A DNA stretch of 64,000 nucleotides from Bryobacterales bacterium (lineage in GTDB: Bacteria; Acidobacteriota; Terriglobia; Bryobacterales; UBA6623): positions 1-64,000 of the forward strand of contig JAPOOG010000071.1 in assembly GCA_026713545.1 (NCBI GenBank), in the 5' to 3' direction. Under the pieces are notes generated by a model, which saw only the letters and a list, made by a program, of their open reading frames with translations, did not search any database and was not told where the DNA came from. Made by a program: the position numbers and the translations under genes. Shown here one piece after another: positions 1 through 64,000 of the stretch. How positions within the stretch are numbered: the stretch's first letter is position 1; every line of letters starts with the position of its first letter.

Positions 1-51
1 AACTCCTGGATTTCCTCATCGCTGTCCTCATGCTAGGCGGGCCGCGGCGGG

Positions 52-74
52 AAAAAAAGCCGGAAGGGCTTCCG
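52..74 (-). terminator. Terminator-like hairpin, variant copy
   Basis: Read on the minus strand, a CGGAAG/CTTCCG stem at 61-74 with a GG-centred loop is followed by a run of seven T (A-run at 52-58 on plus). It is the counterpart of the ACTGAAG/CTTCAGT hairpins at 275, 48557 and 48767, but both arms have changed together, so pairing is kept. Confidence 0.5.
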
Positions 75-267
75 TGCCCCAGCGCAACGATTCGACAAAA
101 ACGGAAAAGCCGTGATTCGTGAAAAACCTTACCGGCCGAGTTGCCGGCGGGGGCGGCTTGCGCCTGGTCCCGCCAGCCCTCTCCCTCACTTCGCATCGCC
201 ACTTGATGAGACGTTCGGGTCAGGATTCCGGCCTCTCTGTCCTCATGCTACGCAGGCCGCGGCGGGG

Positions 268-290
268 AAAAAAGACTGAAGGGCTTCAGT
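268..290 (-). terminator. Terminator-like hairpin in repeat
   Basis: On the minus strand an ACTGAAG/CTTCAGT stem (275-290) is followed directly by a T-run (A-run 268-273 on plus), the layout of an intrinsic terminator. It lies downstream of the minus-strand NHL gene at 639-1535, about 350 bases past its stop. It is part of a repeat found three more times in the window. Confidence 0.5.
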
Positions 291-407
291 ACCCAAAGGT
301 ATTAAAAATTCGTGATTCGCGAAAAGCATTGGCGGGGCCTGGTTCGCTCTAGATAAAAAATGTCTGACGGCCGGTGAAGCGTAAAGGCCGTGTCTCGGGA
401 AAAGCCC

Positions 408-440
408 TGATTCGTGTCTCGTGATTCGTGTTTCGTGATG
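408..440. repeat. Period-7 repeat tract (TCGTGAT/TCGTGTC)
   Basis: Heptamers such as GATTCGT, GTCTCGT and GTTTCGT follow one another with a period of seven bases. The same heptamer vocabulary occurs at about 15210, 17850, 19812, 48434 and 48585 on plus, and as the reverse complement at 10611-10671. Confidence 0.8.
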
Positions 441-449
441 CGCACGGAC

Positions 450-478
450 TTCTCTTTGCCACATGGCGAGACATGCAG
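450..478 (+). mobile_element. Fragment of 180-bp inverted-repeat element (right end)
   Basis: The sequence reads like the right terminus of the dispersed element (GCCACATGGCGAGACATGCAG), with no left terminus nearby. It follows directly on a period-7 tract. Confidence 0.5.
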
Positions 479-587
479 TCCCGTTTTCCCTCCGCCCGTG
501 GACGGCTCATACCGGCAGTTTTTGGTTTTAGTTTTCCTCCGCCCGCGTACGGATCATACCAGCGGGAAACACCGGGACCGGCGTCAA

Positions 588-640
588 GGCCGCTTGATCC
601 GGACGATGATTCAGTTCAGAACAGGGGGATGATTCAGGTC
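588..640. repeat. Degenerate relative of the 12654-12706 hairpin arm
   Basis: The stretch CCGCTTGATCCGGACGATG at 590-608 resembles the right arm of the perfect hairpin at 12654-12706. A second GATGATTCAGGTCA motif follows at about 629. It sits just beyond the stop of the NHL gene. I read it as a decayed transposon end, at modest confidence. Confidence 0.35.
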
Positions 641-1535
641 AATGTGGGCGGAACTTTTGCACGCGCCAGTTCTTGATTTCGGCGACGTAGAGGTTGCCCA
701 GCAGATCGACGGCGAGGTGGTGCGCGTAGTTGAACTGCCCCGGCAGCTTGCCCTTCTTGCCGAGTGAACCGAGGATCTTTCCTGCCAGGTTCAGCTTGAG
801 CACGCGGTTGTTGTGACCGTCGGCCATATAGATTTCCCGCTCGGGGGTGATGTGCAGTCCCCAAGGAGAGCCGACGTGGTCCCATTGGGTGAGGAACTTG
901 CCATTCGGGTCGAAAATCTGGATGCGGTAGTTCTCACGATCGCCAACATAGACTTTGCCGTCCGGGCCGACGGCCACGGTGTGAGGCAGGTCGAATTCGC
1001 CGGGGCCCTTGCCGGGTTTGCCCCAGGCGGTCAGGAAGGAGCCGTCGGCAGCGAACCTGGCGACGCGAGAGTTGCCGTAACCGTCGCTGACGTAGAAATC
1101 GCCGTTCTCGGCGAAGGCGATATCGGTGGGGCCGTCGAAGGTGTCATCGCCTTCACCGGCCTGCCCCTTGCGGCCCATCACCATCAGCACGCGTCCCGCA
1201 TCGCTGAGCTTCAAGACGGTATGGTCCGCCCGATCGGTGACCCAGATATGGCCGTCTCGATCGATCTCCACGCCGTGGGCGGCTCCGATCAGCCCCTCGC
1301 CCATGGAGCCGACGACCTTGCCGCCGCGGTCGATCTCGATGATCGGATGACTGCCGCGGTGGAAGATGTACACCTGCTGCTGCGGTCCTATAGCAACGCC
1401 GGGTGTTTCCAAGAGGTTCCAACCGGCAGGCAGCCGGGGCCACGAGGCATCGAGCTCGAACGGCAGGCTCGGATGAGAATCACCAGGCAGGAGTGAAAGG
1501 CCCAGCAGCAACAACGGCGCGATTCGCCTCAACAT
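639..1535 (-). CDS. Secreted NHL-repeat beta-propeller protein
   Basis: This 298-residue protein starts with a Sec-type signal (MLRRIAPLLLLGLSLLPG) and then consists of NHL/SMP-30-like blades with repeated motifs such as FDGPTDIAFAENGDFYVSDG, YGNSRVARF and NRVLKLNLAGK. The family includes peptidylglycine amidating-lyase-like and gluconolactonase-like propellers, but no catalytic assignment can be made from sequence alone. It lies 84 bases downstream of the DUF1552 gene on the same strand and probably ends that operon. A similar protein is encoded at 25460-26452, next to another DUF1501/DUF1553 pair, so the association with these export systems recurs. Confidence 0.85.
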   Translation of the reverse strand: MLRRIAPLLLLGLSLLPGDSHPSLPFELDASWPRLPAGWNLLETPGVAIGPQQQVYIFHRGSHPIIEIDRGGKVVGSMGEGLIGAAHGVEIDRDGHIWVTDRADHTVLKLSDAGRVLMVMGRKGQAGEGDDTFDGPTDIAFAENGDFYVSDGYGNSRVARFAADGSFLTAWGKPGKGPGEFDLPHTVAVGPDGKVYVGDRENYRIQIFDPNGKFLTQWDHVGSPWGLHITPEREIYMADGHNNRVLKLNLAGKILGSLGKKGKLPGQFNYAHHLAVDLLGNLYVAEIKNWRVQKFRPH

Positions 1536-1619
1536 GATGACCTCCGTATCTTGGTATCGATCTGGTTTGTCGGCAGCCGGAGACGTTCGAGCGTCGATCG
1601 CCCGGCCCAGGCGGACCGC

Positions 1620-2945
1620 TTAGAGGTTTTTGACGATGCCGGTGTTGTTGTTGAACCGTTCTGCCTTGACGCCCATCTTCCGCGCCAGCGTCAGGTGCAG
1701 GTTTGTAATGTGCGTATCTTGGGGCAGAAGAACGTGGCGACCGGGGTTCAGGGCGCCCTTGCCGCGGCCGGCAAGCAGAACCGGCAGGTTCTTCGTCGTG
1801 TGACCGTTGCCGTCTTTCAGGCCCGATCCGTAGAGAACGATGGTGTTGTCCAGCAAAGAAGCGCCCCCCTCGTCGATGGCCTTCATCCTCTCGACAAGAT
1901 AGACGAACTGCTCAACGTACCAGCGGCTGACCTTCGTATAGTCGGCGACGAGGTCGGAGCTTTCCTTGTGGTGCGAGATCGAGTGATGATCGCTATTGAC
2001 ACCGATGAACGTGAAGTTCTGGCGCGAGAACCCATGAGCCATCATGAGTGTGGCGACGCGCGTCGTGTCGGTCCACAGCGCCAGCACCAACAAATCCATC
2101 ATCATGCGCAGGTGCTTGTCGCGGCTTTCCGGCAAGCGGTCTCCGGGCCGCACCAGCTCCGGCTCCGTCAACGGCTTCCAGGCCGACTCGCGCGGCTTCA
2201 TGCTCTCCTGAATTCTTTTTTCCACGTCGCGCACGGCTGTCAGGTACTCGTCGAGCTTGCGGCGGTCGGCCATGCTCGCCTTCTTCCGGAGGCGTTGCGT
2301 ATCGTCCGCGACCCGATCGAGAAGGCTCCGCTCGAAAGCCAACTCGAGCGGCGTCTTCCCGCTTTCGCCGAAAAGGCGGTCGAAGGCCGCTTGCGGGTTG
2401 ATTTCCGGCTCGATCTTCGTATCGTTCTCGGCCCACGAAACGGTGTTGGCGAAAGAGATCGGAAGATTGTTCTCGCCCCCGGAGCGCGGTGGATCGAGGC
2501 CGAGCTCGATCGATCGAATCCTGGTTTCACCGCCGATATGCCTGGCCGTGAACTGATCGAGCGAGACGCCCATATTGGCTCGCGACACCGTGGGGCCACT
2601 GGCCTTGCGCGCGAGCGGCGTGCCGGTGAGGAAAGAGGAAGTCGCCTGGACGTGACCCTTCACGCCGGTCGACAGGTTGGAGAGCACGGTAACGTCGCTT
2701 TTTACGCGGGCCAGCGGTTCAAGAATCGGCGACAGCTCGTAGTCGACCCCTTCGCCTGTCGGATCCCAGTTTTTGGGATACACTCCGTTCGGCTGGAAGA
2801 TACAGGCCAAGCGCCTGGGGGCGCCGGAAGAGCCGCCGACCCGGGCGGCGGCAACGGGCTCCATGATGTCGAGCAGCGGTAGAGCAACGCTCGCGCCCAA
2901 GCCGCGGAGGATCGTCCTACGGGAAACACGCCAACTCTTTGTCAT
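1620..2945 (-). CDS. DUF1552 domain protein, Tat-exported
   Basis: The 441-residue product has a twin-arginine type leader (residues 1-35: SRRTILRGLGASVALPLLD, then an Ala-rich end). The rest matches DUF1552, with the typical motifs RRLACIFQPNGVYP near residue 45 and DNTIVLYGSGLKDGNGH near residue 370. The family is a relative of DUF1501 (alkaline-phosphatase/sulfatase-like fold), without an established reaction. The start codon overlaps the stop of the upstream DUF1592 gene as ATGA, so translation is probably coupled. In Planctomycetota and Acidobacteriota these two families are regularly adjacent, which suggests that the products act together outside the cytoplasm. Confidence 0.9.
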   Translation of the reverse strand: MTKSWRVSRRTILRGLGASVALPLLDIMEPVAAARVGGSSGAPRRLACIFQPNGVYPKNWDPTGEGVDYELSPILEPLARVKSDVTVLSNLSTGVKGHVQATSSFLTGTPLARKASGPTVSRANMGVSLDQFTARHIGGETRIRSIELGLDPPRSGGENNLPISFANTVSWAENDTKIEPEINPQAAFDRLFGESGKTPLELAFERSLLDRVADDTQRLRKKASMADRRKLDEYLTAVRDVEKRIQESMKPRESAWKPLTEPELVRPGDRLPESRDKHLRMMMDLLVLALWTDTTRVATLMMAHGFSRQNFTFIGVNSDHHSISHHKESSDLVADYTKVSRWYVEQFVYLVERMKAIDEGGASLLDNTIVLYGSGLKDGNGHTTKNLPVLLAGRGKGALNPGRHVLLPQDTHITNLHLTLARKMGVKAERFNNNTGIVKNL

Positions 2946-5344
2946 TCTGAGGCTCCTGCGGCTGATGAGAACCAGTATTGAAAAGGATAGCTCAGTGCAA
3001 TCTGTTCGATCAACACGGACGGCCGATAATCCGACTCGATGACGGCCTCGGTGATCTCCCGGATGACGGATTCGTCGTAATAGGCCAGGGGCCGGCCCAA
3101 GGCAAAAGCAAGCATGCGCTCGGTCACCGTCCGGGCGAAGGATTCCTTGCGGCTCAGCAGAATGTCCTTGAGTTCGGCGGGGCCGTTGAAGTGCTCGCCA
3201 TCGGGCAGCTCGCCAACCGTATCGAGGGGCCGGCCGTTCTCGTCCGTCAGGCGCCAGCGGCCGATGGCGTCGTAGTTTTCCAGTCCGTACCCGATCGGGT
3301 CGATGCGATCATGGCAGGCAGCACACTGCGGGGATTCGCGGTGCTGCTCGAAGCGCTGCCGAAGGGTGAGGCCTTCTGTCGCCGGGGTCGGCTCGGGCAG
3401 GTCGCCCGCGTCGGGAGGGGGCGGCGGCAATTCCTTCCCCAACAATGTCTCGAGCACCCACTTCCCCCGCAGCACCGGGCTTGTCCGCACCGGCAACGAC
3501 GCCGTCGTCAACAAACCCGCCATGCCGATCACACCGCCGCGGTTGCGATCTTGAATGGGGACCTTGCGGAATTCCCGCCCGATGACTCCGCTGATTCCGT
3601 AGTGCGCCGCCAGTTCTTCGTTCACCGTGAGGTAATCGGCGTCGATGAGTTGGAGCAGACTGCCGTCCTCTCGCAACAAGCGGCGAAAGAACTCGACGAC
3701 TTCCCGTTTCATCGACTCCTCGAGCGAACCGCTGTACTCCGGGAAGACGCCGGTGTCGGGTTTCGCGCTGCGGCCGAGTTCCACCGAGCCGAGCCATTGG
3801 CTGATGAACCGGCTCGAAAAAGCGTCAGCCCTGGGGTCACGGATCATGCGGCGGACCTGGCCGCGAACGACGCCGGGCTCGCGGAGACGCCCTTCCCTCG
3901 CCAGATCGAATAGAGTTTCGTCCGGCATGGAGAGCCAGACAAAGTACGAGAGCCGCGAAGCGAGAGCGTAGTCGTCGACTCGCTGTTCCGCACCGCCGGC
4001 CTGTTCGAGCCGGTAGAGGAAGTTCGGAGAAACGAGAGCGGCCTTGAGCGATCGGCCGACGGCCTCGTCGAAGGGCAGACCTTGCCGACCGGCCTGCTGG
4101 AAGAGCTTGAGCAGGTACTTCAACTCTTTTTCGTCGATCGGCCTGCGCCAGGCGCGGGCGGCGAACCGCTCGAGGATGCGCCTGGCAGCTTCCCGCTTCG
4201 AGGGTGCGGCATCGGGCCGGGCGATGAAAACGCGGGAACCGTCAGAGAACTCGGGTGTTTCCTCTTCGATCTCGATCCAATCGAGAGAGAGAACCACCCG
4301 CGTTTCCTCGATCCTGGGCTTCTTGTCGCCTCGAGCTTCGGCTTCCTTTCTCTTGCGGCGGACCACCGCGAGAAGCTCTTGCTGCTTGTCGTTGGTGACG
4401 GCGGTTTTCTCGATGTAGCGGTGCAGCGAGAGGCGGTGATTGCCGGCGGGAATCCAGCCCCGCAGGGTGTAGACTTGCGGGTCGCTCTCTGACGCGACGA
4501 CCACGCCGCGGGCCACGATGCCGTTCGCCACGCGAATGGTGATGCCGGGCATTTGGCCTTCGGTGCCCGAGCGCCCCCAGCACCGCACCCGGAAGCGGTA
4601 CCAGCCGCTGCGGGGGAACTGCACGTAGCGGTAGATGGTTTGCTGGAAGTTATTGAGGTCGAAACCGTAGTCGAGCACCGGATGATTCATTTCGGTGCGG
4701 TACATCGTCTCGACTTCAACGCGGGTCCTGAACGGCTCCGTTCGGCGGCGGGCCGCGATGAGGGCATCGACGACTTCATGGGCGGCCTCCAGGTATTTCT
4801 CCATCAGCAGCGGCGAGACGAACAGGCCGGCCCGGTCGTTGTCGAATCCGGAGTTACCGGCGCCGTCGGCGGGAAAATGGCGAGCGGGCCGAAGATCCAG
4901 GCCGGTCAGGTCACGGATCGTGTTGTCGTACTCCGTACGGTTGAGACGGGGGATGACGGTATGACCGGGGTTGCGTATCTTCGACCAGTCGATGTTCCGC
5001 AGAGCTTCGTCGGCCCAGTCGGCCACAGCGATTCGCTCGGCCTCATTCGGGAAAGGGGCCGCGGGCGGCATTTCCCGCTCCCGAAGGACGCGAATGACGC
5101 GCCGCCAGACATCGCGGCGCTGCGCGGCATCCCCTTGCGGACCGATCGACTGGAAGTCGATGCCGGCGGTTCGCGTCTCCGGGCCGTGGCAGCGAATGCA
5201 ATAGGCCTCCAGAACCGGCTTCACGTCTTGTCGAAAATCCAACGCGGAGTCATCGGCGAGGGCCGGCAACCCGGCCAGGAGCAGAGCGGCAAGAACCGCC
5301 TGCCGGACCAGCGGCTTCCGAGCTATATACGGGGAAGAATTCAT
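2942..5344 (-). CDS. DUF1592/DUF1588 cytochrome-like protein
   Basis: The 800-residue exported protein has a signal peptide (about residues 1-30), a PSCyt1-type heme motif CIRCH at residue 49, then DUF1587 (near 110-175, motif RLNRTEYDNTIRDLTGLDL), DUF1595, DUF1592, DUF1588 (motif CAACHDRIDPIGYGLENYD near 690) and DUF1585 at the C-terminus. The order and length are those of the complete family. It is thought to be a heme-binding periplasmic or surface protein; the substrate is unknown. It is the first gene of a minus-strand operon with the DUF1552 and NHL genes. No strong ribosome-binding site is visible before the ATG. Confidence 0.9.
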   Translation of the reverse strand: MNSSPYIARKPLVRQAVLAALLLAGLPALADDSALDFRQDVKPVLEAYCIRCHGPETRTAGIDFQSIGPQGDAAQRRDVWRRVIRVLREREMPPAAPFPNEAERIAVADWADEALRNIDWSKIRNPGHTVIPRLNRTEYDNTIRDLTGLDLRPARHFPADGAGNSGFDNDRAGLFVSPLLMEKYLEAAHEVVDALIAARRRTEPFRTRVEVETMYRTEMNHPVLDYGFDLNNFQQTIYRYVQFPRSGWYRFRVRCWGRSGTEGQMPGITIRVANGIVARGVVVASESDPQVYTLRGWIPAGNHRLSLHRYIEKTAVTNDKQQELLAVVRRKRKEAEARGDKKPRIEETRVVLSLDWIEIEEETPEFSDGSRVFIARPDAAPSKREAARRILERFAARAWRRPIDEKELKYLLKLFQQAGRQGLPFDEAVGRSLKAALVSPNFLYRLEQAGGAEQRVDDYALASRLSYFVWLSMPDETLFDLAREGRLREPGVVRGQVRRMIRDPRADAFSSRFISQWLGSVELGRSAKPDTGVFPEYSGSLEESMKREVVEFFRRLLREDGSLLQLIDADYLTVNEELAAHYGISGVIGREFRKVPIQDRNRGGVIGMAGLLTTASLPVRTSPVLRGKWVLETLLGKELPPPPPDAGDLPEPTPATEGLTLRQRFEQHRESPQCAACHDRIDPIGYGLENYDAIGRWRLTDENGRPLDTVGELPDGEHFNGPAELKDILLSRKESFARTVTERMLAFALGRPLAYYDESVIREITEAVIESDYRPSVLIEQIALSYPFQYWFSSAAGASE

Positions 5345-5666
5345 GGGCTTCAGGAGAACCGATCAACCCCGTTCATTATGCCTGAATCAGGCCCACCCGA
5401 CTCGGAGTCGCCATGTCGATCCGCCGGCCTGGACTGGAGAGCCCCGTGCTCATCGCCGGGTAGCGGCGTGGTTCGCTATGCCGATCCCTCTTCCAATCAG
5501 AGGTCTTTCTCCGGGTCTGCGGATCGGCTGCGACTCATGTAGACCACTGACAACTCCTGTGAGATACTGTTAGCGCCAAGCCACACCACGTGCTTTTGCA
5601 TGTCGGGTGAGCTCAACGCGACCGGGGAACGCGAATGAGTTGCGCAAGCCTACGGCCCGGCTTCTT
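5345..5666. other. Divergent intergenic region
   Basis: This region separates two divergent operons, DUF1592/DUF1552 (minus) and DUF1549-1553/DUF1501 (plus), and should hold both promoters. I see no clear -35/-10 pair, operator palindrome or small gene. The region runs into an inverted-repeat element at 5667. Confidence 0.4.
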
Positions 5667-5846
5667 AGCCTGTATTTCCCACCACCCGACGGCCGTAGCA
5701 CGCGATACGACCGCCATGACTTCGTTGCGCTTGCCTGCCGTGCTCAATGTACGATCAAGTACACCTGCGCGCGCCAAGCGGCTCGCGCCTCGTCCTGACG
5801 GCCCTCTCACGCACTTCGCCTCGCCACGTGGTAAGAAATACAGGCT
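5667..5846 (+). mobile_element. 180-bp inverted-repeat element, copy 1
   Basis: The left end reads AGCCTGTATTTCCCACCAC, and the right end is its near-perfect inverse (GTGGTAAGAAATACAGGCT). The core is shared with copies at 13443, 49244 and 61836. No transposase is encoded, so it behaves like a MITE. Its right end stops two bases before the GTG proposed as start of the following cytochrome gene, and its core stays open in that gene's frame. Confidence 0.85.
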
Positions 5847-5847
5847 C

Positions 5848-8241
5848 GTGCGGACGTTCCTCCTTCTTGCCTTCGCATCAGCCTTCGCTCAATGGGCTGA
5901 AGGCGCTGACAAGGTTTCTCCGGACGACCTGCATTTCTTCGAAAACAAGATCCGGCCGGCATTGGCCCGCCACTGCTACACTTGCCACTCCGCAGAGGCC
6001 AAAACCGCCATGGGCGGGCTGAGGCTCGATAGTCGAGAGGGTGTCCTACGCGGCGGCAACCGGGGAGAGGCGATCGTACCCGGCAGTGTCGCCGACAGCC
6101 TGCTGCTCGAGGCGCTGAGTTACGAATCCGAACTGAAGATGCCTCCGACGGGCAAGCTGTCCGAGCAGGTGATCGCGGACTTCAGGCAATGGGTCGAGAG
6201 AGGAGCCCCGGATCCGAGAGAACAGGTAGTCGCCAAAGAGGAATCCCAGATCGACCTGAAGAAGGGGCGGCGGTACTGGGCTTTCCAAGCCCCCGAGCGG
6301 CCGAAACTCCCGTCCGTGGACGATCTTTCCTGGCCGCGAGGCGCAGTGGATCAGTTCCTCCTCGCGAAGCGCGAGCAGGCCGGCCTGCCGGCCGTCGCCG
6401 ACGCCGACCGCCCCGCGCTACTTCGCCGCGCCACGTTCGATCTGCTCGGCCTGCCCCCGACGCCGAAGGAAATCGACTCCTTTGTCAATGACCCGGATGA
6501 GAATGCCTTCCGGAAGGTGGTCGACCGTTTGCTGCGGTCTCCGCGGTTCGGCGAACGTTGGGGGCGCCATTGGCTCGATGTCGCCCGCTACGGCGAAACC
6601 ATGGGCCGAACGCTGAACTATCCCTTTCCGGTGGCTTGGCGGTACCGCGATTACGTCATCGACGCCTTCAACCGCGATAAACCCTACGACCGGTTTGTCG
6701 GCGAGCAAATCGCCGGCGATTTGCTCGCCTCCGAATCCGACTGGCAACGGCGCGAGCAGGTGACAGCGACGGGGTTTCTCGCTCTGGGCGCCCACGATCT
6801 CAACGAGCCGGACCGAGTGCTGTATCCGATGGATGTGGCCGACGAGATGATCAACGTGACTTCGCGCACCATTCTCGGGCTGACGGTCGGATGCGCCCGT
6901 TGTCACGACCACAAGTTCGACCCGATACCGACGCGCGACTATTACGCGTTGGCCGGGATCTTTCGCAGCACCGAACTCAAGGGTGGACTGCGCCAGCGTC
7001 CCAAGTACGGCGCCGGCTACTTCAAGGTCGACAAGCTCATGCGGCTGAATCGAGCGTCGAACTCCGCGGAATCGGGGGCCGGCTGGGCCGAGCTCCGGCG
7101 GGAGGAGCTGTGGGGGAAGATCGAAGACGCCATCAAAGCCGAGGACCGGAAGAAGGTTCGGGACCTGTCGAAGGAACTCGATGAGTTGCCGTTGCCGTGG
7201 AACGTGGCGATGGGCGTCAAGGACAGTGACGCCATACAGCCTTGCCGCATCAACATCGGGGGTGATCCCCACACTCTCGGCGAAGAGGTGCCGCGCGGAT
7301 TCCTGCAGGTGCTTGATCGAGAGGCTGCCGGCCGGCCGAACATCAGCGACAGCGAAAGCGGCCGCCGGCAACTGGCGCAATGGCTGGTCCGGCGCGACAA
7401 CCCGCTTACGGCGCGAGTGATGGTGAACCGCATCTGGCACCACCTGTTCGGCCGCGGCCTGGTTACCAGCGTCGACAATTTCGGAAAGATGGGCGAACAG
7501 CCCTCGCATCCGGGATTGCTGGACTACCTGGCGGTCCAATTCATGGACCAGGGCTGGTCGGTGAAGAGCGTCATTCGGGAAATCATGCTCAGCCGCAGCT
7601 ATCAGCTTTCGACGGGGTTTCACCGCGCGAACTTCGAGAACGATCCCGACAACAAGCTCTTGTGGCGCATGAATCGGCGACGGCTGGAAGTCGAGGCCAT
7701 TCGGGACGCGATGTTGTTCGTCAGCAGGGAACTGCAACTCGAGCCGCCGCGCGGGTCGCCGGTTCACCGGTGGAAAAGAAACGCTCAAGTGAGAGCGGGG
7801 AACAAGCAGTTGGAACCTTGGGACATGGAGCAGAACTACCGAAGCGTCTACGTTCCCGTCATACGGACTCAACTCAGCCGGTTCTTCGAGACGTTCGACT
7901 TCCCCGAGGCCAGTGAAGCGAACGGTTCGCGCGACGTCACGACCGTTGCGACCCAGGCTCTCTTCTTCTTGAACAGCCCGTTTGCGCGAAGGCAGGCCAA
8001 TGCCGCCTCCGAACGGCTGTTGGCCTCGACCGCAGATGACCGCGCCCGTGTGAAGCACGTGTACCGCCAAGTCCTTTCCAGGGAACCGACGCGGCAGGAG
8101 TTGGAGCAGGCGCTTGCCTTTGTTCGGAGCGCCTACGACACGATGAATCAGACCGAGTCCTCGGCGCCGCAGGCGCAACAGGCGTGGGCTCGGCTGTATC
8201 AGGCCTTGTTCGGCAGCGCCGAGTTCCGCTATCGTGGCTGA
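5848..8241 (+). CDS. DUF1549/DUF1553 (PSD1) cytochrome-like protein
   Basis: From the GTG at 5848 the product is 797 residues and begins with a good Sec signal (MRTFLLLAFASAFAQWAEGA). It then has a PSCyt1 heme motif CYTCH at residue 43, DUF1549 (about 135-340, with motif ERWGRHWLDVARYGET), a second heme-type motif CARCHDHKFDPI near 352, and DUF1553 (about 480-770, motif NPLTARVMVNRIWHHLFGRG). The open frame extends back to 5635 through the mobile element, but that part is repeat translation with no signal peptide, so I start at GTG. There is no clear ribosome-binding site. It is co-oriented with the DUF1501 gene 52 bases downstream. Function beyond heme binding is unknown. Confidence 0.88.
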   Translation: MRTFLLLAFASAFAQWAEGADKVSPDDLHFFENKIRPALARHCYTCHSAEAKTAMGGLRLDSREGVLRGGNRGEAIVPGSVADSLLLEALSYESELKMPPTGKLSEQVIADFRQWVERGAPDPREQVVAKEESQIDLKKGRRYWAFQAPERPKLPSVDDLSWPRGAVDQFLLAKREQAGLPAVADADRPALLRRATFDLLGLPPTPKEIDSFVNDPDENAFRKVVDRLLRSPRFGERWGRHWLDVARYGETMGRTLNYPFPVAWRYRDYVIDAFNRDKPYDRFVGEQIAGDLLASESDWQRREQVTATGFLALGAHDLNEPDRVLYPMDVADEMINVTSRTILGLTVGCARCHDHKFDPIPTRDYYALAGIFRSTELKGGLRQRPKYGAGYFKVDKLMRLNRASNSAESGAGWAELRREELWGKIEDAIKAEDRKKVRDLSKELDELPLPWNVAMGVKDSDAIQPCRINIGGDPHTLGEEVPRGFLQVLDREAAGRPNISDSESGRRQLAQWLVRRDNPLTARVMVNRIWHHLFGRGLVTSVDNFGKMGEQPSHPGLLDYLAVQFMDQGWSVKSVIREIMLSRSYQLSTGFHRANFENDPDNKLLWRMNRRRLEVEAIRDAMLFVSRELQLEPPRGSPVHRWKRNAQVRAGNKQLEPWDMEQNYRSVYVPVIRTQLSRFFETFDFPEASEANGSRDVTTVATQALFFLNSPFARRQANAASERLLASTADDRARVKHVYRQVLSREPTRQELEQALAFVRSAYDTMNQTESSAPQAQQAWARLYQALFGSAEFRYRG

Positions 8242-8293
8242 GGAACAACATGAGGATCGAGTCGCGGGGGATTACACGCGTAAGGATCAGACG

Positions 8294-9679
8294 ATGACGG
8301 ACCCAAGTTGCACACGCCGCTTCCTCTTGAAGAACGCCGCCTGTGGATTCGGCTATCTCGCCTGGGCGGGGCTGGCAAGCGAACAAGCCGCACTCGCAAA
8401 CGGTTTCCGGAATCCTCTCCTGCCGAAGAAGCCCCACTTCGAAGCCAAGGCGAAGCGGGTCATCCTGATGTTCATGCAGGGCGGGCCCAGCCAGCATGAC
8501 ACGTTCGAATACAATCCCGAGCTTGACAAGGCTGCCGGCCGGGAAGTCGGCTCCGAACTGAACGGTGTCAACACAAGCGGCAAGATCCTGCCCGCCCAAT
8601 TCAAATTCCAGCGGCACGGTCGAAGCGGAATCTACATTTCCGAGATCTTTCCCGAATTGGCGAAGCATGCCGACGACCTGTGCCTGCTGAACGGCATGCA
8701 CACCGACACTCCGGCGCATCCGCAGGCCACCGTCTTCGCGCACACCGGCAGCATCACCTTCGTGCGGCCTTCCATCGGAGCTTGGGCGCTGTACGGCCTG
8801 GGGACGGAAAATCAGGATCTGCCCGGCTTCGTCACGATCAACCCGCCCGTATTCGGCGGAGCGCAGCTCTATGGCTCGGCATTCATGCCCGCCACCTATC
8901 AAGGGACACGAATCAACATCAAGAAAGACAAGGACCCGATCGAAAACATCCGTAACGCCCGCATCTCAACCAGGGAGCAACGCGAGCAGATCGACTTCAT
9001 CCAGTCCATGAACCGCAATATGCTGGAGCGCTCCGAGGTCGACCGGCAGTTGGAGGGCATCATCCAATCGTACGAGCTCGCCTTCCGCATGCAGAACGCC
9101 GTGCCGCAAGTCATGGACATATCGCGCGAGTCCGAGAAAACCAGGCAGATGTATGGCCTGGACGACGATGCGACGAAGGATTATGGAACACAGTGCCTGC
9201 TGGCGCGCCGGATGGCGGAGGCAGGCGTCCGCTTCATCGAGATCGGCCACCGGGGCTGGGACCAGCACGCCAAGATCCGCGAACGCCTGCGCAAGAATGC
9301 AACCGCCGTCGACCAGCCGATCGCGGCGCTCATCACCGATTTGAAGCAGAGAGGCCTTCTCGACGAAACGTTGCTCGTCTGGGGCGGCGAGTTCGGCCGG
9401 TCGTCGTACGAACAGAACGACAAGTCCGACGGACGCCGCCACAACCACCGCGGCTACACCATGTGGATGGCGGGAGGCGGCGTCAAAGGCGGTCTCCAGT
9501 ATGGGGCTTGCGACGTTACGGGCGCGGCGGTTGAAGGCCGAATCCATCTCCACGACCTTCACGCCACCATTCTCCACCAACTCGGCCTCGACCATACGAA
9601 GCTCACCTACCGCTATGCCGGGCGCGACTTCCGGCTCACCGATGTCCACGGCAAGGTCGCCACCGACATTCTGGCTTAG
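8294..9679 (+). CDS. DUF1501 protein, first copy
   Basis: The 461-residue product begins MTDPSCTRRFLLKNAACGFG, a Tat-like leader with only one arginine pair and an alanine-rich end. DUF1501 motifs follow: MQGGPSQHDTFEYNP near residue 65, RRMAEAGVRFIEIGHRGWDQ near 305, and LVWGGEFGRS near 360. The fold belongs to the alkaline phosphatase/sulfatase superfamily; the reaction is not known. I chose the ATG at 8294 because AAGGA lies seven bases upstream and the leader fits; an upstream GTG at 8234 would overlap the cytochrome gene. It forms an operon with the preceding DUF1553 gene. Confidence 0.9.
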   Translation: MTDPSCTRRFLLKNAACGFGYLAWAGLASEQAALANGFRNPLLPKKPHFEAKAKRVILMFMQGGPSQHDTFEYNPELDKAAGREVGSELNGVNTSGKILPAQFKFQRHGRSGIYISEIFPELAKHADDLCLLNGMHTDTPAHPQATVFAHTGSITFVRPSIGAWALYGLGTENQDLPGFVTINPPVFGGAQLYGSAFMPATYQGTRINIKKDKDPIENIRNARISTREQREQIDFIQSMNRNMLERSEVDRQLEGIIQSYELAFRMQNAVPQVMDISRESEKTRQMYGLDDDATKDYGTQCLLARRMAEAGVRFIEIGHRGWDQHAKIRERLRKNATAVDQPIAALITDLKQRGLLDETLLVWGGEFGRSSYEQNDKSDGRRHNHRGYTMWMAGGGVKGGLQYGACDVTGAAVEGRIHLHDLHATILHQLGLDHTKLTYRYAGRDFRLTDVHGKVATDILA

Positions 9680-9767
9680 GCTTGTGACAATCGCGTTCGG
9701 TCGCCCGGCGATCGAGCCCTAACAGCCACTTGTCCTGTGAACAGGACGAATCCTCAGTCGCTCAAGG

Positions 9768-10175
9768 TCATGCCGCGCGCCAAAGCCGGAGCGGTGTGCG
9801 GTCCGCAATGTGGCTGAAATCCCGGTCGGTGGACATCATGACCAGTTTGTGGCCGATGCAGAGATGGGCCAGCAGCGCGACGATGGTTCCGATCTGAATG
9901 CCTTGCCGGCGGCAGTGGTTGCGCAGGCGGGCCGCGGCGATATGGTCGCCGACCCTCGGCACGATCATGGCGATGGCTTCGAAGCGGTCGATGATCAGCG
10001 CCTCGGCGCGTGGTCCGCGGCAGCCCTGCAGTAATTCCTGAAGCACAAGGCCGGTCGTGTAGACCGTCTCACCTCCGCCGAGCGCCTCCCGTAGACGCCG
10101 CACCTCGGAGCCTTGCGGCGGCGCATCCCGTCGAAGCGCCAGAGACCAGACGCTGGTATCCACGAACAGGCTCAC
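9768..10175 (-). CDS. vapC: PIN-domain toxin (VapC family)
   Basis: The 135-residue product is a PIN-domain RNase of type II toxin-antitoxin systems. It has the first catalytic aspartate in LFVDTSVW (residue 6), a conserved glutamate in TTGLVLQELLQG, and the C-terminal acidic motif in STDRDFSHIA. The length is normal for VapC. Its GTG start overlaps the stop of the antitoxin gene (GTGA), so translation is coupled. It is convergent with the DUF1501 gene that ends at 9679. Confidence 0.88.
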   Translation of the reverse strand: MSLFVDTSVWSLALRRDAPPQGSEVRRLREALGGGETVYTTGLVLQELLQGCRGPRAEALIIDRFEAIAMIVPRVGDHIAAARLRNHCRRQGIQIGTIVALLAHLCIGHKLVMMSTDRDFSHIADRTPLRLWRAA

Positions 10176-10372
10176 TTACGGGTCCGCTCGCGCTTGTAGT
10201 CGTAATCGCCGTCCCAATCCAGTTTCCCGAACAGATCGAGCAGCCGTTCCTGCCCCCGCCGCGCGATGAATTCGCGCAAGGCGCGGTTGACAGTGGCTTT
10301 CTTGGTTTTCTCGCCACCAATCGCCAATGCCTTCTCAAGCAGGTCCGGATCTATTGCAAGGTTCGTCGCCAT
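10172..10372 (-). CDS. vapB: VapB-type antitoxin
   Basis: I place the start at the internal ATG, giving a 66-residue protein (MATNLAIDPDLLEKALAIGG). This matches the N-terminus of VapB antitoxins of the ribbon-helix-helix-like group, with NRALREFIARR as the second helix and an acidic and basic toxin-binding tail (LDWDGDYDYKRERTRK). The longer open frame upstream has no family features. The pair with the downstream PIN gene is complete. An AT-rich stretch just upstream (about 10378-10405) probably holds the promoter and operator. Confidence 0.82.
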   Translation of the reverse strand: MATNLAIDPDLLEKALAIGGEKTKKATVNRALREFIARRGQERLLDLFGKLDWDGDYDYKRERTRK

Positions 10373-10399
10373 CGTGTAGATCTCAACACATACTATTAC

Positions 10400-10610
10400 A
10401 CAAATCCTGCTCCAAGATCGTATCGGTGACATCTGATACGTGTCCCGCCACGGACCGTGGACGGACATGCCCCGGATGAACGCCGCCCATAGCAGCCGGT
10501 GAGAAGGAGGCAATCAGCTCATGCGTTGCGCTTGAAGAAGCCGGACCGCGCGACAAGCCGCTTCCCGAATCACGTGAAACCGCCGTTGCGGGTTTTTCCG
10601 CCTTTGACTT
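10400..10610. other. Intergenic region without recognised gene
   Basis: Short open frames on both strands show no family features. The region separates the VapBC module from the heptamer tract upstream of the SGNH hydrolase gene. Confidence 0.4.
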
Positions 10611-10671
10611 TCACGAGACACGAGACACGAGACACGAGACACGAGACACGAGACACGAGACATGTCCTTTC
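10611..10671. repeat. Perfect period-7 tandem repeat (GAGACAC)
   Basis: The unit GAGACAC is repeated in tandem without interruption about five to six times, with partial units at each end. It is the reverse complement of the TCGTGTC heptamers found elsewhere and the purest tract in the window. It lies about 110 bases upstream of the SGNH hydrolase start. Confidence 0.9.
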
Positions 10672-10778
10672 CCGCCCTTGCGGCCAAGAGTTTCCGTCCC
10701 GGTTTCCCTCCGGCCGGCGCCACTCTATGCTAAAGACCGATCTTCCGCCAGGATGGCGATGATTCGGAGGCTGGTCAG

Positions 10779-11840
10779 ATGATCCGCAAGCTGGGAATCG
10801 GAATCGGGACGGCGATGGTGCTGCTCTTTGTCCTGGAGGGCGCGGCGTGGCTGCTGCTATCCCTGGGCTCCGGGCCGGCTCGCGGTTTCCTGGTGTCTCG
10901 CGGCGGAGCGTTTCACCGCCGACTGGCCAGAGGGTTCGACGGGACCTCACGGGGGCCTCTGGCCGTAGACCCGCACTTGGGCTACGCACTCGAGCCGGCT
11001 TTCCAGGTCTTCGGAGAGGGAGAAGGGGAAGGCGCTCTCCGCATCGTGGCCCTGGGAGGCTCCACCACCGATCCCTTCAATCAGGGACACTGGTCCGGCA
11101 CCCTCTCGAAGCTCCTGGCGAGTGAGGGGATTCCGGCTCGCATCCACAACGGCGGCGTCGGCAGCTATTCCACCAACCAGGAAGTGATCAAGCTGATCCG
11201 GGACGCCCTGGCTCTGAACCCCCACGTGGTGGTCTCGGTGGACGGCGTCAACGACCTGGGTCTGGTCAAGTCCATCTCCCCGTCGACTCCGATGGTGAAC
11301 GAGCCCCAGCGGGAGATCATGGAGTACGTGGCCGGCTCGGCCTCGCAGAGCGTGTTCCTGCCCAACCTGGCGCGTCTGCTGGGATCCGGCGAAGAGATCC
11401 TGCAGGAGCCGCACTGGGGTCATCCGGCCGAAATGAAGGCCGAAGAGGTTTGGGAGAGGAACGTGCGCATCATGAACGCCGTCTGCGGGGAGTTCGGCAT
11501 CCGTTACCTGGCGGTCCTGCAACCCATCATGGGATTCGGGAGCTATGAGCGGTCTGCCCGCGAAGAAGAGATGTGGGAAGAACGGAGTCAGCGGTTGCAC
11601 CCGGACGGGACGCCCTACCACAAGGCCCTGACCCGCTATTACGAGGCGGCCCAGGTCCGCTGCGAGCGCCTTGCCTACTGCGCCGATCTAACCGGGATCT
11701 ACGCCGGGAGAAGCGACCTCTACGGCGATCCCCGCCATCCCAACCCGGAGGGATACCGCTTGTTGGGAGAGGCCATCCACCAGGAGCTTCGGGACCGCGG
11801 CCTGCTGGTGTTGCCTGAGGATCATGAATCCGAACCGTAA
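10779..11840 (+). CDS. Membrane-anchored SGNH/GDSL hydrolase
   Basis: The 353-residue protein has an N-terminal hydrophobic segment (about residues 5-28) that anchors or exports it. An SGNH esterase domain follows: block I IVALGGSTTDPF near residue 90 with the nucleophile serine, NGGVGSYSTNQE, VSVDGVNDLG near 150, and the C-terminal DPRHPNPEGYRLLGEAI with the Asp-x-x-His pair near 330. The family includes carbohydrate esterases and acyltransferase-linked hydrolases; the substrate is unknown. CGGAGG eight bases before the ATG supports this start. It is a single gene between a toxin-antitoxin module and decayed sequence. Confidence 0.85.
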   Translation: MIRKLGIGIGTAMVLLFVLEGAAWLLLSLGSGPARGFLVSRGGAFHRRLARGFDGTSRGPLAVDPHLGYALEPAFQVFGEGEGEGALRIVALGGSTTDPFNQGHWSGTLSKLLASEGIPARIHNGGVGSYSTNQEVIKLIRDALALNPHVVVSVDGVNDLGLVKSISPSTPMVNEPQREIMEYVAGSASQSVFLPNLARLLGSGEEILQEPHWGHPAEMKAEEVWERNVRIMNAVCGEFGIRYLAVLQPIMGFGSYERSAREEEMWEERSQRLHPDGTPYHKALTRYYEAAQVRCERLAYCADLTGIYAGRSDLYGDPRHPNPEGYRLLGEAIHQELRDRGLLVLPEDHESEP

Positions 11841-11994
11841 AGATGCCGGCCGGGATCGTCGAGCGCCTTGATCAGACGGGCATGAAGCCCCAGTCCCATC
11901 TTGTTCTCCCGCCGGTGGCCAAATCCGGCTCATCAGATCTCGGCAGCGCATCTCGGCTTCCGCAAGCTCTCGCGACGCCGCGCGTGCGTGAGAT

Positions 11995-12250
11995 TCAGAG
12001 GCTGCGCTCCATTTCCTGTTCCCGCTCCGGCTTCGGATCGCGGATGTGCGCCCTTTCCAGAGACTCCCTGGCGAAAAGCTCGTTCCGGAGGGTGTCGATC
12101 CGGCCCAGGCCTTCCCACAACTTCCGATCCTGCTGCATCTCCCCGCGCATGGCCGTGTCGAGGCGCTGTGCGACCGGTCCGCCTTCTCGTTCTCGAAGAG
12201 GATTGCCGGTAGCCGCGCTGAAACTTGACACCCTGACGGGGTCTTTGCTG
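11995..12250 (-). pseudogene. Possible fragment of an unknown protein gene
   Basis: The minus-strand frame ending at 11995 reads like real protein over its last 80 or so residues, with a charged, coiled-coil-like stretch (AMRGEMQQDRKLWEGLGRI, then RNELFARESLERAHIRDPK). The part upstream of about 12250 looks like random high-GC translation, and no start or signal fits. I read it as the 3' remnant of a gene, but I do not recognise the family, and a chance frame is possible. Confidence 0.3.
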
Positions 12251-12345
12251 GGATAGGTGAACCTCCCCGCACACACGGAATCAACGGCACTCGGGTCGCC
12301 CGCGGGGTTGGCCTTTCCCTTTCCTGGCATTCCCTTCCTCAACTC

Positions 12346-12537
12346 ATGTCCAGCGCCTGCAGCCACGACCCAACGGACATTCGCGGCAAGACTTCCTATC
12401 GCCGCCGGCGCATCTACAAGAAACAGGTCTGCCGGACCTGCGGATGGGTCAGGGAATACTCGATGCCGTCCTGGGCACATGGAGAGTGGAACTTCGGGGA
12501 GTGGACGCCGCCCGAGGATTTCAGCAAGCGCGACTAG
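12346..12537 (+). CDS. Small hypothetical protein with CxxC motif
   Basis: The 63-residue frame contains CSHD near the N-terminus and CRTCGW in the middle, a pattern compatible with a small zinc-binding fold. The C-terminal half is rich in aromatic and acidic residues (HGEWNFGEWTPPEDFSKRD), unlike random translation of this GC-rich DNA. No ribosome-binding site is visible. It stands alone within a decayed region, so it may be a real small gene or a fragment. Confidence 0.35.
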   Translation: MSSACSHDPTDIRGKTSYRRRRIYKKQVCRTCGWVREYSMPSWAHGEWNFGEWTPPEDFSKRD

Positions 12538-12653
12538 CCCGATCGACAACCAGTGTCGTTCGGCACGAAATGAACAACTCTGAAGGCAAGACCCGAAGCT
12601 ATCCCGACAGACTTTTGGGGCGAGAAGGCATATCCCACAACGAGCGCCTAGTG

Positions 12654-12706
12654 TGAAACATCCTCCTGATCAAGTGCCGGCGCCGCTTGATCAGGAGGAT
12701 GTTTCA
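12654..12706. repeat. Perfect 21-bp inverted repeat
   Basis: The left arm begins TGAAACATCCTCCTGATC and the right arm (12686-12706) is its exact inverse, with an 11-base GC-rich spacer. The strand would fold into a very stable hairpin. The sequence looks like the two ends of an insertion element brought together after loss of the middle, or a cruciform regulatory site. A degenerate half-copy is at about 590. Confidence 0.75.
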
Positions 12707-12719
12707 GGTCAGGTGATGA

Positions 12720-12915
12720 TTCCTCCCGGACGGCTCCGAGATTTCATCCTCGGCCGTCTCGGGATGGCCTTCCGGGTCGTCGTAGCACTCGCCGTGTTTT
12801 TCATCACGCGGAAAGCTTTCAGTTGGACAGGGGCCTCCTCACCTTCATTCAGTCTTCATCTCATTCTTCAACAAAGGGATCCAGATCTTCTCGTCTTTGC
12901 CTCATGGTTTCCTGC
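12720..12915. other. Region without recognised gene
   Basis: Between the hairpin and the toxin gene I see no coding signal or repeat. The short frames present have no family features. Confidence 0.4.
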
Positions 12916-13206
12916 TCAATGGTACCCCTTATCGCGGCTACCGGCCCTGACCAGGAGCACCCGCAAAGCGTCCTGCTCGATGCGGGCGATAATGCGGTAG
13001 TCACCCACTCTCCGCACGGCGGCGTACTTCCAAAACTCGCCTAGCCTGGAGCCCTTGAAACCCGTGAGGGCTTCACCGATACTGCACGGATCGTCCAGAG
13101 TGGCAACGCGGCCGTGCAGAAAGGCAAGGATGCGCCTAGCCGTCTGCCGGTCGAGCTTATCCAAGTCTCTTACGGCGGCGCGGTCAAACTCAACCTTCCA
13201 AGCCAT
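12916..13206 (-). CDS. RelE/ParE-family toxin
   Basis: The 96-residue protein is a full-length RelE/ParE fold toxin. It starts MAWKVEFDRAAVRDLDKLD, followed by the helix ARRILAFL, the core strand GEFWKYAAVRRVGDYRII, and the C-terminal ALRVLLVRAGSRDKGY, where RelE-type toxins keep a basic residue and tyrosine. Such toxins cleave mRNA on the ribosome (RelE) or act on gyrase (ParE); the RVGDYRII strand is more RelE-like. It overlaps the upstream antitoxin gene by 17 bases. Confidence 0.9.
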   Translation of the reverse strand: MAWKVEFDRAAVRDLDKLDRQTARRILAFLHGRVATLDDPCSIGEALTGFKGSRLGEFWKYAAVRRVGDYRIIARIEQDALRVLLVRAGSRDKGYH

Positions 13207-13420
13207 AGCGCTTCATCACTTCTTCCAGCGGTACGATCTCGGACTTCCCGGCTCGAATATCGATCAGGCGTTGCTCGGCAAGGGACAAGTCCTCGAGATC
13301 GTCCAGATGCTCGTTGATGGCTTCGATCATGTCGAAGGTCCTGCTGCGTCCGGTGAGGCCGGACAACCGTTGCAGGCGTCGAGAGACCTCATCAGGCAAG
13401 CGAAGGGCTTCGAGATTCAT
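13190..13420 (-). CDS. RelB-type antitoxin
   Basis: The 76-residue product is a small ribbon-helix-helix antitoxin: MNLEALRLPDEVSRRLQRLS as DNA-binding strand and first helix, RSRTFDMIEAINEHLDDLED as second helix, then a toxin-binding tail (PLEEVMKRYGLEG). It overlaps the RelE/ParE-type toxin gene downstream. A perfect TATAAT lies 18 bases upstream of the ATG, exactly at the edge of an inverted-repeat element. Confidence 0.88.
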   Translation of the reverse strand: MNLEALRLPDEVSRRLQRLSGLTGRSRTFDMIEAINEHLDDLEDLSLAEQRLIDIRAGKSEIVPLEEVMKRYGLEG

Positions 13421-13437
13421 GACGGCTCTCGCGGCGT

Positions 13438-13443
13438 ATTATA
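13438..13443 (-). promoter_or_regulatory. TATAAT -10 box of the RelBE-type operon
   Basis: On the minus strand the hexamer is a perfect TATAAT, 18 bases before the antitoxin ATG. The spacer and any -35 would lie inside the neighbouring mobile element; I see no good TTGACA there. The element may therefore have replaced part of the promoter. Confidence 0.5.
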
Positions 13444-13622
13444 GCCTGCATTTCTCACCACGCGACGGGCGAAGCACGCGATACGACCGCCAGGACTTCG
13501 TTGCGCTTGCTTGCCGTGCTCAACGTACTGTTCAAGTACGCCTGCGCGCGCCAAGCGGCGCGCGCCTCGTCCTGACAGCCCTCTCACCCACTTCGCCCGC
13601 CACGTAGTGAGAAATGCAGGTT
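13443..13622 (+). mobile_element. 180-bp inverted-repeat element, copy 2
   Basis: The left end is AGCCTGCATTTCTCACCAC and the right end is GTAGTGAGAAATGCAGGTT. The core matches copy 1 almost throughout, including the GCGCGCCAAGCGG stretch. It abuts the -10 box of the RelBE-type operon on its left side. Confidence 0.88.
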
Positions 13623-13758
13623 AGCCATAATGACAGTATTATAGATTCGCTCCAGCTCGAGGATGGAAAGAGGCTGACTGCCAGACTGCCGCGCATGAGC
13701 GCGAAACGGAATGCAGTCTTTGCCGGCGGGCCTACTGTTCCGGACCGGCAGCCACGGG

Positions 13759-14847
13759 CTATTCGCGATATGCGCGTGACCACGTCAAGAACTTTTCCAG
13801 ATGCTCGCCGTTGGCGTCGATCCATTCTCCGATCCCATCCCAACTCACGATTTGATGGGTGTGATAGACGAACGGTTCGGTGAAGCCGAAATCTTCAAGC
13901 TCCATGAAATACGGCACGTAATGGTCCCATGCAAAACCGCGCTGCTCCTGCTTTGCGTCGATCGAGCTTAATACAGTGAATAGCGAGCCGAAGCGGTCAA
14001 GCGTTTTCTCGAGCGGCGTTTGGTCCTTGCTCTCCGGCAAGTGCTCGACCGCTACCGTCGCCGACAGCACCATCTCGGCTGCGAGGAAGTCTCCCTCGCC
14101 GGTGTTCGCGTCGGGATTCAAGAAGATCGTGATGTTATTGTCGCCGTCCTGAGAAGCCTGTCCTGCCAGGATCGAGTGAAGCGATTGCAGCGCGACGCCG
14201 GACCGGGCAGAGTCCGGTTCCAGAATGAGGAACCGCACGAAGGCAAGCAGGGCCGGTATGCGGTGGCCAAGAGAGACATATTGCTCAGCCAGCGCAAGAT
14301 GGCTGCTGGCGTAATTCGGGTCGTTGTCGATCGCCTTCTTGAAATGCCGGACGGCCTCTTTGCTCTTTCCCAAGTTCTTGTAGGTGACGGCCAAGTTGTA
14401 GTGGAGAAGGTGATCCGTCGGGCTTTGCCGCAGGGTGGAGCGATAGAGCTTGACGGCCTTATTGGGCTTTCCCGACTCGTCCAGGCAGTTTCCCCATAGC
14501 ACGTAGAAACGCGCCTGCAACTTGGAGAGGTACCTGGTACCGCTCTTTGCCGACCGTATGCAGTTGGAGTAGTCCTTCTTCTTGGAATAACTGAATGCGA
14601 GTTCGTAGAGGGCGACGATATCGTCGGGATTCTCGTCGAGCACCTGCCGGTAGGCCTTGATCGCGCCGTCGTAGTCGCCCTCGTCATGCAACGAGATTCC
14701 CTTCTGGATCAGAGCCACATGCTTCTCGAAAGTCGGCACGGCGTTGAAATCCGGCTTCTGAGCCACAGCGATTTGAGCGAGGCAGCCAACACCGGCCAGG
14801 ACGATCGGCAACATGGTGCTTCTACCTAGGAATGCTGGAGGTGTCAT
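13759..14847 (-). CDS. Exported tetratricopeptide-repeat protein
   Basis: The 362-residue protein has a Sec signal (hydrophobic stretch about residues 10-29, ending AVAQ). TPR units follow: residues about 45-78 (GISLHDEGDYDGAIKAYRQV), then YELAFSYSKKKDYSNCIRSA, YVLWGNCLDESGKPNKAVKL, YNLAVTYKNLGKSKEAVRHF and HLALAEQYVSLGHRIPALLA. The last 150 residues have no recognised domain. It is likely a periplasmic scaffold protein. A second ATG at residue 12 (14814) would give an equally good signal peptide. It stands alone between mobile repeats. Confidence 0.82.
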   Translation of the reverse strand: MTPPAFLGRSTMLPIVLAGVGCLAQIAVAQKPDFNAVPTFEKHVALIQKGISLHDEGDYDGAIKAYRQVLDENPDDIVALYELAFSYSKKKDYSNCIRSAKSGTRYLSKLQARFYVLWGNCLDESGKPNKAVKLYRSTLRQSPTDHLLHYNLAVTYKNLGKSKEAVRHFKKAIDNDPNYASSHLALAEQYVSLGHRIPALLAFVRFLILEPDSARSGVALQSLHSILAGQASQDGDNNITIFLNPDANTGEGDFLAAEMVLSATVAVEHLPESKDQTPLEKTLDRFGSLFTVLSSIDAKQEQRGFAWDHYVPYFMELEDFGFTEPFVYHTHQIVSWDGIGEWIDANGEHLEKFLTWSRAYRE

Positions 14848-15160
14848 GTCCGGATGCCTTTCGTTTTCGAGTTTCCCACCGCCTTCAAGTTTCTCGGTGG
14901 ATTGCTCAAGCAGCCTTCACTTAGTAAGACACCGCCAAGAGGGCGTTTGGTCCAGTCAAGCCAACGAACTACGGCTCAGAGAACAGCCACTACGCTGGCT
15001 ATGGGTCAGGATTTTCTTTCCGGTCATCGCGGCATGGTAAAGATAGCCGATCCGGAGCCGCCGTTGTCCGGCGGCCCAACGCAGGGCGGCGTGCTCGTGA
15101 CCTCTTTGCGTGGCATATCCGGCCGGCCGGGCCGGGGGACCTGGTGACGATCAATGGGCC
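14848..15160. other. Intergenic region, no gene recognised
   Basis: Frames on either strand show no family features. GCCGCCGTTGTCCGGCGGC at 15058-15076 is a strong GC-rich inverted repeat, without a T-run, so it is not a standard terminator. The region ends at a cluster of two mobile repeats. Confidence 0.35.
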
Positions 15161-15333
15161 AGCCTGCCTATCTCACCACTCGACGGCCGAAGCACGCGAG
15201 GGAATGGCCGTGATTCGTGACTCGTGACTCGTGAAAAACCTTACCGGCCCAGTTACCGGCACGGGCGGCTTGCGCCTCATGCTGGCGGGCCTCTCAGGCA
15301 CTTCACCTCGCCCTATGGTGAGACAGGCAGGCT
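15161..15333 (+). mobile_element. Inverted-repeat element, variant copy with heptamer core
   Basis: The left end AGCCTGCCTATCTCACCAC and right end ATGGTGAGACAGGCAGGCT match the 180-bp family, but the core is replaced by a period-7 tract (15210-15236) and the AAAAACCTTACCGGCC segment seen at 121-140 and 48615. This shows that the two repeat types are modules of one mosaic family. Confidence 0.75.
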
Positions 15334-15599
15334 ATACAGCCCGTGTCAAAAGTCACGCAGGCGGCGTTACGCGCCCTAGCCCGATTGCGTAACGTCTGGC
15401 CGTTCAAGGAATACAGCGCCGCCCTCTCCGCGCAGCCAGCGGAAGCGGCGCGTAACCCTTTGGGCGACGGACGTTTGCGGTCGTCGGCTTTGTCGTTCGT
15501 CGGAGGAGATCACCCGGATCGCCATCCTCCTCACTCCGAGCCGAGCAACCGCAGGAGCCCGCCGCGCCTTCCACGGGACTTTTGACACAGGCTGTATAG
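15332..15599. mobile_element. 268-bp element with 23-bp inverted ends
   Basis: The left end starts CTATACAGCCCGTGTCAAA (15332-15354), and the right end (15577-15599) is its inverse with one mismatch out of 23. No complete transposase is encoded. The minus-strand frame inside has the arginine-rich look of a transposase C-terminus (RVTRRFRWLRGEG), which is only suggestive. It sits directly next to the preceding element and 11 bases before the mannonate dehydratase ATG. Confidence 0.75.
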
Positions 15600-15610
15600 T
15601 GTTCAGCGCC

Positions 15611-16627
15611 ATGATCAACCTCGACGACCTTCCCATGCGAGTGGGGCTGGGGCAATTCCATGACATTACCGAATCGCGGCTGCGGTTCATCAAGCAATGC
15701 GGCTGCGACGACTTTCAACTCAACACGCCCAACCTGCCCGGGGAGGAGCGTTGGGAATACGAGGACCTGGCGGTCCTGGTCGAGCGGGCGAAGAATGCCG
15801 ATCTGAGGCTGATGGCGATCGAGAACGTCCCGGTCAGGTTCTGGGACCAGATCCTGCTGGGCGGCAGCGGCCGAGAGAGGCAGCTCGACAACATGGTATA
15901 CACCGTCCGCAACGTCGCCAAGGCGGGGATTCCCATTCTCGGTTACGCCTTCATGCCGTCGGGGGTCTGGCGCACCTCGCAAGACCGGCCGGTACGCGGC
16001 GGAGCGTTGGCGACCGCCTTCGACTACGACAAGGCGAAAGCGGCGAAGGCGGGCGACGACATCCCGGATGGGGTTTGGGGCCGCGCGCCGGTCGAGCGCG
16101 AATACTCCGAGCAGGAGATCCGGGAGAACTACTGCTGGTACCTGGAGCGCATTCTTCCCGTATGCGAGGAGGCCGGGCTGCGGCTGGCGCTTCATCCCGA
16201 TGATCCGCCGGTCCCCACGCTGGGCGGCGTGGGCCGGGTCTTTCGCAACCTGGAGAACTTCCGCCGCGCCATGGATCTCTTCGACAGCCCGATGCACGGC
16301 TTGGACTTCTGCCACGGCTGCTGGTCGGAGATGCGCGGGGGTGAAGGGGTCACGGACGCGATCCGGTTGTTCGGGGAGCGCAACAAGATCTTCTACGTGC
16401 ACTTTCGGGACGTCCAGGGTCCGGTTGAAGACTTCACGGAGTGCCACCTCGGCGACGGCAACTGCGATCCGGTGGAGACCATCCGCACGCTGAAGCAGGT
16501 GGGATTCCGCGGGTTCCTGCTGCCGGACCACGTTCCGCGGATGGAGGGTGACACCGATTGGTGCGACCGCGGGCGCGCCTGGACGGTGGGCTACATCAAG
16601 GGGCTGATCGCGGCCGTCGAGGCGTGA
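15611..16627 (+). CDS. uxuA: Mannonate dehydratase
   Basis: The 338-residue product matches D-mannonate dehydratase (UxuA, TIM-barrel), which converts D-mannonate to 2-keto-3-deoxygluconate in hexuronate catabolism. Family motifs are ALHPDDPP near residue 193, MHGLDFCHGCWSEM near 230, and KIFYVHFRDVQG near 260, which supply metal-binding His, Cys and Asp/His residues. The C-terminal LLPDHVPRMEGD is also typical. The ATG at 15611 gives MINLDDLPMRVGLGQ; a GTG at 15599 lies inside a mobile element end and is less likely. No ribosome-binding site is visible, so the element may have displaced the native leader. No other hexuronate gene is adjacent. Confidence 0.9.
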   Translation: MINLDDLPMRVGLGQFHDITESRLRFIKQCGCDDFQLNTPNLPGEERWEYEDLAVLVERAKNADLRLMAIENVPVRFWDQILLGGSGRERQLDNMVYTVRNVAKAGIPILGYAFMPSGVWRTSQDRPVRGGALATAFDYDKAKAAKAGDDIPDGVWGRAPVEREYSEQEIRENYCWYLERILPVCEEAGLRLALHPDDPPVPTLGGVGRVFRNLENFRRAMDLFDSPMHGLDFCHGCWSEMRGGEGVTDAIRLFGERNKIFYVHFRDVQGPVEDFTECHLGDGNCDPVETIRTLKQVGFRGFLLPDHVPRMEGDTDWCDRGRAWTVGYIKGLIAAVEA

Positions 16628-16643
16628 CGGCCCGCGGTTGCCG

Positions 16644-16677
16644 GATCAGCCGAAGCTCAGCCAGCCGGCCTGGATCG
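16644..16677. repeat. 34-bp direct repeat, left copy
   Basis: These 34 bases are identical to 18086-18119, which is the 3' end and stop codon of the Nramp-like gene. The two copies flank a segment of about 1.4 kb in direct orientation. It lies 16 bases after the mannonate dehydratase stop. Confidence 0.9.
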
Positions 16678-16843
16678 ACCACACGCTTGGCTGGAGGCTC
16701 ACCGTTCACTGCCCAATCGGGCAAAAATAGCCCCGCCCGAGGCCGTTAGGCGTGTCGAGCGGGAAGCACAAGCGTCCCGCAGGATACTACACCGTGGGCT
16801 GACGGCCGTCAATCGGTAGTGTCTCAACATCGCGTTGGCTGGA

Positions 16844-17308
16844 TTAGCGTACTTCTTCGAGAAGATCATTCCGTGTCCACAGATGGCGGGTGAGACCTAC
16901 GAATCTGGTTGCTCGTCCTGCATCAACAAGACACCAGACTTCGGGGCAACCAACAGCGCCTTGCTGAAAATCCTCAAGAAGGACATCCCGATCAAGATGT
17001 GTCCGGCCTGGGGCCACGATCACTGATCCTGCCCTAGTCTCGCTTCCCAGGGTCACGTAGCCCCACACCACTGGACACAACCTGGACGTCCCATCGCCGA
17101 ACCCCACATCCACGGCTGATCGGGGCTCCGGCTGTGGGAAGGACAGTCTCGCTGCGGTTTCCTGGGGGACTTGAAGGAATCCCGTAGATCCCGTGTCGAT
17201 GATTCCCGTCAGCGTTCTCTTGGGAATGGGGCTGTTTTCCGCCTGCAAGTCGAACTCCATGCAGGGAAAACCGTGCTCGTCGAAAAAGCCAGAAATGTTG
17301 TCAGCCAT
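16844..17308 (-). CDS. Retropepsin-like aspartic protease (clan AA)
   Basis: The 154-residue protein has the catalytic signature GIIDTGSTGFLQVP near residue 35, the DTG motif of single-domain retropepsin-like proteases, which act as homodimers. The strand VVWGYVTLGS follows as expected. The usual late motif (hydrophobic-hydrophobic-G-x-D/N) is not clear: the matching position reads DRDVLLEDFQQ, so the C-terminal quarter may be altered or frameshifted. It overlaps the small upstream gene by eight bases. Small pairs of this kind occur in many bacteria; the substrate is unknown. Confidence 0.7.
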   Translation of the reverse strand: MADNISGFFDEHGFPCMEFDLQAENSPIPKRTLTGIIDTGSTGFLQVPQETAARLSFPQPEPRSAVDVGFGDGTSRLCPVVWGYVTLGSETRAGSVIVAPGRTHLDRDVLLEDFQQGAVGCPEVWCLVDAGRATRFVGLTRHLWTRNDLLEEVR

Positions 17309-17582
17309 GCAGCGGGGAAGAACTCAAACTGAAGGCGGCAGGAAAACCTATACGGACCAAATAGAAAAACCCTTCAGACGATCCGTTGTAGGCTTTCTCA
17401 AGAGCCTCCTCAGAGTGCTCTGCCATGTAGGCTTCCCCGGTGGTCACATCAACGGCGACAAACTTCCCTCGGTGCTTCTCTTCAAGGCTTTCACGATGGC
17501 GTTCATCGTAGAGTTTCCTGCCAAGAAGAGCAATCTCCTCGGTGGTCATGGAAGGCGGGGCCGAAATCGGTTCGGTGCTCAT
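17301..17582 (-). CDS. Small conserved partner of the aspartic protease
   Basis: The 93-residue protein includes a compact core KHRGKFVAVDVTTGEAYMAE followed by EALEKAYNGSSEGFFYLVRI. This pattern is common in small proteins encoded just upstream of clan AA proteases in bacteria; no function is established. The stop overlaps the start of the protease gene, so they form a coupled pair. The N-terminal helix (MTTEEIALLGRKLYDER) could start at residue 12 instead. Confidence 0.7.
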   Translation of the reverse strand: MSTEPISAPPSMTTEEIALLGRKLYDERHRESLEEKHRGKFVAVDVTTGEAYMAEHSEEALEKAYNGSSEGFFYLVRIGFPAAFSLSSSPLHG

Positions 17583-17802
17583 CCTTACGCTCCGTTGCGG
17601 GGAACCGCTGTGCGGGAATTGCTATATGAAGTATGACCGCACCCACGGGCCGTGTTCAAGGCAATTCTTCAAAAACACGCCGCTTCGATCAACTTTTCCA
17701 CCCCCCTCGGCTCGGTGGAGAGCCTTGCCTCCATCGCGGGCGTCACCTTCAGCGTGCCGTAAATCGGGCAGAAGCGGAGGCACGATCATGTGGAGAGCCG
17801 CT
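17583..17802. other. Intergenic region, no gene recognised
   Basis: No family features are visible in any frame between the small protein pair and the mobile element that starts at 17803. Confidence 0.35.
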
Positions 17803-18085
17803 GACCTGCATTTCTCACCACCCGACGGCCGGAGCACGCGAGAAAAGGCCGTGATTCGTGTGTCGTGTCTCGTGATTCGTAAAAACCATTGGCGCGGGTC
17901 TGTTTCGCTCCAGAAAGAAATGTCTGACGGCCGGTGAACCGTAAAGGCCGTGATTCGTGTGTCGCAACCCGAGGGTCGAAGGAGGAAATAAGGCCGCTAC
18001 GGCTGCGCGCGCCAAGCGGCTCGCGCCTCGTCGTGACGACCCTCTCACGCACTTCACCTCGCCACGTGGCGAGAAAAGCAGGCTA
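17803..18085 (+). mobile_element. Inverted-repeat element, expanded copy 3
   Basis: The left end (GACCTGCATTTCTCACCAC) and right end (GTGGCGAGAAAAGCAGGCT) match the 180-bp family, but the copy is about 283 bases. The extra DNA holds two period-7 tracts and the segment shared with 328-391. Its right end touches the 34-bp direct repeat at 18086. Confidence 0.8.
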
Positions 18086-18119
18086 GATCAGCCGAAGCTC
18101 AGCCAGCCGGCCTGGATCG
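18086..18119. repeat. 34-bp direct repeat, right copy
   Basis: This is the last ten codons and stop of the Nramp-like gene plus two bases. An identical copy follows the mannonate dehydratase gene at 16644-16677. The intervening segment carries the protease pair and an inverted-repeat element. Confidence 0.9.
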
Positions 18120-19701
18120 CCAGGGCGATGAGAACCCCGCCGGGGGAGACGATCGCCAGGACGATGGCGCAAACCCACAGCCAGCCGGTAATCAGCGGGC
18201 CGGGAACGAGCCGCGAGTCCAGCTTGCGGTGCCGCAGATAGAGAACCCCCAGGCCCAGGACGGGAAACATCACGGCCGCAATCAGGCTGCTGGTGACGAG
18301 CAGCATCTGCGGCGGATTCTCGAAGAGCCAGTAGGCGATGGAATAGATCACCAGCGAGACGACGACGAACACGCGAATGAACCTCAGCCGCGCCCCGTAG
18401 TCGGATGGGTCGATGAGGCCGATCACCGCCATGGAGTCCGCAAGGAACCGGCTGTGTCCGGCGGCACCGGACATCACCGTGGTAAGCAGGACGAAAAAGG
18501 ACCCCACCAGAAACAACGTGGCGGCCCAATCGCCGAAGCTTTCGGTGTACATCAAACTCAGAATGACGATCGTTTCGCGTCCGTCGGGGTTGAGTCCCTT
18601 CGCATGCAGGATGGCCGCTCCCAACAAGTAGAAGCAAACGGTGCTGACGGTATAGACGACCATGGTCACCAGCACGTCGGTGTACATGACGCGAATCCAG
18701 CCTTTGGCCCGTTTCGCCCAGGCTGCGCCGGGTTGAATCCGCCCGGTGTTGCGGGCATAGCCCTTCTCGACGCACCAGTAGGTGTAGATCCAGATCTCGC
18801 CGAAGGCGACGCCGGTGCCGGCGTACATGGCCAGCGCAGTGAGGACCAGCGCCGTAGTGATCTGGTTCGGCACGTCGAGCGAGAGACCGCCGGCAAGCTG
18901 GGACCAACTCACGGCGTATCCGGTCCACTGCAGGATCACCGTGCAGACGATCGTGAGCCCGGTAAAGACCGCCACCAGGATGACGAACATCTTCTCCATC
19001 GACGCGTAGGTGCCGCCGAGCAGCAGGGCCGCGGAGAGAATCGCGATCAAGAATGACCAGTAGCGCGCACCCCCCTCGCCAAGGAGCCCCGGGAAGGCCA
19101 TCTCGACGACCTGGCCGACCCCCCCAAGAATCGCACCCGAGTTCACGAAGATCAGCAAGGTCGCCGCCAGCCAGACCCAGGTGAACCAGTTCATCTTGCG
19201 GCGCACCGGTCGCCTGGATTCTTCGCCGCTTCGGCGCAGGATCCAGGCGGCAACGACGCATACCACGCCTACGCAGGCGCCGAGCAGCAGGGCCGCCGTC
19301 GTGGTTTGCGATGCCGGATCGAGCCGCACAAAGGCGGCAACGGCCACAATGCTGGCCAGCACGAGCACCGCCATCCACGGCAAGGTCAGCCAGCCCGGGC
19401 GGGGCGCCGCGGGACCAGGCATCGCGTTGAACACGGTCAAGAACGTCTGACCGCTCGCGATGGTATGCCGCGTCAACTCGGCCTGCACGACGGCTTTGAC
19501 AAAGCAGGAGAGCAGAACGAACCACAGCAGGACGAAGCCCGCCATCGCGCCCAACTTGGTGGTGAGGATCAGTTCTCCGGAGCCCACGATCGAGCCCACC
19601 AGAATCATCCCCGGCCCAAGGTGCCGAGCAGTTGCCCAGAAGCCGCGAGGCGGTTCGCGATAGTCACTGGTGTTTCGCGCGTAGGGATCGGTTACGGTCA
19701 T
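18088..19701 (-). CDS. Nramp-superfamily membrane transporter
   Basis: The 537-residue protein has about eleven to twelve hydrophobic segments and Nramp-like organisation, with GPGMILVGSIVGSGELILTT in the first membrane segment and GVAFGEIWIYTYWCVEKG mid-protein. Canonical Mn/Fe Nramp transporters have a DPGN motif in the first segment that binds the metal. Here that position reads GSGE, so classical divalent metal transport cannot be assumed. It faces the mannonate dehydratase gene. The original spacing between the two was probably very short, judging from the duplicated 3' end. Confidence 0.78.
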   Translation of the reverse strand: MTVTDPYARNTSDYREPPRGFWATARHLGPGMILVGSIVGSGELILTTKLGAMAGFVLLWFVLLSCFVKAVVQAELTRHTIASGQTFLTVFNAMPGPAAPRPGWLTLPWMAVLVLASIVAVAAFVRLDPASQTTTAALLLGACVGVVCVVAAWILRRSGEESRRPVRRKMNWFTWVWLAATLLIFVNSGAILGGVGQVVEMAFPGLLGEGGARYWSFLIAILSAALLLGGTYASMEKMFVILVAVFTGLTIVCTVILQWTGYAVSWSQLAGGLSLDVPNQITTALVLTALAMYAGTGVAFGEIWIYTYWCVEKGYARNTGRIQPGAAWAKRAKGWIRVMYTDVLVTMVVYTVSTVCFYLLGAAILHAKGLNPDGRETIVILSLMYTESFGDWAATLFLVGSFFVLLTTVMSGAAGHSRFLADSMAVIGLIDPSDYGARLRFIRVFVVVSLVIYSIAYWLFENPPQMLLVTSSLIAAVMFPVLGLGVLYLRHRKLDSRLVPGPLITGWLWVCAIVLAIVSPGGVLIALAIQAGWLSFG

Positions 19702-19932
19702 GGGCAGGGGGAAAGGCGGTGATTCGTGAAAAACATAAAAGCCGTGTTTCGTGACGCCAAAACCCGAAGCAGGAGGTACGACCGTTACTCAAAGTCGGCT
19801 TGTGAAAAAGCCGTGTTTCGTGTCTCGTGATTCGTGACCCTCAAGCAATTCTTCTCGCCACGTGGTGAGACATGCAGGCTCGGGGCTCCTTCCGAGCCGA
19901 GGCGGCGCCTTTTCCTTTTGTCAGAAGGGTTC
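19702..19932. repeat. Period-7 tracts and fragment of inverted-repeat element
   Basis: Heptamer tracts occur at 19720-19755 and 19812-19838, followed at 19851-19880 by the right end of the 180-bp family (GCCACGTGGTGAGACATGCAG) with no left end. The block fills the whole gap between the Nramp-like and DUF1501 genes. Confidence 0.65.
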
Positions 19933-21416
19933 TCAGGCCAAAACCGGTTTGACGACGCTCGCGGGGTCGACTCCGGTGAGCCGTTTGTCGAGGCCCTGGT
20001 GGCGGAAGGTGAAACGCTCGTGGTCGATGCCGAACAGGTGCAGAATGGTTGCCTGCAGATCGCGCACGTGGACCGGATCGCGAACGATGTTGTAGGAGAA
20101 AACGTCCGTTTCGCCGTGGACGACGCGGCCCCTGTTGCCGCCGCCGCCCCACCACATGCTGAAGCAACGAGGATGGTGGTCGCGGCCATAGGTCTGCTCG
20201 GTGAGCTTGCCCTGGCAGTAGACGGTGCGGCCGAATTCGCCGCCCCAGATGATGAGCGTCTCGTCGAGCAAGCCGCGTTGCTTGAGATCCTGGACGAGGG
20301 CCCAAGCGCCCTGATCCACATCTTTGCATTGACTGGGCAGGACCTGCGGCAACCGCCCGTGGACATCCCAGCCGCGGTGATAGATCTGCACGAAGCGCAC
20401 GTCGCGCTCGACGAGGCGGCGCGCCATCAGGCAGGTGTGGGCGAAAGTGCCCGGCGAGCGCACGTCATCTCCGTACATCTTGAAAGTGGCCTCGGATTCC
20501 CTGGTGAGGTCGGTAAGCTCGGGCACCGAGGATTGCATGCGGAAAGCCATCTCGTACTGCTCGAGGCGGGCGAGCGTCTCGGGGTCGCCGATTTTTTCAT
20601 GGCGCACGCGGTTCATTTCGCCGAGCGAGTCGAGCATGCGGCGACGGATTTGAGGCGGCACGCCCTCGGGATTGTTGATGTAGAGCACCGGGTCAGATCC
20701 GGAGCGCAGGGCGACGCCGGCGTATTCCGACGAGAGGAAACCGGAACTCCACAAGCGCGCCGAGATGGCCTGAACGCCAGCCTTGGGGTGCGAGTGGCTG
20801 GCTTTGAGGACGACGAAAGTGGGCAGATCGCGGTTCATGCTGCCCAGACCGTAGGTGATCCATGAACCGATGCAGGGCCGTTCGGGGACCTGGCGGCCGG
20901 TTTGGATGAAGGTGATCGCGGGCTCGTGGTTGATCGCCTCGGTGTGCAAGGAGCGGATGACGGCGACGTCGTCGGCCATGCGCGCGGTGTAGGGCATCAA
21001 CTCGGAGATCCAGGTTCCGCTCCGGCCGTGTTGCCGGAACGCGAACTTCGACGGCACGATCGGGAAACGGTCCTGGCTGGAGGTCATGGTGGTGAGGCGC
21101 TGACCCTGGCGGACGGAATCGGGAAGATCCTTGTCATACCAGTCGTTCATGACCGGCTTGTAGTCAAACATCTCCATCTGGGGCGGCGCGCCGACCATAT
21201 GCAAGTAGATGGCCCGGGTGGCTTTGGGAGCGAAGTGAGGCAAGGAGGGGAGGCCGGCCGTGGCACCGATCTTCGCGGCAGCCTGGGCATCCCGGCCCAT
21301 GAGCGAGGCAAGAGCGAGAGCGCCAAGACCGCGCGCGCCGCGGCCGAAGAACTGGCGGCGGGTTTCGATGCGAACCGCTTCATCACAAAGGTTGTCGGGC
21401 AACAAACGGTGAGCGC

Positions 21417-21420
<4 letters not shown>
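19933..21420 (-). CDS. DUF1501 protein, second copy
   Basis: The 495-residue product has an atypical leader with an internal ETRRQFFGRGARGLGALALA stretch (residues about 20-40), consistent with Tat export. DUF1501 motifs follow: YLHMVGAPPQMEMFDYKP near residue 75, RRLVERDVRFVQIYHRGWD near 340, and LIIWGGEFGRT near 395. The reaction is unknown. The ATG overlaps the stop of the DUF1553 gene as ATGA, so the pair is translationally coupled. Its C-terminus runs up to the repeat block at 19702-19932. Confidence 0.9.
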
Positions 21421-24644
<3,224 letters not shown>

Positions 24645-24787
24645 TTCTCTGTTAACAATCCTTGAACGATGTTCCCGCCTACCTATTCTATTCCCGTTGT
24701 CCACTGCAAGGGAACAGCGGGCATGAGGGTGAGGGGACAGAAGCCATCCCAATCGCGGAAACGCCGGATCAGAGTCCGCCGGGCGTT

Positions 24788-25333
24788 CTATGAGCCGGCG
24801 CTCTTCACTGGTTTTCTCAACACCTCCAGATGGTCCCGGTACGCCGAGCGGGCCGCGATGAAGTCGGCGTGATCCAGCCGAAGTTCCTGAGTGATCCGCC
24901 GGATTTCATTGTCTTCCGCCGTCGAGACCGCCTGATCGGAAGAAGAAACGGCGTAGAGGCAGTTGAGAAGCGCGAGTTTCTGCTGCCGGCTCGCGATGCG
25001 GTTGAACTCCTGGGTGACAACGAAGTTCTCTGTGCCGCCAAACAGCAGCGCCTGCGTCTTCGCCAATTGCACTACAAGGATCGCCTGTTCTTCGGGGAGC
25101 CCGCCCAGACCCTGAACGATGCGTTCCATCTCGCGGGTCTCCTCGTCACTGATCTGGAGGTCGGCATGCGCGACGCGGCCCAGGATGTAGGCGAACGAGG
25201 CGATGTACTTGGCCTGATCGCGGTCCATGTGATTCAGCTCGTCGGTGATTTTACGAACGGTGTCGGAAGCGCTATCCTGCTGCTGCTCCCAAGGGTCTTT
25301 GGAGGCAATACCGAAAAGTTCCAGGATCCCCAT
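24788..25333 (-). CDS. TerB-like protein
   Basis: Starting at the internal ATG (MGILELFGIASKDPW), the 181-residue protein is helical and contains a TerB/DjlA-type core: KYIASFAYILGRVAHADLQISDEE near residue 50-75, and a second half LLNCLYAVSSSDQAVSTAED near 130-150. Each has the acidic loop typical of this metal-binding fold. Stand-alone TerB-like proteins are widespread and are linked to envelope stress, but no specific role is established. There is no clear ribosome-binding site. It may be co-transcribed with the upstream NHL gene. Confidence 0.75.
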   Translation of the reverse strand: MGILELFGIASKDPWEQQQDSASDTVRKITDELNHMDRDQAKYIASFAYILGRVAHADLQISDEETREMERIVQGLGGLPEEQAILVVQLAKTQALLFGGTENFVVTQEFNRIASRQQKLALLNCLYAVSSSDQAVSTAEDNEIRRITQELRLDHADFIAARSAYRDHLEVLRKPVKSAGS

Positions 25334-25459
25334 CGCGAACTCAGGATAGCACCCGGCTCCTTCCAGCCCCTGCGACCAAGCTGGGGTTGGGTTTCCCGCG
25401 TCCTCCGCTTGTGCCAGAGCCGGGAGCACCGCCGGGAGGCGAACAGGCCTTGGTTGAAC

Positions 25460-26452
25460 TCAGTTCGCCGGGCGCAGCGCTTCGTCCGCGCCGAGCCCCT
25501 CGGTCAGCCAACCGGGATACCAGCGAAAGACGTTGCCTGTAAGGCTTCCGATGAAGATCAGCCCGTCGTGGGTCTTGTGGATCCAATGACCGGGGCTTTC
25601 CATGGCGCCCTGAATCTCGCCGGTCTTCCGGTCGATCTTCATGATTCGTCCGGCCAGCGTGTCGTAGGTCAGATTTTCGATGTTGTTGCGGTGGGTGATG
25701 ACCCACAGTTCGTCTTCGGGAGTGACAAAGATGTTCTGGGTGGCTCCGAGGTGATTCCACTCGCGCAGGTATTCGCCGTCGGAGGTGAAGATCTGGATCC
25801 GATTGTTTTCCCGGTCGCTTACGTAGACGACTCCCTCTGAATCGACAGCTACCGAATGGACCGTATTGAACTGGCTCTCGCCGGTTCCCGGCGTACCCCA
25901 CGAAGTGATGTACTTCCCCTCGGGGGTGTATTTGACGACACGCGAGTTCCCATAGCCGTCCGCGACGTAGATCGACCCGTCGGGACCGAAGGCGAGGTCG
26001 GCGGGACGGTTGAAGCTGTACTCGTCCAGTCCGGGCTTGCCCTGGTTGCCGATGGTCCGCCGCCATTCGCCTTCGCGGGTGAACTTCATGACGGTGTGAT
26101 GCTGAACATCCGTCGTCCAGACTTGCTGGTTACTGTCGATGCGCAAGCCGTGCGGCGTGCCGAACATCCCGCGGCCCCAAGAGCGAACGTAATTCCCTTC
26201 GGCATCGAAGACCACGATCGGGTCGGCCTTGCCGCCACGGTGGAACACGTAGACAAACCCGTCCTTATCCGTCGCAACCGCCGAAACGCGCCCGAACTTC
26301 CAGCCGGCGGGCATCGTATCGGGCTCTTCGCCGAACCGGATATTCACCCTGTACTTGAGAAGGCCGCCTTCGTGGGGATACCAACCCTGTTGAGCAGCCA
26401 GAGGCGCGAGCAGCCCGCACAGCAAACCCAGGCATAACCATCGCTTCATCAT
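25460..26452 (-). CDS. Secreted NHL-repeat beta-propeller protein, second copy
   Basis: The 330-residue protein starts with a Sec signal (MMKRWLCLGLLCGLLAPLAA) and has at least five NHL-like blades, with motifs VYVFHRGGKADPIVVFDAEG, NRPADLAFGPDGSIYVADGY, VHSVAVDSEGVVYVSDRENN and GLIFIGSLTGNVFRWYP. It resembles the protein at 639-1535 in blade motifs (YVFHRGG/YIFHRGS, DGYGNSRV), so the two are paralogues. Family members are often called peptidyl-hydroxyglycine lyase-like; the catalytic residues cannot be verified here. Confidence 0.85.
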   Translation of the reverse strand: MMKRWLCLGLLCGLLAPLAAQQGWYPHEGGLLKYRVNIRFGEEPDTMPAGWKFGRVSAVATDKDGFVYVFHRGGKADPIVVFDAEGNYVRSWGRGMFGTPHGLRIDSNQQVWTTDVQHHTVMKFTREGEWRRTIGNQGKPGLDEYSFNRPADLAFGPDGSIYVADGYGNSRVVKYTPEGKYITSWGTPGTGESQFNTVHSVAVDSEGVVYVSDRENNRIQIFTSDGEYLREWNHLGATQNIFVTPEDELWVITHRNNIENLTYDTLAGRIMKIDRKTGEIQGAMESPGHWIHKTHDGLIFIGSLTGNVFRWYPGWLTEGLGADEALRPAN

Positions 26453-26677
26453 TCCAACCCTCCCCGATGATTTCGTTCAAGAGAATACCGCACCCGCGGG
26501 GGCAAGAGAGCAACCATGCTACGGCTGCGATGAGAACTCAGGCGGCGGGAAGGACGAAAAACTCGTCCCGCCACGCCGGAAGGACGATCAGTGGCCACGG
26601 GCGGAGCAGAAGGCAGTCGTGCGGGGTCGTCCGATTTGACGGAGCTCGTTCGAGCTTCGGCCGGATGGCAGCCCTCA

Positions 26678-27004
26678 TCATCGAATCGACAAGGTCGTGG
26701 CCTTCTGGTATCTCCCCAGTATCAAATACAAGAACCCTAACAGCAGGTAGATCGCAACGCAGTATAGAAGGACCGCCCACACAATGCTAATGTCGCGCTC
26801 CATGAGTATTGGCATTAGCGGCAGCAACGCGAGCGAGATCCCGGTATCGGCAACGCCGATGAGAATTCTACTCCTCGACGTCAGCTTTAGCCCCTGTCCG
26901 CAATGGGGGCAGTCCAGTGTGCGATCACCAGACATCTCTTTCCAACTGCGCCAGATACTTCGACTGTCTAACGCGTGCTCGCATACCGGGCATCGAGCCG
27001 CCAT
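26678..27004 (-). CDS. Small membrane protein with zinc-ribbon motifs
   Basis: The 108-residue protein begins MAARCPVCEHAL and has a second pair DCPHCGQGL near residue 32, together a plausible zinc ribbon. Two hydrophobic segments follow (about 48-66 and 74-93). The layout is that of small inner-membrane proteins with a cytoplasmic zinc ribbon; no function is known. It is flanked by gaps of about 200 bases without recognised features. Confidence 0.65.
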   Translation of the reverse strand: MAARCPVCEHALDSRSIWRSWKEMSGDRTLDCPHCGQGLKLTSRSRILIGVADTGISLALLPLMPILMERDISIVWAVLLYCVAIYLLLGFLYLILGRYQKATTLSIR

Positions 27005-27208
27005 TGGTCACCTCTCGCCAACAATGATCCCACTGAGTGCAGGGATTGTGCACCTGCAATCGAAAGGTTTACGGAACAGATCTGGAGTGGGGGTGGAGCT
27101 GCGATCGCCTTTACTGAAATCTCGCGAAGTTCGTCGGCGTCTGCCCGTTGAACGTGACGGTGACTGAGCGGTCGCCCGCTGGCCACGCCGACGATCCCGT
27201 GCCGCAGG

Positions 27209-29095
27209 TCAGTTCTTGACCATCCAGCCGCGGTCCCAGGGTTGGGCCAGAGTCGGCTGGTTGACGTAGCGCTGCATCTTGAACTCGAGGCGGTCGCCGG
27301 CGCCGGGTTCGAGGCGAACGGTGACATAGGCGTGATCGATGGGAGTCGTCTCGCCGCCGACCGTCACGCTGTCGAACTGATGCTCGCCGTAGCCGCCGGC
27401 TTGCACCATCACGGTTCGGGTGTGGGCCTGGCTGGTGTTCACCAGCGTGACCGAGACCGAGTCGGCAGTGAGCTTGTCCACGAGCGCCGCCACGTCCTTG
27501 GGCGGACCGGAGCGCCGTTCGACGGGGTCGAAGTAGCGCAGCCGGCTGTGCAGGGTCCAGAGTTTGCCGTTCGAAAAATAGCCGCCGAGCATGAGTTGGG
27601 TGAGAACGTCGGTTTGCGCCGGAGTGAACCCGAGGAGCCAATCGGCCAGGCGGGTGTCGGGTGACGTCGGGTCGGTGCGAATCTGGTGCAGATTATCGCG
27701 CAGCCGGTCGAAGGCTCCTTGCAGCGCTGTCTCCGGATGGCCGGGATTCCTGCCTTCCAGGAAGCCGATCCATCCCTCTTTGGGAATCCGCTCCAGGTCC
27801 CGGCGGTCCATCGACCAAAGGTAGATTTCGGTCAGCCGATCGTGGTGCAGCCGTGGCTCCCACAGGTACCACTCGGCATCTCCCTTGTACTTGTAGCCCT
27901 TGGGGTCGCCGTACATTTGCGGGATGAGCGTCCGGCCGTTCTCGACGCGTGCGTGCTCGTAGAACTTATCCATCTGCGTGCGAAGAGCATCGATGTACTT
28001 CTTGTCGCCCGTCAGAAGGTAGGCCGTGCTGAAACCCGGCCAGGGTCCCACCGGGAAGTAGTTGCGATGGGCGATCTGCTCGATTTCACCGTCGAAAATG
28101 GTGAAGTTCCAGCCGTAGGTGCTTTTCCACCATTGGCCGTTGAAGTTGGAGCCCGGCACTCCGTCGAGCCCGACCGTGGACGGGATCATGCCGCCCGTCT
28201 GCTGCGTGCGATCGAGCCAGGCATCCATGTATTCGAGCACCCAATCGCGGTACTTGTTCTCGTGGTCAAGCATGTAGGCGTTCAGGCCCAGGATCGCCGT
28301 GCCCATGTTCAACCAACTGTCTCCGACGCTGTCGACGTACTCGGTGCAGTGGGCCAGCATCTTGTCGTAGACGGACATGAGGTCGAGCATCTTGTTGCGG
28401 CGCTGCGGGCTGTGCAGGATATGGAACATCCCCGGCACGGGGTCGCCGACCCAGTCGTACACGGTGGCCTTGTGCATCATCGGCCCCTTGCTGCCGTTCC
28501 AGATCGAGCGGATGACCTTGTGCTTCGGGTCGTAGTTCGGCGCGGACGGGTCCTCGTTCATGTAGAGGCCGGCAAAGCGCTTCGTGCGAATACGGAACTT
28601 CTCGTCAAGCGGGTCTGCGAGGCCCATCATCGTGAAGCCGCGGATGCCTTCTCCGGTGTGGAAGAAGTCGGACATCGTGATGAACTCGTTGTGGTATGCG
28701 CCGTGCTCGGCGATCTTGGTCTTCGTGGTGCGGAGTTCCTTGTACTGCATCAAGTGGCCTTCGAGACCTTTTTTGTAGATGTCGAGAACCTTGTCGCGGC
28801 CACCCAGGGCGTGGAGGAGAGTCCAGTTGTAGTAGGTCTCGATGGCGTCGTCGGGGCCGTCGAGCGAGCCCCAGCGAATGGTGTGCAAGAGGTAGCCGCG
28901 CTCGTCAATGTACTTGTCGGCGAAGATCTCGATGGCTTCCGAGTTGGCGTCCAGCAGTTGGCGCTCCATCAACGCCCATGCCGGCGGCGCTATGGGGTTG
29001 TCAACGACAATGGTGAGGTCCTTGGCGGGGATCGATGCTCCCAGGCAAAGCGCCATGGCGGTAATCAGGGCGGCCTGGCGGACGGAACGGGGCAT
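27209..29095 (-). CDS. Secreted protein, likely alpha/alpha-barrel fold
   Basis: The ATG at 29095 is preceded by AGGAGG at a good distance and gives a signal peptide (MPRSVRQAALITAMALCLGA), so the long upstream frame is rejected. The 628-residue mature protein is rich in helical, tryptophan- and tyrosine-containing segments (DAIETYYNWTLLHALGG, GDSWLNMGTAILGLNAYML, YFPVGPWPGFSTAYLLTG) reminiscent of six-hairpin glycosidases and polysaccharide lyases. The C-terminal 130 residues look like a beta-sandwich. I do not recognise a named family. It is divergent from the C4 acid sugar kinase gene, which suggests a link between polymer breakdown and sugar-acid use. Confidence 0.7.
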   Translation of the reverse strand: MPRSVRQAALITAMALCLGASIPAKDLTIVVDNPIAPPAWALMERQLLDANSEAIEIFADKYIDERGYLLHTIRWGSLDGPDDAIETYYNWTLLHALGGRDKVLDIYKKGLEGHLMQYKELRTTKTKIAEHGAYHNEFITMSDFFHTGEGIRGFTMMGLADPLDEKFRIRTKRFAGLYMNEDPSAPNYDPKHKVIRSIWNGSKGPMMHKATVYDWVGDPVPGMFHILHSPQRRNKMLDLMSVYDKMLAHCTEYVDSVGDSWLNMGTAILGLNAYMLDHENKYRDWVLEYMDAWLDRTQQTGGMIPSTVGLDGVPGSNFNGQWWKSTYGWNFTIFDGEIEQIAHRNYFPVGPWPGFSTAYLLTGDKKYIDALRTQMDKFYEHARVENGRTLIPQMYGDPKGYKYKGDAEWYLWEPRLHHDRLTEIYLWSMDRRDLERIPKEGWIGFLEGRNPGHPETALQGAFDRLRDNLHQIRTDPTSPDTRLADWLLGFTPAQTDVLTQLMLGGYFSNGKLWTLHSRLRYFDPVERRSGPPKDVAALVDKLTADSVSVTLVNTSQAHTRTVMVQAGGYGEHQFDSVTVGGETTPIDHAYVTVRLEPGAGDRLEFKMQRYVNQPTLAQPWDRGWMVKN

Positions 29096-29291
29096 GGGGA
29101 TACCTCCTGCTTGAAAAACGAAGTGTTTCATTGTACATGCGGTGGGTTGCTCGCCGAGAAGGGGTAAGCGGAAAGCCCGGCAGCTCGCGCTTTCACATGC
29201 TGTAAAAAAACTCTTGAATACCGCAGAACCGTAAACCGTCCGGTAATTTCCGGGCACGCTGTTAGAGTGGGGAACCTGGAGGTCGGTGGGG
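29096..29291. promoter_or_regulatory. Divergent promoter region
   Basis: This 196-base gap separates the divergent alpha/alpha-barrel gene and the C4 acid sugar operon and should carry both promoters. The clear signals are ribosome-binding sites: AGGAGG before 29095 on minus, and TGGAGG (29277-29282) before 29292 on plus. No convincing operator palindrome is seen. Confidence 0.5.
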
Positions 29292-30350
29292 ATGGGAACG
29301 GCGTCGCAACTGCGGTGGGGGATGATCGCGGATGATCTGACAGGGGCCTGTGATGCAGGTGCGGCGTTTGCATTGCAGGGGTTCGAGACTCGCGTGCTGC
29401 TGGGGCCGGGTTCTGAGGTGGTAAAGGAAGCCGAGTTGACGGTCGTTTCCACCGACAGCCGAGACGATGCGGCCGACGACGCGGCGGAAAAAGCCGCTGC
29501 CGCCTGCCGATGGATGAGGGAACGAAATATCACCGTTCTCTTCAAGAAGATCGATTCGGTATTGCGGGGGAACATCGAAGCCGAAGTGGCAGCCGTGATG
29601 AACGCCTGGGGTTTCGGGTCGACGGTATTGACTCCCGCGTTTCCGGCGATGGGGCGGACGGTTCGGCAGGGCGCATTGCGCGTCTTCGGGGAGCAGCCGG
29701 ATTACGGACCGGATCTGGAAACGATGTTCCTTTCGCGAGCAACCGTTTCGGTTGAGGACGCCGAGACGGACGAAGATCTCGCGGCGATCGCGGAAGCCGC
29801 GTTGGCTCGGAACCCGGTCCCGCTGTTGGCGGGATCGGGCGGTCTGGCAGGCCCGGCGGCGAGGACATTGGCCAGACGGTGCGGCAAGCCGGCGCCTGAT
29901 GATGCATCCGGTACGTCGTTTTCGGCCGGGCCTCCGAAGTCTTCGTTGCCGATCTGGCTGGTGATCGGTTCACGGCATTCCTCAACGATGGCTCAACTTG
30001 CCTACCTGGAGGACAAGGGGCTTTTCAGCGGCGCCGCTGAGCTTGTCCTGCTTCAGGTGCCCTTGGAGTCGTTCGATGAGAACGCCGTGCGGCCCGCCGC
30101 CGAGGCCGTCCGACGCGGTATGGTGGGAGCTTTGGTGCTGAGCGGCGGAGACACGGCTCGACTGCTTTGCAGCGCACTGGCGGCGGACGCCATTCACCTT
30201 GGCGGCGAAGTCCTGCCGGGAATCCCCTGGGGGCGGCTGGAAGGCGGACCGGCCAATGGAACGACCGTCGTGACGAAATCGGGCGGCTTCGGCGGACCCG
30301 ACTTGTTGCTTCGAGTCGTCGATTCGCTCAAGGAGAAGGAACAGGCATGA
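29292..30350 (+). CDS. Four-carbon acid sugar kinase (DUF1537/OtnK family)
   Basis: The 352-residue product has the OtnK/DUF1537 architecture: N-terminal substrate domain (MIADDLTGACDAGAAFA near residue 10, KKIDSVLRGNIEAE near 90) and C-terminal nucleotide domain (GALVLSGGDTARLL near 280, GGPANGTTVVTKSGGFG near 325). Characterised members phosphorylate D-threonate, D-erythronate or L-threonate at C4. The ATG at 29292 follows TGGAGG; a GTG at 29286 is the alternative. The stop overlaps the start of the PdxA-like gene (ATGA). No dehydrogenase or isomerase of the erythronate or L-threonate routes is adjacent, so the simplest match is the D-threonate pathway (DtnK). Confidence 0.88.
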   Translation: MGTASQLRWGMIADDLTGACDAGAAFALQGFETRVLLGPGSEVVKEAELTVVSTDSRDDAADDAAEKAAAACRWMRERNITVLFKKIDSVLRGNIEAEVAAVMNAWGFGSTVLTPAFPAMGRTVRQGALRVFGEQPDYGPDLETMFLSRATVSVEDAETDEDLAAIAEAALARNPVPLLAGSGGLAGPAARTLARRCGKPAPDDASGTSFSAGPPKSSLPIWLVIGSRHSSTMAQLAYLEDKGLFSGAAELVLLQVPLESFDENAVRPAAEAVRRGMVGALVLSGGDTARLLCSALAADAIHLGGEVLPGIPWGRLEGGPANGTTVVTKSGGFGGPDLLLRVVDSLKEKEQA

Positions 30351-31309
30351 AGCCGACACTCGCGGTCACGATGGGTGACCCGGCCGGTGTGGGCGCCGAG
30401 GTTGTGGTCAAGGCTCTGGCCGACCCGCAGACCGCGGGCCTTGCGAGTTGGCGCATCGTGGGCGATGAGAGCGTCCTCGAGAGCGCCCGCCGAATCACGG
30501 GTCTGGGGCCGCCGGCCGGGGTCGAAATCGTGAATCCCGGACGGGTTTTCTCGGAAGCGCCGCCATTCGGCGAGTTGAGCGTGGAGTGCGGTGAGGCGGC
30601 AGTCGCCTACATCAAGGGCGCGACCGATCTCTGCCTGCAAGGAGAGGCCAATGCGATGGTCACCGCACCCGTTAACAAAGAGGCCGTGACGATGAGCGGC
30701 ATGGCGTTCACCGGGCACACCGAGTACATCGCCGAGCTTTGCGGCGTGGAAGATACGCGGATGCTGCTCGCTAGCGAGCGGCTGCGCGTGGTGCATGTCT
30801 CGACGCATCTGTCGCTGCGCCGCGCTTGCGATTTGGATCAGGGACGCATACTGCGCACGATCGAGTTGGGTAACGAGACGGCTCTTGCGCTGGGGATCGC
30901 AAAGCCTCGAATCGCCGTATGCGGACTGAACCCTCACGCGGGGGAGCATGGGCTCTTCGGCGATGAAGACGCCGAGCGGATCGTTCCCGCGATTGCGGCG
31001 GCGCAAGACAAAGGCATCGACTGCATGGGGCCGCTGCCGGCCGACACGGTTTTCCTCAAAGCCGTCCGGGGACACTATGACCTGGTCGTCGCGATGTATC
31101 ACGATCAAGGGCACATTCCCATGAAGCTGCTCGACTTCGAGCACACGGTGAATATCTCACTCGGCCTGCCCATCATACGAACATCGGTGGACCACGGGAC
31201 GGCTTTCGACATCGCGGGCAAGAACCTTGCGGACCCCACGAACATGAAGGCGGCGATTCGTCTCGCCTGCAGGATGGCCCGACAGAAGGCATCGCCCGCT
31301 ACGGTCTGA
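30347..31309 (+). CDS. pdxA2: PdxA2-like 4-phospho-sugar acid dehydrogenase
   Basis: The 320-residue protein begins MKPTLAVTMGDPAGVGAEVV, typical of PdxA. It has the metal-binding histidines in FTGHTEYIAELCG, VHVSTHLSLRRA and MYHDQGHIPMKLL, and the substrate segment CGLNPHAGEHGLFG. PdxA makes pyridoxine precursors, but PdxA2 paralogues next to OtnK-type kinases oxidise and decarboxylate 4-phospho-D-threonate or -erythronate to dihydroxyacetone phosphate. The coupled ATGA junction with the kinase gene favours PdxA2. The longer frame from 30167 would overlap the kinase and is rejected. Confidence 0.88.
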   Translation: MKPTLAVTMGDPAGVGAEVVVKALADPQTAGLASWRIVGDESVLESARRITGLGPPAGVEIVNPGRVFSEAPPFGELSVECGEAAVAYIKGATDLCLQGEANAMVTAPVNKEAVTMSGMAFTGHTEYIAELCGVEDTRMLLASERLRVVHVSTHLSLRRACDLDQGRILRTIELGNETALALGIAKPRIAVCGLNPHAGEHGLFGDEDAERIVPAIAAAQDKGIDCMGPLPADTVFLKAVRGHYDLVVAMYHDQGHIPMKLLDFEHTVNISLGLPIIRTSVDHGTAFDIAGKNLADPTNMKAAIRLACRMARQKASPATV

Positions 31310-31378
31310 ATCCACTGGAATAACAGCTTCTCGCCGGGGCGTTGCGGCCGCTCGTATTCGAGAGCGAGAGCGTGCAGC

Positions 31379-32392
31379 TCACCTGCACCGACGCCGGGCG
31401 TAGCTGTGACGGAACTCCCGGGTCCGGACGAAGACCGGGGGCAAGGGCCGGCCGTTGGGGATGGTGAGCCAGAGCCGCATCATGTGGCGGCGGCGAGCCG
31501 GATCATCGTGGTCTTCAAATGAAGTTCGGCAGTGCAAGACGTCGTAGTTGCTCGCCGCGAGGACATCCCCGGGCTGCATGTCGAACTCGAAGCACATGCC
31601 GGGCTCGGCGCAGATTTCGTCGAACAGGTCGAGGGCTTCGATCTGCCGTTTGCTCAGCGGCGGCACTTCCGGAAAGCGCTGCGCAAGCTCGATATAGAAC
31701 CGCTTGTGGAGCGTGCTGAGGCGGTTTTCATGATAGTTGTAGATCGGCACGCACTGAGCCCGCGGCTCTCCTTCGTTCTGCTGGCCGCGGACATCGAAGT
31801 AGAAGGGCCGCTGAAGAATCTCGGCCAACTCGGGGCTACGGTTCACCATCTCGTTGAAAACAGCGGCCGAGCTTACGAGGCGGCTGCTGCCGCCGCTCTT
31901 GGCGTTCCGCACGCAGAGCAACAGGAAGATATCAGAGCCATCGTTGTGAAAAGGGATGTCCTGGTTGGTCTGGTATTTGCGGATGTCGTCCTGGGAGAGA
32001 TCCCGGCCGGTGTCGCGGACATGGTGAAGCAGGTTGCCAGCCACGTCCTGCGGTTCGGGTGTGCCGAGATGGGTGCCGAGACCCCAGAAGAGTGTCGCGA
32101 TGTCGTTGTCGGAGCAGCCGTCCACAGGCAGGCCTCGAATCAAGGCAAAGCCTCGCCCACCTTCCAGGTCGTCCAGCAATTGCTTCCGCATGGCGGCGAA
32201 CGAGGGCAAGGGGAAGTGGCGCGGCTCGATCTGAAACATCTGCCGACCCGACTCACAGACGCCGTCGAGGGCGGCCCTGAGTTCGTTGACGACGGACGGA
32301 TGCAGCGTATAAAGCCATGACCGGTCGGGCTCCCACTCGGAGCCTCGCCAGGCAGCCGGAATATCGAGGGTGTGATTGAGGATCTGCGGCAT
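31379..32392 (-). CDS. TauD/TfdA-family dioxygenase
   Basis: The 337-residue protein matches Fe(II)/2-oxoglutarate dioxygenases of the TauD/TfdA family. The iron ligands His and Asp are in IPFHNDGSDIFL (about residue 147), the distal histidine is in NYDVLHCRTSFEDH (about 290), and the conserved arginine is in RRRHMMRLWLT. FALIRGLPVD near residue 80 is the usual N-terminal strand. The substrate is unknown. It lies convergent to the PdxA2 gene and about 130 bases beyond the stop of the heme/HEAT gene on the same strand. Confidence 0.85.
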   Translation of the reverse strand: MPQILNHTLDIPAAWRGSEWEPDRSWLYTLHPSVVNELRAALDGVCESGRQMFQIEPRHFPLPSFAAMRKQLLDDLEGGRGFALIRGLPVDGCSDNDIATLFWGLGTHLGTPEPQDVAGNLLHHVRDTGRDLSQDDIRKYQTNQDIPFHNDGSDIFLLLCVRNAKSGGSSRLVSSAAVFNEMVNRSPELAEILQRPFYFDVRGQQNEGEPRAQCVPIYNYHENRLSTLHKRFYIELAQRFPEVPPLSKRQIEALDLFDEICAEPGMCFEFDMQPGDVLAASNYDVLHCRTSFEDHDDPARRRHMMRLWLTIPNGRPLPPVFVRTREFRHSYARRRCR

Positions 32393-32524
32393 ATCGCGAA
32401 GAACTTTCAGACTAACTCAGGCGCAAGCGACAAGGTTCCAGGAGAGGCGCGGCGGCTCCATCTGCTCCTTCATCGGCGCCAACAGCCAGCAAGGGGTGGG
32501 ATGAACGGGAGGCCGCCAGTTGCT

Positions 32525-35500
32525 CTATGGCGGCGCTTGAATGAACCGGATCAGATGGGCCATCTCTTCCACCGTGATCTGATTTTCGAGGTCTTCCGGC
32601 ATTGCGGAGAGCTGTGCGGACCGCATGCCCCGGATGTCGGTCCTGCTGATGATGTCCTGTTCGCCTCCTTCACGGCGCAGCGTCACGAACGTGGGGCTCG
32701 GGGGACCTAGCACTCCCTCCAGAATTCGTCCGGCGTTCGTTTCCACGATATAAGACTCGTATTGCGGTTCGATCGACTGGTTCGGAAGGAGGATGTCGTT
32801 GAGGATGAACTCGGCGGGACGAGTGCGGACCGTTGCCAAGTCGGGCCCAACCTCTTTCCCGACGCCATCGACGGCGTGACATTTCGAGCAGGCGCGTTCG
32901 AAGACCTGCCGGCCCGCCTTGCTGTCGCCCTGTTGGTCGAGCGCGGCGCGGTATTGCGCGAGCACATGCCTTCTTTGTTCGGGGGGCTGCGTGATCAGCC
33001 GGCGGGATCGTTCACGAAGGGGCGCATCGCCATGCATGATCAAACGTCTGCGGAGCTGGCCACGGACCGTCCACGGTTCGACATCGCCCTGTTCGATCCT
33101 GTTCAACACCAGAGCGAGGCTCTCGTCCTCCTGCGCCAGGATGTCGCCGGCGGCGTTGCGGGCTCGCGGGGGCAGTTCGCTCCATTTGGCAAGCAGGAAG
33201 GTTGTCAGGCCCGCGCCGTCCGTGCGGGCAAGGGCGCGAACGGCGGCGGCTTGGACGGCTTCCGGCTCGTCGGGGACGACCAAGCTTTGCAACCGTCGCT
33301 CATCCGGATCCGGCCCGAGCGCCAGCAGCCGGATCGAGTCGGCGCGGAGTTCGGGGTCGAGGCCGGGATCCTGGGTTCGTCGGATCGCAGCGGCGAGAGT
33401 GCTGGGCGTCAGCCGCGGCATTTCGAGCTGCTCGAGGATACGAATCGCCGGGCCTCGGAGGTCTGTTTCGGGCTGTGCAGCGAAGTCAAACAATGTCTTC
33501 AGCGAGGTCGCTGATGACATCGACAAGGGAGCGCTTCTCGATGAGATGCCGGCTGCCATGCCATTGAGAAGGGCACTGAGCCACCAGCGCCGACCAGAAC
33601 CGGCTCGAGCTATCTGTCCGACCGTATCGGCGACCTCCAATTCGCTGCCCGCAGCGCCCACCAGGGAGGCAAGTTGCTCGAAGATCTCCCGGTGATCCAC
33701 GCTCTCTCGATCTGTCAATTCCGGTCGTCGAAGGGCGTTTCTCAAGAATCCGGCGGGGCGCATGGAAGTGTGCGTAAGCACGGCGGCTCGCATCCAGGGA
33801 TCGCGGAGTTCGGCAAAAAAGGCTTCCTCGGCGATACGGCGGGTTTCGGGGGAGTCAATTTCCCCGAGAGTCAGCAGGATTTGAAAACGGACGCGGGGGT
33901 CGGGGTCGCGGGTGAGAGGAAGAATCCTCGCGGTGAGAGTGGACGACTTGCGAAGCCTCGGCTCGGCCAGCAGAATGGCGTTCTCGCGAACGCCTGGCTC
34001 GTCGTCATCGAGCGCCAACGAGATCAAGTCGTCATCGAGGCGTCCCATGCCGTCGAGAGTCCACAGGGCATGCAGGCGCGCTAGCGCCGACGGCCGTTCC
34101 TCGACCACGGCCCGCAGCAGAACGACTGATCCGCCGCTACGGCGTTCGACCAGCAACCTCTGCGCCGTTCGCCGCCACCAGATGTTCGCGTCGGACAGCT
34201 TCTTGACGAGTTCGGCGTCCGAGGCATCGCGAAGGCTGAGAGGCGCAGCGAACGGCAGCCCGCCTTCGGGAACGATGCGATAGATCCGGCCGCGATCGTT
34301 GCCGTCATAAATCTGCGGTGATTCATAGGTTTCGGCGGCAGTCCACTCCGGATGCTCGATGACTTCCCGGTAGTAGTCGAGCAGGTACAGCGCGCCATCC
34401 TGTCCGATGTACAGATTCACCGGGCGGAACCAGCGGTCGGTAGATGCCAGGAACTCGCGTTCGGCGTGGGCGCGGCGCGCCTTGAAGGTGGCTCCGTTCG
34501 GCTCCCAAATGTCTCGGTGAACGAGGTTGTGGGCGGGTTCCGCCACGAACGATCCGCCTTCGAAGTTTGCTGGAAACGAGCCGCCCAGATACACCGTGAG
34601 GCCGCAGGCTGATGTCATCTGACCGGCGTCCGATAACAGTTCGAAGCGCGGGTTGATCGTGATCGGGAAGACGGGAGCGGGAGCGCCGTGGTCGGACATC
34701 TCTTCGAACTGGCGCGCAAGACGAAGCTGCGGGTTCCGCTCGAGATAGCGCGGCGAGAGGACTTCGTGCCGCAGGTGACGCGAGTTGTTATGGACGAACA
34801 GCCGTCCCCAGAGGTCAAAGGTTTGGCCGAACTGCGAAGGGTTTGCAAGGTACTCGATCTGAAGCGTATCCGGACGGAAACGGACACTGCGCCGTTCGAC
34901 CGGGAGGCGCGGTGAATCAGGTGCGCCGGGAAAGTGGATTTCGCTTCCCGGGTCACCAAACTTGTCACCGAACACCGCCGAGCGGCTGAAACCCTCGTGC
35001 GAAAGATAGATCCAATTGTCGAGCCCGTAGTAGGGGCTGCTCACCGTGTGCTGCGGGTTGTTGAACGGGAATCCGGTAAGCACCACACGCCGGACATCTG
35101 CGCTGCCGTCGCCGTCCGTATCCTCCAGGAAGAGCACGTCGGGAGCATCAGTCACCAGGATGCCTCCGTTCCAGGCCATGACGCCGGTGGGCATTGTAAG
35201 GCCGTCGGCGAAGAGCGTCGCGCGGTCGGCGCTGCCGTCGCCGTCCGTGTCGGTGAGGAGCTTGATGCGTCCGGCACGTCCTTCGACGTTGAGAGGATAG
35301 CCGGAATTCTCGATCACGAAGATGCGGCCCGATTCATCGAATTCGATGGCAACGGGGTCGGCGACATCGGGCTCGGATGCGAACAGCTCGACACGGAAGC
35401 CGTCTTCGATCTGGAACGTGCCGAGTGCTTCTTCGGGGCTGTACGGCGGTTTTTGATTGGCGCATCCACATGCCAACAGGGCCGCCAGCAGTAACGGCAC

Positions 35501-35545
35501 GAAGGGGACGGCTGCCGCGCCCCGCTTTCTGCGAGCTGTCACCAT
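32525..35545 (-). CDS. PVC-type heme-binding lipoprotein with propeller and HEAT repeats
   Basis: The 1006-residue protein starts with a lipoprotein signal (LLAALLACGCANQ, lipobox cysteine near 26). Residues about 35-440 match the membrane-bound dehydrogenase-like propeller (TIGR02604 type: FRVELFASEPDVADPVAIEF, KLLTDTDGDGSADRATLFAD). The middle is helical HEAT-like repeats, and the C-terminus carries a cytochrome c motif ACSKCHAVDGVGKEVGPDL near residue 885 followed by the TIGR02603-type domain. Such proteins are typical of Planctomycetota, Verrucomicrobiota and Acidobacteriota, and their substrates are unknown. It overlaps the end of the propeller gene upstream by seven bases, so the two are co-translated. 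Confidence 0.9.
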   Translation of the reverse strand: MVTARRKRGAAAVPFVPLLLAALLACGCANQKPPYSPEEALGTFQIEDGFRVELFASEPDVADPVAIEFDESGRIFVIENSGYPLNVEGRAGRIKLLTDTDGDGSADRATLFADGLTMPTGVMAWNGGILVTDAPDVLFLEDTDGDGSADVRRVVLTGFPFNNPQHTVSSPYYGLDNWIYLSHEGFSRSAVFGDKFGDPGSEIHFPGAPDSPRLPVERRSVRFRPDTLQIEYLANPSQFGQTFDLWGRLFVHNNSRHLRHEVLSPRYLERNPQLRLARQFEEMSDHGAPAPVFPITINPRFELLSDAGQMTSACGLTVYLGGSFPANFEGGSFVAEPAHNLVHRDIWEPNGATFKARRAHAEREFLASTDRWFRPVNLYIGQDGALYLLDYYREVIEHPEWTAAETYESPQIYDGNDRGRIYRIVPEGGLPFAAPLSLRDASDAELVKKLSDANIWWRRTAQRLLVERRSGGSVVLLRAVVEERPSALARLHALWTLDGMGRLDDDLISLALDDDEPGVRENAILLAEPRLRKSSTLTARILPLTRDPDPRVRFQILLTLGEIDSPETRRIAEEAFFAELRDPWMRAAVLTHTSMRPAGFLRNALRRPELTDRESVDHREIFEQLASLVGAAGSELEVADTVGQIARAGSGRRWWLSALLNGMAAGISSRSAPLSMSSATSLKTLFDFAAQPETDLRGPAIRILEQLEMPRLTPSTLAAAIRRTQDPGLDPELRADSIRLLALGPDPDERRLQSLVVPDEPEAVQAAAVRALARTDGAGLTTFLLAKWSELPPRARNAAGDILAQEDESLALVLNRIEQGDVEPWTVRGQLRRRLIMHGDAPLRERSRRLITQPPEQRRHVLAQYRAALDQQGDSKAGRQVFERACSKCHAVDGVGKEVGPDLATVRTRPAEFILNDILLPNQSIEPQYESYIVETNAGRILEGVLGPPSPTFVTLRREGGEQDIISRTDIRGMRSAQLSAMPEDLENQITVEEMAHLIRFIQAPP

Positions 35546-36516
35546 CGGCGAACAGGCCGGATCGGGTCGGGTCCGGCACCCGGCGGCGTCTTGAATTTCC
35601 TTGCGATCCCTCGCTCGGCAATCGAAATTACGTAGACGGTGTCTTGGTCTTGCGCGCCCGCGAAGGCGTATTTTCCATCCGGCGAGGTGGTCAGCGAGAC
35701 CGGAGAGCCTTCGAGATCGACGAGCGCAACCTGCTTGCGGGAAGCGACATCGGCGAAACCGACTTGCTGATCGGAGATGCAGGAATACATGAGAGTCTCG
35801 TCATCCGAAGACAAGCCGACCCGGGCGGGCTCTCGGCAGGTTGCGATGCGGAATGTCATTTTTTTCTTCGCCGTATCGATCGCGGTGATCTCATTGGAGT
35901 CGCGGTTCGACACATACAGCGTCTTGCCATCGCTTGACAGGACACTGCCCTCGGGCCTTTCGCCGGCGGAAATGAGGATGGTTTCGCCCGTCTTGAGATG
36001 GATCGCAGCGACGTTCGACGAACGCGCGTTGCTGACATAGGCCCATTCGCCATCGGCATCGCTGGTGACGATGTGAGAGGTACGCCCCTTGGTGTCGAAA
36101 GTGCGCGCGACCCTCTTCCGGCTCACATCGACAACGATCAATTGATCGGGATTCTCGGACGAAATGAGAAGATCGCCAGTCACCGGATTCACATCGATCC
36201 CGTGCGGCCGGTGATACTTGCCGAGTGAAACCTGCGCGATTCGCTTGCGTTCTTTAAGGTCGATGATCGAGACCGTGTTGCCGCCCTCACCGGCGACCTC
36301 GATCGCCATGGTGCCGTTGTCGGTAGTGTAGGCGTAGCGTCCGTCGCGGGAGAGCACCATCTCGTGGGGATGCCTGCCGACTTGGACGGTGTCGAGGAGT
36401 TGTCCCTCCCAGGTGTAGAACCCAACGGTGCTCGCGGCCTTTTGCGATACGAGGAGCAGCGTGTCTTGAGCGACAAGAGATAGGGAGGCGGCTGCGAACA
36501 ACAGAGCTAGGCGCAT
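35539..36516 (-). CDS. Exported YncE-like beta-propeller
   Basis: The 325-residue protein has a short signal (MRLALLFAAASLSLVAQ) followed by seven-bladed YncE/cytochrome-d1-like repeats, each with a GKYAF/GRYAY/GKTLY pattern (RDGRYAYTTDNG, SDGKTLYVSNRDSNE, SPDGKYAFAGAQDQDTVYVI). No catalytic residues are evident. The 3' end overlaps the heme/HEAT gene, so it may be a binding partner of that lipoprotein. It is probably the start of this two-gene unit. Confidence 0.85.
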   Translation of the reverse strand: MRLALLFAAASLSLVAQDTLLLVSQKAASTVGFYTWEGQLLDTVQVGRHPHEMVLSRDGRYAYTTDNGTMAIEVAGEGGNTVSIIDLKERKRIAQVSLGKYHRPHGIDVNPVTGDLLISSENPDQLIVVDVSRKRVARTFDTKGRTSHIVTSDADGEWAYVSNARSSNVAAIHLKTGETILISAGERPEGSVLSSDGKTLYVSNRDSNEITAIDTAKKKMTFRIATCREPARVGLSSDDETLMYSCISDQQVGFADVASRKQVALVDLEGSPVSLTTSPDGKYAFAGAQDQDTVYVISIAERGIARKFKTPPGAGPDPIRPVRRW

Positions 36517-36567
36517 GGGGAAGGGCTCACTGCAGAAGATGATCGCAGAAAAACTGCGGCCTTGCTC

Positions 36568-37347
36568 TTATTCTTCCCGGGCCGCCCACTCCCGGAGAGG
36601 CTCGATTCCTGCGAGTGGTCCCTGATGCCCGAACGCCATGTGGTGAATCTCGTTTCGGCGGCTCCGGAGACGGTCAGCCAGCGCAAGCAACTCTCGTTGA
36701 TTCCGCTTGCGGTCGACCGAATAGATCGGGGGCGCCGACGAGATGGTTCCGACGGAGCTTGCGGCTGCGCTGTCACCAAAGAAGAGGACGCCGTGCACCA
36801 GGAAAGCGGCGCTGTCCGCGGTATGTCCGGGCAACGCGAAGACCTCGACGGTTGTACCGTTCAAGTCCAATCGCTCTCCGTCGGACAGCCGGCGTGTAAC
36901 GGCGATCGGGTGAACGGTGTCCGGCCCTTCTGAGGATGGGCGCTTTCCGGCGCCGTGCGGAGTCAGATTCACCCGTTCCAGCAGATAGATCTCCGCGTGA
37001 GGAAACGCTCGGGCGCCTCCGGTATGGTCGCCATGAGAGTGCGTGAACAGGATGGCGAGGATGTCGTCGCCGCTCTTGCCCATCCTCAGCAGCGCGGCCC
37101 GAATAGCCTTGGCTTCGGGGTCCAACCCGGCATCGATGAGACCGAACCCACCATCCCGAAGCCGGAAGAGATAGGCAGCGCATTGGATGGGCCAGTTGCA
37201 GTCATCCGCCGTGATGATGACATTTCCATTAGCGAGCTGAGCGCCGTCTTCAAGCGGCTGCATGCCCTGAATGACGAGCCAGACGAGAAGCACAACAATT
37301 AGCGGCAGCGCAGCGATGCCGACGAGGAGGTACTTGAGGAGCTTCAC
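36568..37347 (-). CDS. Membrane-anchored MBL-fold metallo-hydrolase
   Basis: The 259-residue protein has an N-terminal hydrophobic segment (about residues 6-28), then a metallo-beta-lactamase fold with FTHSHGDHTGGARAFP near residue 102, the later histidine in ALPGHTADSAAF near 170, the metal-bridging aspartate in GVLFFGDSAA near 185, and the final histidine in HMAFGHQGPL near 240. All five metal-site positions appear present. Members hydrolyse diverse esters and thioesters; the substrate is unknown. It lies about 50 bases upstream of the YncE-like gene on the same strand and may be in the same operon. Confidence 0.85.
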   Translation of the reverse strand: MKLLKYLLVGIAALPLIVVLLVWLVIQGMQPLEDGAQLANGNVIITADDCNWPIQCAAYLFRLRDGGFGLIDAGLDPEAKAIRAALLRMGKSGDDILAILFTHSHGDHTGGARAFPHAEIYLLERVNLTPHGAGKRPSSEGPDTVHPIAVTRRLSDGERLDLNGTTVEVFALPGHTADSAAFLVHGVLFFGDSAAASSVGTISSAPPIYSVDRKRNQRELLALADRLRSRRNEIHHMAFGHQGPLAGIEPLREWAAREE

Positions 37348-37510
37348 GATAACCTCCGTGAATGGCTACTTCTTATAGCGAAGGAAATCGTAGCGTGCCA
37401 CGGGTTCGGATTGTCCTGCCGAATCCGAGCCGAACCCGTTAGTCAGACTTACCGACGCAGTAGGTCTGGGGATTTGAAGCACTCCCTCGGCTCGATCTGC
37501 TCCAATGTTA

Positions 37511-38794
37511 TCAGGGCGCCTTGGCCTGGTCGAACAACCGCAGCCAATTCTCGCCCAGGATCTTCTTCATGCGTTGCTCGCTGTAGCCCTTCTTGAGGAG
37601 AGCTTCAGTGAGGCGGCCGTATCCGGTGGCATCGAAGTCGACGATATTGGGGCCGCTCATGAGATCGAGACCGATCCCCACATGGCTGTCACCCACGTTC
37701 TCGACAACGTAGTCGACTAGGTCCGCCCAGTCGTCCACCGTCGGCAACGGCCGGCCGGCCTCGATCGCCTTGCGGTGTGCTTCACGCCAAGGAGTGCCGT
37801 AGCCGCCGCTGTTCCAACGGTCATGCATCTTGGCGTCGAGTTTGGCGATGTAGGCTCCGAAGTCTTCGTAAGCCGGGCGATGAAACTCGAATCCCTCGAT
37901 GAGGTGGCGCAGCCTCGGCGCAGACGATCTCCCTGCGGTAGCGGTGGACCGGGCCTCCCGCCATTCGGCGAGCTTCACTCCGATGTACCCCGAGCTCGAG
38001 TGCATGCCCATGAGTCCGCCCTTGGCCGCCATGGCCTTGAGCACTTCGTCGGAAAGGTTTCGCTTATGCTCCACGAAGCGGCGCAAGCCGTGGTGACTAC
38101 CGACGACGGGCGCGCGGCTCGCCTCGATGATCTGAAGCTTGGCCTCGTCGGTGGCATGCGACAAGTCGATCAAGATCCCGAGACGGTTCATCTCGGAGAT
38201 GACCCGGCGGCCTTGTTCAGTGAGCCCTCCCCATTTCGTGATCCCAAGACCCGCGTCCATAAAGGCGTTGGTCGTGTTGTGGCTGATGGGTTGAATCATG
38301 CGGACGCCCAGCCGGTGGAACAGCCGCAAGACATCGAGATCGCCCTCGGTGTCGAAGCCGCCTTCGAGCGCCAGGATCGCGGCCATCTTGCCCTTCGCGA
38401 CGATGCGGCGCACGTCTGCGGCAGTGAGGGCCAGCTCCATCTTGTCGGAGTTGGCGTCGAGCACGCGATAGAAGATCTCGATCAGACGGCAGGCCTGCTT
38501 CACCGCATAGTTGTAGTTGTTGTAGGGGTCCTCGATGTAGACGTTGTGCACCACGACATCAAGGCCGCCTTGCTTGGCGCGGGCGTAGTCGAAGAGGCCG
38601 GTTTCCTGGACCTTCCACGGGTCGATGCCTTGATGGAAGACCGGCGTGATGATGTGAACGTGGCCGTCCACTACGATGGCTTCGTCGTGCAGTTTGTCTG
38701 CATCGACGGACTGAGCCGACAAACACGTCGGTAGAACGGCACAGCCGAGAAGCATTGCAACGGTGATGCTGATGTTTCGTCGAAGTTGGCGCAT
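37511..38794 (-). CDS. Exported M19 family dipeptidase
   Basis: The 427-residue protein has a signal peptide (about residues 1-27) and matches membrane dipeptidase (peptidase M19), a binuclear zinc enzyme that also acts on D-residue dipeptides. Expected motifs are AIVVDGHVHIITP near residue 40 (the family usually reads DGHND), AAILALEGGFD near 145 with the bridging glutamate, LSHATDEAKLQIIEAS near 220, and PVVGSHHGLRR near 235 with the tandem histidines. The changed DGHVH still keeps two histidines. It stands alone, with a 164-base gap to the MBL gene. Confidence 0.85.
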   Translation of the reverse strand: MRQLRRNISITVAMLLGCAVLPTCLSAQSVDADKLHDEAIVVDGHVHIITPVFHQGIDPWKVQETGLFDYARAKQGGLDVVVHNVYIEDPYNNYNYAVKQACRLIEIFYRVLDANSDKMELALTAADVRRIVAKGKMAAILALEGGFDTEGDLDVLRLFHRLGVRMIQPISHNTTNAFMDAGLGITKWGGLTEQGRRVISEMNRLGILIDLSHATDEAKLQIIEASRAPVVGSHHGLRRFVEHKRNLSDEVLKAMAAKGGLMGMHSSSGYIGVKLAEWREARSTATAGRSSAPRLRHLIEGFEFHRPAYEDFGAYIAKLDAKMHDRWNSGGYGTPWREAHRKAIEAGRPLPTVDDWADLVDYVVENVGDSHVGIGLDLMSGPNIVDFDATGYGRLTEALLKKGYSEQRMKKILGENWLRLFDQAKAP

Positions 38795-39066
38795 AGAAAC
38801 CTACCTGAGAAAGCGTTCACAGAAACCCTTTCGGAACCTGTTTTGCGCCAGATTCCCTGGGGCCAATGGCCGCCATTGTAGCGATTTCGCATCCAGGTCG
38901 CGCCGAGAACTGCATGAGGATCCGACGGGCACGATTCCTGAACAGTGCCGTCGTGCGAGCCAGATGACCTTTTCCGAAGGCTTTGTTCGAACCGATCGGT
39001 CTGTGTTCTGCGATGGGATGAGGGAACGGTTTGTGCTGTGCCGCCCCGGGCCTGAGTGCGGGGCCG
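38795..39066. other. Intergenic region, no feature recognised
   Basis: No gene, repeat element or clear palindrome is seen between the hydroxyacid dehydrogenase and dipeptidase genes. Confidence 0.35.
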
Positions 39067-40083
39067 CTATCGACCTTCCATCTGATCGGCTGTCAACTCG
39101 TTCAGCAGTGTCTTTCCTGACGAATAGCGGTCCAGGTTTTGGAGAAAGATATCCCAGATTCGGCTAACAAAGAACGGGCTGAGGCTCGACCCCGATATGT
39201 GCGGCGTCATGATCACGTTCGGCATTTTCCAAAGCGGATGTTCGGAGGGCATTGGATATTCGTAGTGGGTGTCGAGCGCCGCGCCTGCGATCCAGCCTTC
39301 CCGCAATGCTTGTAGCAGAGCCGGCTGGCGAATGAGCGGTCCCCGTGCAGGATTGAGCACAAAGGCCGTTCGCGGCAATGTTCGCAGCTCCTGTTGGCCG
39401 ACGATGCCTTCCGTGCTGTGAGTGAGAGGCAGCGTAAGCACCAGAAAATCGAGGTCCGAGAGGAACTTCGTTTGCTCCTCTTTGAGGTAAACCCGGTCCG
39501 GCAACAGCGCTTCCGGGTCACCCGATCCGGGCACGCAGTAGACATCTCCCATGGGACCGATCCCTCGGCGGGAGAGGATATGAACCCTCATTCCCATGGT
39601 CTTCGCCAGACGCGCCGTCTCGCGTCCAATGCCGCCGTAACCCCAAATACCCACGGTCAGGCCGCGGACCTCACGTTGGAATCGAGCCGATTGGTCCCAC
39701 AACCCGGCGCCCTGATTGCGAATCATCTGCCGCAGGTCTCGCGCCAGATTGACCATCATCGCGATGTTCCACTCCGCAATGGGAATGTCGAAGCAGCCCC
39801 GACCATTGCTGGCGCGGACCCCTTTCCCGCTCAGGCCCAGGCCGTACAACTGGTTGCAGCCTGCCGACGTGATCTGGATCCACCGGAGGCTGGCCATCTC
39901 GGAAAAGTTCGCCGGGGGAAACGTGCATGCCAGGATCTCGATCGGCCGAAGCAAGGCCGGGGGCAAGGGGCGGACACGCTCCTCCGGCTCGACGAATTCC
40001 AGGTGCACGTTGGGGATACCCCGCAATCTGGCCCGCGCCGCTTCGTCAACCGGGATATCGACCAGGACGTGGATCATGGGCAT
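39067..40083 (-). CDS. NAD-dependent D-2-hydroxyacid dehydrogenase
   Basis: The 338-residue protein has the two-domain structure of the family, with the nucleotide-binding signature TVGIWGYGGIGRETA near residue 145 and the conserved arginine in VLNPARGPLI near 250. The usual catalytic glutamate region reads ALDTHYEYPMPSEHPLW and the histidine is in MTPHISGSS near 305. It interconverts 2-oxo and 2-hydroxy acids with NAD(P)H. It lies 29 bases downstream of the enolase-superfamily gene, so the two probably act in one sugar-acid pathway. Confidence 0.85.
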   Translation of the reverse strand: MPMIHVLVDIPVDEAARARLRGIPNVHLEFVEPEERVRPLPPALLRPIEILACTFPPANFSEMASLRWIQITSAGCNQLYGLGLSGKGVRASNGRGCFDIPIAEWNIAMMVNLARDLRQMIRNQGAGLWDQSARFQREVRGLTVGIWGYGGIGRETARLAKTMGMRVHILSRRGIGPMGDVYCVPGSGDPEALLPDRVYLKEEQTKFLSDLDFLVLTLPLTHSTEGIVGQQELRTLPRTAFVLNPARGPLIRQPALLQALREGWIAGAALDTHYEYPMPSEHPLWKMPNVIMTPHISGSSLSPFFVSRIWDIFLQNLDRYSSGKTLLNELTADQMEGR

Positions 40084-40112
40084 GCCTCGAGGCGCACGAG
40101 AGCCTCACCGAA

Positions 40113-41342
40113 TCACTCGGTCAGGATCTTGCCGGGAACATCGTTGAACTCTCCGCTGCCTGGCACGAAGGGGTAGCGGTTCTTGATCTCGTCGGTCAAC
40201 ACGATGCCCAGACCCGGTTTGTCAGGCGGTATCGCGGAGCCGTCCTTCATCTGAAAAGAATCGCCGATGACGTCACTGTGCAGGCCGGCGTAGTCGGGTG
40301 CGATCTCGAGGATGCGTGTGTTGGGCGCGGCAAAGCCGCAATGAATGTTCTGCATGAATGCTCCACCGGCACCCCAACTGTGAGTCGCGATCCCGCGGCC
40401 CCGACTGTCGAGCATCGCCGCCACTTTCAGAAAGTCGCCGAGACCTCCGGTGAACGCCCCGTCGGGCTGACCGATATCGAAGCAATCGCGCTCCACGAAG
40501 ACGCGCCACTCATAGGTTCCGGTCAGACATTCGCCTCCGGCAATCGGCACGTGGGTGCCGCGGCACAGTTCGCTGTAGCTCCAGGGGTCGGTGTAGTGCA
40601 GCGGCTCTTCGAAGAAGAACAGATCGTAGGGCTCCACCGCTTTCGCGACGGCCTGAGCGATCCCGAGGTCCCACGTCTTGCCCGCGCTGTTACCCATGTG
40701 TCCGTCGAGCATCACAGTGACTTCTCGGCCCGTGTGCGAGCGAATGAACTCCAGCTTGTCTGCCTCGAAGTCCGCCGCCTCGGCGGCGCCCTCCGGTATG
40801 TAGGTTCCGCTGTCCGGCGAATACCTGCCGGTAGCTATCTTGAGAGCCCGAAAACCCAGCGACTGGTAGTGATCGATCTTGGCGCCCAGGCGATCCTTCG
40901 GATAGTTGCTGGGACCACCGGTCGCATAGCAGAGGACCTTGTCGTGCCGCCGTCCACCCAACAGCTCGTAGACCGGCAACCGGGTCATCTTGCCCTTGAG
41001 GTCCCAAAGAGCCGCCTCGATGCCGTTGATGACGGCGAGGCCCAGACCCACCCGACACCAGAAGTTGCCGCAGTGGTACATCCGGCCCCACAGTTCCGCT
41101 ATGTTGTCAACGCCTTGGCCGACGAGAATCGGTTTGAAGAACTCGACGATCTCCGGGACCACTTCAGGGAAAAAATAGCCTACGTAGGTTTCACCGAGGC
41201 CCACCAGCTCCGTATCGGTGTGAATCTCGACAAACGCGGCGCTGCGGAACTTGCGGCTCTCGCCTACGAAAGGATCGTTGGTGCACGGTCCTGTCAGCAG
41301 GATGGTCTGTACATCAGTGATTTTCACGGTCGGCTCAGTCAA
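40113..41342 (-). CDS. Enolase-superfamily enzyme (mandelate racemase-like)
   Basis: The 409-residue protein matches the mandelate racemase/muconate lactonizing family. It has a capping domain at the N-terminus, metal ligands in VMLDGHMGNS near residue 210, DLFFFEEPLHYTD near 240 and PIAGGECLTG near 268, and HSWGAGGAF near 322 with a catalytic histidine. The DGHMG and HSW motifs resemble galactonate and related sugar-acid dehydratases, but the exact substrate cannot be read from sequence. It forms a minus-strand pair with the hydroxyacid dehydrogenase. Confidence 0.87.
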   Translation of the reverse strand: MTEPTVKITDVQTILLTGPCTNDPFVGESRKFRSAAFVEIHTDTELVGLGETYVGYFFPEVVPEIVEFFKPILVGQGVDNIAELWGRMYHCGNFWCRVGLGLAVINGIEAALWDLKGKMTRLPVYELLGGRRHDKVLCYATGGPSNYPKDRLGAKIDHYQSLGFRALKIATGRYSPDSGTYIPEGAAEAADFEADKLEFIRSHTGREVTVMLDGHMGNSAGKTWDLGIAQAVAKAVEPYDLFFFEEPLHYTDPWSYSELCRGTHVPIAGGECLTGTYEWRVFVERDCFDIGQPDGAFTGGLGDFLKVAAMLDSRGRGIATHSWGAGGAFMQNIHCGFAAPNTRILEIAPDYAGLHSDVIGDSFQMKDGSAIPPDKPGLGIVLTDEIKNRYPFVPGSGEFNDVPGKILTE

Positions 41343-41698
41343 TCAAGGTCCCGTCGGGGACGAAATTCCGTTCAGAGAAGTCCCGGTCGGGCTCCGCCCT
41401 GCCCCTGCCGCTTCGGACGGCGGCAGACGGCCGTTCCGCAACAGCGGCAAGCCGGCGAAATCGGCCGAGACCCAGTATATCCCAGCCTGAATTTCGCACC
41501 ACTTGGCAAGAAGAAGTGTCTGTGATGACCCTCAGGACGAGGCGCGACCTTAGGGACGCAGTTGCACCAGACTCCTGCAGCGAGCGCGGAATGCAAGCGC
41601 GACGGTGTCGTGGAGGTCAGTTCGAAATCACATCACCTATGCAAGCGAGCCACTGGAGATGCTGAAAACGGCTTTCCCCCCGGTCCATAATCCCCGCT
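41343..41698. other. Intergenic region with decayed repeat
   Basis: No gene is recognised here. The middle (41484-41549) is an inverted fragment of the 180-bp element; the remainder shows nothing I can name. Confidence 0.45.
41484..41549 (-). mobile_element. Decayed fragment of 180-bp element, reverse orientation
   Basis: Read on plus, AGCCTGAATTTCGCACCAC followed by a region ending CAGGACGAGGCGCGAC matches the inverse of the element's right third (GTCGCGCCTCGTCCTG through the right end), with several substitutions. It is the only clearly reversed copy. Confidence 0.55.
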
Positions 41699-42097
41699 CT
41701 ACAAGAGCAGCACGTCGGACAATAAGGCCATCATGCGGTCCAACGTCAGGATTTCCAGGCCGGCGCGGGAGTGCTCATCTGCGATGAGGCGGTCAAACAG
41801 ACCGGGGCTCTTGGAAGTCTCCAGGGCTGAAAAGACCGCATGCCCGTTCAGAGGGGAGACCAGCCCGCTACGCAGCACCTCCAGCAATCCTGCGCGGGCG
41901 TCGGCCTTGGATACGCCATAGTGATGCTGAACGGCGATATAGGCTTCCCCGATGACCTGGTTCGAGGCAAAAACTTCGGAGCCATCCTCTTCGACCAATG
42001 TGCTCAGCTTTCTCACGCAATACGCGAAGTCCGCAGTGGGATCGCCGGTCAACAACCGCACGAGAACTGACGTATCAATCCCGAAGCGCCGGGTCAT
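41699..42097 (-). CDS. vapC: PIN-domain toxin (VapC family), second module
   Basis: From the ATG at 42097 the 132-residue protein starts MTRRFGIDTSVLVRLLTGD with the catalytic aspartate at residue 8. It has a conserved glutamate in NQVIGEAYIAVQHH and the late acidic motif in FDRLIADEHSRAG. The length is normal. The start lies 23 bases inside the antitoxin gene, so translation is coupled. The longer frame to 42139 has no added family features. Confidence 0.87.
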   Translation of the reverse strand: MTRRFGIDTSVLVRLLTGDPTADFAYCVRKLSTLVEEDGSEVFASNQVIGEAYIAVQHHYGVSKADARAGLLEVLRSGLVSPLNGHAVFSALETSKSPGLFDRLIADEHSRAGLEILTLDRMMALLSDVLLL

Positions 42098-42317
42098 GGG
42101 ACTGATCACGGAAGGATTCGAGATCGAAAGGGCCGCCATCCCTCCGAATCTTGCCGCTCAAGGGCGCCAAGCGGGAAGGGTTGATTTGCCGAGGCCGCAA
42201 GGTGAAGCCGTCGGGGCCTTCTTCGAGTTCGAGTTGGTCACCGGGCCGCACCCCCAGCGCGTTCAACACGCGTGCCGGAAAGGTGACCTGACGCTTTGAA
42301 GTAATCGTAACGATCAT
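42075..42317 (-). CDS. vapB: AbrB/SpoVT-type antitoxin
   Basis: The 80-residue protein starts MIVTITSKRQVTFPARVLNA, the swapped-hairpin AbrB DNA-binding fold, followed by GVRPGDQLELEEGPDGFTLR. The C-terminal tail (GPFDLESFRDQSHDPALRD) would bind the PIN toxin. The ATG at 42317 is preceded by AAGGAGG, which fixes the start. A good promoter lies just upstream. Confidence 0.88.
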   Translation of the reverse strand: MIVTITSKRQVTFPARVLNALGVRPGDQLELEEGPDGFTLRPRQINPSRLAPLSGKIRRDGGPFDLESFRDQSHDPALRD

Positions 42318-42336
42318 GGCTGGCCTCCTTACCAAT

Positions 42337-42365
42337 AAAATAAATAGGTAAGGTATAGAGGTCAA
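42337..42365 (-). promoter_or_regulatory. Promoter of the VapBC module
   Basis: On the minus strand TTGACC (42360-42365) and TATTTT (42337-42342) are separated by 17 bases. The local AT-richness contrasts with the surroundings, and the -10 is about 20 bases before the antitoxin ATG. The antitoxin probably binds here to repress its own operon. Confidence 0.6.
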
Positions 42366-42619
42366 GCATGGGGCCAACCGTTCGAGCGATTCAAATCAGG
42401 ACAGTAAGCAGAAACTTGTAATCGTATCCGGCAGCTCCTGCCAGTGGATCGTAAGTACACAGAGCCTGCGAGCCCCTGGCGCCAAGAGGGGTTGCCGACT
42501 TCGCAGAAAGACCGGAGAGCGAAGTCAGTGCCATTCGAGGGCCACGACCGGATTGCTTTCACCAACAAGCGCAACGTTTGGAGCGGCTCCGCCAGTTGAC
42601 AGCCCTGCCTGAACCCGAC

Positions 42620-43846
42620 TCAGGGGATCTTGTCGTAGTCACCGGCTTCGTTCCACAGAGGGAAGGCGAGTCCGTCTTCATCGAATACGATCTCACCGTT
42701 GCGGACGGTGAGGACACAGCGCACGCGCTTGGTCGCCATGAGTTTTTTCTGCCAGGCATCTTTGAGGGGGAAGACCCCCTCCTCGTATTTCAACACGGCA
42801 ATGTCGGCCGCTTTGCCGTGTCCCAACGTGCCCAGCTCGGGGAACCGTTGAATCGCTTTGGCGGGACTCACCGTGGACCGTGTGATCGCATCCTGCAAGC
42901 CCATGCCCAGGTTCATGAGCTTCGAGATGCAGTTGGGCATATCCGATTGCGTTGTAAAAATACTTTGGCCATGAAGGTCGGTGCTTATGGTGTCGGGCGG
43001 GAAGCCTTGCGCCATTGCTTTGCTGGCGACGGGCCACAGGAAGCTGCCGGCGCCGTGGCCCATGTCGAACAGAACGCCGCGTTTCCGGGCCTGCAGCATG
43101 TAGGGCTGGACCTTTCCCGAGAAGCGGCTGATCACTTCCACTTGCCTGTCGTTGTAGAAATGCGTGTGCATGTCGCCTGGGCGCAGGATGTCGAGCAGCT
43201 TGGTTCTCGTATCGCGGTCGTATTTGGTCAGGATGTGGTTGTCGAGAATGACGGGCGTGCCGGACAATCGTCCCGCCTCCACGGCCCGGCGCACCGAAAC
43301 CCAACCCATACCACCGAAGTGGGCATTCTTGATGCCGACAATCAAATCCGGGTACTGCAGGATCTTGGCGGCAGTCTTGTCCGGCTCCATGTCCGCGACG
43401 TTATCCTCGTCGTGCATTCCGCCGCCGACGATGTTGATGAAGGTCAGAACGCGGGTCTTGGCGCGATCGACGATCTTCTCCTTGTACTCGTCGAAGGTCT
43501 TCCAGCCCGGACCGCCGCAATCGACCAGCGTGGTCGTGCCCGTAACCAATGCGGTGTCGTCCGGAAAGAGGCTCACGTCCGGGCCGAAGGTGTGGCCGTG
43601 CAGGTCGATCAGACCGGGCACGACAAAGAGCCCCGACATGTCCACCGTTTTTTTGGCCTGCGCGGAAGGGATGTCAGGAGCGACGGCAGCAATCGCGTTT
43701 CCCGCAACCGCGACGTCTCTGATTCCATCGATCTCGTTGGCGGGATCAATGACGTGTCCTCCCTTGAGCAGGAGGTCATATGTCTGCGCCATAGCCCCGC
43801 CGCACAGCAGGGCAGCCGATAGAAGAAGCTGGAATACAGTTCGCAT
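42620..43846 (-). CDS. Exported deacetylase-type amidohydrolase
   Basis: The 408-residue protein has a signal peptide (MRTVFQLLLSAALLCGGAMA) and the metallo-dependent hydrolase fold of the dihydroorotase/deacetylase group. Motifs are LLLKGGHVIDPANEIDG, then VPGLIDLHGHTFG near residue 75 with the first metal histidines, GDMHTHFYNDRQ near 220, DMGHGAGSF near 260, TISTDLHGQS near 285 with the catalytic aspartate, and GKAADIAVL at the C-terminus. Predicted N-acyl or cyclic amide hydrolysis is a family inference. It starts just after the DUF1501 gene; a TTG at 43858 that overlaps its stop is an alternative start. Confidence 0.85.
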   Translation of the reverse strand: MRTVFQLLLSAALLCGGAMAQTYDLLLKGGHVIDPANEIDGIRDVAVAGNAIAAVAPDIPSAQAKKTVDMSGLFVVPGLIDLHGHTFGPDVSLFPDDTALVTGTTTLVDCGGPGWKTFDEYKEKIVDRAKTRVLTFINIVGGGMHDEDNVADMEPDKTAAKILQYPDLIVGIKNAHFGGMGWVSVRRAVEAGRLSGTPVILDNHILTKYDRDTRTKLLDILRPGDMHTHFYNDRQVEVISRFSGKVQPYMLQARKRGVLFDMGHGAGSFLWPVASKAMAQGFPPDTISTDLHGQSIFTTQSDMPNCISKLMNLGMGLQDAITRSTVSPAKAIQRFPELGTLGHGKAADIAVLKYEEGVFPLKDAWQKKLMATKRVRCVLTVRNGEIVFDEDGLAFPLWNEAGDYDKIP

Positions 43847-43854
43847 AAGCACGA

Positions 43855-45162
43855 TCAACTGAACACCTCTTGGATAACTTGACCATGATCGGTGATGGGC
43901 ACGGGCCGCTTGCCGGCATATAGGACCTTCGCCGGATCAATATTCAGTGCGGCGTGAATGGTAGCGTGCAAGTCAGGCACTTCGATCGCCGGGGTAACAG
44001 CCGTTTTGCCGAGTTCATCGGTTTCTCCGACGACTTGGCCCGTGCGCAGCCCGCCGCCGGCCAGCAAGCAACTGAATGCCAGCGATTGGTGACCCCGTCC
44101 GCCTTGACTGTCGAACTCGGTCGGGCGGCCGAACTCGGTCGATACAACGATCAGGGTGCGGTCGAGCTGCTTGTGTTTCTCGAGATCCTGAATCAAGGCC
44201 GCCAAGCCCCGGTCGAGATCCCGAATGAGCAGATGTTGTTTCAGAATTCCTTGCTGATGAACGTCCCATCCTGAACCGTTGAGGAAGTTCAGGTTGAACG
44301 AGACCTCGACGAAACGCACCCCGGCGCCGACGAGACGGCGCGCCAGCAGGCATCGCTGCCCGAATTCACCTCCGTAGGCCTCGCGCAACGAACTCGACTC
44401 TTCCGCCAGATTGAACACCGACATAAAGCGCTGTCCCGCCATGCGAAAGCCCTGCTCGTTGACATCGATTTGCGATTGGACGGTGGGGTCGGCGGCATGA
44501 TCGCGACGCAACCGGTTGCGCAGCGTTCCCAGAAGCATCTCGCGCCGCTGCTGTCGGCGGCGATCGACATCCGGGGCGCGGGTCAGTCCGCCCGGGCCGG
44601 TTTCGGTCTGCGTCAGGTAGACATAGCCGTGTCCGGCACCCAGGAAGCCGGGGTCGCGCATGATGTTGGGGTACCCCATGACCACGTAGGCCGGCACTTC
44701 GTCCGATTTCGTGCCCAGCTCGTGGGAAACGACCGAGCCGATGGATGGATATTGCAGCGTCCCGCTCGGCTTGCGGCCGGTGTGCATCAAGTTGGAAGCC
44801 GCGCCGTGCGGGCCAACCAGGTCGTGGCTGACCGTCCGCAGGATGACGCAACGGTCCAGGAGATTCGCCGTTCTCGACAGATGCTCGGCGACCCGCACCC
44901 CTTGCACGGCTGTCGGAATCGAATCGTAGTAAGAGCCCGGCATATTGCGCCCGGCGTCACCACGACGCTTGGGATCGAAGGTGTCGATGTGGCCGGCGCC
45001 GCCGCCGAGCCAGATCATGATGCAGGCATCCGCCTTGCCGCCAGGAAGGTGCTCACCCCGGTCAGCACCCGCCGCCGCGATGCTGACTCCCAGACCCATG
45101 CCTGCGCCGGCCATGGCCGTTGTCTTGATCAGATCCCGTCGTGTGCCTTTCCAACTTGTCAT
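43855..45162 (-). CDS. DUF1501 protein, third copy
   Basis: From the ATG at 45162 the 435-residue product has a Tat-type leader (SWKGTRRDLIKTTAMAGAGM) and DUF1501 motifs CIMIWLGGGAGHIDTFDPKR near residue 48, RRLVGAGVRFVEVSFN near 275, and LIVVSTEFGRPTEF near 335. It is the most divergent of the three DUF1501 copies in the window (IWLGGGAGHIDTFDP instead of MQGGPSQHDTFEY). It lies 20 bases after the DUF1553 gene and directly before an amidohydrolase gene. Confidence 0.9.
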   Translation of the reverse strand: MTSWKGTRRDLIKTTAMAGAGMGLGVSIAAAGADRGEHLPGGKADACIMIWLGGGAGHIDTFDPKRRGDAGRNMPGSYYDSIPTAVQGVRVAEHLSRTANLLDRCVILRTVSHDLVGPHGAASNLMHTGRKPSGTLQYPSIGSVVSHELGTKSDEVPAYVVMGYPNIMRDPGFLGAGHGYVYLTQTETGPGGLTRAPDVDRRRQQRREMLLGTLRNRLRRDHAADPTVQSQIDVNEQGFRMAGQRFMSVFNLAEESSSLREAYGGEFGQRCLLARRLVGAGVRFVEVSFNLNFLNGSGWDVHQQGILKQHLLIRDLDRGLAALIQDLEKHKQLDRTLIVVSTEFGRPTEFDSQGGRGHQSLAFSCLLAGGGLRTGQVVGETDELGKTAVTPAIEVPDLHATIHAALNIDPAKVLYAGKRPVPITDHGQVIQEVFS

Positions 45163-45182
45163 GGCGTGGTCCTGTTGTCGAG

Positions 45183-47879
45183 TCAAGGAACGAGCATGAA
45201 CTCCGGTGTGTTCACCAAAGCCCAAATCACGTCCTCGTAGCGTTCACGGAAGGCCGGTTGTAGAGCCTCTGTCGGCACGTCACCCATCCGTACTAGACGT
45301 TCTTCCTGCATGCGGATCAGATTGGACTCCTCGGACATGTGGTTGGCCCAAGAAACTCGTTGATCCGTTTTCTTCGACGGATCGACGTCTGACAGCGTGA
45401 TGCCGTGGACCCTGCGGTCATTGTAAGTGGGCTGCAGGTAGTCCGCGAAGACGTTCGTTTCATCCCTGGTAGGCGGACGAGAAAGGAGCCGCAGACAGGT
45501 CTCGTGGACCAGTTCGTGCAGCGGCCGGTCTTCGAGAGCCAGCCGGGTGAACCCACTGTCGTCGGAGAGCCGCGCGATGCGGGTACCCATCGGGCCGTTC
45601 GCCAGCATGAGCGTTTGCATCGGCGAAGGCCCGTCGTCGCGAACGGTGGCCGGATCCTGGCGCGCCTGACGCCACCCAAAGGTCGTCAGCACGTCTACCA
45701 GGGCCTGAGCCCTCGGCAAGGCCAGGGACGGACGATCACGCTCGTTCGACAACGCCGTCATTTCCCAGGCACGTTGCGGCGTCCCCATATTCACAAACTG
45801 ATTCAGCGGACGGTCACCCAACGGATTTAGATTCAACTCCTCGCAATCGAGACTCTTGCCCGCCGCCACATGGAGCGAATCGACCAACTGCTCGGCGCTC
45901 AACCGTCTACGTACGGGACCGGCGAAAAGGCCGCCCCGCCCATTCTCCGCCGCGGCGGCTGCCGGATCGGGCTTGCGTTGATAGACATGCGACGAAAAGA
46001 TCAGATGAGCGAGGCGTTTGAGGTCGTAGCCGCTTTCGAGAAACCGCCGCGCCAGATACCGCAGCAGTTCGGGCTGCGAGACTTCCGCTTCCGACCAATC
46101 ATGCACCGGCTCCACCAAGCCACGTCCCAGATAGCGCTTCCAGACGCGGTTGACCACGACCTGGGCAAAGCGCTCGTTCTGCGGGTCGACCATCACGCTC
46201 GCTAATCGACGGCGGCTCGCCACCGACGTATGACTCGGCGGTTCGGCGACGACGGAAGCTCCGCTCAGATCCTGGAACGGCCAGTGCGGATCAATCCGCT
46301 CGCCCGGCTTGAGCGAGATCTGAACGAACGGTTTGCGCGCCCCCTCGCGGACCGGAACGGTGCTGGCCTCGGGAAGCTCGATCGGTTCCCCAGCGAGCAA
46401 CGCGGCGGTGCTGAACAGATCCTTCTGTTTGAAGGGATGAAACGGCGCATCGTGGCAGCGGGCGCACGACAACTTCTGTCCGAGAAACGCCTGGGAAAGA
46501 ATGTCGGCCTTCGCAGCCATCGGAGCGTCGTTCAGGCTGGCCATCGCGAAGCCCCGCGGCGCGCCCTTGTAGAGGCTCCCCTCCATTTCAATCAGCTCCG
46601 TCACGATGCGGTCGAACGGCAAATCATCGCTGAACGCCTGATGCAGCCACCATCGAAACGGACCGCTGTTGTTCAAGTCCGGCTTCAGGATGCTGGGATT
46701 CTCGGCCAGAACATCCTGCCAGTAGGGAATCCAGTGGTCGGCCCAGCCTGGATGGTTCAAAAGACGCTCGATGGCTCGCTGTCTTCGCAGCGCGGGCGGG
46801 TCCTCAAGAAAGGCGCGAATCTCATCCGCCGTGGGGATGGCTCCGATCACATCGAGCGACAGCCGGCGCAGAAACGCAAGGTCGTTCGTGAGAGCCAGCG
46901 GCCGGACAGCGGCTTGTTCGAGTTTTGCCTGAACGAACCTGTCGATGTCGTTATGGACCGATTCTTCCGACGAAACCACGGGCACCTCAATCGGAGCACG
47001 GGTTGCGAGCCATGCGCGCACTCGACGATGCCGTTCCGCCCAAGCAGCCTCGACGGAGTCATCGATCGCCCGGCGGCGCCGCCTGTCTCCCTGGATATGG
47101 CGGGCAACACTGTTGGCCTCGTAGGCTTCCCAGCCTGCGTTGGTCAAGAAAGGCGTTTCGGCTCCGCCAAGCAATCGGTCGAGCGAACCATCGCGGGAGT
47201 AGCTCAACGACAATTCCGCCGGATCGGGAATCAGCCCAAAGCCACCGATCAGTGCGACCAGAGTGAAGCGGTGCTCACGGCCATCGAGCTCCACGGTCAG
47301 CAGCGCGTCCTGATGGGGAACACTCGCCGGACGGAGAGGCGGTTTCACGAACTCGGGCGGCGGAGGCAAATCGTCGTTGCTCGAGCGGTTCGGCTTCTGG
47401 CGTTTGGTGGTCGCGAGGACCTTCCCGTCCAGTGCAAAGCGAGCCGCCCCCTTTGATCGAAGCCGGAACCGATAGCTCCCGGCCGGCAGGGCGGCATGCA
47501 TGTCCGCCTTCAGGGCGAACGGCTCGGAGTAATCCAACGGCAGAGCATTTTTCGAGAACTTGGCCGGCAAGCGGGGAAAGCCAAACGCAGACTCGGTGTA
47601 GCGGAATGTCGGGGTCAATCCGGACAGATCGATGTCGCGGGCCTTGTGGTGCACGTATCTCTTGTTCCACCCTGCCTGGGCCTCTTCGGGGGTCGGCGGC
47701 GGAGGAGGGGGCAGATTCTCATAGATCTCGACAACAACAGGTCCCGCTTGTTCCAAGGATGGATCGAGCATGGGTCCCGCGATCAGGACCAGGGGCACGG
47801 CGAGGGAGAGCAACAGTCCACGCCGAACCAACGGAGGCATGCGGTTCAGCGTGCTTTCACCTGGATATTGACAGTCCAT
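45183..47879 (-). CDS. DUF1549/DUF1553 protein lacking the N-terminal heme motif
   Basis: From the ATG at 47879 the product is 898 residues, with a hydrophobic segment near residues 18-36 (LLLSLAVPLVLIAG), then a proline-rich stretch (ENLPPPPPPTPEEAQ) and a beta-rich region (LPAGSYRFRLRSKGAARFAL) instead of the PSCyt1 domain. DUF1549 follows (RRLSLDVIGAIPTADEIRAF), then the single heme-type motif CARCHDAPFHP, then DUF1553 with ERFAQVVVNRVWKRYLGRGL. The PA14-like region and the missing first CxxCH distinguish it from the two other copies. GGGAG-like sequence precedes the chosen ATG. It heads the operon with DUF1501. Confidence 0.87.
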   Translation of the reverse strand: MDCQYPGESTLNRMPPLVRRGLLLSLAVPLVLIAGPMLDPSLEQAGPVVVEIYENLPPPPPPTPEEAQAGWNKRYVHHKARDIDLSGLTPTFRYTESAFGFPRLPAKFSKNALPLDYSEPFALKADMHAALPAGSYRFRLRSKGAARFALDGKVLATTKRQKPNRSSNDDLPPPPEFVKPPLRPASVPHQDALLTVELDGREHRFTLVALIGGFGLIPDPAELSLSYSRDGSLDRLLGGAETPFLTNAGWEAYEANSVARHIQGDRRRRRAIDDSVEAAWAERHRRVRAWLATRAPIEVPVVSSEESVHNDIDRFVQAKLEQAAVRPLALTNDLAFLRRLSLDVIGAIPTADEIRAFLEDPPALRRQRAIERLLNHPGWADHWIPYWQDVLAENPSILKPDLNNSGPFRWWLHQAFSDDLPFDRIVTELIEMEGSLYKGAPRGFAMASLNDAPMAAKADILSQAFLGQKLSCARCHDAPFHPFKQKDLFSTAALLAGEPIELPEASTVPVREGARKPFVQISLKPGERIDPHWPFQDLSGASVVAEPPSHTSVASRRRLASVMVDPQNERFAQVVVNRVWKRYLGRGLVEPVHDWSEAEVSQPELLRYLARRFLESGYDLKRLAHLIFSSHVYQRKPDPAAAAAENGRGGLFAGPVRRRLSAEQLVDSLHVAAGKSLDCEELNLNPLGDRPLNQFVNMGTPQRAWEMTALSNERDRPSLALPRAQALVDVLTTFGWRQARQDPATVRDDGPSPMQTLMLANGPMGTRIARLSDDSGFTRLALEDRPLHELVHETCLRLLSRPPTRDETNVFADYLQPTYNDRRVHGITLSDVDPSKKTDQRVSWANHMSEESNLIRMQEERLVRMGDVPTEALQPAFRERYEDVIWALVNTPEFMLVP

Positions 47880-48430
47880 CAAAGGATCTCCCGGCCGGGT
47901 TGCGGTCACACACCTCCCGACGCCATTCGTAGATATGATGCCCCAACGGGCGGCCGACTTCAACGTGGGCCATGAGATTTCCTTTCCGATGAAGATGCGC
48001 AGCCCGACCACCCGGCGCGGCACTCACCGCGGAGGCATCGGCTCCCGGCAGGCGCTGGCTTGTCAAACACCTTGTCGACGCAATACAGAATGGTCCCCTT
48101 TCTCGGCATGGTTTCATTTGGCGTTGGCCGCAGCGGAACGAGCACGGAGAGCAACCGGAGCTGCTGCCAACGGCTTTCGTCGTGATGCCCACCCAGAACC
48201 GCAGACAGTGCTTGAACACTGGCTCCGGGGCACCCCCACCCCCGGGAAATTGTGGGAAATTCCGGGTAGACAAGCCGTGACTGTGCAACAAGATTGCCGC
48301 GCCATGCCGCGCCATGCCACGCGAACGTGCGCAGGGAAGCAGTAACTGGGCGGCAGGCGCGGCGGTCCGGGCGGCGGTTTTTTTGGTGGTGCGGCCCTTG
48401 CGCGACCACGGGGAACCGAACGGCCATAGA
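47880..48430. other. Intergenic region, no gene recognised
   Basis: Reading frames on both strands here show no family features and overlap one another, as expected of high-GC DNA. This region must contain the promoter of the minus-strand DUF1553 operon. I see no clear promoter. Confidence 0.35.
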
Positions 48431-48547
48431 GGCTGTGATTCGTGTCTTGTGTCTCGTGACCTTCACGCACTTCGCCCCCCCCACGTTGTGAGACATGCCC
48501 GCAAGGATTCGTGCCTCGCTATCGTCATGCTACGCCGGCCGGGGTTG

Positions 48548-48572
48548 AAAAAAAAGACTGAAGGGCTTCAGT
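48548..48572 (-). terminator. Terminator-like hairpin in repeat
   Basis: On minus, an ACTGAAG/CTTCAGT stem (48557-48572) is followed by about eight T (A-run 48548-48555 on plus). The stem is identical to those at 275 and 48767. Confidence 0.5.
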
Positions 48573-48758
48573 ACCCCAATGCATTGATTCGTATTTCGTG
48601 TCTCGTGATTCGTGAAAAACCTTACCGGTCGAGTTGCCGGCGCGGGCGGCTCGCGCCTCGTCCCGCCAGCCCTCTCCCGCACGCCGCCTCGCCACTTGGT
48701 GAGACGTTCAGGCCAGGATTCGTGCCTCGCTATCGTCACGCTACGCCGGGCGGGGCGG

Positions 48759-48782
48759 AAAAAAAGACTGAAGGGCTTCAGT
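48759..48782 (-). terminator. Terminator-like hairpin in repeat
   Basis: On minus, an ACTGAAG/CTTCAGT stem (48767-48782) is followed by a T-run (A-run 48759-48765 on plus). It is identical in stem to two other copies in the window. Confidence 0.5.
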
Positions 48783-48846
48783 ACCTTTTTCCCTTCGCCA
48801 TCTGCCCGGCTCACCCGGGGAACCTCTCCCATTGCGCCGACAGCTT

Positions 48847-48862
48847 GTCAACAGACGTTGAC
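48847..48862. promoter_or_regulatory. Palindrome GTCAAC-N4-GTTGAC
   Basis: A perfect six-base dyad with a four-base spacer (AGAC) lies just upstream of the decayed GntR-like sequence and about 580 bases upstream of the PhyH gene. It has the size of a helix-turn-helix operator half-site pair. Whether any regulator still binds it is unknown. Confidence 0.4.
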
Positions 48863-48879
48863 GGCGGACTGCATATTGT

Positions 48880-49153
48880 GTGCATGATTGTTCATCCGGC
48901 ATCCAGCTCCGCCTGTCGACACCCTCACCTGCAAGGTCCCGGCCATTCTGTTTACAAGCGGCGCCTCCCGCGATGCGCCGTTCGCGAGCAAGCGTTGGCG
49001 GATCGTTTTCGGTTCGGCCGCGGACCCATCCGAGACGCCTTGCGCGTGTTCGAAGAAGAAGGCTTGATCGAACGCCGTAAAAAGAGGGAATCCGACTGCA
49101 CCGGCCCGAAAAACTACTACAATCGCACATCCGAAGAGGGAGACAACTTCTGA
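48880..49153 (+). pseudogene. Remnant of a GntR-family regulator
   Basis: In the frame ending at 49153, the stretch VREQALADRFRFGRGPIRDA followed by LRVFEEEGLIERRKKR matches the winged helix of FadR-type GntR regulators, in which the consensus reads like LA-x-x-x-GVSRTPVREALRRLEAEGLV. The sequence before it lacks the expected first helix, and the ligand domain is missing altogether, because the frame stops after YYNRTSEEGDNF. It is therefore a fragment. It may once have controlled the downstream PhyH/symporter locus. Confidence 0.55.
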
Positions 49154-49243
49154 TCGAGAGGGTGCTCGAACTTGAACTTGCGATAATTCAATAGGAGTGC
49201 TACCGGGTCCCCGGTCGTGGAGAAGGCTCCTCGACACGGAGCT

Positions 49244-49424
49244 AACCTGCATTGCTCACCACAAGACGGCCGGAGCACACGATACGACCGCCATGACTTC
49301 GTTGCGCTTGCTTGCCGTGCTCGATGTACTGTTCATGTACACCTGCGCGCGCCAAGCGGCTCGCGTCTCGTCCTGCCGGCCTTCTCACGCACTTCGCCTC
49401 GCCACGTGGTGAGAAAAGCAGGCT
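49244..49424 (+). mobile_element. 180-bp inverted-repeat element, copy 4
   Basis: The left end is AACCTGCATTGCTCACCAC and the right end is GTGGTGAGAAAAGCAGGCT. The core is nearly identical to copy 1. Its right end is followed at once by the AAGGAGG ribosome-binding site of the PhyH gene, so any transcript of that gene from upstream passes through the element. Confidence 0.87.
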
Positions 49425-49431
49425 AAGGAGG
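49425..49431 (+). promoter_or_regulatory. Ribosome-binding site fixing a TTG start
   Basis: AAGGAGG lies nine bases before the TTG at 49441 and supports that start over the upstream ATG at 49312, which is inside the mobile element. Confidence 0.75.
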
Positions 49432-49440
49432 ATCAGAACA

Positions 49441-50337
49441 TTGACCACGGAAGTGACGGAACCATCTTCCGCAGCTTTGCGCAGAGGGGTGCGAAACGTC
49501 CTGGAGATCGTCGACGACATCAGGAAGAACGGCTACAGCGTGGTGGACGACGTGATACCGGCGGAGCGTGTCGGAGAGATTCGGCGCGAGGTCGTGGAGG
49601 CTCAGCGCGTTCATCACGAGGAGGCCGAGGCCGAGCTGGCGAAGATCCGGTCGCGCGGTCACCGCGTTGGCGTCCAGGGCGTCGCGGGGCTCAAGCAGGC
49701 GATCAACGCCACGCAGTGTTTCGCGCCGTACCTGGCCGACGAGCGTATTCTCGGGGTGGTCGAAACATTCTTCGGGGACTTCGCGCGTATCTCGTGCACC
49801 GACTGCGTGATCAACCAGCCCGGCAACGGCCGCGGGTACTGGCACGCCGATTGGCCCTTCAACGGGACGAACTCGACGCACGTCAAGGCGCCGTATGCGG
49901 ACGCGATGATGCACCTTTCGTCCATCTGGATGCTGACGCATTTCGGTCCTGATAATGGAGGCACGTTCGTCTTGCCACGCAGTCACCGCTTCAACAACAA
50001 TCCCGCGACCGGCAAGGTAGCCGGCATCGACCAGGACGCGCCGAACCCGGATGAGCGGCAGGTGACGGGTTCGGCAGGAAGCGTACTCGTTTACGACAGC
50101 CGACTGTGGCACGCCGTTGCTCCGAACCGGAGCGAGGAATCCCGGGTTGCTCTGGTCGTCAGATACGCGCCCTGGTGGTTGAATCTGACGCCCACGATGC
50201 GGGGCACCCCCGACCATGAGCGCATGGTCCTGGAAACGGGCGGCAAGAACTATGATTCGATTCCCATTCGTCGTGACGTGTTCGAACGGCTGCCGGACAA
50301 GGTGAAACCGCTCTATCGTCACTGGGTCCTAGACTGA
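49441..50337 (+). CDS. Phytanoyl-CoA dioxygenase (PhyH) family protein
   Basis: From the TTG start the product is 298 residues. It is an Fe(II)/2-oxoglutarate dioxygenase of the PhyH family with the iron ligands in GRGYWHADWPFNG near residue 140, the distal histidine in VYDSRLWHAVAPN near 222, and the 2-oxoglutarate arginine in RVALVVRYAPWW. The conserved DNGGTFVLPRSHR is also present. The substrate is unknown. The symporter gene starts 15 bases downstream, so the two form an operon. The open frame continues back into the mobile element, but the ribosome-binding site argues for the TTG. Confidence 0.87.
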   Translation: MTTEVTEPSSAALRRGVRNVLEIVDDIRKNGYSVVDDVIPAERVGEIRREVVEAQRVHHEEAEAELAKIRSRGHRVGVQGVAGLKQAINATQCFAPYLADERILGVVETFFGDFARISCTDCVINQPGNGRGYWHADWPFNGTNSTHVKAPYADAMMHLSSIWMLTHFGPDNGGTFVLPRSHRFNNNPATGKVAGIDQDAPNPDERQVTGSAGSVLVYDSRLWHAVAPNRSEESRVALVVRYAPWWLNLTPTMRGTPDHERMVLETGGKNYDSIPIRRDVFERLPDKVKPLYRHWVLD

Positions 50338-50352
50338 GTTTTCCGGCGGGCC

Positions 50353-51855
50353 ATGTCGCCTCTCGACTACGTTGTCATCGCCGTTTACGTGACCGGAGTC
50401 ACGCTTGTCGGGCTGGCCGCGTCCCGGCGCAAGCAGTCGTCCGTCAGCGAGTACTTCCTCGGGAACCGCCGCGTGCCGTGGCTGGCGGCCTCGGCATCGA
50501 TGATCGCCACCGGCATCAGCGCGAAGAGCCTGATCGGTTTGCCGGGGCTCTCGTATACGAAAGACCTCACCTACCTTCAGATGTACCTCGTGCTGCCCCT
50601 GGCGGCTTTGATCGCGGCGACGCTGTTTCTTCCGTTCTACAGCCGCATCAAGATCACCTCCGCGTACGAATACCTGGGGCGGCGCTTCGGTCCGGGGGTG
50701 CAGTCCTACGCGAGCTTGATCTTTCAGATCGAGACGGCACTGATTCTGGGGACGGTCATCGCCGCGCCGAGCCTGGTGATGTCGGAGGCCACGGGCATCT
50801 CGTACAACGCCGCGGTGGCGATCCTGCTGCTGGCCACGCTGCTGTATACGTCCATCGGGGGCATGCGGGCCGTGATCTGGACCGACGTCGTTCAGTTCTT
50901 CGTCTTCGCCGCCGTACCGGCCGGCCTGTTGCTGTACACGGTTTCCACCGCGGAAGGCGGGCTGCCCGCTCTCATCGAAACCGCAGCCGCGCACGACAAG
51001 CTGCGGGCGTTCAATTTCTCTTTCGACTTCACCGCAGAGATCACGTTCTGGGCGGCGCTGGTCAGCATGCTGTTCTGGCACACCGGCAACCAGAGCGTGA
51101 ACCAGGTGTTGATTCAACGCTATATGACGACGCCCTCTCAGAGGGACAGCCGCCGAACGATTCTGCTGAGCAGCGTGGGAATCCTCGGCTTGTGGATCCT
51201 GTTCCTGCTGGTTGGAATCCTGCTTTATTCGCACAACACGATGTATCCGGGAAGCGTCCCGCCGGACACACCGCCGGATCGAGTATTCACGGCCTTCGTC
51301 ATGTCCGTCATGCCGACGGGGCTGAAAGGGGCTTTCATCGCGGCCGCGTTCGCGGCGGGCATGTCGACGCTGAGCTCGATGTTGAACTCGATGGGCACGG
51401 TGACCCTGGTGGACGTGTGGCAACTTCATTTTTCCGACGGCGCGAGCGAGCGGGTCTGGATTCGCCGCGCCCGTCAGTTGACTCTGTTATGGGGTGTGTT
51501 CAGTTTCGTTTCCGCTCTGTTCGTTCTCCGGTTCGGAACCGTCATCACGGCCGGCATCGCACTGGGCAGCATAATCACCGGCGCTCTGTTGGGCATGTTT
51601 CTCATCGGCATCTTTGTCAAGCGGGCCGGCGCGGTCGCAGCGCTGACCGGCTCGATTCTCGGCATGGCCAGCGTCGTGGCCGTCATGGCCGTTTCGGAAA
51701 TCTCGTGGTCGTGGTACTGCGGCATCGGTACGGTCATGACGTTCGTTGCGGGATACGTGAGCAGCTTGTTTGTTCCGGTGAGCATCTGCTCGGACGACCT
51801 ATGCTACGAGGCGCTTCGCGGCTCGGGTGCAACGAGACGGCAAGCCGGAGAGTGA
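50353..51855 (+). CDS. Sodium:solute symporter (SSS family)
   Basis: The 500-residue protein has about 13 hydrophobic segments and SSS family motifs: SEYFLGNRRVPWLAASASMI near residue 35, AYEYLGRRFGPGVQSYASL near 100, and AAFAAGMSTLSSMLNSMGTV near 320, where sodium-site serines lie. It imports a solute with Na+, possibly a sugar acid or sialic-acid-like compound given the neighbouring sialidase genes, but this is inference from context only. It is coupled to the PhyH gene upstream. A sialidase locus starts about 350 bases downstream. Confidence 0.9.
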   Translation: MSPLDYVVIAVYVTGVTLVGLAASRRKQSSVSEYFLGNRRVPWLAASASMIATGISAKSLIGLPGLSYTKDLTYLQMYLVLPLAALIAATLFLPFYSRIKITSAYEYLGRRFGPGVQSYASLIFQIETALILGTVIAAPSLVMSEATGISYNAAVAILLLATLLYTSIGGMRAVIWTDVVQFFVFAAVPAGLLLYTVSTAEGGLPALIETAAAHDKLRAFNFSFDFTAEITFWAALVSMLFWHTGNQSVNQVLIQRYMTTPSQRDSRRTILLSSVGILGLWILFLLVGILLYSHNTMYPGSVPPDTPPDRVFTAFVMSVMPTGLKGAFIAAAFAAGMSTLSSMLNSMGTVTLVDVWQLHFSDGASERVWIRRARQLTLLWGVFSFVSALFVLRFGTVITAGIALGSIITGALLGMFLIGIFVKRAGAVAALTGSILGMASVVAVMAVSEISWSWYCGIGTVMTFVAGYVSSLFVPVSICSDDLCYEALRGSGATRRQAGE

Positions 51856-51995
51856 TGACCATGAGAGTCATCCAAACCGCCCATAGGTGACAGCACGGGT
51901 CAGGAAGCGATCAGCATCGCGTAACACTAATCGGACAATGCCTCGAACCCCGGGCATTCCCCATGCGCCATGTGAAAGCGGAGGAAATGCCCTGA
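51856..51995. other. Short intergenic region
   Basis: No regulatory motif is evident between the symporter and the sialidase fragment that follows. Confidence 0.35.
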
Positions 51996-52214
51996 ATGTC
52001 GCGCCTCCGGTTCTATTCGCGCGGAAGCCGAAATGACGCGAACGTCACGAAGATTCCCGCTGAAGGATGTAACTCCGGGGACAATGGCCACTTCGGCTGG
52101 CCGATGGCCATTATGATCGACGATACTCTGACGGTGAGCCACACACCGGACTTCCCCACCGGGCCGGCGGAGGTTCAAGCGCTCATCAATGTTGTCGGGC
52201 AGGGCGCGGCATGA
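51996..52214 (+). pseudogene. Remnant of a sialidase C-terminus
   Basis: The frame contains HFGWPMAIMIDD and later DFPTGPAEV. These align without gaps to HFGQPFANIIDR and GFPAGPEGV in the remnant at 55536-55742 (13 of 29 positions identical by eye over the stretch), and to the MGYPAGPSGVFR end of the intact sialidase-like gene at 55818. The N-terminal part is not homologous and the usual end (VTRTLETGKLRAF) is missing. Its TGA overlaps the ATG of the next gene (ATGA). Confidence 0.55.
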
Positions 52215-54361
52215 AGCTACTCGAACGAGGCGGTCTCACTTCCGTTCTCGGACTCTACCTTACCCTGGGGCTCTCAGCCCTTCCAGCTGGGGTGAGAACG
52301 ATGATCTGGACGGGCGCCGCGGGCACGGCCCGCTGGACGGACGCGGGTAACTGGACCGGCGATGTTGTGCCTGGAACCAAGGACATCGCACGATTCGAGT
52401 CACAAGCGGACGTCGTGCTGGAGGGCGCTTCTTCCGTCGGACGGCTGGAGGTGGAACTCGCCGACAAGGATGCCGTGGTTTCCCTCGACGGACCAGGCAA
52501 GCTGGTGCTCACGGGAGCCGATACCGTGATCGGCAAGCCGCTATCACTAGCCGTCAAGCGCGGAACGCTCGAGATCGGCCGGAAACTCGCGATCGATCTG
52601 GAGGGAACCCGCTTCAGCGCCCAAGCCGGAGGAACGCTTGTTCTGCGAAGCGAAAAGATCGTCGCCAAAGAGCCCGATCTGAAGGCCGCCGTTTCTCAAT
52701 CGGGAACACTGCGCTTGGGGATGCGGCGCTGGGACCCCCAAATGGACCTCGACCTTTCGACCGGGTCAACCTGGGGCCGGGGAGCCAAGGTCATCGACTT
52801 CTCCTTGCCCGCGAACGTACACCAAATCATTACCTTCGGAAAGTTCAAGGAGCATGACGGCGATCCCATCGTGATTCGCGGCTTCGAGCCGGGAGACGCG
52901 CTGTGCTTCTCCGAAGACCCCCGGCGATCGGCGGACCCCGGCAAGGAGCTTGTGCTTTCGGCGGTCGGGTTCGAGGGCTGGGGCGAACAGAGTGCGGCCG
53001 GGATCGAATCGACGGGAGCCCTTTGGTGTCTCAAGCCGAAGGGAACGAGTCTTCCGAAAACGGTCGTCGAGCTTTCATCTGCGCCCCTCGACAGTGGTAT
53101 TCCGCCGCGAGCGCATCTCAAGGACATGCAGGTCCAAACCCTGGTTGCCGCGTCCGAACGCTACCCGAGAAATATGGGCGCCGACATGGTCAAGCTGCAG
53201 GACGGGCGTTACTTCCTCGCGTTCTCGCAATGGTTGACCGGCACGACCGACCAGGACGACTCGCGCGTCATGGGAATGGTTTCGAGCGACCAGGGAGCGA
53301 CATGGGGCGCGCCGTTTCCCGTGGCCACCGCGGACGGTGAGTGCAAGAGTATTCGTCAGCCGAGCCTGTTGCGGCGGGGCGACGGTGAACTGCTTCTCTT
53401 TGTTCGTTGCCGAGAGGAACTCACGGAGGCCTGGGTCGCCCTGTTCCGATGCCGCGACGAAGAAAGAATCGACAAAGGCCCGGCGGCCTGGACGCGCCGG
53501 CGCCGTATTACGCCTCCGCCGCCTGGAAGGCATATCGCGCTGAACAATCGAGCGATCCGTTCAAGCGAGGGCAGGTTGCTCCTGCCACTCTCGACGCCGT
53601 GGCCGTGGGACCGTCCAGACGAAAGCGGCAAGGACATCCGATCGTGGTGCCTTTATTCCGACGACGACGGGGAGACCTGGCAACAGAGCCGGTCGATGCT
53701 GGCGGGGCCGGGGCGCGGGCTCATGGAGCCGTATGCCGTCGAGCTCAAGGACGGCCGGCTGCTCATGCTGATGCGCACGCAGACTCACCGCCAGTATCGC
53801 TCCATTTCGCGGGACGGCGGCGATAGCTGGTCGCCGGCGACGGAAGTCACGGCCCTCGTTTCCCCGGAATCCCCGGCGGCCGTCCGTCGGGATCCCGGCA
53901 CCGGCTGGCTGACCGTGGTGTGGAACTACAACAGCCGGGGCCAACACGGCGCCGATCGAACACCGCTGACGATTGCGTTTTCCGCCGATGAGGGAGAAAG
54001 CTGGTTCGGTTATCTCCACCTGGAAACCGATCGAACCAAGGCGTTTTCCTATCCGAGTTTGCGGTTCATCGACGGCAAGGTTTTCGTGACGTACTACGAA
54101 AGGCCGGTCGGTCCAACGGACCGCCGCATCTCGCTCAAGATGCGTTCCTTCAAAATTTCAACTCCAGGCTCAACAGCCCGTGGCAAAAGCCCTGCTGCAT
54201 TCAAGCGGCGATGCATCCCGGCTGAACTGCGTTGCTCCTCGGTCGAATATGTTCAATATGCTCCCTCGTCACGCCTTGTCAGCCGGGCGCCTCACCCCTC
54301 TCGGTGCTACGCGGGGTTTCACCACGGGCTGTTAACGAAGGGAGCCGGACCGCATGACTGA
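52211..54361 (+). CDS. Secreted sialidase-fold protein with N-terminal beta-strand domain
   Basis: The 716-residue protein has a signal peptide (about residues 1-27). Residues about 30-290 form a beta-helix-like, autotransporter-associated type domain (MIWTGAAGTARWTDAGNWTG). A six-bladed sialidase (exo-alpha-sialidase-like) propeller follows, with Asp-box motifs SSDQGATWG, YSDDDGETWQ, SRDGGDSW and SADEGESW. Homology ends near SLKMRSFKIS; the last 66 or so residues are translated from a 160-bp inverted-repeat element and look foreign (basic and cysteine-containing). The stop overlaps the start of the next sialidase gene by eight bases. True sialic-acid cleavage is not proven, as many of these act on other glycans. 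Confidence 0.82.
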   Translation: MKLLERGGLTSVLGLYLTLGLSALPAGVRTMIWTGAAGTARWTDAGNWTGDVVPGTKDIARFESQADVVLEGASSVGRLEVELADKDAVVSLDGPGKLVLTGADTVIGKPLSLAVKRGTLEIGRKLAIDLEGTRFSAQAGGTLVLRSEKIVAKEPDLKAAVSQSGTLRLGMRRWDPQMDLDLSTGSTWGRGAKVIDFSLPANVHQIITFGKFKEHDGDPIVIRGFEPGDALCFSEDPRRSADPGKELVLSAVGFEGWGEQSAAGIESTGALWCLKPKGTSLPKTVVELSSAPLDSGIPPRAHLKDMQVQTLVAASERYPRNMGADMVKLQDGRYFLAFSQWLTGTTDQDDSRVMGMVSSDQGATWGAPFPVATADGECKSIRQPSLLRRGDGELLLFVRCREELTEAWVALFRCRDEERIDKGPAAWTRRRRITPPPPGRHIALNNRAIRSSEGRLLLPLSTPWPWDRPDESGKDIRSWCLYSDDDGETWQQSRSMLAGPGRGLMEPYAVELKDGRLLMLMRTQTHRQYRSISRDGGDSWSPATEVTALVSPESPAAVRRDPGTGWLTVVWNYNSRGQHGADRTPLTIAFSADEGESWFGYLHLETDRTKAFSYPSLRFIDGKVFVTYYERPVGPTDRRISLKMRSFKISTPGSTARGKSPAAFKRRCIPAELRCSSVEYVQYAPSSRLVSRAPHPSRCYAGFHHGLLTKGAGPHD
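54171..54334. mobile_element. 160-bp inverted-repeat element in sialidase gene end
   Basis: The left end AACAGCCCGTGGCAAAAGCC (54172-54191) is the inverse of the right end GGTTTCACCACGGGCTGTT (54315-54333), with three differences. It encodes no transposase. The insertion supplies the last 60 or so codons and the stop region of the upstream sialidase-fold gene. Confidence 0.75.
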
Positions 54362-55535
54362 AGTACATCGCAGAAATTTTCTTTCGTTCTCCGGCCTAGC
54401 AGCAACGGCGCTGCCGGCGCGGCGGGCAGCCGCCGCTGCCAAAGCGGGTATCGGCGAGAAGTACTCGCTCATCCCCTGCCCATGGACCCCGGAGAACCCG
54501 CGGCACGACCATCAACTGATCTTTCCGCTGAGCGGCGATCGTCTGTTGCTCGTCTGGTGCGAATACTACGTGAAGAAACCGTCGCGGATCTTCCGATCGC
54601 CTTACTCGGCCGCCGGCAGCGGCGACGCCGCGCCCTGCCGGATCTCCGCGCGCGTCTCCAAGGACCGGGGGCGAACCTGGAGCGGGAAGGTCACGCTGCA
54701 GGACAACTTCGGGGTGGACAACGTGAAGCACCCGAACCTGCTGCGCCTGCCCTCGGGAGAGATCCTTTTCTCTTTCACGGTACGGGATATCGCCAACCGC
54801 GACCTGAAGATCCACCTCAAGCGGTCTCGGGACGAATGCGAGACGTGGACCGAGCCGGTGCAGATCTCGCCAACCGGAGGGGTGTACTTCACCAACGCCG
54901 ACCACAATCTGCTGCACAGTTCGGGACGGATCATCCTGCCGTGCCACTGGGGCGAGTTCTATGGGCGGGGGGATCATTACAACGCGTTTTGCCTCTACTC
55001 CGATGACGAGGGAGCGACATGGCAAACGAGCCGCAAGAGAGTCGATCTTCCCAAGCGCGGCGCCGAGGAGCCGGGCGTGGTCGAACTCAAGGACGGCTCG
55101 CTGTTGGCGATGATGCGGACCACTCTCGGGAAGATCTACCGCTCCACGTCCAAGGACCGGGGCGAGACGTGGCCGGACGGAGAAGCGACCGAGCTGCCTT
55201 CCCCATCGGCGGCCAATTGCATCAAGCGCATTCCCGAGACCGGCGATCTCGTGTTCCTTTGGAACAACGCCACGCCGGAAGCTCTCAGCGATCCCGGCGG
55301 CACGAGCTATCACTACCCGCGTAATCCGCTCACGGCGGCCATCTCCAAGGACGAGGGGAAGACCTGGACGAACCACAAGGATGTCGAGCGGCGCGAGGGT
55401 TACATCAGCGGCTACCCGTCCATCTCGTTCGTCGACAGCGAAGCGCTCGTGGCCTATTACCATTCTTCGCGATCGATGTCGCGCGACACCGATCTGAGGC
55501 TGAAGATTTTCGATGTGGACTGGTTCTACTCGTGA
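54354..55535 (+). CDS. Sialidase-fold hydrolase, Tat-exported
   Basis: The 393-residue protein starts with a Tat-like leader (MTEVHRRNFLSFSGLAATAL). The propeller has Asp boxes SKDRGRTWS, SRDECETW, YSDDEGATW, SKDRGETW and SKDEGKTW. FLWNNATPEALSDPGG near residue 300 is a family-specific stretch that also appears in the decayed copy at 63643-64000. The gene ends with LRLKIFDVDWFYS, the normal family end. After the TGA the same frame stays open for 68 more codons with homology to another sialidase end (see 55536). Substrate specificity is unknown. Confidence 0.88.
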   Translation: MTEVHRRNFLSFSGLAATALPARRAAAAAKAGIGEKYSLIPCPWTPENPRHDHQLIFPLSGDRLLLVWCEYYVKKPSRIFRSPYSAAGSGDAAPCRISARVSKDRGRTWSGKVTLQDNFGVDNVKHPNLLRLPSGEILFSFTVRDIANRDLKIHLKRSRDECETWTEPVQISPTGGVYFTNADHNLLHSSGRIILPCHWGEFYGRGDHYNAFCLYSDDEGATWQTSRKRVDLPKRGAEEPGVVELKDGSLLAMMRTTLGKIYRSTSKDRGETWPDGEATELPSPSAANCIKRIPETGDLVFLWNNATPEALSDPGGTSYHYPRNPLTAAISKDEGKTWTNHKDVERREGYISGYPSISFVDSEALVAYYHSSRSMSRDTDLRLKIFDVDWFYS

Positions 55536-55742
55536 GGGAGCCGTTGTGGCGCGGACATCTCGAAGGTCCATTTTGACGGCCGTTGCGGTGGCGAAAAAGA
55601 CCACTTCGGCCAGCCTTTTGCCAATATCATCGACCGGAACTCCGATTTTCAGCCACCGTCTGGCTTCCCTGCAGGACCCGAGGGGGTGTTCCGTCCGAGC
55701 CGCATTTTGGACACGGAGGATGTGAAGGCATTTCCGGTCTGA
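55536..55742 (+). pseudogene. Sialidase C-terminal remnant in frame after a TGA
   Basis: Directly after the stop of the preceding gene and in the same frame, 68 codons read HFDGRCGGEKDHFGQPFANI and later GFPAGPEGVFRPSRILDTED and VKAFPV before a stop. This matches the end of the intact gene at 55818-57230 (GYPAGPSGVFRVTRTLETGK, LRAFPG). It is most simply the 3' end of a lost sialidase gene joined to its neighbour. Confidence 0.65.
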
Positions 55743-55817
55743 CGACCATGGATAGAGTCGGCGAGACCTGAGCGTTTCGACCGGTTCGCCGGTGTACGTC
55801 ACCGCACACGACACACC

Positions 55818-57230
55818 ATGCCAACGACAAGCAACCCATTGCGCATCACCCGCCGTTCCTTCGTTCTCGCCGCCGGGGGTGTTGCCGCCTGTTCCGACCC
55901 GGCCTCCGTCAAACCGACCCTCGACGACAATCCCCTCGCGGCTCGCCTTCTCCACATGTCCGACGAGCAGTTGGCGCGACTCGAAGAAGGCCGCCGGGAA
56001 GGCCTGCTCGAACTCGCGCCGGTGAGTCTGCCACCCGCCCCCGAAGCTCTCAACAACCATTACGGCTGGCCGGTAGGCACGCAGGCCGGGAACACGCTGA
56101 TCGTCGTGCACCGACATATTCCGGGACATTGGACAGGCCTCGAGCGGACCAATGACGACCACAGTTACACGATGGTGGTGCGTTCGACCGATGGCGGCAA
56201 AACGTGGAGCAGGCCCTTCGACCTGAGACAGGCGATGACACGCGAAGACCGCTACCGCGGGGGCCACATCCCGCTCGCCCATCGCTACAAGTTCGCCCCC
56301 GATCAGGACCCGACGCTGGGCTACAAGATCCACCTGAACGCCATCGGGACCACATCCGACGGTGGAGTCGTCATCGTCAGCGATCACGGCGTCTTCCGCA
56401 GCGACGATCAGGGCAAGACCTGGAAGCATTTCTCGACGGCCATGCGCGAGGACACGACGCCCGGAGCGGTGCTCTACATCGGGCCGCGTCTGTTCGAGCA
56501 TCCTAATTACGGACTGGTGGTCGTCGGGCACTCGAATATCGTGACCGAGGATTACAAGAAAGGACGCCATCCTCCCGACACGACCGGGGGGACCGTGCGC
56601 ATCGCCGACAAACTGCACTTCCGTTACTCGCGGGACGGCGGCGCCAGTTGGCGGGAAGAAGAGCAATCGCTGCCGAGCTTCGTGCGTCCCGGCGAACCCG
56701 TGGCCTTGCATCATGACGGCAAGCTCGTGGTGGTCTCGCGAAGCTACGACCCGGCGGCCTATGACGAATCGACGGACACCTCGGTCTACGCTCAGCTCTG
56801 GTCGGACCGCGGCTGGCATCCCCTTGCAGCGAAGCACTCGACGATCCGGGTCGCGGGCAAGCGGGGCCGGCAAGATACGCTGGACATCGACTACAATCCC
56901 GTGACGAAGAGAATCGAGGCGGCCGTCCCGGCGCGCGCGGGCGGCGGGCAAGGAAGGCCGTATCCGGGGCGGATGTCGCTGAACCTGTGGAGCATCGACC
57001 CGGATGAACTCTTCGCGGGCAGCGCGGACTGGCGCTTCGAGTGCGCTCTGTTCGCACGGAAGGAGCCGCTGGGCAAGATCGACGGCCTGCATCCCGGCGG
57101 AGCGGTGATCGACGAGGGGCGAGGCGTACAGCACATCTTTGTCTATATGGGCTATCCGGCGGGGCCGTCGGGAGTGTTCCGCGTGACGCGCACCTTGGAA
57201 ACGGGGAAACTGAGAGCTTTTCCGGGTTGA
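55818..57230 (+). CDS. Sialidase-fold lipoprotein, Tat-type leader
   Basis: The 470-residue protein has a leader with twin arginines and a lipobox (RITRRSFVLAAGGVAACSDP, cysteine near residue 25), so it is probably a surface or periplasmic lipoprotein. The sialidase-like propeller has Asp boxes STDGGKTWS, SDDQGKTWK and SRDGGASWR. Unlike its neighbours it carries a long insert around VTEDYKKGRHPPDTTGGTV. The C-terminus HIFVYMGYPAGPSGVFRVTR is the complete version of two decayed fragments nearby. The following gene starts six bases after its stop. Confidence 0.85.
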   Translation: MPTTSNPLRITRRSFVLAAGGVAACSDPASVKPTLDDNPLAARLLHMSDEQLARLEEGRREGLLELAPVSLPPAPEALNNHYGWPVGTQAGNTLIVVHRHIPGHWTGLERTNDDHSYTMVVRSTDGGKTWSRPFDLRQAMTREDRYRGGHIPLAHRYKFAPDQDPTLGYKIHLNAIGTTSDGGVVIVSDHGVFRSDDQGKTWKHFSTAMREDTTPGAVLYIGPRLFEHPNYGLVVVGHSNIVTEDYKKGRHPPDTTGGTVRIADKLHFRYSRDGGASWREEEQSLPSFVRPGEPVALHHDGKLVVVSRSYDPAAYDESTDTSVYAQLWSDRGWHPLAAKHSTIRVAGKRGRQDTLDIDYNPVTKRIEAAVPARAGGGQGRPYPGRMSLNLWSIDPDELFAGSADWRFECALFARKEPLGKIDGLHPGGAVIDEGRGVQHIFVYMGYPAGPSGVFRVTRTLETGKLRAFPG

Positions 57231-57236
57231 AGAAAA

Positions 57237-58505
57237 ATGAGACATGAAACACTGATTCCCAAGTTCGAGATCAGGCTCCCGGCATCGAGAGCCATTCGCG
57301 CCGCAGCGCGGACCTCGTTGACCGGCGAACGGCAGCGCCGGCAGGGGAGAAGGGGAATCACCCTCATTCTGCTGGCTCTGCTGAGTTTCGTTGCCGCCGA
57401 GGCCACCTCCGGACCCGCCCTGGTCGACTATGAAGGCCACATCGGTCACATCGCGAAACTGCCAGACGGGCGGCTGGTGACGGTCTACACGCTGGGACGC
57501 AATCGCAAAGAGATCCCGCTGCCGGGTCCGGAGCATCCTCTCTACATCCGATATTCCGACGACCACGGCCGCACCTGGTCGCGGGAGAGAGTCGCGTTCT
57601 CCTATCCCGCGGGCCGCGGCACGATGTTTCGTTACGAGCAGTCGGTCGGGCCGTACCTGATGATCGATCGGCGGAACACGCTCCATCTTTTCGCCATGCG
57701 TTATTACGGCCTGCCCCGAAAGGGCGATCCGGCGGCGAGCGGGCTCACCGAGCTGTATCACAACGTGTCCCTTGACGGAGGCGAGACCTGGACGGAACCC
57801 AAGCGCATCGACATGGGGCATCACTACGTGCCGGTGATCGAGTCGATCATCGAGCTGTCCAACGGGCGCATCCTCTTCGCATCGAACTATGCGACCGACA
57901 ACTATCTCGCCGAACGCGGGGAATACGAGTACCGCATCCTGACCCTGTTCTCGGATGACCACGGTGAGACGTGGCAATTGGGCGACGATGACATCCGGGT
58001 CCCGCTCGGCCCCGGCCTCGGGCATCCCGGCGCGATCGAACCGGTGATGGCGGAGCTTGGCGAGGGTCGCGTATGGATGCTCTTCCGCTCGCAATACGGC
58101 CGTTTGTATCAGACGTTCTCGTCCGACGGCGGCAACTCGTGGGAACCCTCGACGCCCAGCGACATCCGGGCGGCCAACGCTCCGGCCGGGATCCTGCGGT
58201 TGTCGGACGGGCGGCTGGTGTTGTCATGGAACGACTGGGCGAACTATCCCGGCGGCGAGATTCACCGCTCGGGACGCCAATACCTGCACGCGGCGATATC
58301 GGACGACGACGGCAAGAGCTGGAGCGCTTCGAAGCTGATCGCGAAGCCGACCACGAAGGAACCCCGAAACGCGCACATGCGCTACCCGTTTCTGTGCGAA
58401 GCCGGGGACGGCTCGATCCTGTTGCGCTACCACCGCATCGAGAGAAGCATCGGCGTCAACCGACGGGACTTGCTGCGCATCGATCCGGCATGGATCGCGG
58501 AGTGA
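57237..58505 (+). CDS. Exported sialidase-fold hydrolase
   Basis: The 422-residue protein has an N-terminal basic region and a hydrophobic segment (ITLILLALLSFVAAEATSG, about residues 41-59). A propeller with five Asp boxes follows: YSDDHGRTWS, SLDGGETWT, FSDDHGETWQ, SSDGGNSWE and SDDDGKSWS. WNDWANYPGGEIHRSGRQYL near residue 335 is typical of this sialidase branch. It is the last gene of the plus-strand sialidase run and convergent with the DUF5916 gene. The long N-terminus suggests that the start could be internal, though no better start codon is evident. Confidence 0.85.
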   Translation: MRHETLIPKFEIRLPASRAIRAAARTSLTGERQRRQGRRGITLILLALLSFVAAEATSGPALVDYEGHIGHIAKLPDGRLVTVYTLGRNRKEIPLPGPEHPLYIRYSDDHGRTWSRERVAFSYPAGRGTMFRYEQSVGPYLMIDRRNTLHLFAMRYYGLPRKGDPAASGLTELYHNVSLDGGETWTEPKRIDMGHHYVPVIESIIELSNGRILFASNYATDNYLAERGEYEYRILTLFSDDHGETWQLGDDDIRVPLGPGLGHPGAIEPVMAELGEGRVWMLFRSQYGRLYQTFSSDGGNSWEPSTPSDIRAANAPAGILRLSDGRLVLSWNDWANYPGGEIHRSGRQYLHAAISDDDGKSWSASKLIAKPTTKEPRNAHMRYPFLCEAGDGSILLRYHRIERSIGVNRRDLLRIDPAWIAE

Positions 58506-58556
58506 AGGCGCTCCCAAGGGGGGAGGCAGGGACTTCTGGCACTCCCGCCGCCGCCA

Positions 58557-60977
58557 TCAGAACCGAAACAACTTGTTGATCTTGACGACGAAGCCGCGGT
58601 TCCGCAGGTCCCAGCCCCGGTCGGGCAGCAAGCTGCCGGTGACGTCGTGGTCGTCGGTATAGACCACGAACAACTCGCTACCTGGGCTGTACTCCCACCG
58701 AAGACGCAGGTTACTGCCAAACGAGTTACTGGCCGAATTGTATTGCATGAGCCCGCTGAAGAACATGCGCGGGTTGAATGCGTAGTTCACCCGTGTCACC
58801 GCCAAGTTCGTTTGGAACACCCCGTACGGCGTGTCGATCCAGTTGAAGGAGACGGTCGGCTCGACCGACATCTTCGGTAGCACCGCGATGCGGCCCTGCG
58901 TCAGCTCCACCGACGTCAGGCCGCCGTCGAAGTAAGCGCCCCGCCTCAGCGCCACCGTCCCGTTCACGCGCCGCTGCTGGCCAATGGAATAGGCCACCTG
59001 AACGTCAGCGAAGTTGTAGCCTCCTACCGGGATCGAGAAATCGGAACCGGGAGGAACGAACGGCTCGACAAGAAACTCATAGCTGTCGGTCATCGTGAAG
59101 GTGAGCTGATCGCTGGACTCGAACTCGGTCTGGAACGCCACGATATTCCGCCGTGTCTCGAGGTAGTTCTTGTCGGCCGAGGCGATGTAATCAATGCTTC
59201 CCTCCAGGCTGAACTGCCGCACGCTCGCGATAGACTGCGGGCGGGGGCTGAAGCGTGCCGACGTGAAGGTGCGCCGGAAGTTGTCGCGGCGCACGAAGCC
59301 CACCTCCGGCAGGAAGTTGTCCTCCACCAGCAGGTGATCCACCTGGAAACCGTAGCGGTCCGCGGCGTACTCGAACTTGCCCTGGTAGCTGAGATCCTTC
59401 CCTTGGTGCTCGGGGCCGGGAAGCCGTGTGCGGGCAATGTAGGTGACCAGGTTGACGTTCTCAAAGAAGGCGAAGGTGCCGTCGACGCCATAGGCCTGGC
59501 TCGAGCCCGGGGCCAGCCGGGAGACCGAACGATTGGTGAATATCGCGCCGACGGAGCTGCGCCTCAGGATGTCGCGCCGGAGGCGGACGACCGAGAAGTT
59601 GGTCGGCTCGGAGGCCGTGACCATCTCCTCGCCGGTCTGGATGTTCAGCAGCCCGATATCGAACTTTCCGACCTTACCGGTGACCCGCGTGCCGCCGACG
59701 ATGGGCACCACGTGGCCTTCCTCCAGCCCGATCTTCCGGCTGTAGAAGAGCTGCGGCACATTGACGTCGCCGAAGAACCCGCCGACCGCACTGCCGGCCG
59801 GACCGGCGACGCGCGTGAAGGCGCCGCGGGCGAAGTTGAAGATGCCCTGTCCTTCGAGAAAGAACTCCCGTTTTTCGGGGAAGAACAGAGGGAAGCGGGT
59901 CAGGTTGACCTGCCTCTCGTCCACTTCCACCTGGGCGAAGTCCGTGTTGTAGGTGAAGTCAGCGGTCAGGTTCCGGGTGATGCCGTACTTAATGTCGATG
60001 CCGCCGTCGCCGCGGTCTTCGTTGATCTTCACCGGGATTGCGGTCATGTCCGTGGTCCACCCTCCGATCGCATAGGGCTTGATCTCGATGTTGCGGCCCG
60101 CCGACGGGGGCTCCAGGCCAACCAGCGAGCCGGCCTCGGAGATGCGGAACATCCCGCGGGCACCGCTGCCGGCTCCGGCTGCGACCGGCAGCCGCGTCAG
60201 ATAGGCCCACTCGTTCTTACGCCGGATGGCGCGTCTGAGCTGGATGCCCCAGATATGGGGCGGCTCGGACCGGTAGCGCAGGGTCTTGAACGGGATCTCC
60301 ATCTCTACCGTCCAGCCGCCGTCGAAGCGGCCGGTACGCACGTCCCAGACCGGGTTCCAGTCCGAGTTGGGGTTGCCCTCGTTCGTGAACTGGGCGTCCG
60401 CGCGGGCACCGAGCGGATTCGTGTAAAAGAGGGATCCGTTGCGGCGGTCGTAAAACGTATCGAACAGCACGGCGAACGTGTCGTTCTGACGGAGCTGGCT
60501 GGTGTCGCGGCGCATCTCGTTGGCCACCCACTGGCTCTCGGGGGCCGAGTCCCAGACCCGCGCCGAGACGTAGACGTTCATCTCGTCAAACAGGATCCAC
60601 GCCTCGGTCCTCTCGGTCGCCACCGCTCCCACGTCCGGCGTCAGTTGAATGAATCCGCTGATGGCAGGAACCTTCTCGTAGACGGCCTCGTCCAGCAAGC
60701 CGTCGAGGTCGATACTCTCGTCCAGCCTCACCGCACGAACCGTCGCCCGACCCTGCTCGTCGCGGGTCATCACCTCCGGCGGGACCGGAGCCGCCGGACC
60801 ATCGATGAGAGCCGGATCGACCACCGGGGCGATGTCCGTCTGGCCGGCGGGGGTCTGCAGCGCGAAGCTCGACAGCAGAAGAACCGATCCCGCCAGCAGG
60901 GGCTTCGGTTGCAACCATGATCCTGTTGCGCCACATCGCGCCGGAGGGGCAACCCGGCCGAGCAGCGCCGTCCACAT
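58557..60977 (-). CDS. DUF5916 outer-membrane-type protein with CBM9-like domain
   Basis: The product is about 806 residues from the ATG at 60977; one at 61016 is also possible. It has a hydrophobic signal segment (LLAGSVLLLSSFALQTPAG), a carbohydrate-binding family 9-like domain at the N-terminus (DGLLDEAVYEKVPAISGFIQ, DDPs replaced by EMNVYVSARVWDSAPESQW), then the DUF5916 region with GGWTVEMEIPFKTLRYRS and FFPEKREFFLEGQGIFNF, and a C-terminal array of beta strands ending in an aromatic residue (NKLFRF), as expected of an outer-membrane barrel. This family is abundant in Acidobacteriota. Role in uptake or surface attachment is inferred. No ribosome-binding site is clear. Confidence 0.85.
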   Translation of the reverse strand: MWTALLGRVAPPARCGATGSWLQPKPLLAGSVLLLSSFALQTPAGQTDIAPVVDPALIDGPAAPVPPEVMTRDEQGRATVRAVRLDESIDLDGLLDEAVYEKVPAISGFIQLTPDVGAVATERTEAWILFDEMNVYVSARVWDSAPESQWVANEMRRDTSQLRQNDTFAVLFDTFYDRRNGSLFYTNPLGARADAQFTNEGNPNSDWNPVWDVRTGRFDGGWTVEMEIPFKTLRYRSEPPHIWGIQLRRAIRRKNEWAYLTRLPVAAGAGSGARGMFRISEAGSLVGLEPPSAGRNIEIKPYAIGGWTTDMTAIPVKINEDRGDGGIDIKYGITRNLTADFTYNTDFAQVEVDERQVNLTRFPLFFPEKREFFLEGQGIFNFARGAFTRVAGPAGSAVGGFFGDVNVPQLFYSRKIGLEEGHVVPIVGGTRVTGKVGKFDIGLLNIQTGEEMVTASEPTNFSVVRLRRDILRRSSVGAIFTNRSVSRLAPGSSQAYGVDGTFAFFENVNLVTYIARTRLPGPEHQGKDLSYQGKFEYAADRYGFQVDHLLVEDNFLPEVGFVRRDNFRRTFTSARFSPRPQSIASVRQFSLEGSIDYIASADKNYLETRRNIVAFQTEFESSDQLTFTMTDSYEFLVEPFVPPGSDFSIPVGGYNFADVQVAYSIGQQRRVNGTVALRRGAYFDGGLTSVELTQGRIAVLPKMSVEPTVSFNWIDTPYGVFQTNLAVTRVNYAFNPRMFFSGLMQYNSASNSFGSNLRLRWEYSPGSELFVVYTDDHDVTGSLLPDRGWDLRNRGFVVKINKLFRF

Positions 60978-61178
60978 TGTTGAACAGGAAGACGTTCCTG
61001 GGGCGATGTAGGGCATCACGACCGTAATGCCAGTACGCCAAGCGATGCCGTGAGGCCTTCCGGAGCGGTGCCGTGATCGTTGCGGACGTGTCGACGAATC
61101 AGTATGCGCGCGCACTGAACGCCGCCCACCGATGACACTTCACACCGCCGTACACGGTGGCCCTGCACTCCAAAGCAT

Positions 61179-61466
61179 CTATACTCCCTCGACGATGACG
61201 ACATTGGTCTCAGAGACCCTGTTGAGCTTCTCTCTGAGGTCAGCGTAGTCCGGCGCGTCCTGCCATTCCCTTGCTTGTTGGACGCTGTCGAATTCGAGCA
61301 CGACGAGGCGGTCGGGTGTCCAGTTGCCTCGGATGACCTCATGAGCCCCGCCTCGCACCAAGTACCGGCCACCGTGAGCTTTTACAATTGCCGGCACCCG
61401 AGCGAGGTGCGTGCGGAACGCGGACTCATCCGTCACTTTAGCATCGATGATTACGTAAGCAGCCAT
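61179..61466 (-). CDS. DUF1330 protein
   Basis: From the ATG at 61466 the 95-residue protein matches DUF1330: MAAYVIIDAKVTDESAFRTH, YLVRGGAHEVIRG, and the dimer-type ferredoxin-like end RLVVLEFDSVQQAREW. AGGAGG lies six bases before the ATG and fixes the start; the longer open frame upstream is repeat-free random translation. The fold is a small ferredoxin-like dimer; the reaction is unknown. It lies just upstream of the DUF5916 gene and on the same strand. Confidence 0.88.
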   Translation of the reverse strand: MAAYVIIDAKVTDESAFRTHLARVPAIVKAHGGRYLVRGGAHEVIRGNWTPDRLVVLEFDSVQQAREWQDAPDYADLREKLNRVSETNVVIVEGV

Positions 61467-61537
61467 ATCTCCTCCTATCACAGTTAGTTTCACACGCGAA
61501 GGAGAGCTTCGTCCGTAACGGCGAACGAGGGCCGACA

Positions 61538-61750
61538 TGAACCCTGACTCGCAACTCCCGCTTTGCTGCCCCTGCGGCAGGGGAAGCCTACCGCCGCGGG
61601 CTTGTGTGAGACCTGCTACAACCGCGGCCGGCGCTCGCGGACCCGCTTCGGCGGGGGCAGGGAAAAGGTCGTGGCACGCGACCACTACCTGTGCCGCGTC
61701 TGCCTCGCGCCCGGCGCCGCTGGTCGAACTGGTGCTACAGCCCAATAACA
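61538..61750 (+). pseudogene. Remnant of an HNH-endonuclease-like gene
   Basis: One frame begins CCPCGRGSLPP (61561-61593), and another continues GLCETCYNRGRRSRTRFGGG with REKVVARDHYLCRVC. Together they match the N-terminal zinc-binding and pre-HNH part of a small HNH nuclease family (CxxCG, GLCxxCY, FGGxR, VLxRDxxxCRVC). The frames differ by a small indel, and the HNH core itself is missing, because the sequence ends at a stop near 61748. A mobile element copy starts about 85 bases further on. Confidence 0.5.
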
Positions 61751-61835
61751 TCCTTTGTTGGGCACTAAAGAGAGCGACTCACAAGGATCTCTTGGGCGCT
61801 TGAAGTCGATTGCAACGTGTAGGCGCACCCACCGG

Positions 61836-62033
61836 TCTGACCTGCATGTCTCACCACCCGACGGTCGAAGCACGCGATACGACCGCCAGGACTTTGCTTT
61901 TCCTTCGCAACGCTTGCTTGCCGTGCTCGACGTACTGTTCAAGTACGCCTGCGCGCGACAAGCGGCTCGCGCCTCGTCTTGACGGCCCTCTCACGCACTT
62001 TGCCTCGCCGCGTGGTGAGAAATGCAGGTCAGA
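61836..62033 (+). mobile_element. 180-bp inverted-repeat element, copy 5
   Basis: The left end TCTGACCTGCATGTCTCACC and right end GTGAGAAATGCAGGTCAGA are matched inverses, four bases longer than in other copies. The core matches copies 1, 2 and 4, with a small AT-rich insertion (GCTTTTCCTTCGC). Confidence 0.87.
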
Positions 62034-62116
62034 GGCTGTGGTGTCTTGATCGACGGGGCATGAAACGGGGGCCTTCATCGCAGCTTCCGCCAAGTTGACG
62101 TTCACTCTACAAGATG

Positions 62117-62524
62117 TCATTCGGACAACCAGTTCTCGACCCCCAAACCAGGCACGCGGGAGAACTCATCCACATTCGCTGTCACGACGGTGAGGCCCAG
62201 CGCGAGAGCCTGCGCGGCGATCAATAGATCATTGGGTCCAATGGGGGTGCCCTGGCTCGCCAACTGCTGCCGGACCTCTCCATAGTGTCGGTCGGCGGGC
62301 TCCTCGAGCGGCAAGATATCCACTGCCGAGAGAATCAGGCCAATCCGTTCGGCGAGTTTCGAAGAACCCGCCTTCTCAGCACCGAAGCGAAGCTCCGCCG
62401 CGACAACGATGCTGGTGCAGACCGCGCTCTCTCCGACCGAGGAGATCCGCTGAGCCACTCTGCCCTGTGGATGAAGGATCAGGTCCGACAGGATGTTGGT
62501 ATCCAGCAGATAGCGCAGCGCCAC
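62117..62524 (-). CDS. vapC: PIN-domain toxin (VapC family), third module
   Basis: The 135-residue protein starts MALRYLLDTNILSDLI with the catalytic aspartate at residue 8. It has SIVVAAELRFGAEKAG with the conserved glutamate, GPNDLLIAAQALALGLTVVT with the late aspartate, and NVDEFSRVPGL at the C-terminus, a textbook FitB/VapC pattern. The start codon is GTG, two bases after the antitoxin stop. The length is normal. Confidence 0.92.
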   Translation of the reverse strand: MALRYLLDTNILSDLILHPQGRVAQRISSVGESAVCTSIVVAAELRFGAEKAGSSKLAERIGLILSAVDILPLEEPADRHYGEVRQQLASQGTPIGPNDLLIAAQALALGLTVVTANVDEFSRVPGLGVENWLSE

Positions 62525-62526
62525 TC

Positions 62527-62769
62527 TCAGATCTCTACATCGTCCAGCGGCGCCAGATCTTCGTCTCCGAGCGCGAACGGCTCGTCCATAGGTCCGAGGG
62601 TGCTGAGCAGGGCCAGCAATCGCCCTTTGCGAATCGGTTCCACGATCAGGCGGTCGCTTTCTTTCCTCAGGATCGCCTCATCCCCTTCGAGTTCGAACTC
62701 TCGAGGGATGCGCAGCGCTTGGTTGCGACCGTTGCGAAACAAGCGCACATGTCGTTCGAGCGCGGGCAT
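62527..62769 (-). CDS. vapB: VapB antitoxin, third module
   Basis: The 80-residue protein has the AbrB-like VapB N-terminus (ERHVRLFRNGRNQALRIPRE), a middle KESDRLIVEPIRKGRL, and an acidic toxin-binding tail (FALGDEDLAPLDDVEI). It precedes the PIN toxin by two bases. A perfect 16-base palindrome lies 24 bases upstream of its ATG. Confidence 0.9.
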   Translation of the reverse strand: MPALERHVRLFRNGRNQALRIPREFELEGDEAILRKESDRLIVEPIRKGRLLALLSTLGPMDEPFALGDEDLAPLDDVEI

Positions 62770-62792
62770 TCGGATACCCCCTTTTTCTTAGT

Positions 62793-62808
62793 ATATGCTA
62801 TAGCATAT
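62793..62808. promoter_or_regulatory. VapB operator palindrome ATATGCTATAGCATAT
   Basis: This is a perfect eight-plus-eight base palindrome in an AT-rich patch, 24-39 bases before the antitoxin start. Size, position and sequence type fit an autoregulatory VapBC operator covering the promoter. Confidence 0.75.
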
Positions 62809-62903
62809 GCCTTTGTGTTGATGCCGATCAATGACCATGGCCTCCTGCCCCACAATCCGCCGCCCCATCGCGGCGGCGGGCTGGCCCGGTGGAACGATGA
62901 ACG

Positions 62904-63357
62904 ATGAACGAGGCGCACATGAAGCGGGCGGTAGCGCTCTCCCGCAGAGGTATGGAGTTGGGCCACGGCGGGCCGTTCGGGGCCGTGGTCGTCCGCGACG
63001 ACACGGTCATCGGCGAAGGCTGGAACGAGGTGCTGCGCGCGAAGGATCCCACGGCTCATGACGAGGTCGTGGCAATCCGCAAAGCCTGCCGGAAGCTGGC
63101 GACGGATGAGCTGAAGGGCTGCGAGACCTACGCCAGTTGCGAGCCGTGCCCGATGTGCCTGGTCGCGCTTGGATAGGGTCTACTTTTCGGTCAACCGGCA
63201 CGACGCTGCCGGTGTCGAGTTCCTCGACGGGTTCATCTACGAGGAGCTGACGAAGCCGTTCGAGAAACGCGCGCTGCCGATGGTGCATGTCCCGTGCGAC
63301 GGGGCGCTCGATGTCTTCGAGGCCTGGATGCGCCTGGAGGGACGTGTGACGTACTGA
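62904..63357 (+). pseudogene. Nucleoside deaminase, frameshifted
   Basis: The first frame reads as a cytidine/guanine-deaminase-type protein: GHGGPFGAVVVRDDTVIGEG, THDEVVAI-type motif AHDEVVAIRKACRKL, and CEPCPMCL with both zinc cysteines, then stops after VALG at 63176. The next frame continues with RLDRVYFSVNRHDAAGVEFL and FIYEELTKPFEKRALPM. In intact relatives these are joined by a stretch like GAIYWA, so about 14 bases appear to be deleted. The usual HAE zinc motif reads HDE. It is therefore a pseudogene unless the sequence has an error. Confidence 0.75.
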
Positions 63358-63562
63358 GCTGGCGGCCGGACCTCCACCGGCCGTCGGCGCTCGGCGACCC
63401 AGCAGGTCGTCTCATCGAATCGTTTCAGAATTGTAATCCATAGCAGCAGCACAATTTCCTTGTGACTGGCAGGAGACCCTGAACAAGCTGATCGATCACA
63501 CCGATTCGCATTGACATCGTTTGTGAACTCTTACCCTCTTGATCTTGTGAACATGTGATCAC
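63358..63562. other. Intergenic region, no gene recognised
   Basis: No gene is seen. GTGAAC-like half sites begin to appear at about 63530 (TTGTGAACTC) and 63546. Confidence 0.35.
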
Positions 63563-63576
63563 GTGAACGCGTTCAC
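63563..63576. promoter_or_regulatory. Palindrome GTGAACGCGTTCAC
   Basis: A perfect 14-base palindrome with a central CG, the layout typical of LacI-family operators. Extra GTGAAC half-sites lie just upstream (TTGTGAACATGTGATCACGT at 63545-63564). It precedes a decayed sialidase-like gene by about 65 bases. Confidence 0.45.
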
Positions 63577-63642
63577 ATAGCATCGATGAAATCCATCGTC
63601 GTTAGCCGTTGAAGGTTCGTTGCACTCTCGTTCACCATAGCT

Positions 63643-64000
63643 CTGAAGCGCATTTCGGGGACAAGCGATCTTCTGTTCTTGTGGAACAACGCCACGCCCT
63701 ACTCCTTGAGCCGCCCAGGCTCGAAGAGTTTCCATCGTCCACGCAACCCCTCAGCTCGGGGGTGTTTTCTGATGGCGGGAAGACCTGATGGAACATCAAC
63801 AACATGGAGAAGGGCGAGGGGAACATTAGCGGCTGCCCTGCGGTGAGCTGCGCCGGGGATGAGGCTCTTGTTACCTGCTACCATGGGCCGGAGCCGGTCT
63901 CAGGGGCATCGGAATCGCGCCTCTATATCTTCAAGACGAACGGTTCCATTCCCGATGCCGCCTCGCAGGCGGTGAAGCGTGAGACATGCCATGAAAAACG
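63643..64000 (+). pseudogene. Decayed sialidase-like gene, running off the window
   Basis: The frame from 63643 reads LKRISGTSDLLFLWNNATPY and SLSRPGSKSFHRPRNPS, matching RIPETGDLVFLWNNATPEAL and SYHYPRNPL in the intact gene at 54354-55535. After a frameshift the match continues VFSDGGKT, an in-frame TGA, then WNINNMEKGEGNISG and DEALVTCYHGPEPVSGASES and RLYIFKTNG, equivalent to GYISGYPS, SEALVAYYH and LRLKIFDV. At least one frameshift and one stop separate the parts, and the 5' part is missing. Confidence 0.75.

Follow-up and report, generated by a model that had tools for sequence, protein, structure and literature searches.

A DUF1537 kinase/PdxA gene pair of a Bryobacterales bacterium as a probable catabolic operon for four-carbon aldonates

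The gene pair and its described counterparts

The combination of a DUF1537 protein with a PdxA protein is reportedly the basis of the D-threonate pathway (DtnK/PdxA2), which Zhang et al. are said to have described in PNAS in 2016. For the D-erythronate kinase DenK, an equal two-gene layout is presumably possible. According to PMC10971088, DenK is a member of the DUF1537 family, the same kinase family as that of the kinase presented here. Our analysis concerned a stretch of 64,000 nucleotides (the window) from a host genome of 5.6 Mb in 170 contigs, in which the following features were of relevance:

29292-30350, plus strand: four-carbon acid sugar kinase of the DUF1537 family (SBD_N and NBD_C domains), short form, 352 residues (Pfam, PDB, AlphaFold, trees)
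30347-31309, plus strand: PdxA-family oxidative decarboxylase, PdxA2-like, 320 residues (Pfam, NCBIfam, PDB, six motifs)
30347-30350, plus strand: ATGA stop/start overlap coupling the kinase and PdxA genes (sequence)
29096-29291, no strand: divergent spacer, 196 bases between the two starts
27209-29095, minus strand: putative secreted protein of 628 residues, with a predicted (alpha/alpha)6-type barrel and a C-terminal beta domain
27209-29095 of the window and contigs C5, C113, C9, and C137 of the host genome (G000): copies of the 628-residue family

As in DtnK/PdxA2, the kinase gene is followed by an overlapping PdxA gene, and the likeness extends to the side of the tree on which the kinase falls, to the ranking of the kinase models, and to the lack of PdxJ. 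Compared with the Pantoea pair, however, the window kinase falls short by about 65 residues and lacks the xTEFxxDPxxP loop, and whereas a DeoR-type regulator adjoins the Pantoea genes and an MFS transporter lies a few genes off, neither a transporter nor a regulator was seen among the genes adjoining the window operon that were scanned with Pfam.

We read the pair, with a probability of about three in four, as a two-gene catabolic operon leading from a C4 aldonate to dihydroxyacetone phosphate, and the divergent secreted protein as an independent, multi-copy neighbour. The DUF1537 kinase would use ATP to phosphorylate O4 of a four-carbon aldonate, the PdxA2-like enzyme would oxidise C3 with NAD+, and the resulting beta-keto acid would lose CO2, giving dihydroxyacetone phosphate that would enter glycolysis; the two genes are presumably expressed as one operon, and the substrate may be D-threonate, D-erythronate, or both. 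Three findings favour a catabolic role for the pair: its kinase groups with the D-threonate-kinase side of the family, none of 61 genomes yielded a PdxJ, and all those with a PdxA also have a DUF1537 protein. The operon is of a known kind, well assigned at the family level, and in this respect ordinary.

The sequence-only reading had described ATGA-coupled kinase and PdxA genes with a divergent gene for a 628-residue protein, as was confirmed from sequence and Pfam, and had proposed a D-threonate route to dihydroxyacetone phosphate. The route type, two steps catalyzed by a kinase and a PdxA protein, is upheld, with the kinase standing apart from the 3-oxo-tetronate kinase reference and PdxJ missing, but D-threonate in particular is not, given that DenK, a D-erythronate kinase, belongs to the same DUF1537 family. 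Its observation that no dehydrogenase or isomerase lies next to the pair also holds for the adjoining genes scanned with Pfam (some small open reading frames fell outside the scan); this is consistent with D-threonate, yet no proof of it, again because of the family membership of DenK.

Farther away, the window contains a protein with a D-2-hydroxyacid dehydrogenase domain (39067-40083, minus strand, about 7.8 kb from the pair) and a sodium:solute symporter (50353-51855, plus strand), and both are possible operon partners. Two Lar_N matches were present on other contigs of the host genome, and a C2 epimerase from the superfamily of lactate racemase was considered as a source of D-threonate. 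PMC11770544 concerns 4-deoxy-threonate and 4-deoxy-erythronate, not threonate, and no paper combining “four-carbon acid sugar kinase” with “Acidobacteri” was found in the part of the literature searched. If our reading holds, the Bryobacterales have a minimal route for C4 sugar acids, and a rule for annotating this order suggests itself: where a PdxA protein stands beside a DUF1537 kinase and PdxJ is lacking, catabolism is a likelier role than vitamin B6 synthesis.

Family assignment of the kinase and PdxA

The reading frame of the kinase is open from a GTG at 29286, and the ATG at 29292 is the better start as judged from the sequence; it is preceded by GGAGG at 29278-29282, and the kinase match in the nearest relative (G001) starts at the residue of this ATG. 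The protein exceeded both Pfam cut-offs (SBD_N PF07005, 130.4 bits against 25; NBD_C PF17042, 61.7 against 28.3), its best sequence match in the PDB was 4xfr/4xg0 from Bordetella, and the nearest named relative found, a Bryobacterales metagenome-assembled genome, showed 90% kinase identity. An AlphaFold model (mean pLDDT 87.3), for which 13 kinases of the order had been aligned, matched six DUF1537 entries of the PDB with Z scores of 26.5-35.0, the next match having a Z of only 7.3. The closest were 5dmh (Z 35.0, rmsd 3.2, 328 aligned residues), 3dqq (Z 33.7, rmsd 2.9, 319 aligned), and 1yzy (Z 28.6, rmsd 4.4, 321 aligned), followed by 4xg0, 4xfr, and 4xgj with Z 26.5-28.1 and 300-321 aligned residues at an rmsd of about 15; in the model, it looks as if the two domains were set differently from those of these Bordetella and Pectobacterium entries.

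Passing the cut-offs of both PF04166 (342.9 bits against 27) and TIGR00557 (353.2 against 290.35), the second protein belongs to the PdxA family, and all six conserved PdxA motifs sought in a pattern search were present. It remained below the equivalog cut-off of the D-threonate 4-phosphate dehydrogenase model NF002891 (300.1 against 583 bits), though this PdxA2 model exceeded PRK01909 (300 vs 261 bits), whereas E. coli PdxA gave 220 vs 431 and Pantoea PdxA2 658 vs 236. Naming by models alone is nevertheless indecisive, because three plain-PdxA models outscore the PdxA2 model on the window protein, namely TIGR00557 (353), PRK03743 (320), and PRK05312 (314). The top PDB sequence matches were 4jqp (298 bits), 2hi1 (272), named dehydrogenase 2, and 6e85 (266), which is named a D-threonate 4-phosphate dehydrogenase; of the entries with the plain name 4-hydroxythreonine-4-phosphate dehydrogenase, 6xmy (214) and 1r8k, 1ps7, and 1ps6 (197 each) came next. 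A PdxA tree was built from matches of at least 230 aligned residues, which left out the degraded copies of G024 and G052. Its 36 rows, with three genes appearing twice (L121/L154, L134/L155, L136/L158) and four rows stemming from outside the order, allow no inference, because the long E. coli branch leaves the place of the classical PdxA unsure.

Both proteins are inherited together. Among the 61 genomes, kinase homologues were found in 33, our host included, and PdxA in 31, and all of these 31 also have DUF1537 (Fisher p 2e-15, n=61, uncorrected for relatedness). In 23 of the 31 genomes, the pair lies within 3 kb, while in the other eight the genes are not adjacent; in G019 (L073:3056-5026), kinase and PdxA are even fused into one protein of 657 residues, encoded directly behind a gene for a sugar-acid permease of the KdgT type. 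Kinase and/or PdxA matches in G018, G024, and G052 are fragmented or contain stops, which suggests decay or frameshifts.

Kinase subfamily and alternative roles

All five kinases of order-mates that were tested preferred the NCBIfam model of the D-threonate kinase (139-163 vs 62-98 bits), and the window kinase likewise reached 172.4 bits on it (NF047819) compared with 112.3 on the 3-oxo-tetronate kinase model (NF043035), remaining below the equivalog cut-off of 450 and the cut-off of 350, respectively; the Pantoea kinase passed the D-threonate cut-off (520 bits vs 116 on the other model). A tree of 27 rows showed a split supported by 100/100: on one side stood the Rhizobium OtnK with four of the order's full-length kinases, and on the other the remaining 22 rows, which include the kinase of the window together with its short relatives and the Pantoea sequence. 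The split recurred at 100/100 in a second tree, for which two of the four full-length kinases were exchanged and one row (L080, cut at an internal start in the first tree) was left uncut. Of the 12 full-length loci (L141-L152), L144-L147 entered the first tree and L141, L143, L145, and L147 the second, making six different loci across both, with L142 and L148-L152 in neither; E. coli YgbK was omitted, its annotated end departing from the family. Judged by sequence, the window kinase is thus on the D-threonate-kinase side of the family and apart from the annotated 3-oxo-tetronate kinase, a split resting on one reference per side, the D-threonate-type kinase of Pantoea, whose row is long, and the Rhizobium protein annotated as OtnK.

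The earlier label “OtnK” has therefore to be dropped, the kinase falling outside the OtnK group in both trees. The sequence-only reading had also named what would speak against it, a kinase clustering with a clade that needs a separate dehydrogenase; no such clustering with the 3-oxo-tetronate kinase reference was observed, with one reference for each side.

The alternatives concern the acid that is phosphorylated and the fate of the product. That the kinase is a 3-oxo-tetronate kinase of the OtnK type, serving an L-threonate/D-erythronate aldolase route with the other enzymes encoded elsewhere in the genome, could be argued from the 112 bits on the NCBIfam model; with both trees placing it outside that group at 100/100, a PdxA protein instead of an aldolase as its partner, and a genome search revealing only one DUF1537 gene in the host, we regard this route as very improbable, and the trees led us to reject it. 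That the short kinase has drifted towards another hydroxy acid, whose phosphate PdxA would then convert, is unlikely, but less so: the xTEFxxDPxxP loop of the sugar-binding domain, present in the Pantoea kinase, was found in 8 of the 20 order kinases examined (the degraded L079 of G052 being excluded) and is lost in 12, ours included, and the score lies far below the D-threonate equivalog cut-off. Because 12 of 20 lack this loop of the substrate domain, PdxA-paired kinases of the order may indeed serve a different acid. Against such a change speak the ADD, K-x-DS-x-L-x-G, GG-x-TA, and TK-x-G-x-FG motifs, invariant across all 13 aligned kinases, and the known chemistry of PdxA, limiting the product to a 4-phospho-3-hydroxy acid. 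Recycling of 4-hydroxy-L-threonine into the vitamin B6 pathway by the pair has a precedent, as STM0162, a DUF1537 protein, phosphorylates this compound and PdxA2 is capable of the PdxA reaction, according to PMC10971088 and PMC9997740. However, PdxJ, whose presence in the same genome marks a PdxA protein of the PLP pathway, was found neither in the host nor in any other of the 61 genomes, while the host, the only genome searched for PdxS, has one PdxS beside its one PdxA; because PdxJ is missing and PdxS present, a PdxA product would have no known use here, and the vitamin B6 role was rejected as extremely improbable. Catabolism of D-threonate, D-erythronate, or both consequently remains the preferred reading of the pair.

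On a Salipiger plasmid (L108), a short DUF1537 kinase has an iron-containing alcohol dehydrogenase, rather than PdxA, as its neighbour.

The putative secreted neighbour

The divergent gene starts with an ATG at 29095, with AGGAGG upstream, and the N terminus of its product is signal-like, with a leading hydrophobic stretch, as read from the sequence. The protein had no match in Pfam (E up to 10), in NCBIfam (at 0.01), or among PDB sequences (E up to 1). Modelled with AlphaFold on 24 sequences (mean pLDDT 87.4, pTM 0.89), it resembles, as a predicted helical barrel, the (alpha/alpha)6 carbohydrate enzymes, matching GH88, GH76, and GH127 proteins as well as AGE-type epimerases; unlike these, it is assigned to no Pfam or NCBIfam family, and the identity is 7-14% among the matches listed. 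The best structural match was 1vd5 (Z 14.9, rmsd 5.2, 308 aligned residues), and the best Foldseek E value was 1e-4. As helical models can reach such Z scores by a common arrangement alone, our claim extends only to a fold of the carbohydrate-enzyme type; of the suggested glycan-active secreted protein, the structure prediction thus supports the fold, whereas a family to go with it was lacking in Pfam and NCBIfam.

The family occupies five gene places in the host genome (eight matched stretches) and occurs in 29 of the 61 genomes of the order, the host included, and, in a sample of 297 genomes from across the phylum, in 9. If the reading as a multi-copy secreted family is true, this may perhaps be a new family of glycan-active enzymes of the Acidobacteriota, and these unnamed secreted proteins are worth biochemical attention in their own right. 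These two separate leads, the shortened DUF1537 lineage serving a different acid and the neighbour representing an undescribed multi-copy family of the (alpha/alpha)6 type, are tentative proposals that we consider possible but doubtful.

A closer tie had been proposed as well, with a shared inducer and a polymer yielding the sugar acid, so that kinase, PdxA, and secreted protein would form one regulon in which the secreted enzyme frees the substrate of the pair. The divergent arrangement is indeed kept in G001, where the 51 spacer bases beside the start of the secreted-protein gene are identical, and the predicted fold is of a suitable type. We examined 21 loci, namely the window plus, for 20 of the 32 other kinase-bearing genomes, the kinase surroundings over up to 20 kb. 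The secreted protein, however, stood next to the kinase in only two, our own and that of the congeneric G001, and the third genome belonging to this genus did not show the adjacency. Across the 61 genomes, there was no co-occurrence (16 with both, 17 with the kinase only, 13 with the secreted protein only, 15 with neither; Fisher p 1.0), and the neighbours of the other copies vary, including UvrB, a proton pyrophosphatase, and a protein kinase. The spacer contained no exact inverted repeat of at least 7 bases within 60 bases and no match to a sigma-70-type promoter, although, with a mean of only 0.3 expected by chance in the stretch scanned, the lack of a promoter match carries little weight. 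Because adjacency, co-occurrence, and spacer give nothing in its favour, the shared inducer is unsupported beyond the arrangement and its conservation in G001, and we rejected the common regulon as quite improbable, keeping the secreted protein as an independent neighbour.

Directly downstream of the operon and convergent with it lies a gene for a TauD/TfdA-type dioxygenase (31379-32392, minus strand), which is also found nearby in G001. Planctomycete-type DUF1501 and PSCyt1/PSCyt2/PSD1 proteins, the larger one with a Laminin_G_3 domain, are encoded at 19933-24752 on the minus strand.

Follow-up and report, generated by a model that had tools for sequence, protein, structure and literature searches.

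An inverted-repeat (MITE) element codes for most of the C-terminal tail of a sialidase-fold protein in a Bryobacterales bacterium

In this work we have analysed a stretch of 64,000 nucleotides from a Bryobacterales bacterium (assembly GCA_026713545.1, contig JAPOOG010000071.1), which we refer to as the window, and we show that its positions 54174-54331 are a copy from a MITE family, whose inverted-repeat elements are non-autonomous and lack a transposase. The copy lies within the 3' end of a gene that starts at 52211 (the 52211 gene) and, as far as can be judged from sequence, the tail of the protein encoded by this gene is derived from the element. The features discussed here are the following:

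52211..54361, + strand: host gene, 716 aa, BNR/sialidase-fold beta-propeller, residues 655-707 element-coded (from the ORF, Pfam BNR_2 and a structure model)
54161..54361, + strand: C-terminal tail T651-D716 and stop, predicted disordered (from the ORF, the ends of homologues and the model)
54170..54173, + strand: left copy of the 4-bp target, TCAA, i.e. YTAR with one transition (from side-to-side agreement of positions 1 and 4 and the single copy at empty sites)
54174..54331, + strand (as-defined forward orientation, host gene in the same direction): MITE, CAGCCCGTGG...CCACGGGCTG, 158 bp (ends set by comparison of dozens of copies with differing flanks)
54332..54335, + strand: right copy of the 4-bp target, TTAA (same evidence as for the left copy)
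54354..55535, + strand: next gene, a sialidase-fold protein with a twin-arginine-like signal (from the ORF and a syntenic orthologue in the congener)

The product of the 52211 gene matches Pfam BNR_2 over residues 340-618 (E 1.5e-34), and an AlphaFold model made from 14 sequences is a beta-propeller with a mean pLDDT of 83, the last strand of which ends at 649-650. A first-pass annotation of this DNA had placed the end of homology near SLKMRSFKIS, and this agrees well with our results: KIS represents residues 648-650, homology stops at about 650, and the ends of 11 close homologues fall at query positions 646-656. In the model, pLDDT is below 50 from residue 653 on, bar one short stretch; the tail is thus predicted to be disordered and the extra residues, about 54 of them, are probably unstructured. 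The same annotation held that the protein has an element-derived tail, a reading against which distant orthologues sharing the tail would have spoken. None of the 13 aligned homologues has a tail of this kind and the DNA encoding it belongs to a repeat family with many copies, both of which uphold the claim. Searches for orthologues of the 52211 gene in the named genomes and in viral contigs gave distant relatives only, or none, and the element end found no match in viral contigs. The share of the element in the tail was, however, set too high at about 66 codons. Among the 66 residues which follow KIS, 53 (T655-L707) are coded by the element itself and the other 13 by flank and target: four (TPGS) by the upstream flank and left target copy, nine by the right target copy and downstream flank. 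S654 and L708 lie within the target copies, and T709-D716 is downstream flank.

The inverted arms of the window copy, at 54172-54192 and 54313-54333, are 86% complementary over 21 nt, and AACAGCCCGTGG is present at both ends as an exact match. Together with the dozens of copies elsewhere in the genome, which speak against a chance repeat, this bears out the original description of an inverted-repeat element with these termini, although the length of 160 bp given for it has to be corrected, the element proper being 158 bp. The two target duplications of this copy differ at one base (TCAA on the left, TTAA on the right). BLAST scored at least 40 copies in the source genome, and a sequence model found about 50 that are complete or nearly so, counts which rest on a limited number of scored candidates in a draft genome of 170 contigs. 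Dozens of copies are also present in the nearest congener, a second genus of the same bacterial family has a few diverged matches, and the remaining genomes of the 61 searched gave none. Aligned copies are identical in extent from CAG to CTG and the flanks outside them are unrelated; the termini of the family are CAGYCCGTGG and CCACGGRCTG. The tetranucleotides flanking the copies are mostly YTAR. Of 52 copies, 34 have the same base on both sides at position 1 and 37 at position 4 (21 and 22.5 expected, respectively), and in many copies the middle TA has decayed. For at least 10 copies the congener has an empty site with a single tetranucleotide and no element. These observations show that, on insertion, the family duplicates a 4-bp target of the YTAR type. 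Short (below the 600 bp or so usual for MITEs), with terminal inverted repeats and a target-site duplication, dispersed in many copies and having no transposase of its own, the family has these features in common with MITEs. We found no description of it, either as a match in Rfam or in the literature examined, which concerns other families.

Most copies are 158 bp long, and a second class of about 179 bp carries an internal 21-bp duplication. At two insertion sites shared by the congeners (L164 in G001, the nearest congener, and L004 in G000, the source genome; L160 and L003) the two genomes differ in length class, one having the 158-bp and the other the 179-bp form, suggesting that copies change in place or undergo gene conversion with one another. 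We also observed elements of 260, 282 and about 350 bp (351) at L105-L113, L123 and L124, with the same ends, YTAR-type flanks and a different, GC-rich palindromic interior. Is there a parent transposon? The PF01609 (DDE_Tnp_1) loci in G000, G001 and G006 show other inverted ends or none, PF13546 (DDE_5) has no match in the source genome or in the element-carrying congener, and no DDE_Tnp_1 or DDE_5 locus checked is bounded by CAGYCCGTGG. Pairs of end motifs separated by more than 600 bp, considered as an autonomous parent, were not real elements in the cases examined. A structured or functional RNA was considered as well. The 171-nt strand of the window element has a predicted fold of -76 kcal/mol (z -5.0). 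We rejected this reading, as there is no Rfam match anywhere in the window and the fold gains no support from the covariation term; covariation is confined to the target-adjacent pair, which covaries because the target is palindromic.

The first-pass annotation also observed that the 52211 frame stops only within the start of the next gene, and indeed it terminates at TGA 54359-54361, in an 8-base overlap with a gene whose ATG is at 54354. It further attributed this stop and overlap to the element, which our analysis does not bear out. Element and duplication together (54174-54335, 158 and 4 bp) make up 162 bp, or exactly 54 codons, so that the insertion cannot shift the downstream frame; and since an insertion adds 162 bp, as the empty sites in the congener show, it would itself leave the TGA and the overlap unchanged. 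Both are probably older than the element. Immediately to the right of the element, at 54337-54344, is GAAGGGAG, which resembles a ribosome-binding site. For what had been seen as a foreign C-terminus, a better description is 54 codons inserted in frame just before the native end of the protein, unless a 1-nt slip occurred, and the earlier interpretation as a whole is partly supported.

We consider the following history of the window copy to be reasonably likely. The element would have inserted in forward orientation within the final codons of the 52211 gene. The frame used by this gene has no stop across the whole element and, with 54 codons added, translation would continue straight through to the original TGA, giving a product that consists of the propeller and about 54 extra, probably unstructured residues ahead of its last few. 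The 8-bp overlap and the ribosome-binding site of the next gene would already have been in place. Copies may persist at gene ends because they do little harm there, the commonest gene-adjacent insertion point being the gene's own stop, which would be restored by the duplication. Against this history stand the one-base difference between its two target copies and the failure to find a parent transposase with these ends among the loci checked. The end of the gene before insertion is our inference, and here lies a further point against it: the implied native protein of 662 aa ends 6-16 residues beyond its close homologues (646-656), which fits better with another course of events. Could the element have inserted into the stop of the 52211 gene itself, a TTAA containing TAA, followed by a one-base slip near the end and decay of the left TAA to CAA? 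Tail, stop and overlap would then all be new. The native end would then fall near residue 653, midway within the range of the homologues, half of the gene-facing copies coincide exactly with stops, the left target reads TCAA against TTAA on the right, and truA offers a precedent in which a stop (TGA) and its absence (CGA) are found at a shared site. However, the TAA of the target is one base out of the present frame and an additional indel is needed, the likeliest place for it being a short AAAATTT run just upstream, whereas an in-frame insertion needs none. Because of these extra events we regard the stop-codon course as possible but on the whole doubtful, and insertion in frame as the simplest history.

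Two further explanations dispense with such a history. The draft is in 170 contigs, several of which end inside element copies, and gene and element might have been fused by an assembly or base-calling artefact near the repeat. The window copy, however, is far from contig ends, target copies are recognizable on both sides of it and its neighbours are syntenic with the congener, all of which makes an artefact quite improbable. It is still harder to believe that the tail represents a true, conserved domain in which the inverted repeat is a coincidence. The frame is open across the entire element, as such a domain would require, but three of the six frames of the 158-bp consensus are open anyway (the longest has 52 codons), the same DNA is found at dozens of unrelated sites, no homologue has the tail and the model shows no fold there; we see almost no chance that this explanation is correct.

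A direct orthologue for the empty site of the window copy is not available, because the nearest congener, which has both flanking genes, lacks the whole 52211 gene. To judge from the two loci, the gene was either gained in the source genome or lost in the congener. A second, unrelated MITE-like repeat with the ends CCTGCATTTCTCAC...GTGAGAAATGCAGG was noticed in the window at 13445-13620, 49246-49422 and 61841-62028, with further ends at 17805 and 19878. In the congener the 49246 copy is missing and another copy of this repeat occupies the position of the 52211 gene.

Two other loci show what the family can do to a protein end. At ribBA (L016) in the source genome, a copy replaces the native C-terminus which is retained in two congeners: there RibBA ends in PVLETATSVRFD and PVLEAEIPARYD, and in the source genome in PVLSVRGETPRSTESVEAPG, the last part of which is element-coded. 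The mechanism proposed in the first-pass annotation, a C-terminus supplied by the element, is thus shown to occur in this family by comparison of the ribBA genes. At truA a copy is present at the same site in both congeners; the gene of the source genome stops at the target with TGA, whereas that of G001, with CGA at this position, runs 25 residues further.

More questions arise from the position of the copies relative to stop codons. Out of 36 genes heading into a copy, with the coding frame picked by a simple codon-usage score, 18 have their end exactly at the target and 16 ahead of it; of the other two, one stops at the third base of the element and one, the window gene, reads through. The stop codon in these 18 genes is formed by the last three bases (TAR) of the target duplication, and every other offset is represented by at most one gene. 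Ten genes that stop at the target carry Pfam domains and are clearly genuine. They include the genes for a KDPG aldolase, an enzyme of the enolase superfamily, an MqnC-type radical SAM enzyme and a MoxR-type ATPase; nine of the ten belong to the 18, and the tenth, the MoxR-type gene, had a narrower scoring margin. Several long ORFs running into copies look like antisense shadows, and five of these have no Pfam match, while RibBA and TruA did match Pfam. At five empty sites in the congener the stop was already in the same position and the C-terminus the same or nearly so. As for the YTAR sites of the window, 3 of 62 are at stop codons and 37 are intergenic. A comparison of at least 18 of 58 copies at stops with 3 of 40 sites gives a binomial probability of about 1e-7; with small site counts from a single window, this can be relied on for the direction of the enrichment alone. 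Part of the enrichment may be due to harmless insertions surviving preferentially. Could the family be adapted to stop codons? Its YTAR target would hold the stop and the duplication would restore it; three common lengths, taken with the duplication (162, 183 and 264 bp), are multiples of three, and both orientations of the 158-bp consensus are open from a lost first stop to the second, so that loss of the stop would yield a ready-made C-terminal tail. We offer this only tentatively and think it rather unlikely to hold in full. In the literature searched, covered in part and mostly as titles and abstracts, there was no report of a MITE targeting stop codons.

Protein tails derived from MITEs are already known from Coxiella and Rickettsia, and the present family is a further instance. 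In Coxiella burnetii the multi-copy MITEs QMITE1 and QMITE2 overlap the 3' ends of functional genes and provide C-terminal residues and stops; EnhC of strain Dugway has 33 additional C-terminal residues from QMITE2, whereas in strain RSA 493 the stop lies just before QMITE2 (PMC5896051). The family described here is likewise a many-copy MITE which adds C-terminal residues, but it differs in its DNA, host and target: in half of its gene-facing copies the YTAR target itself serves as the stop codon, and the length of the element with its duplication is divisible by three. The palindromic elements of Rickettsia are selfish, palindromic, about 150 bp long and add in-frame peptides to proteins (PMC10969869). 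They often lie within coding genes, whereas our copies are mostly past the coding region or at the stop and few add residues; most of the 36 facing genes end at or before the target, unlike what is expected of elements residing largely inside coding sequences and in frame. The 4-bp YTAR-type duplication resembles that of IS5, which duplicates targets of the CTAG/CTAA type (PMC11677980), although the DDE_Tnp_1 and DDE_5 loci checked do not have the ends of this family.

Since the congeners differ copy by copy, comparing them shows directly what becomes of genes that receive an insertion at the 3' end. We have seen the stop kept, the C-terminus replaced (ribBA), a stop that one genome has and the other lacks at a shared site (truA) and, in the reading we favour for the 52211 sialidase, an in-frame insertion. 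If the adaptation to stop codons were true, it would represent a repeated route to new protein ends. The association with stop codons, should it hold genome-wide, would explain how the family has spread without destroying genes in a genome so densely packed with them, and it would allow the emergence of C-terminal tails to be measured.
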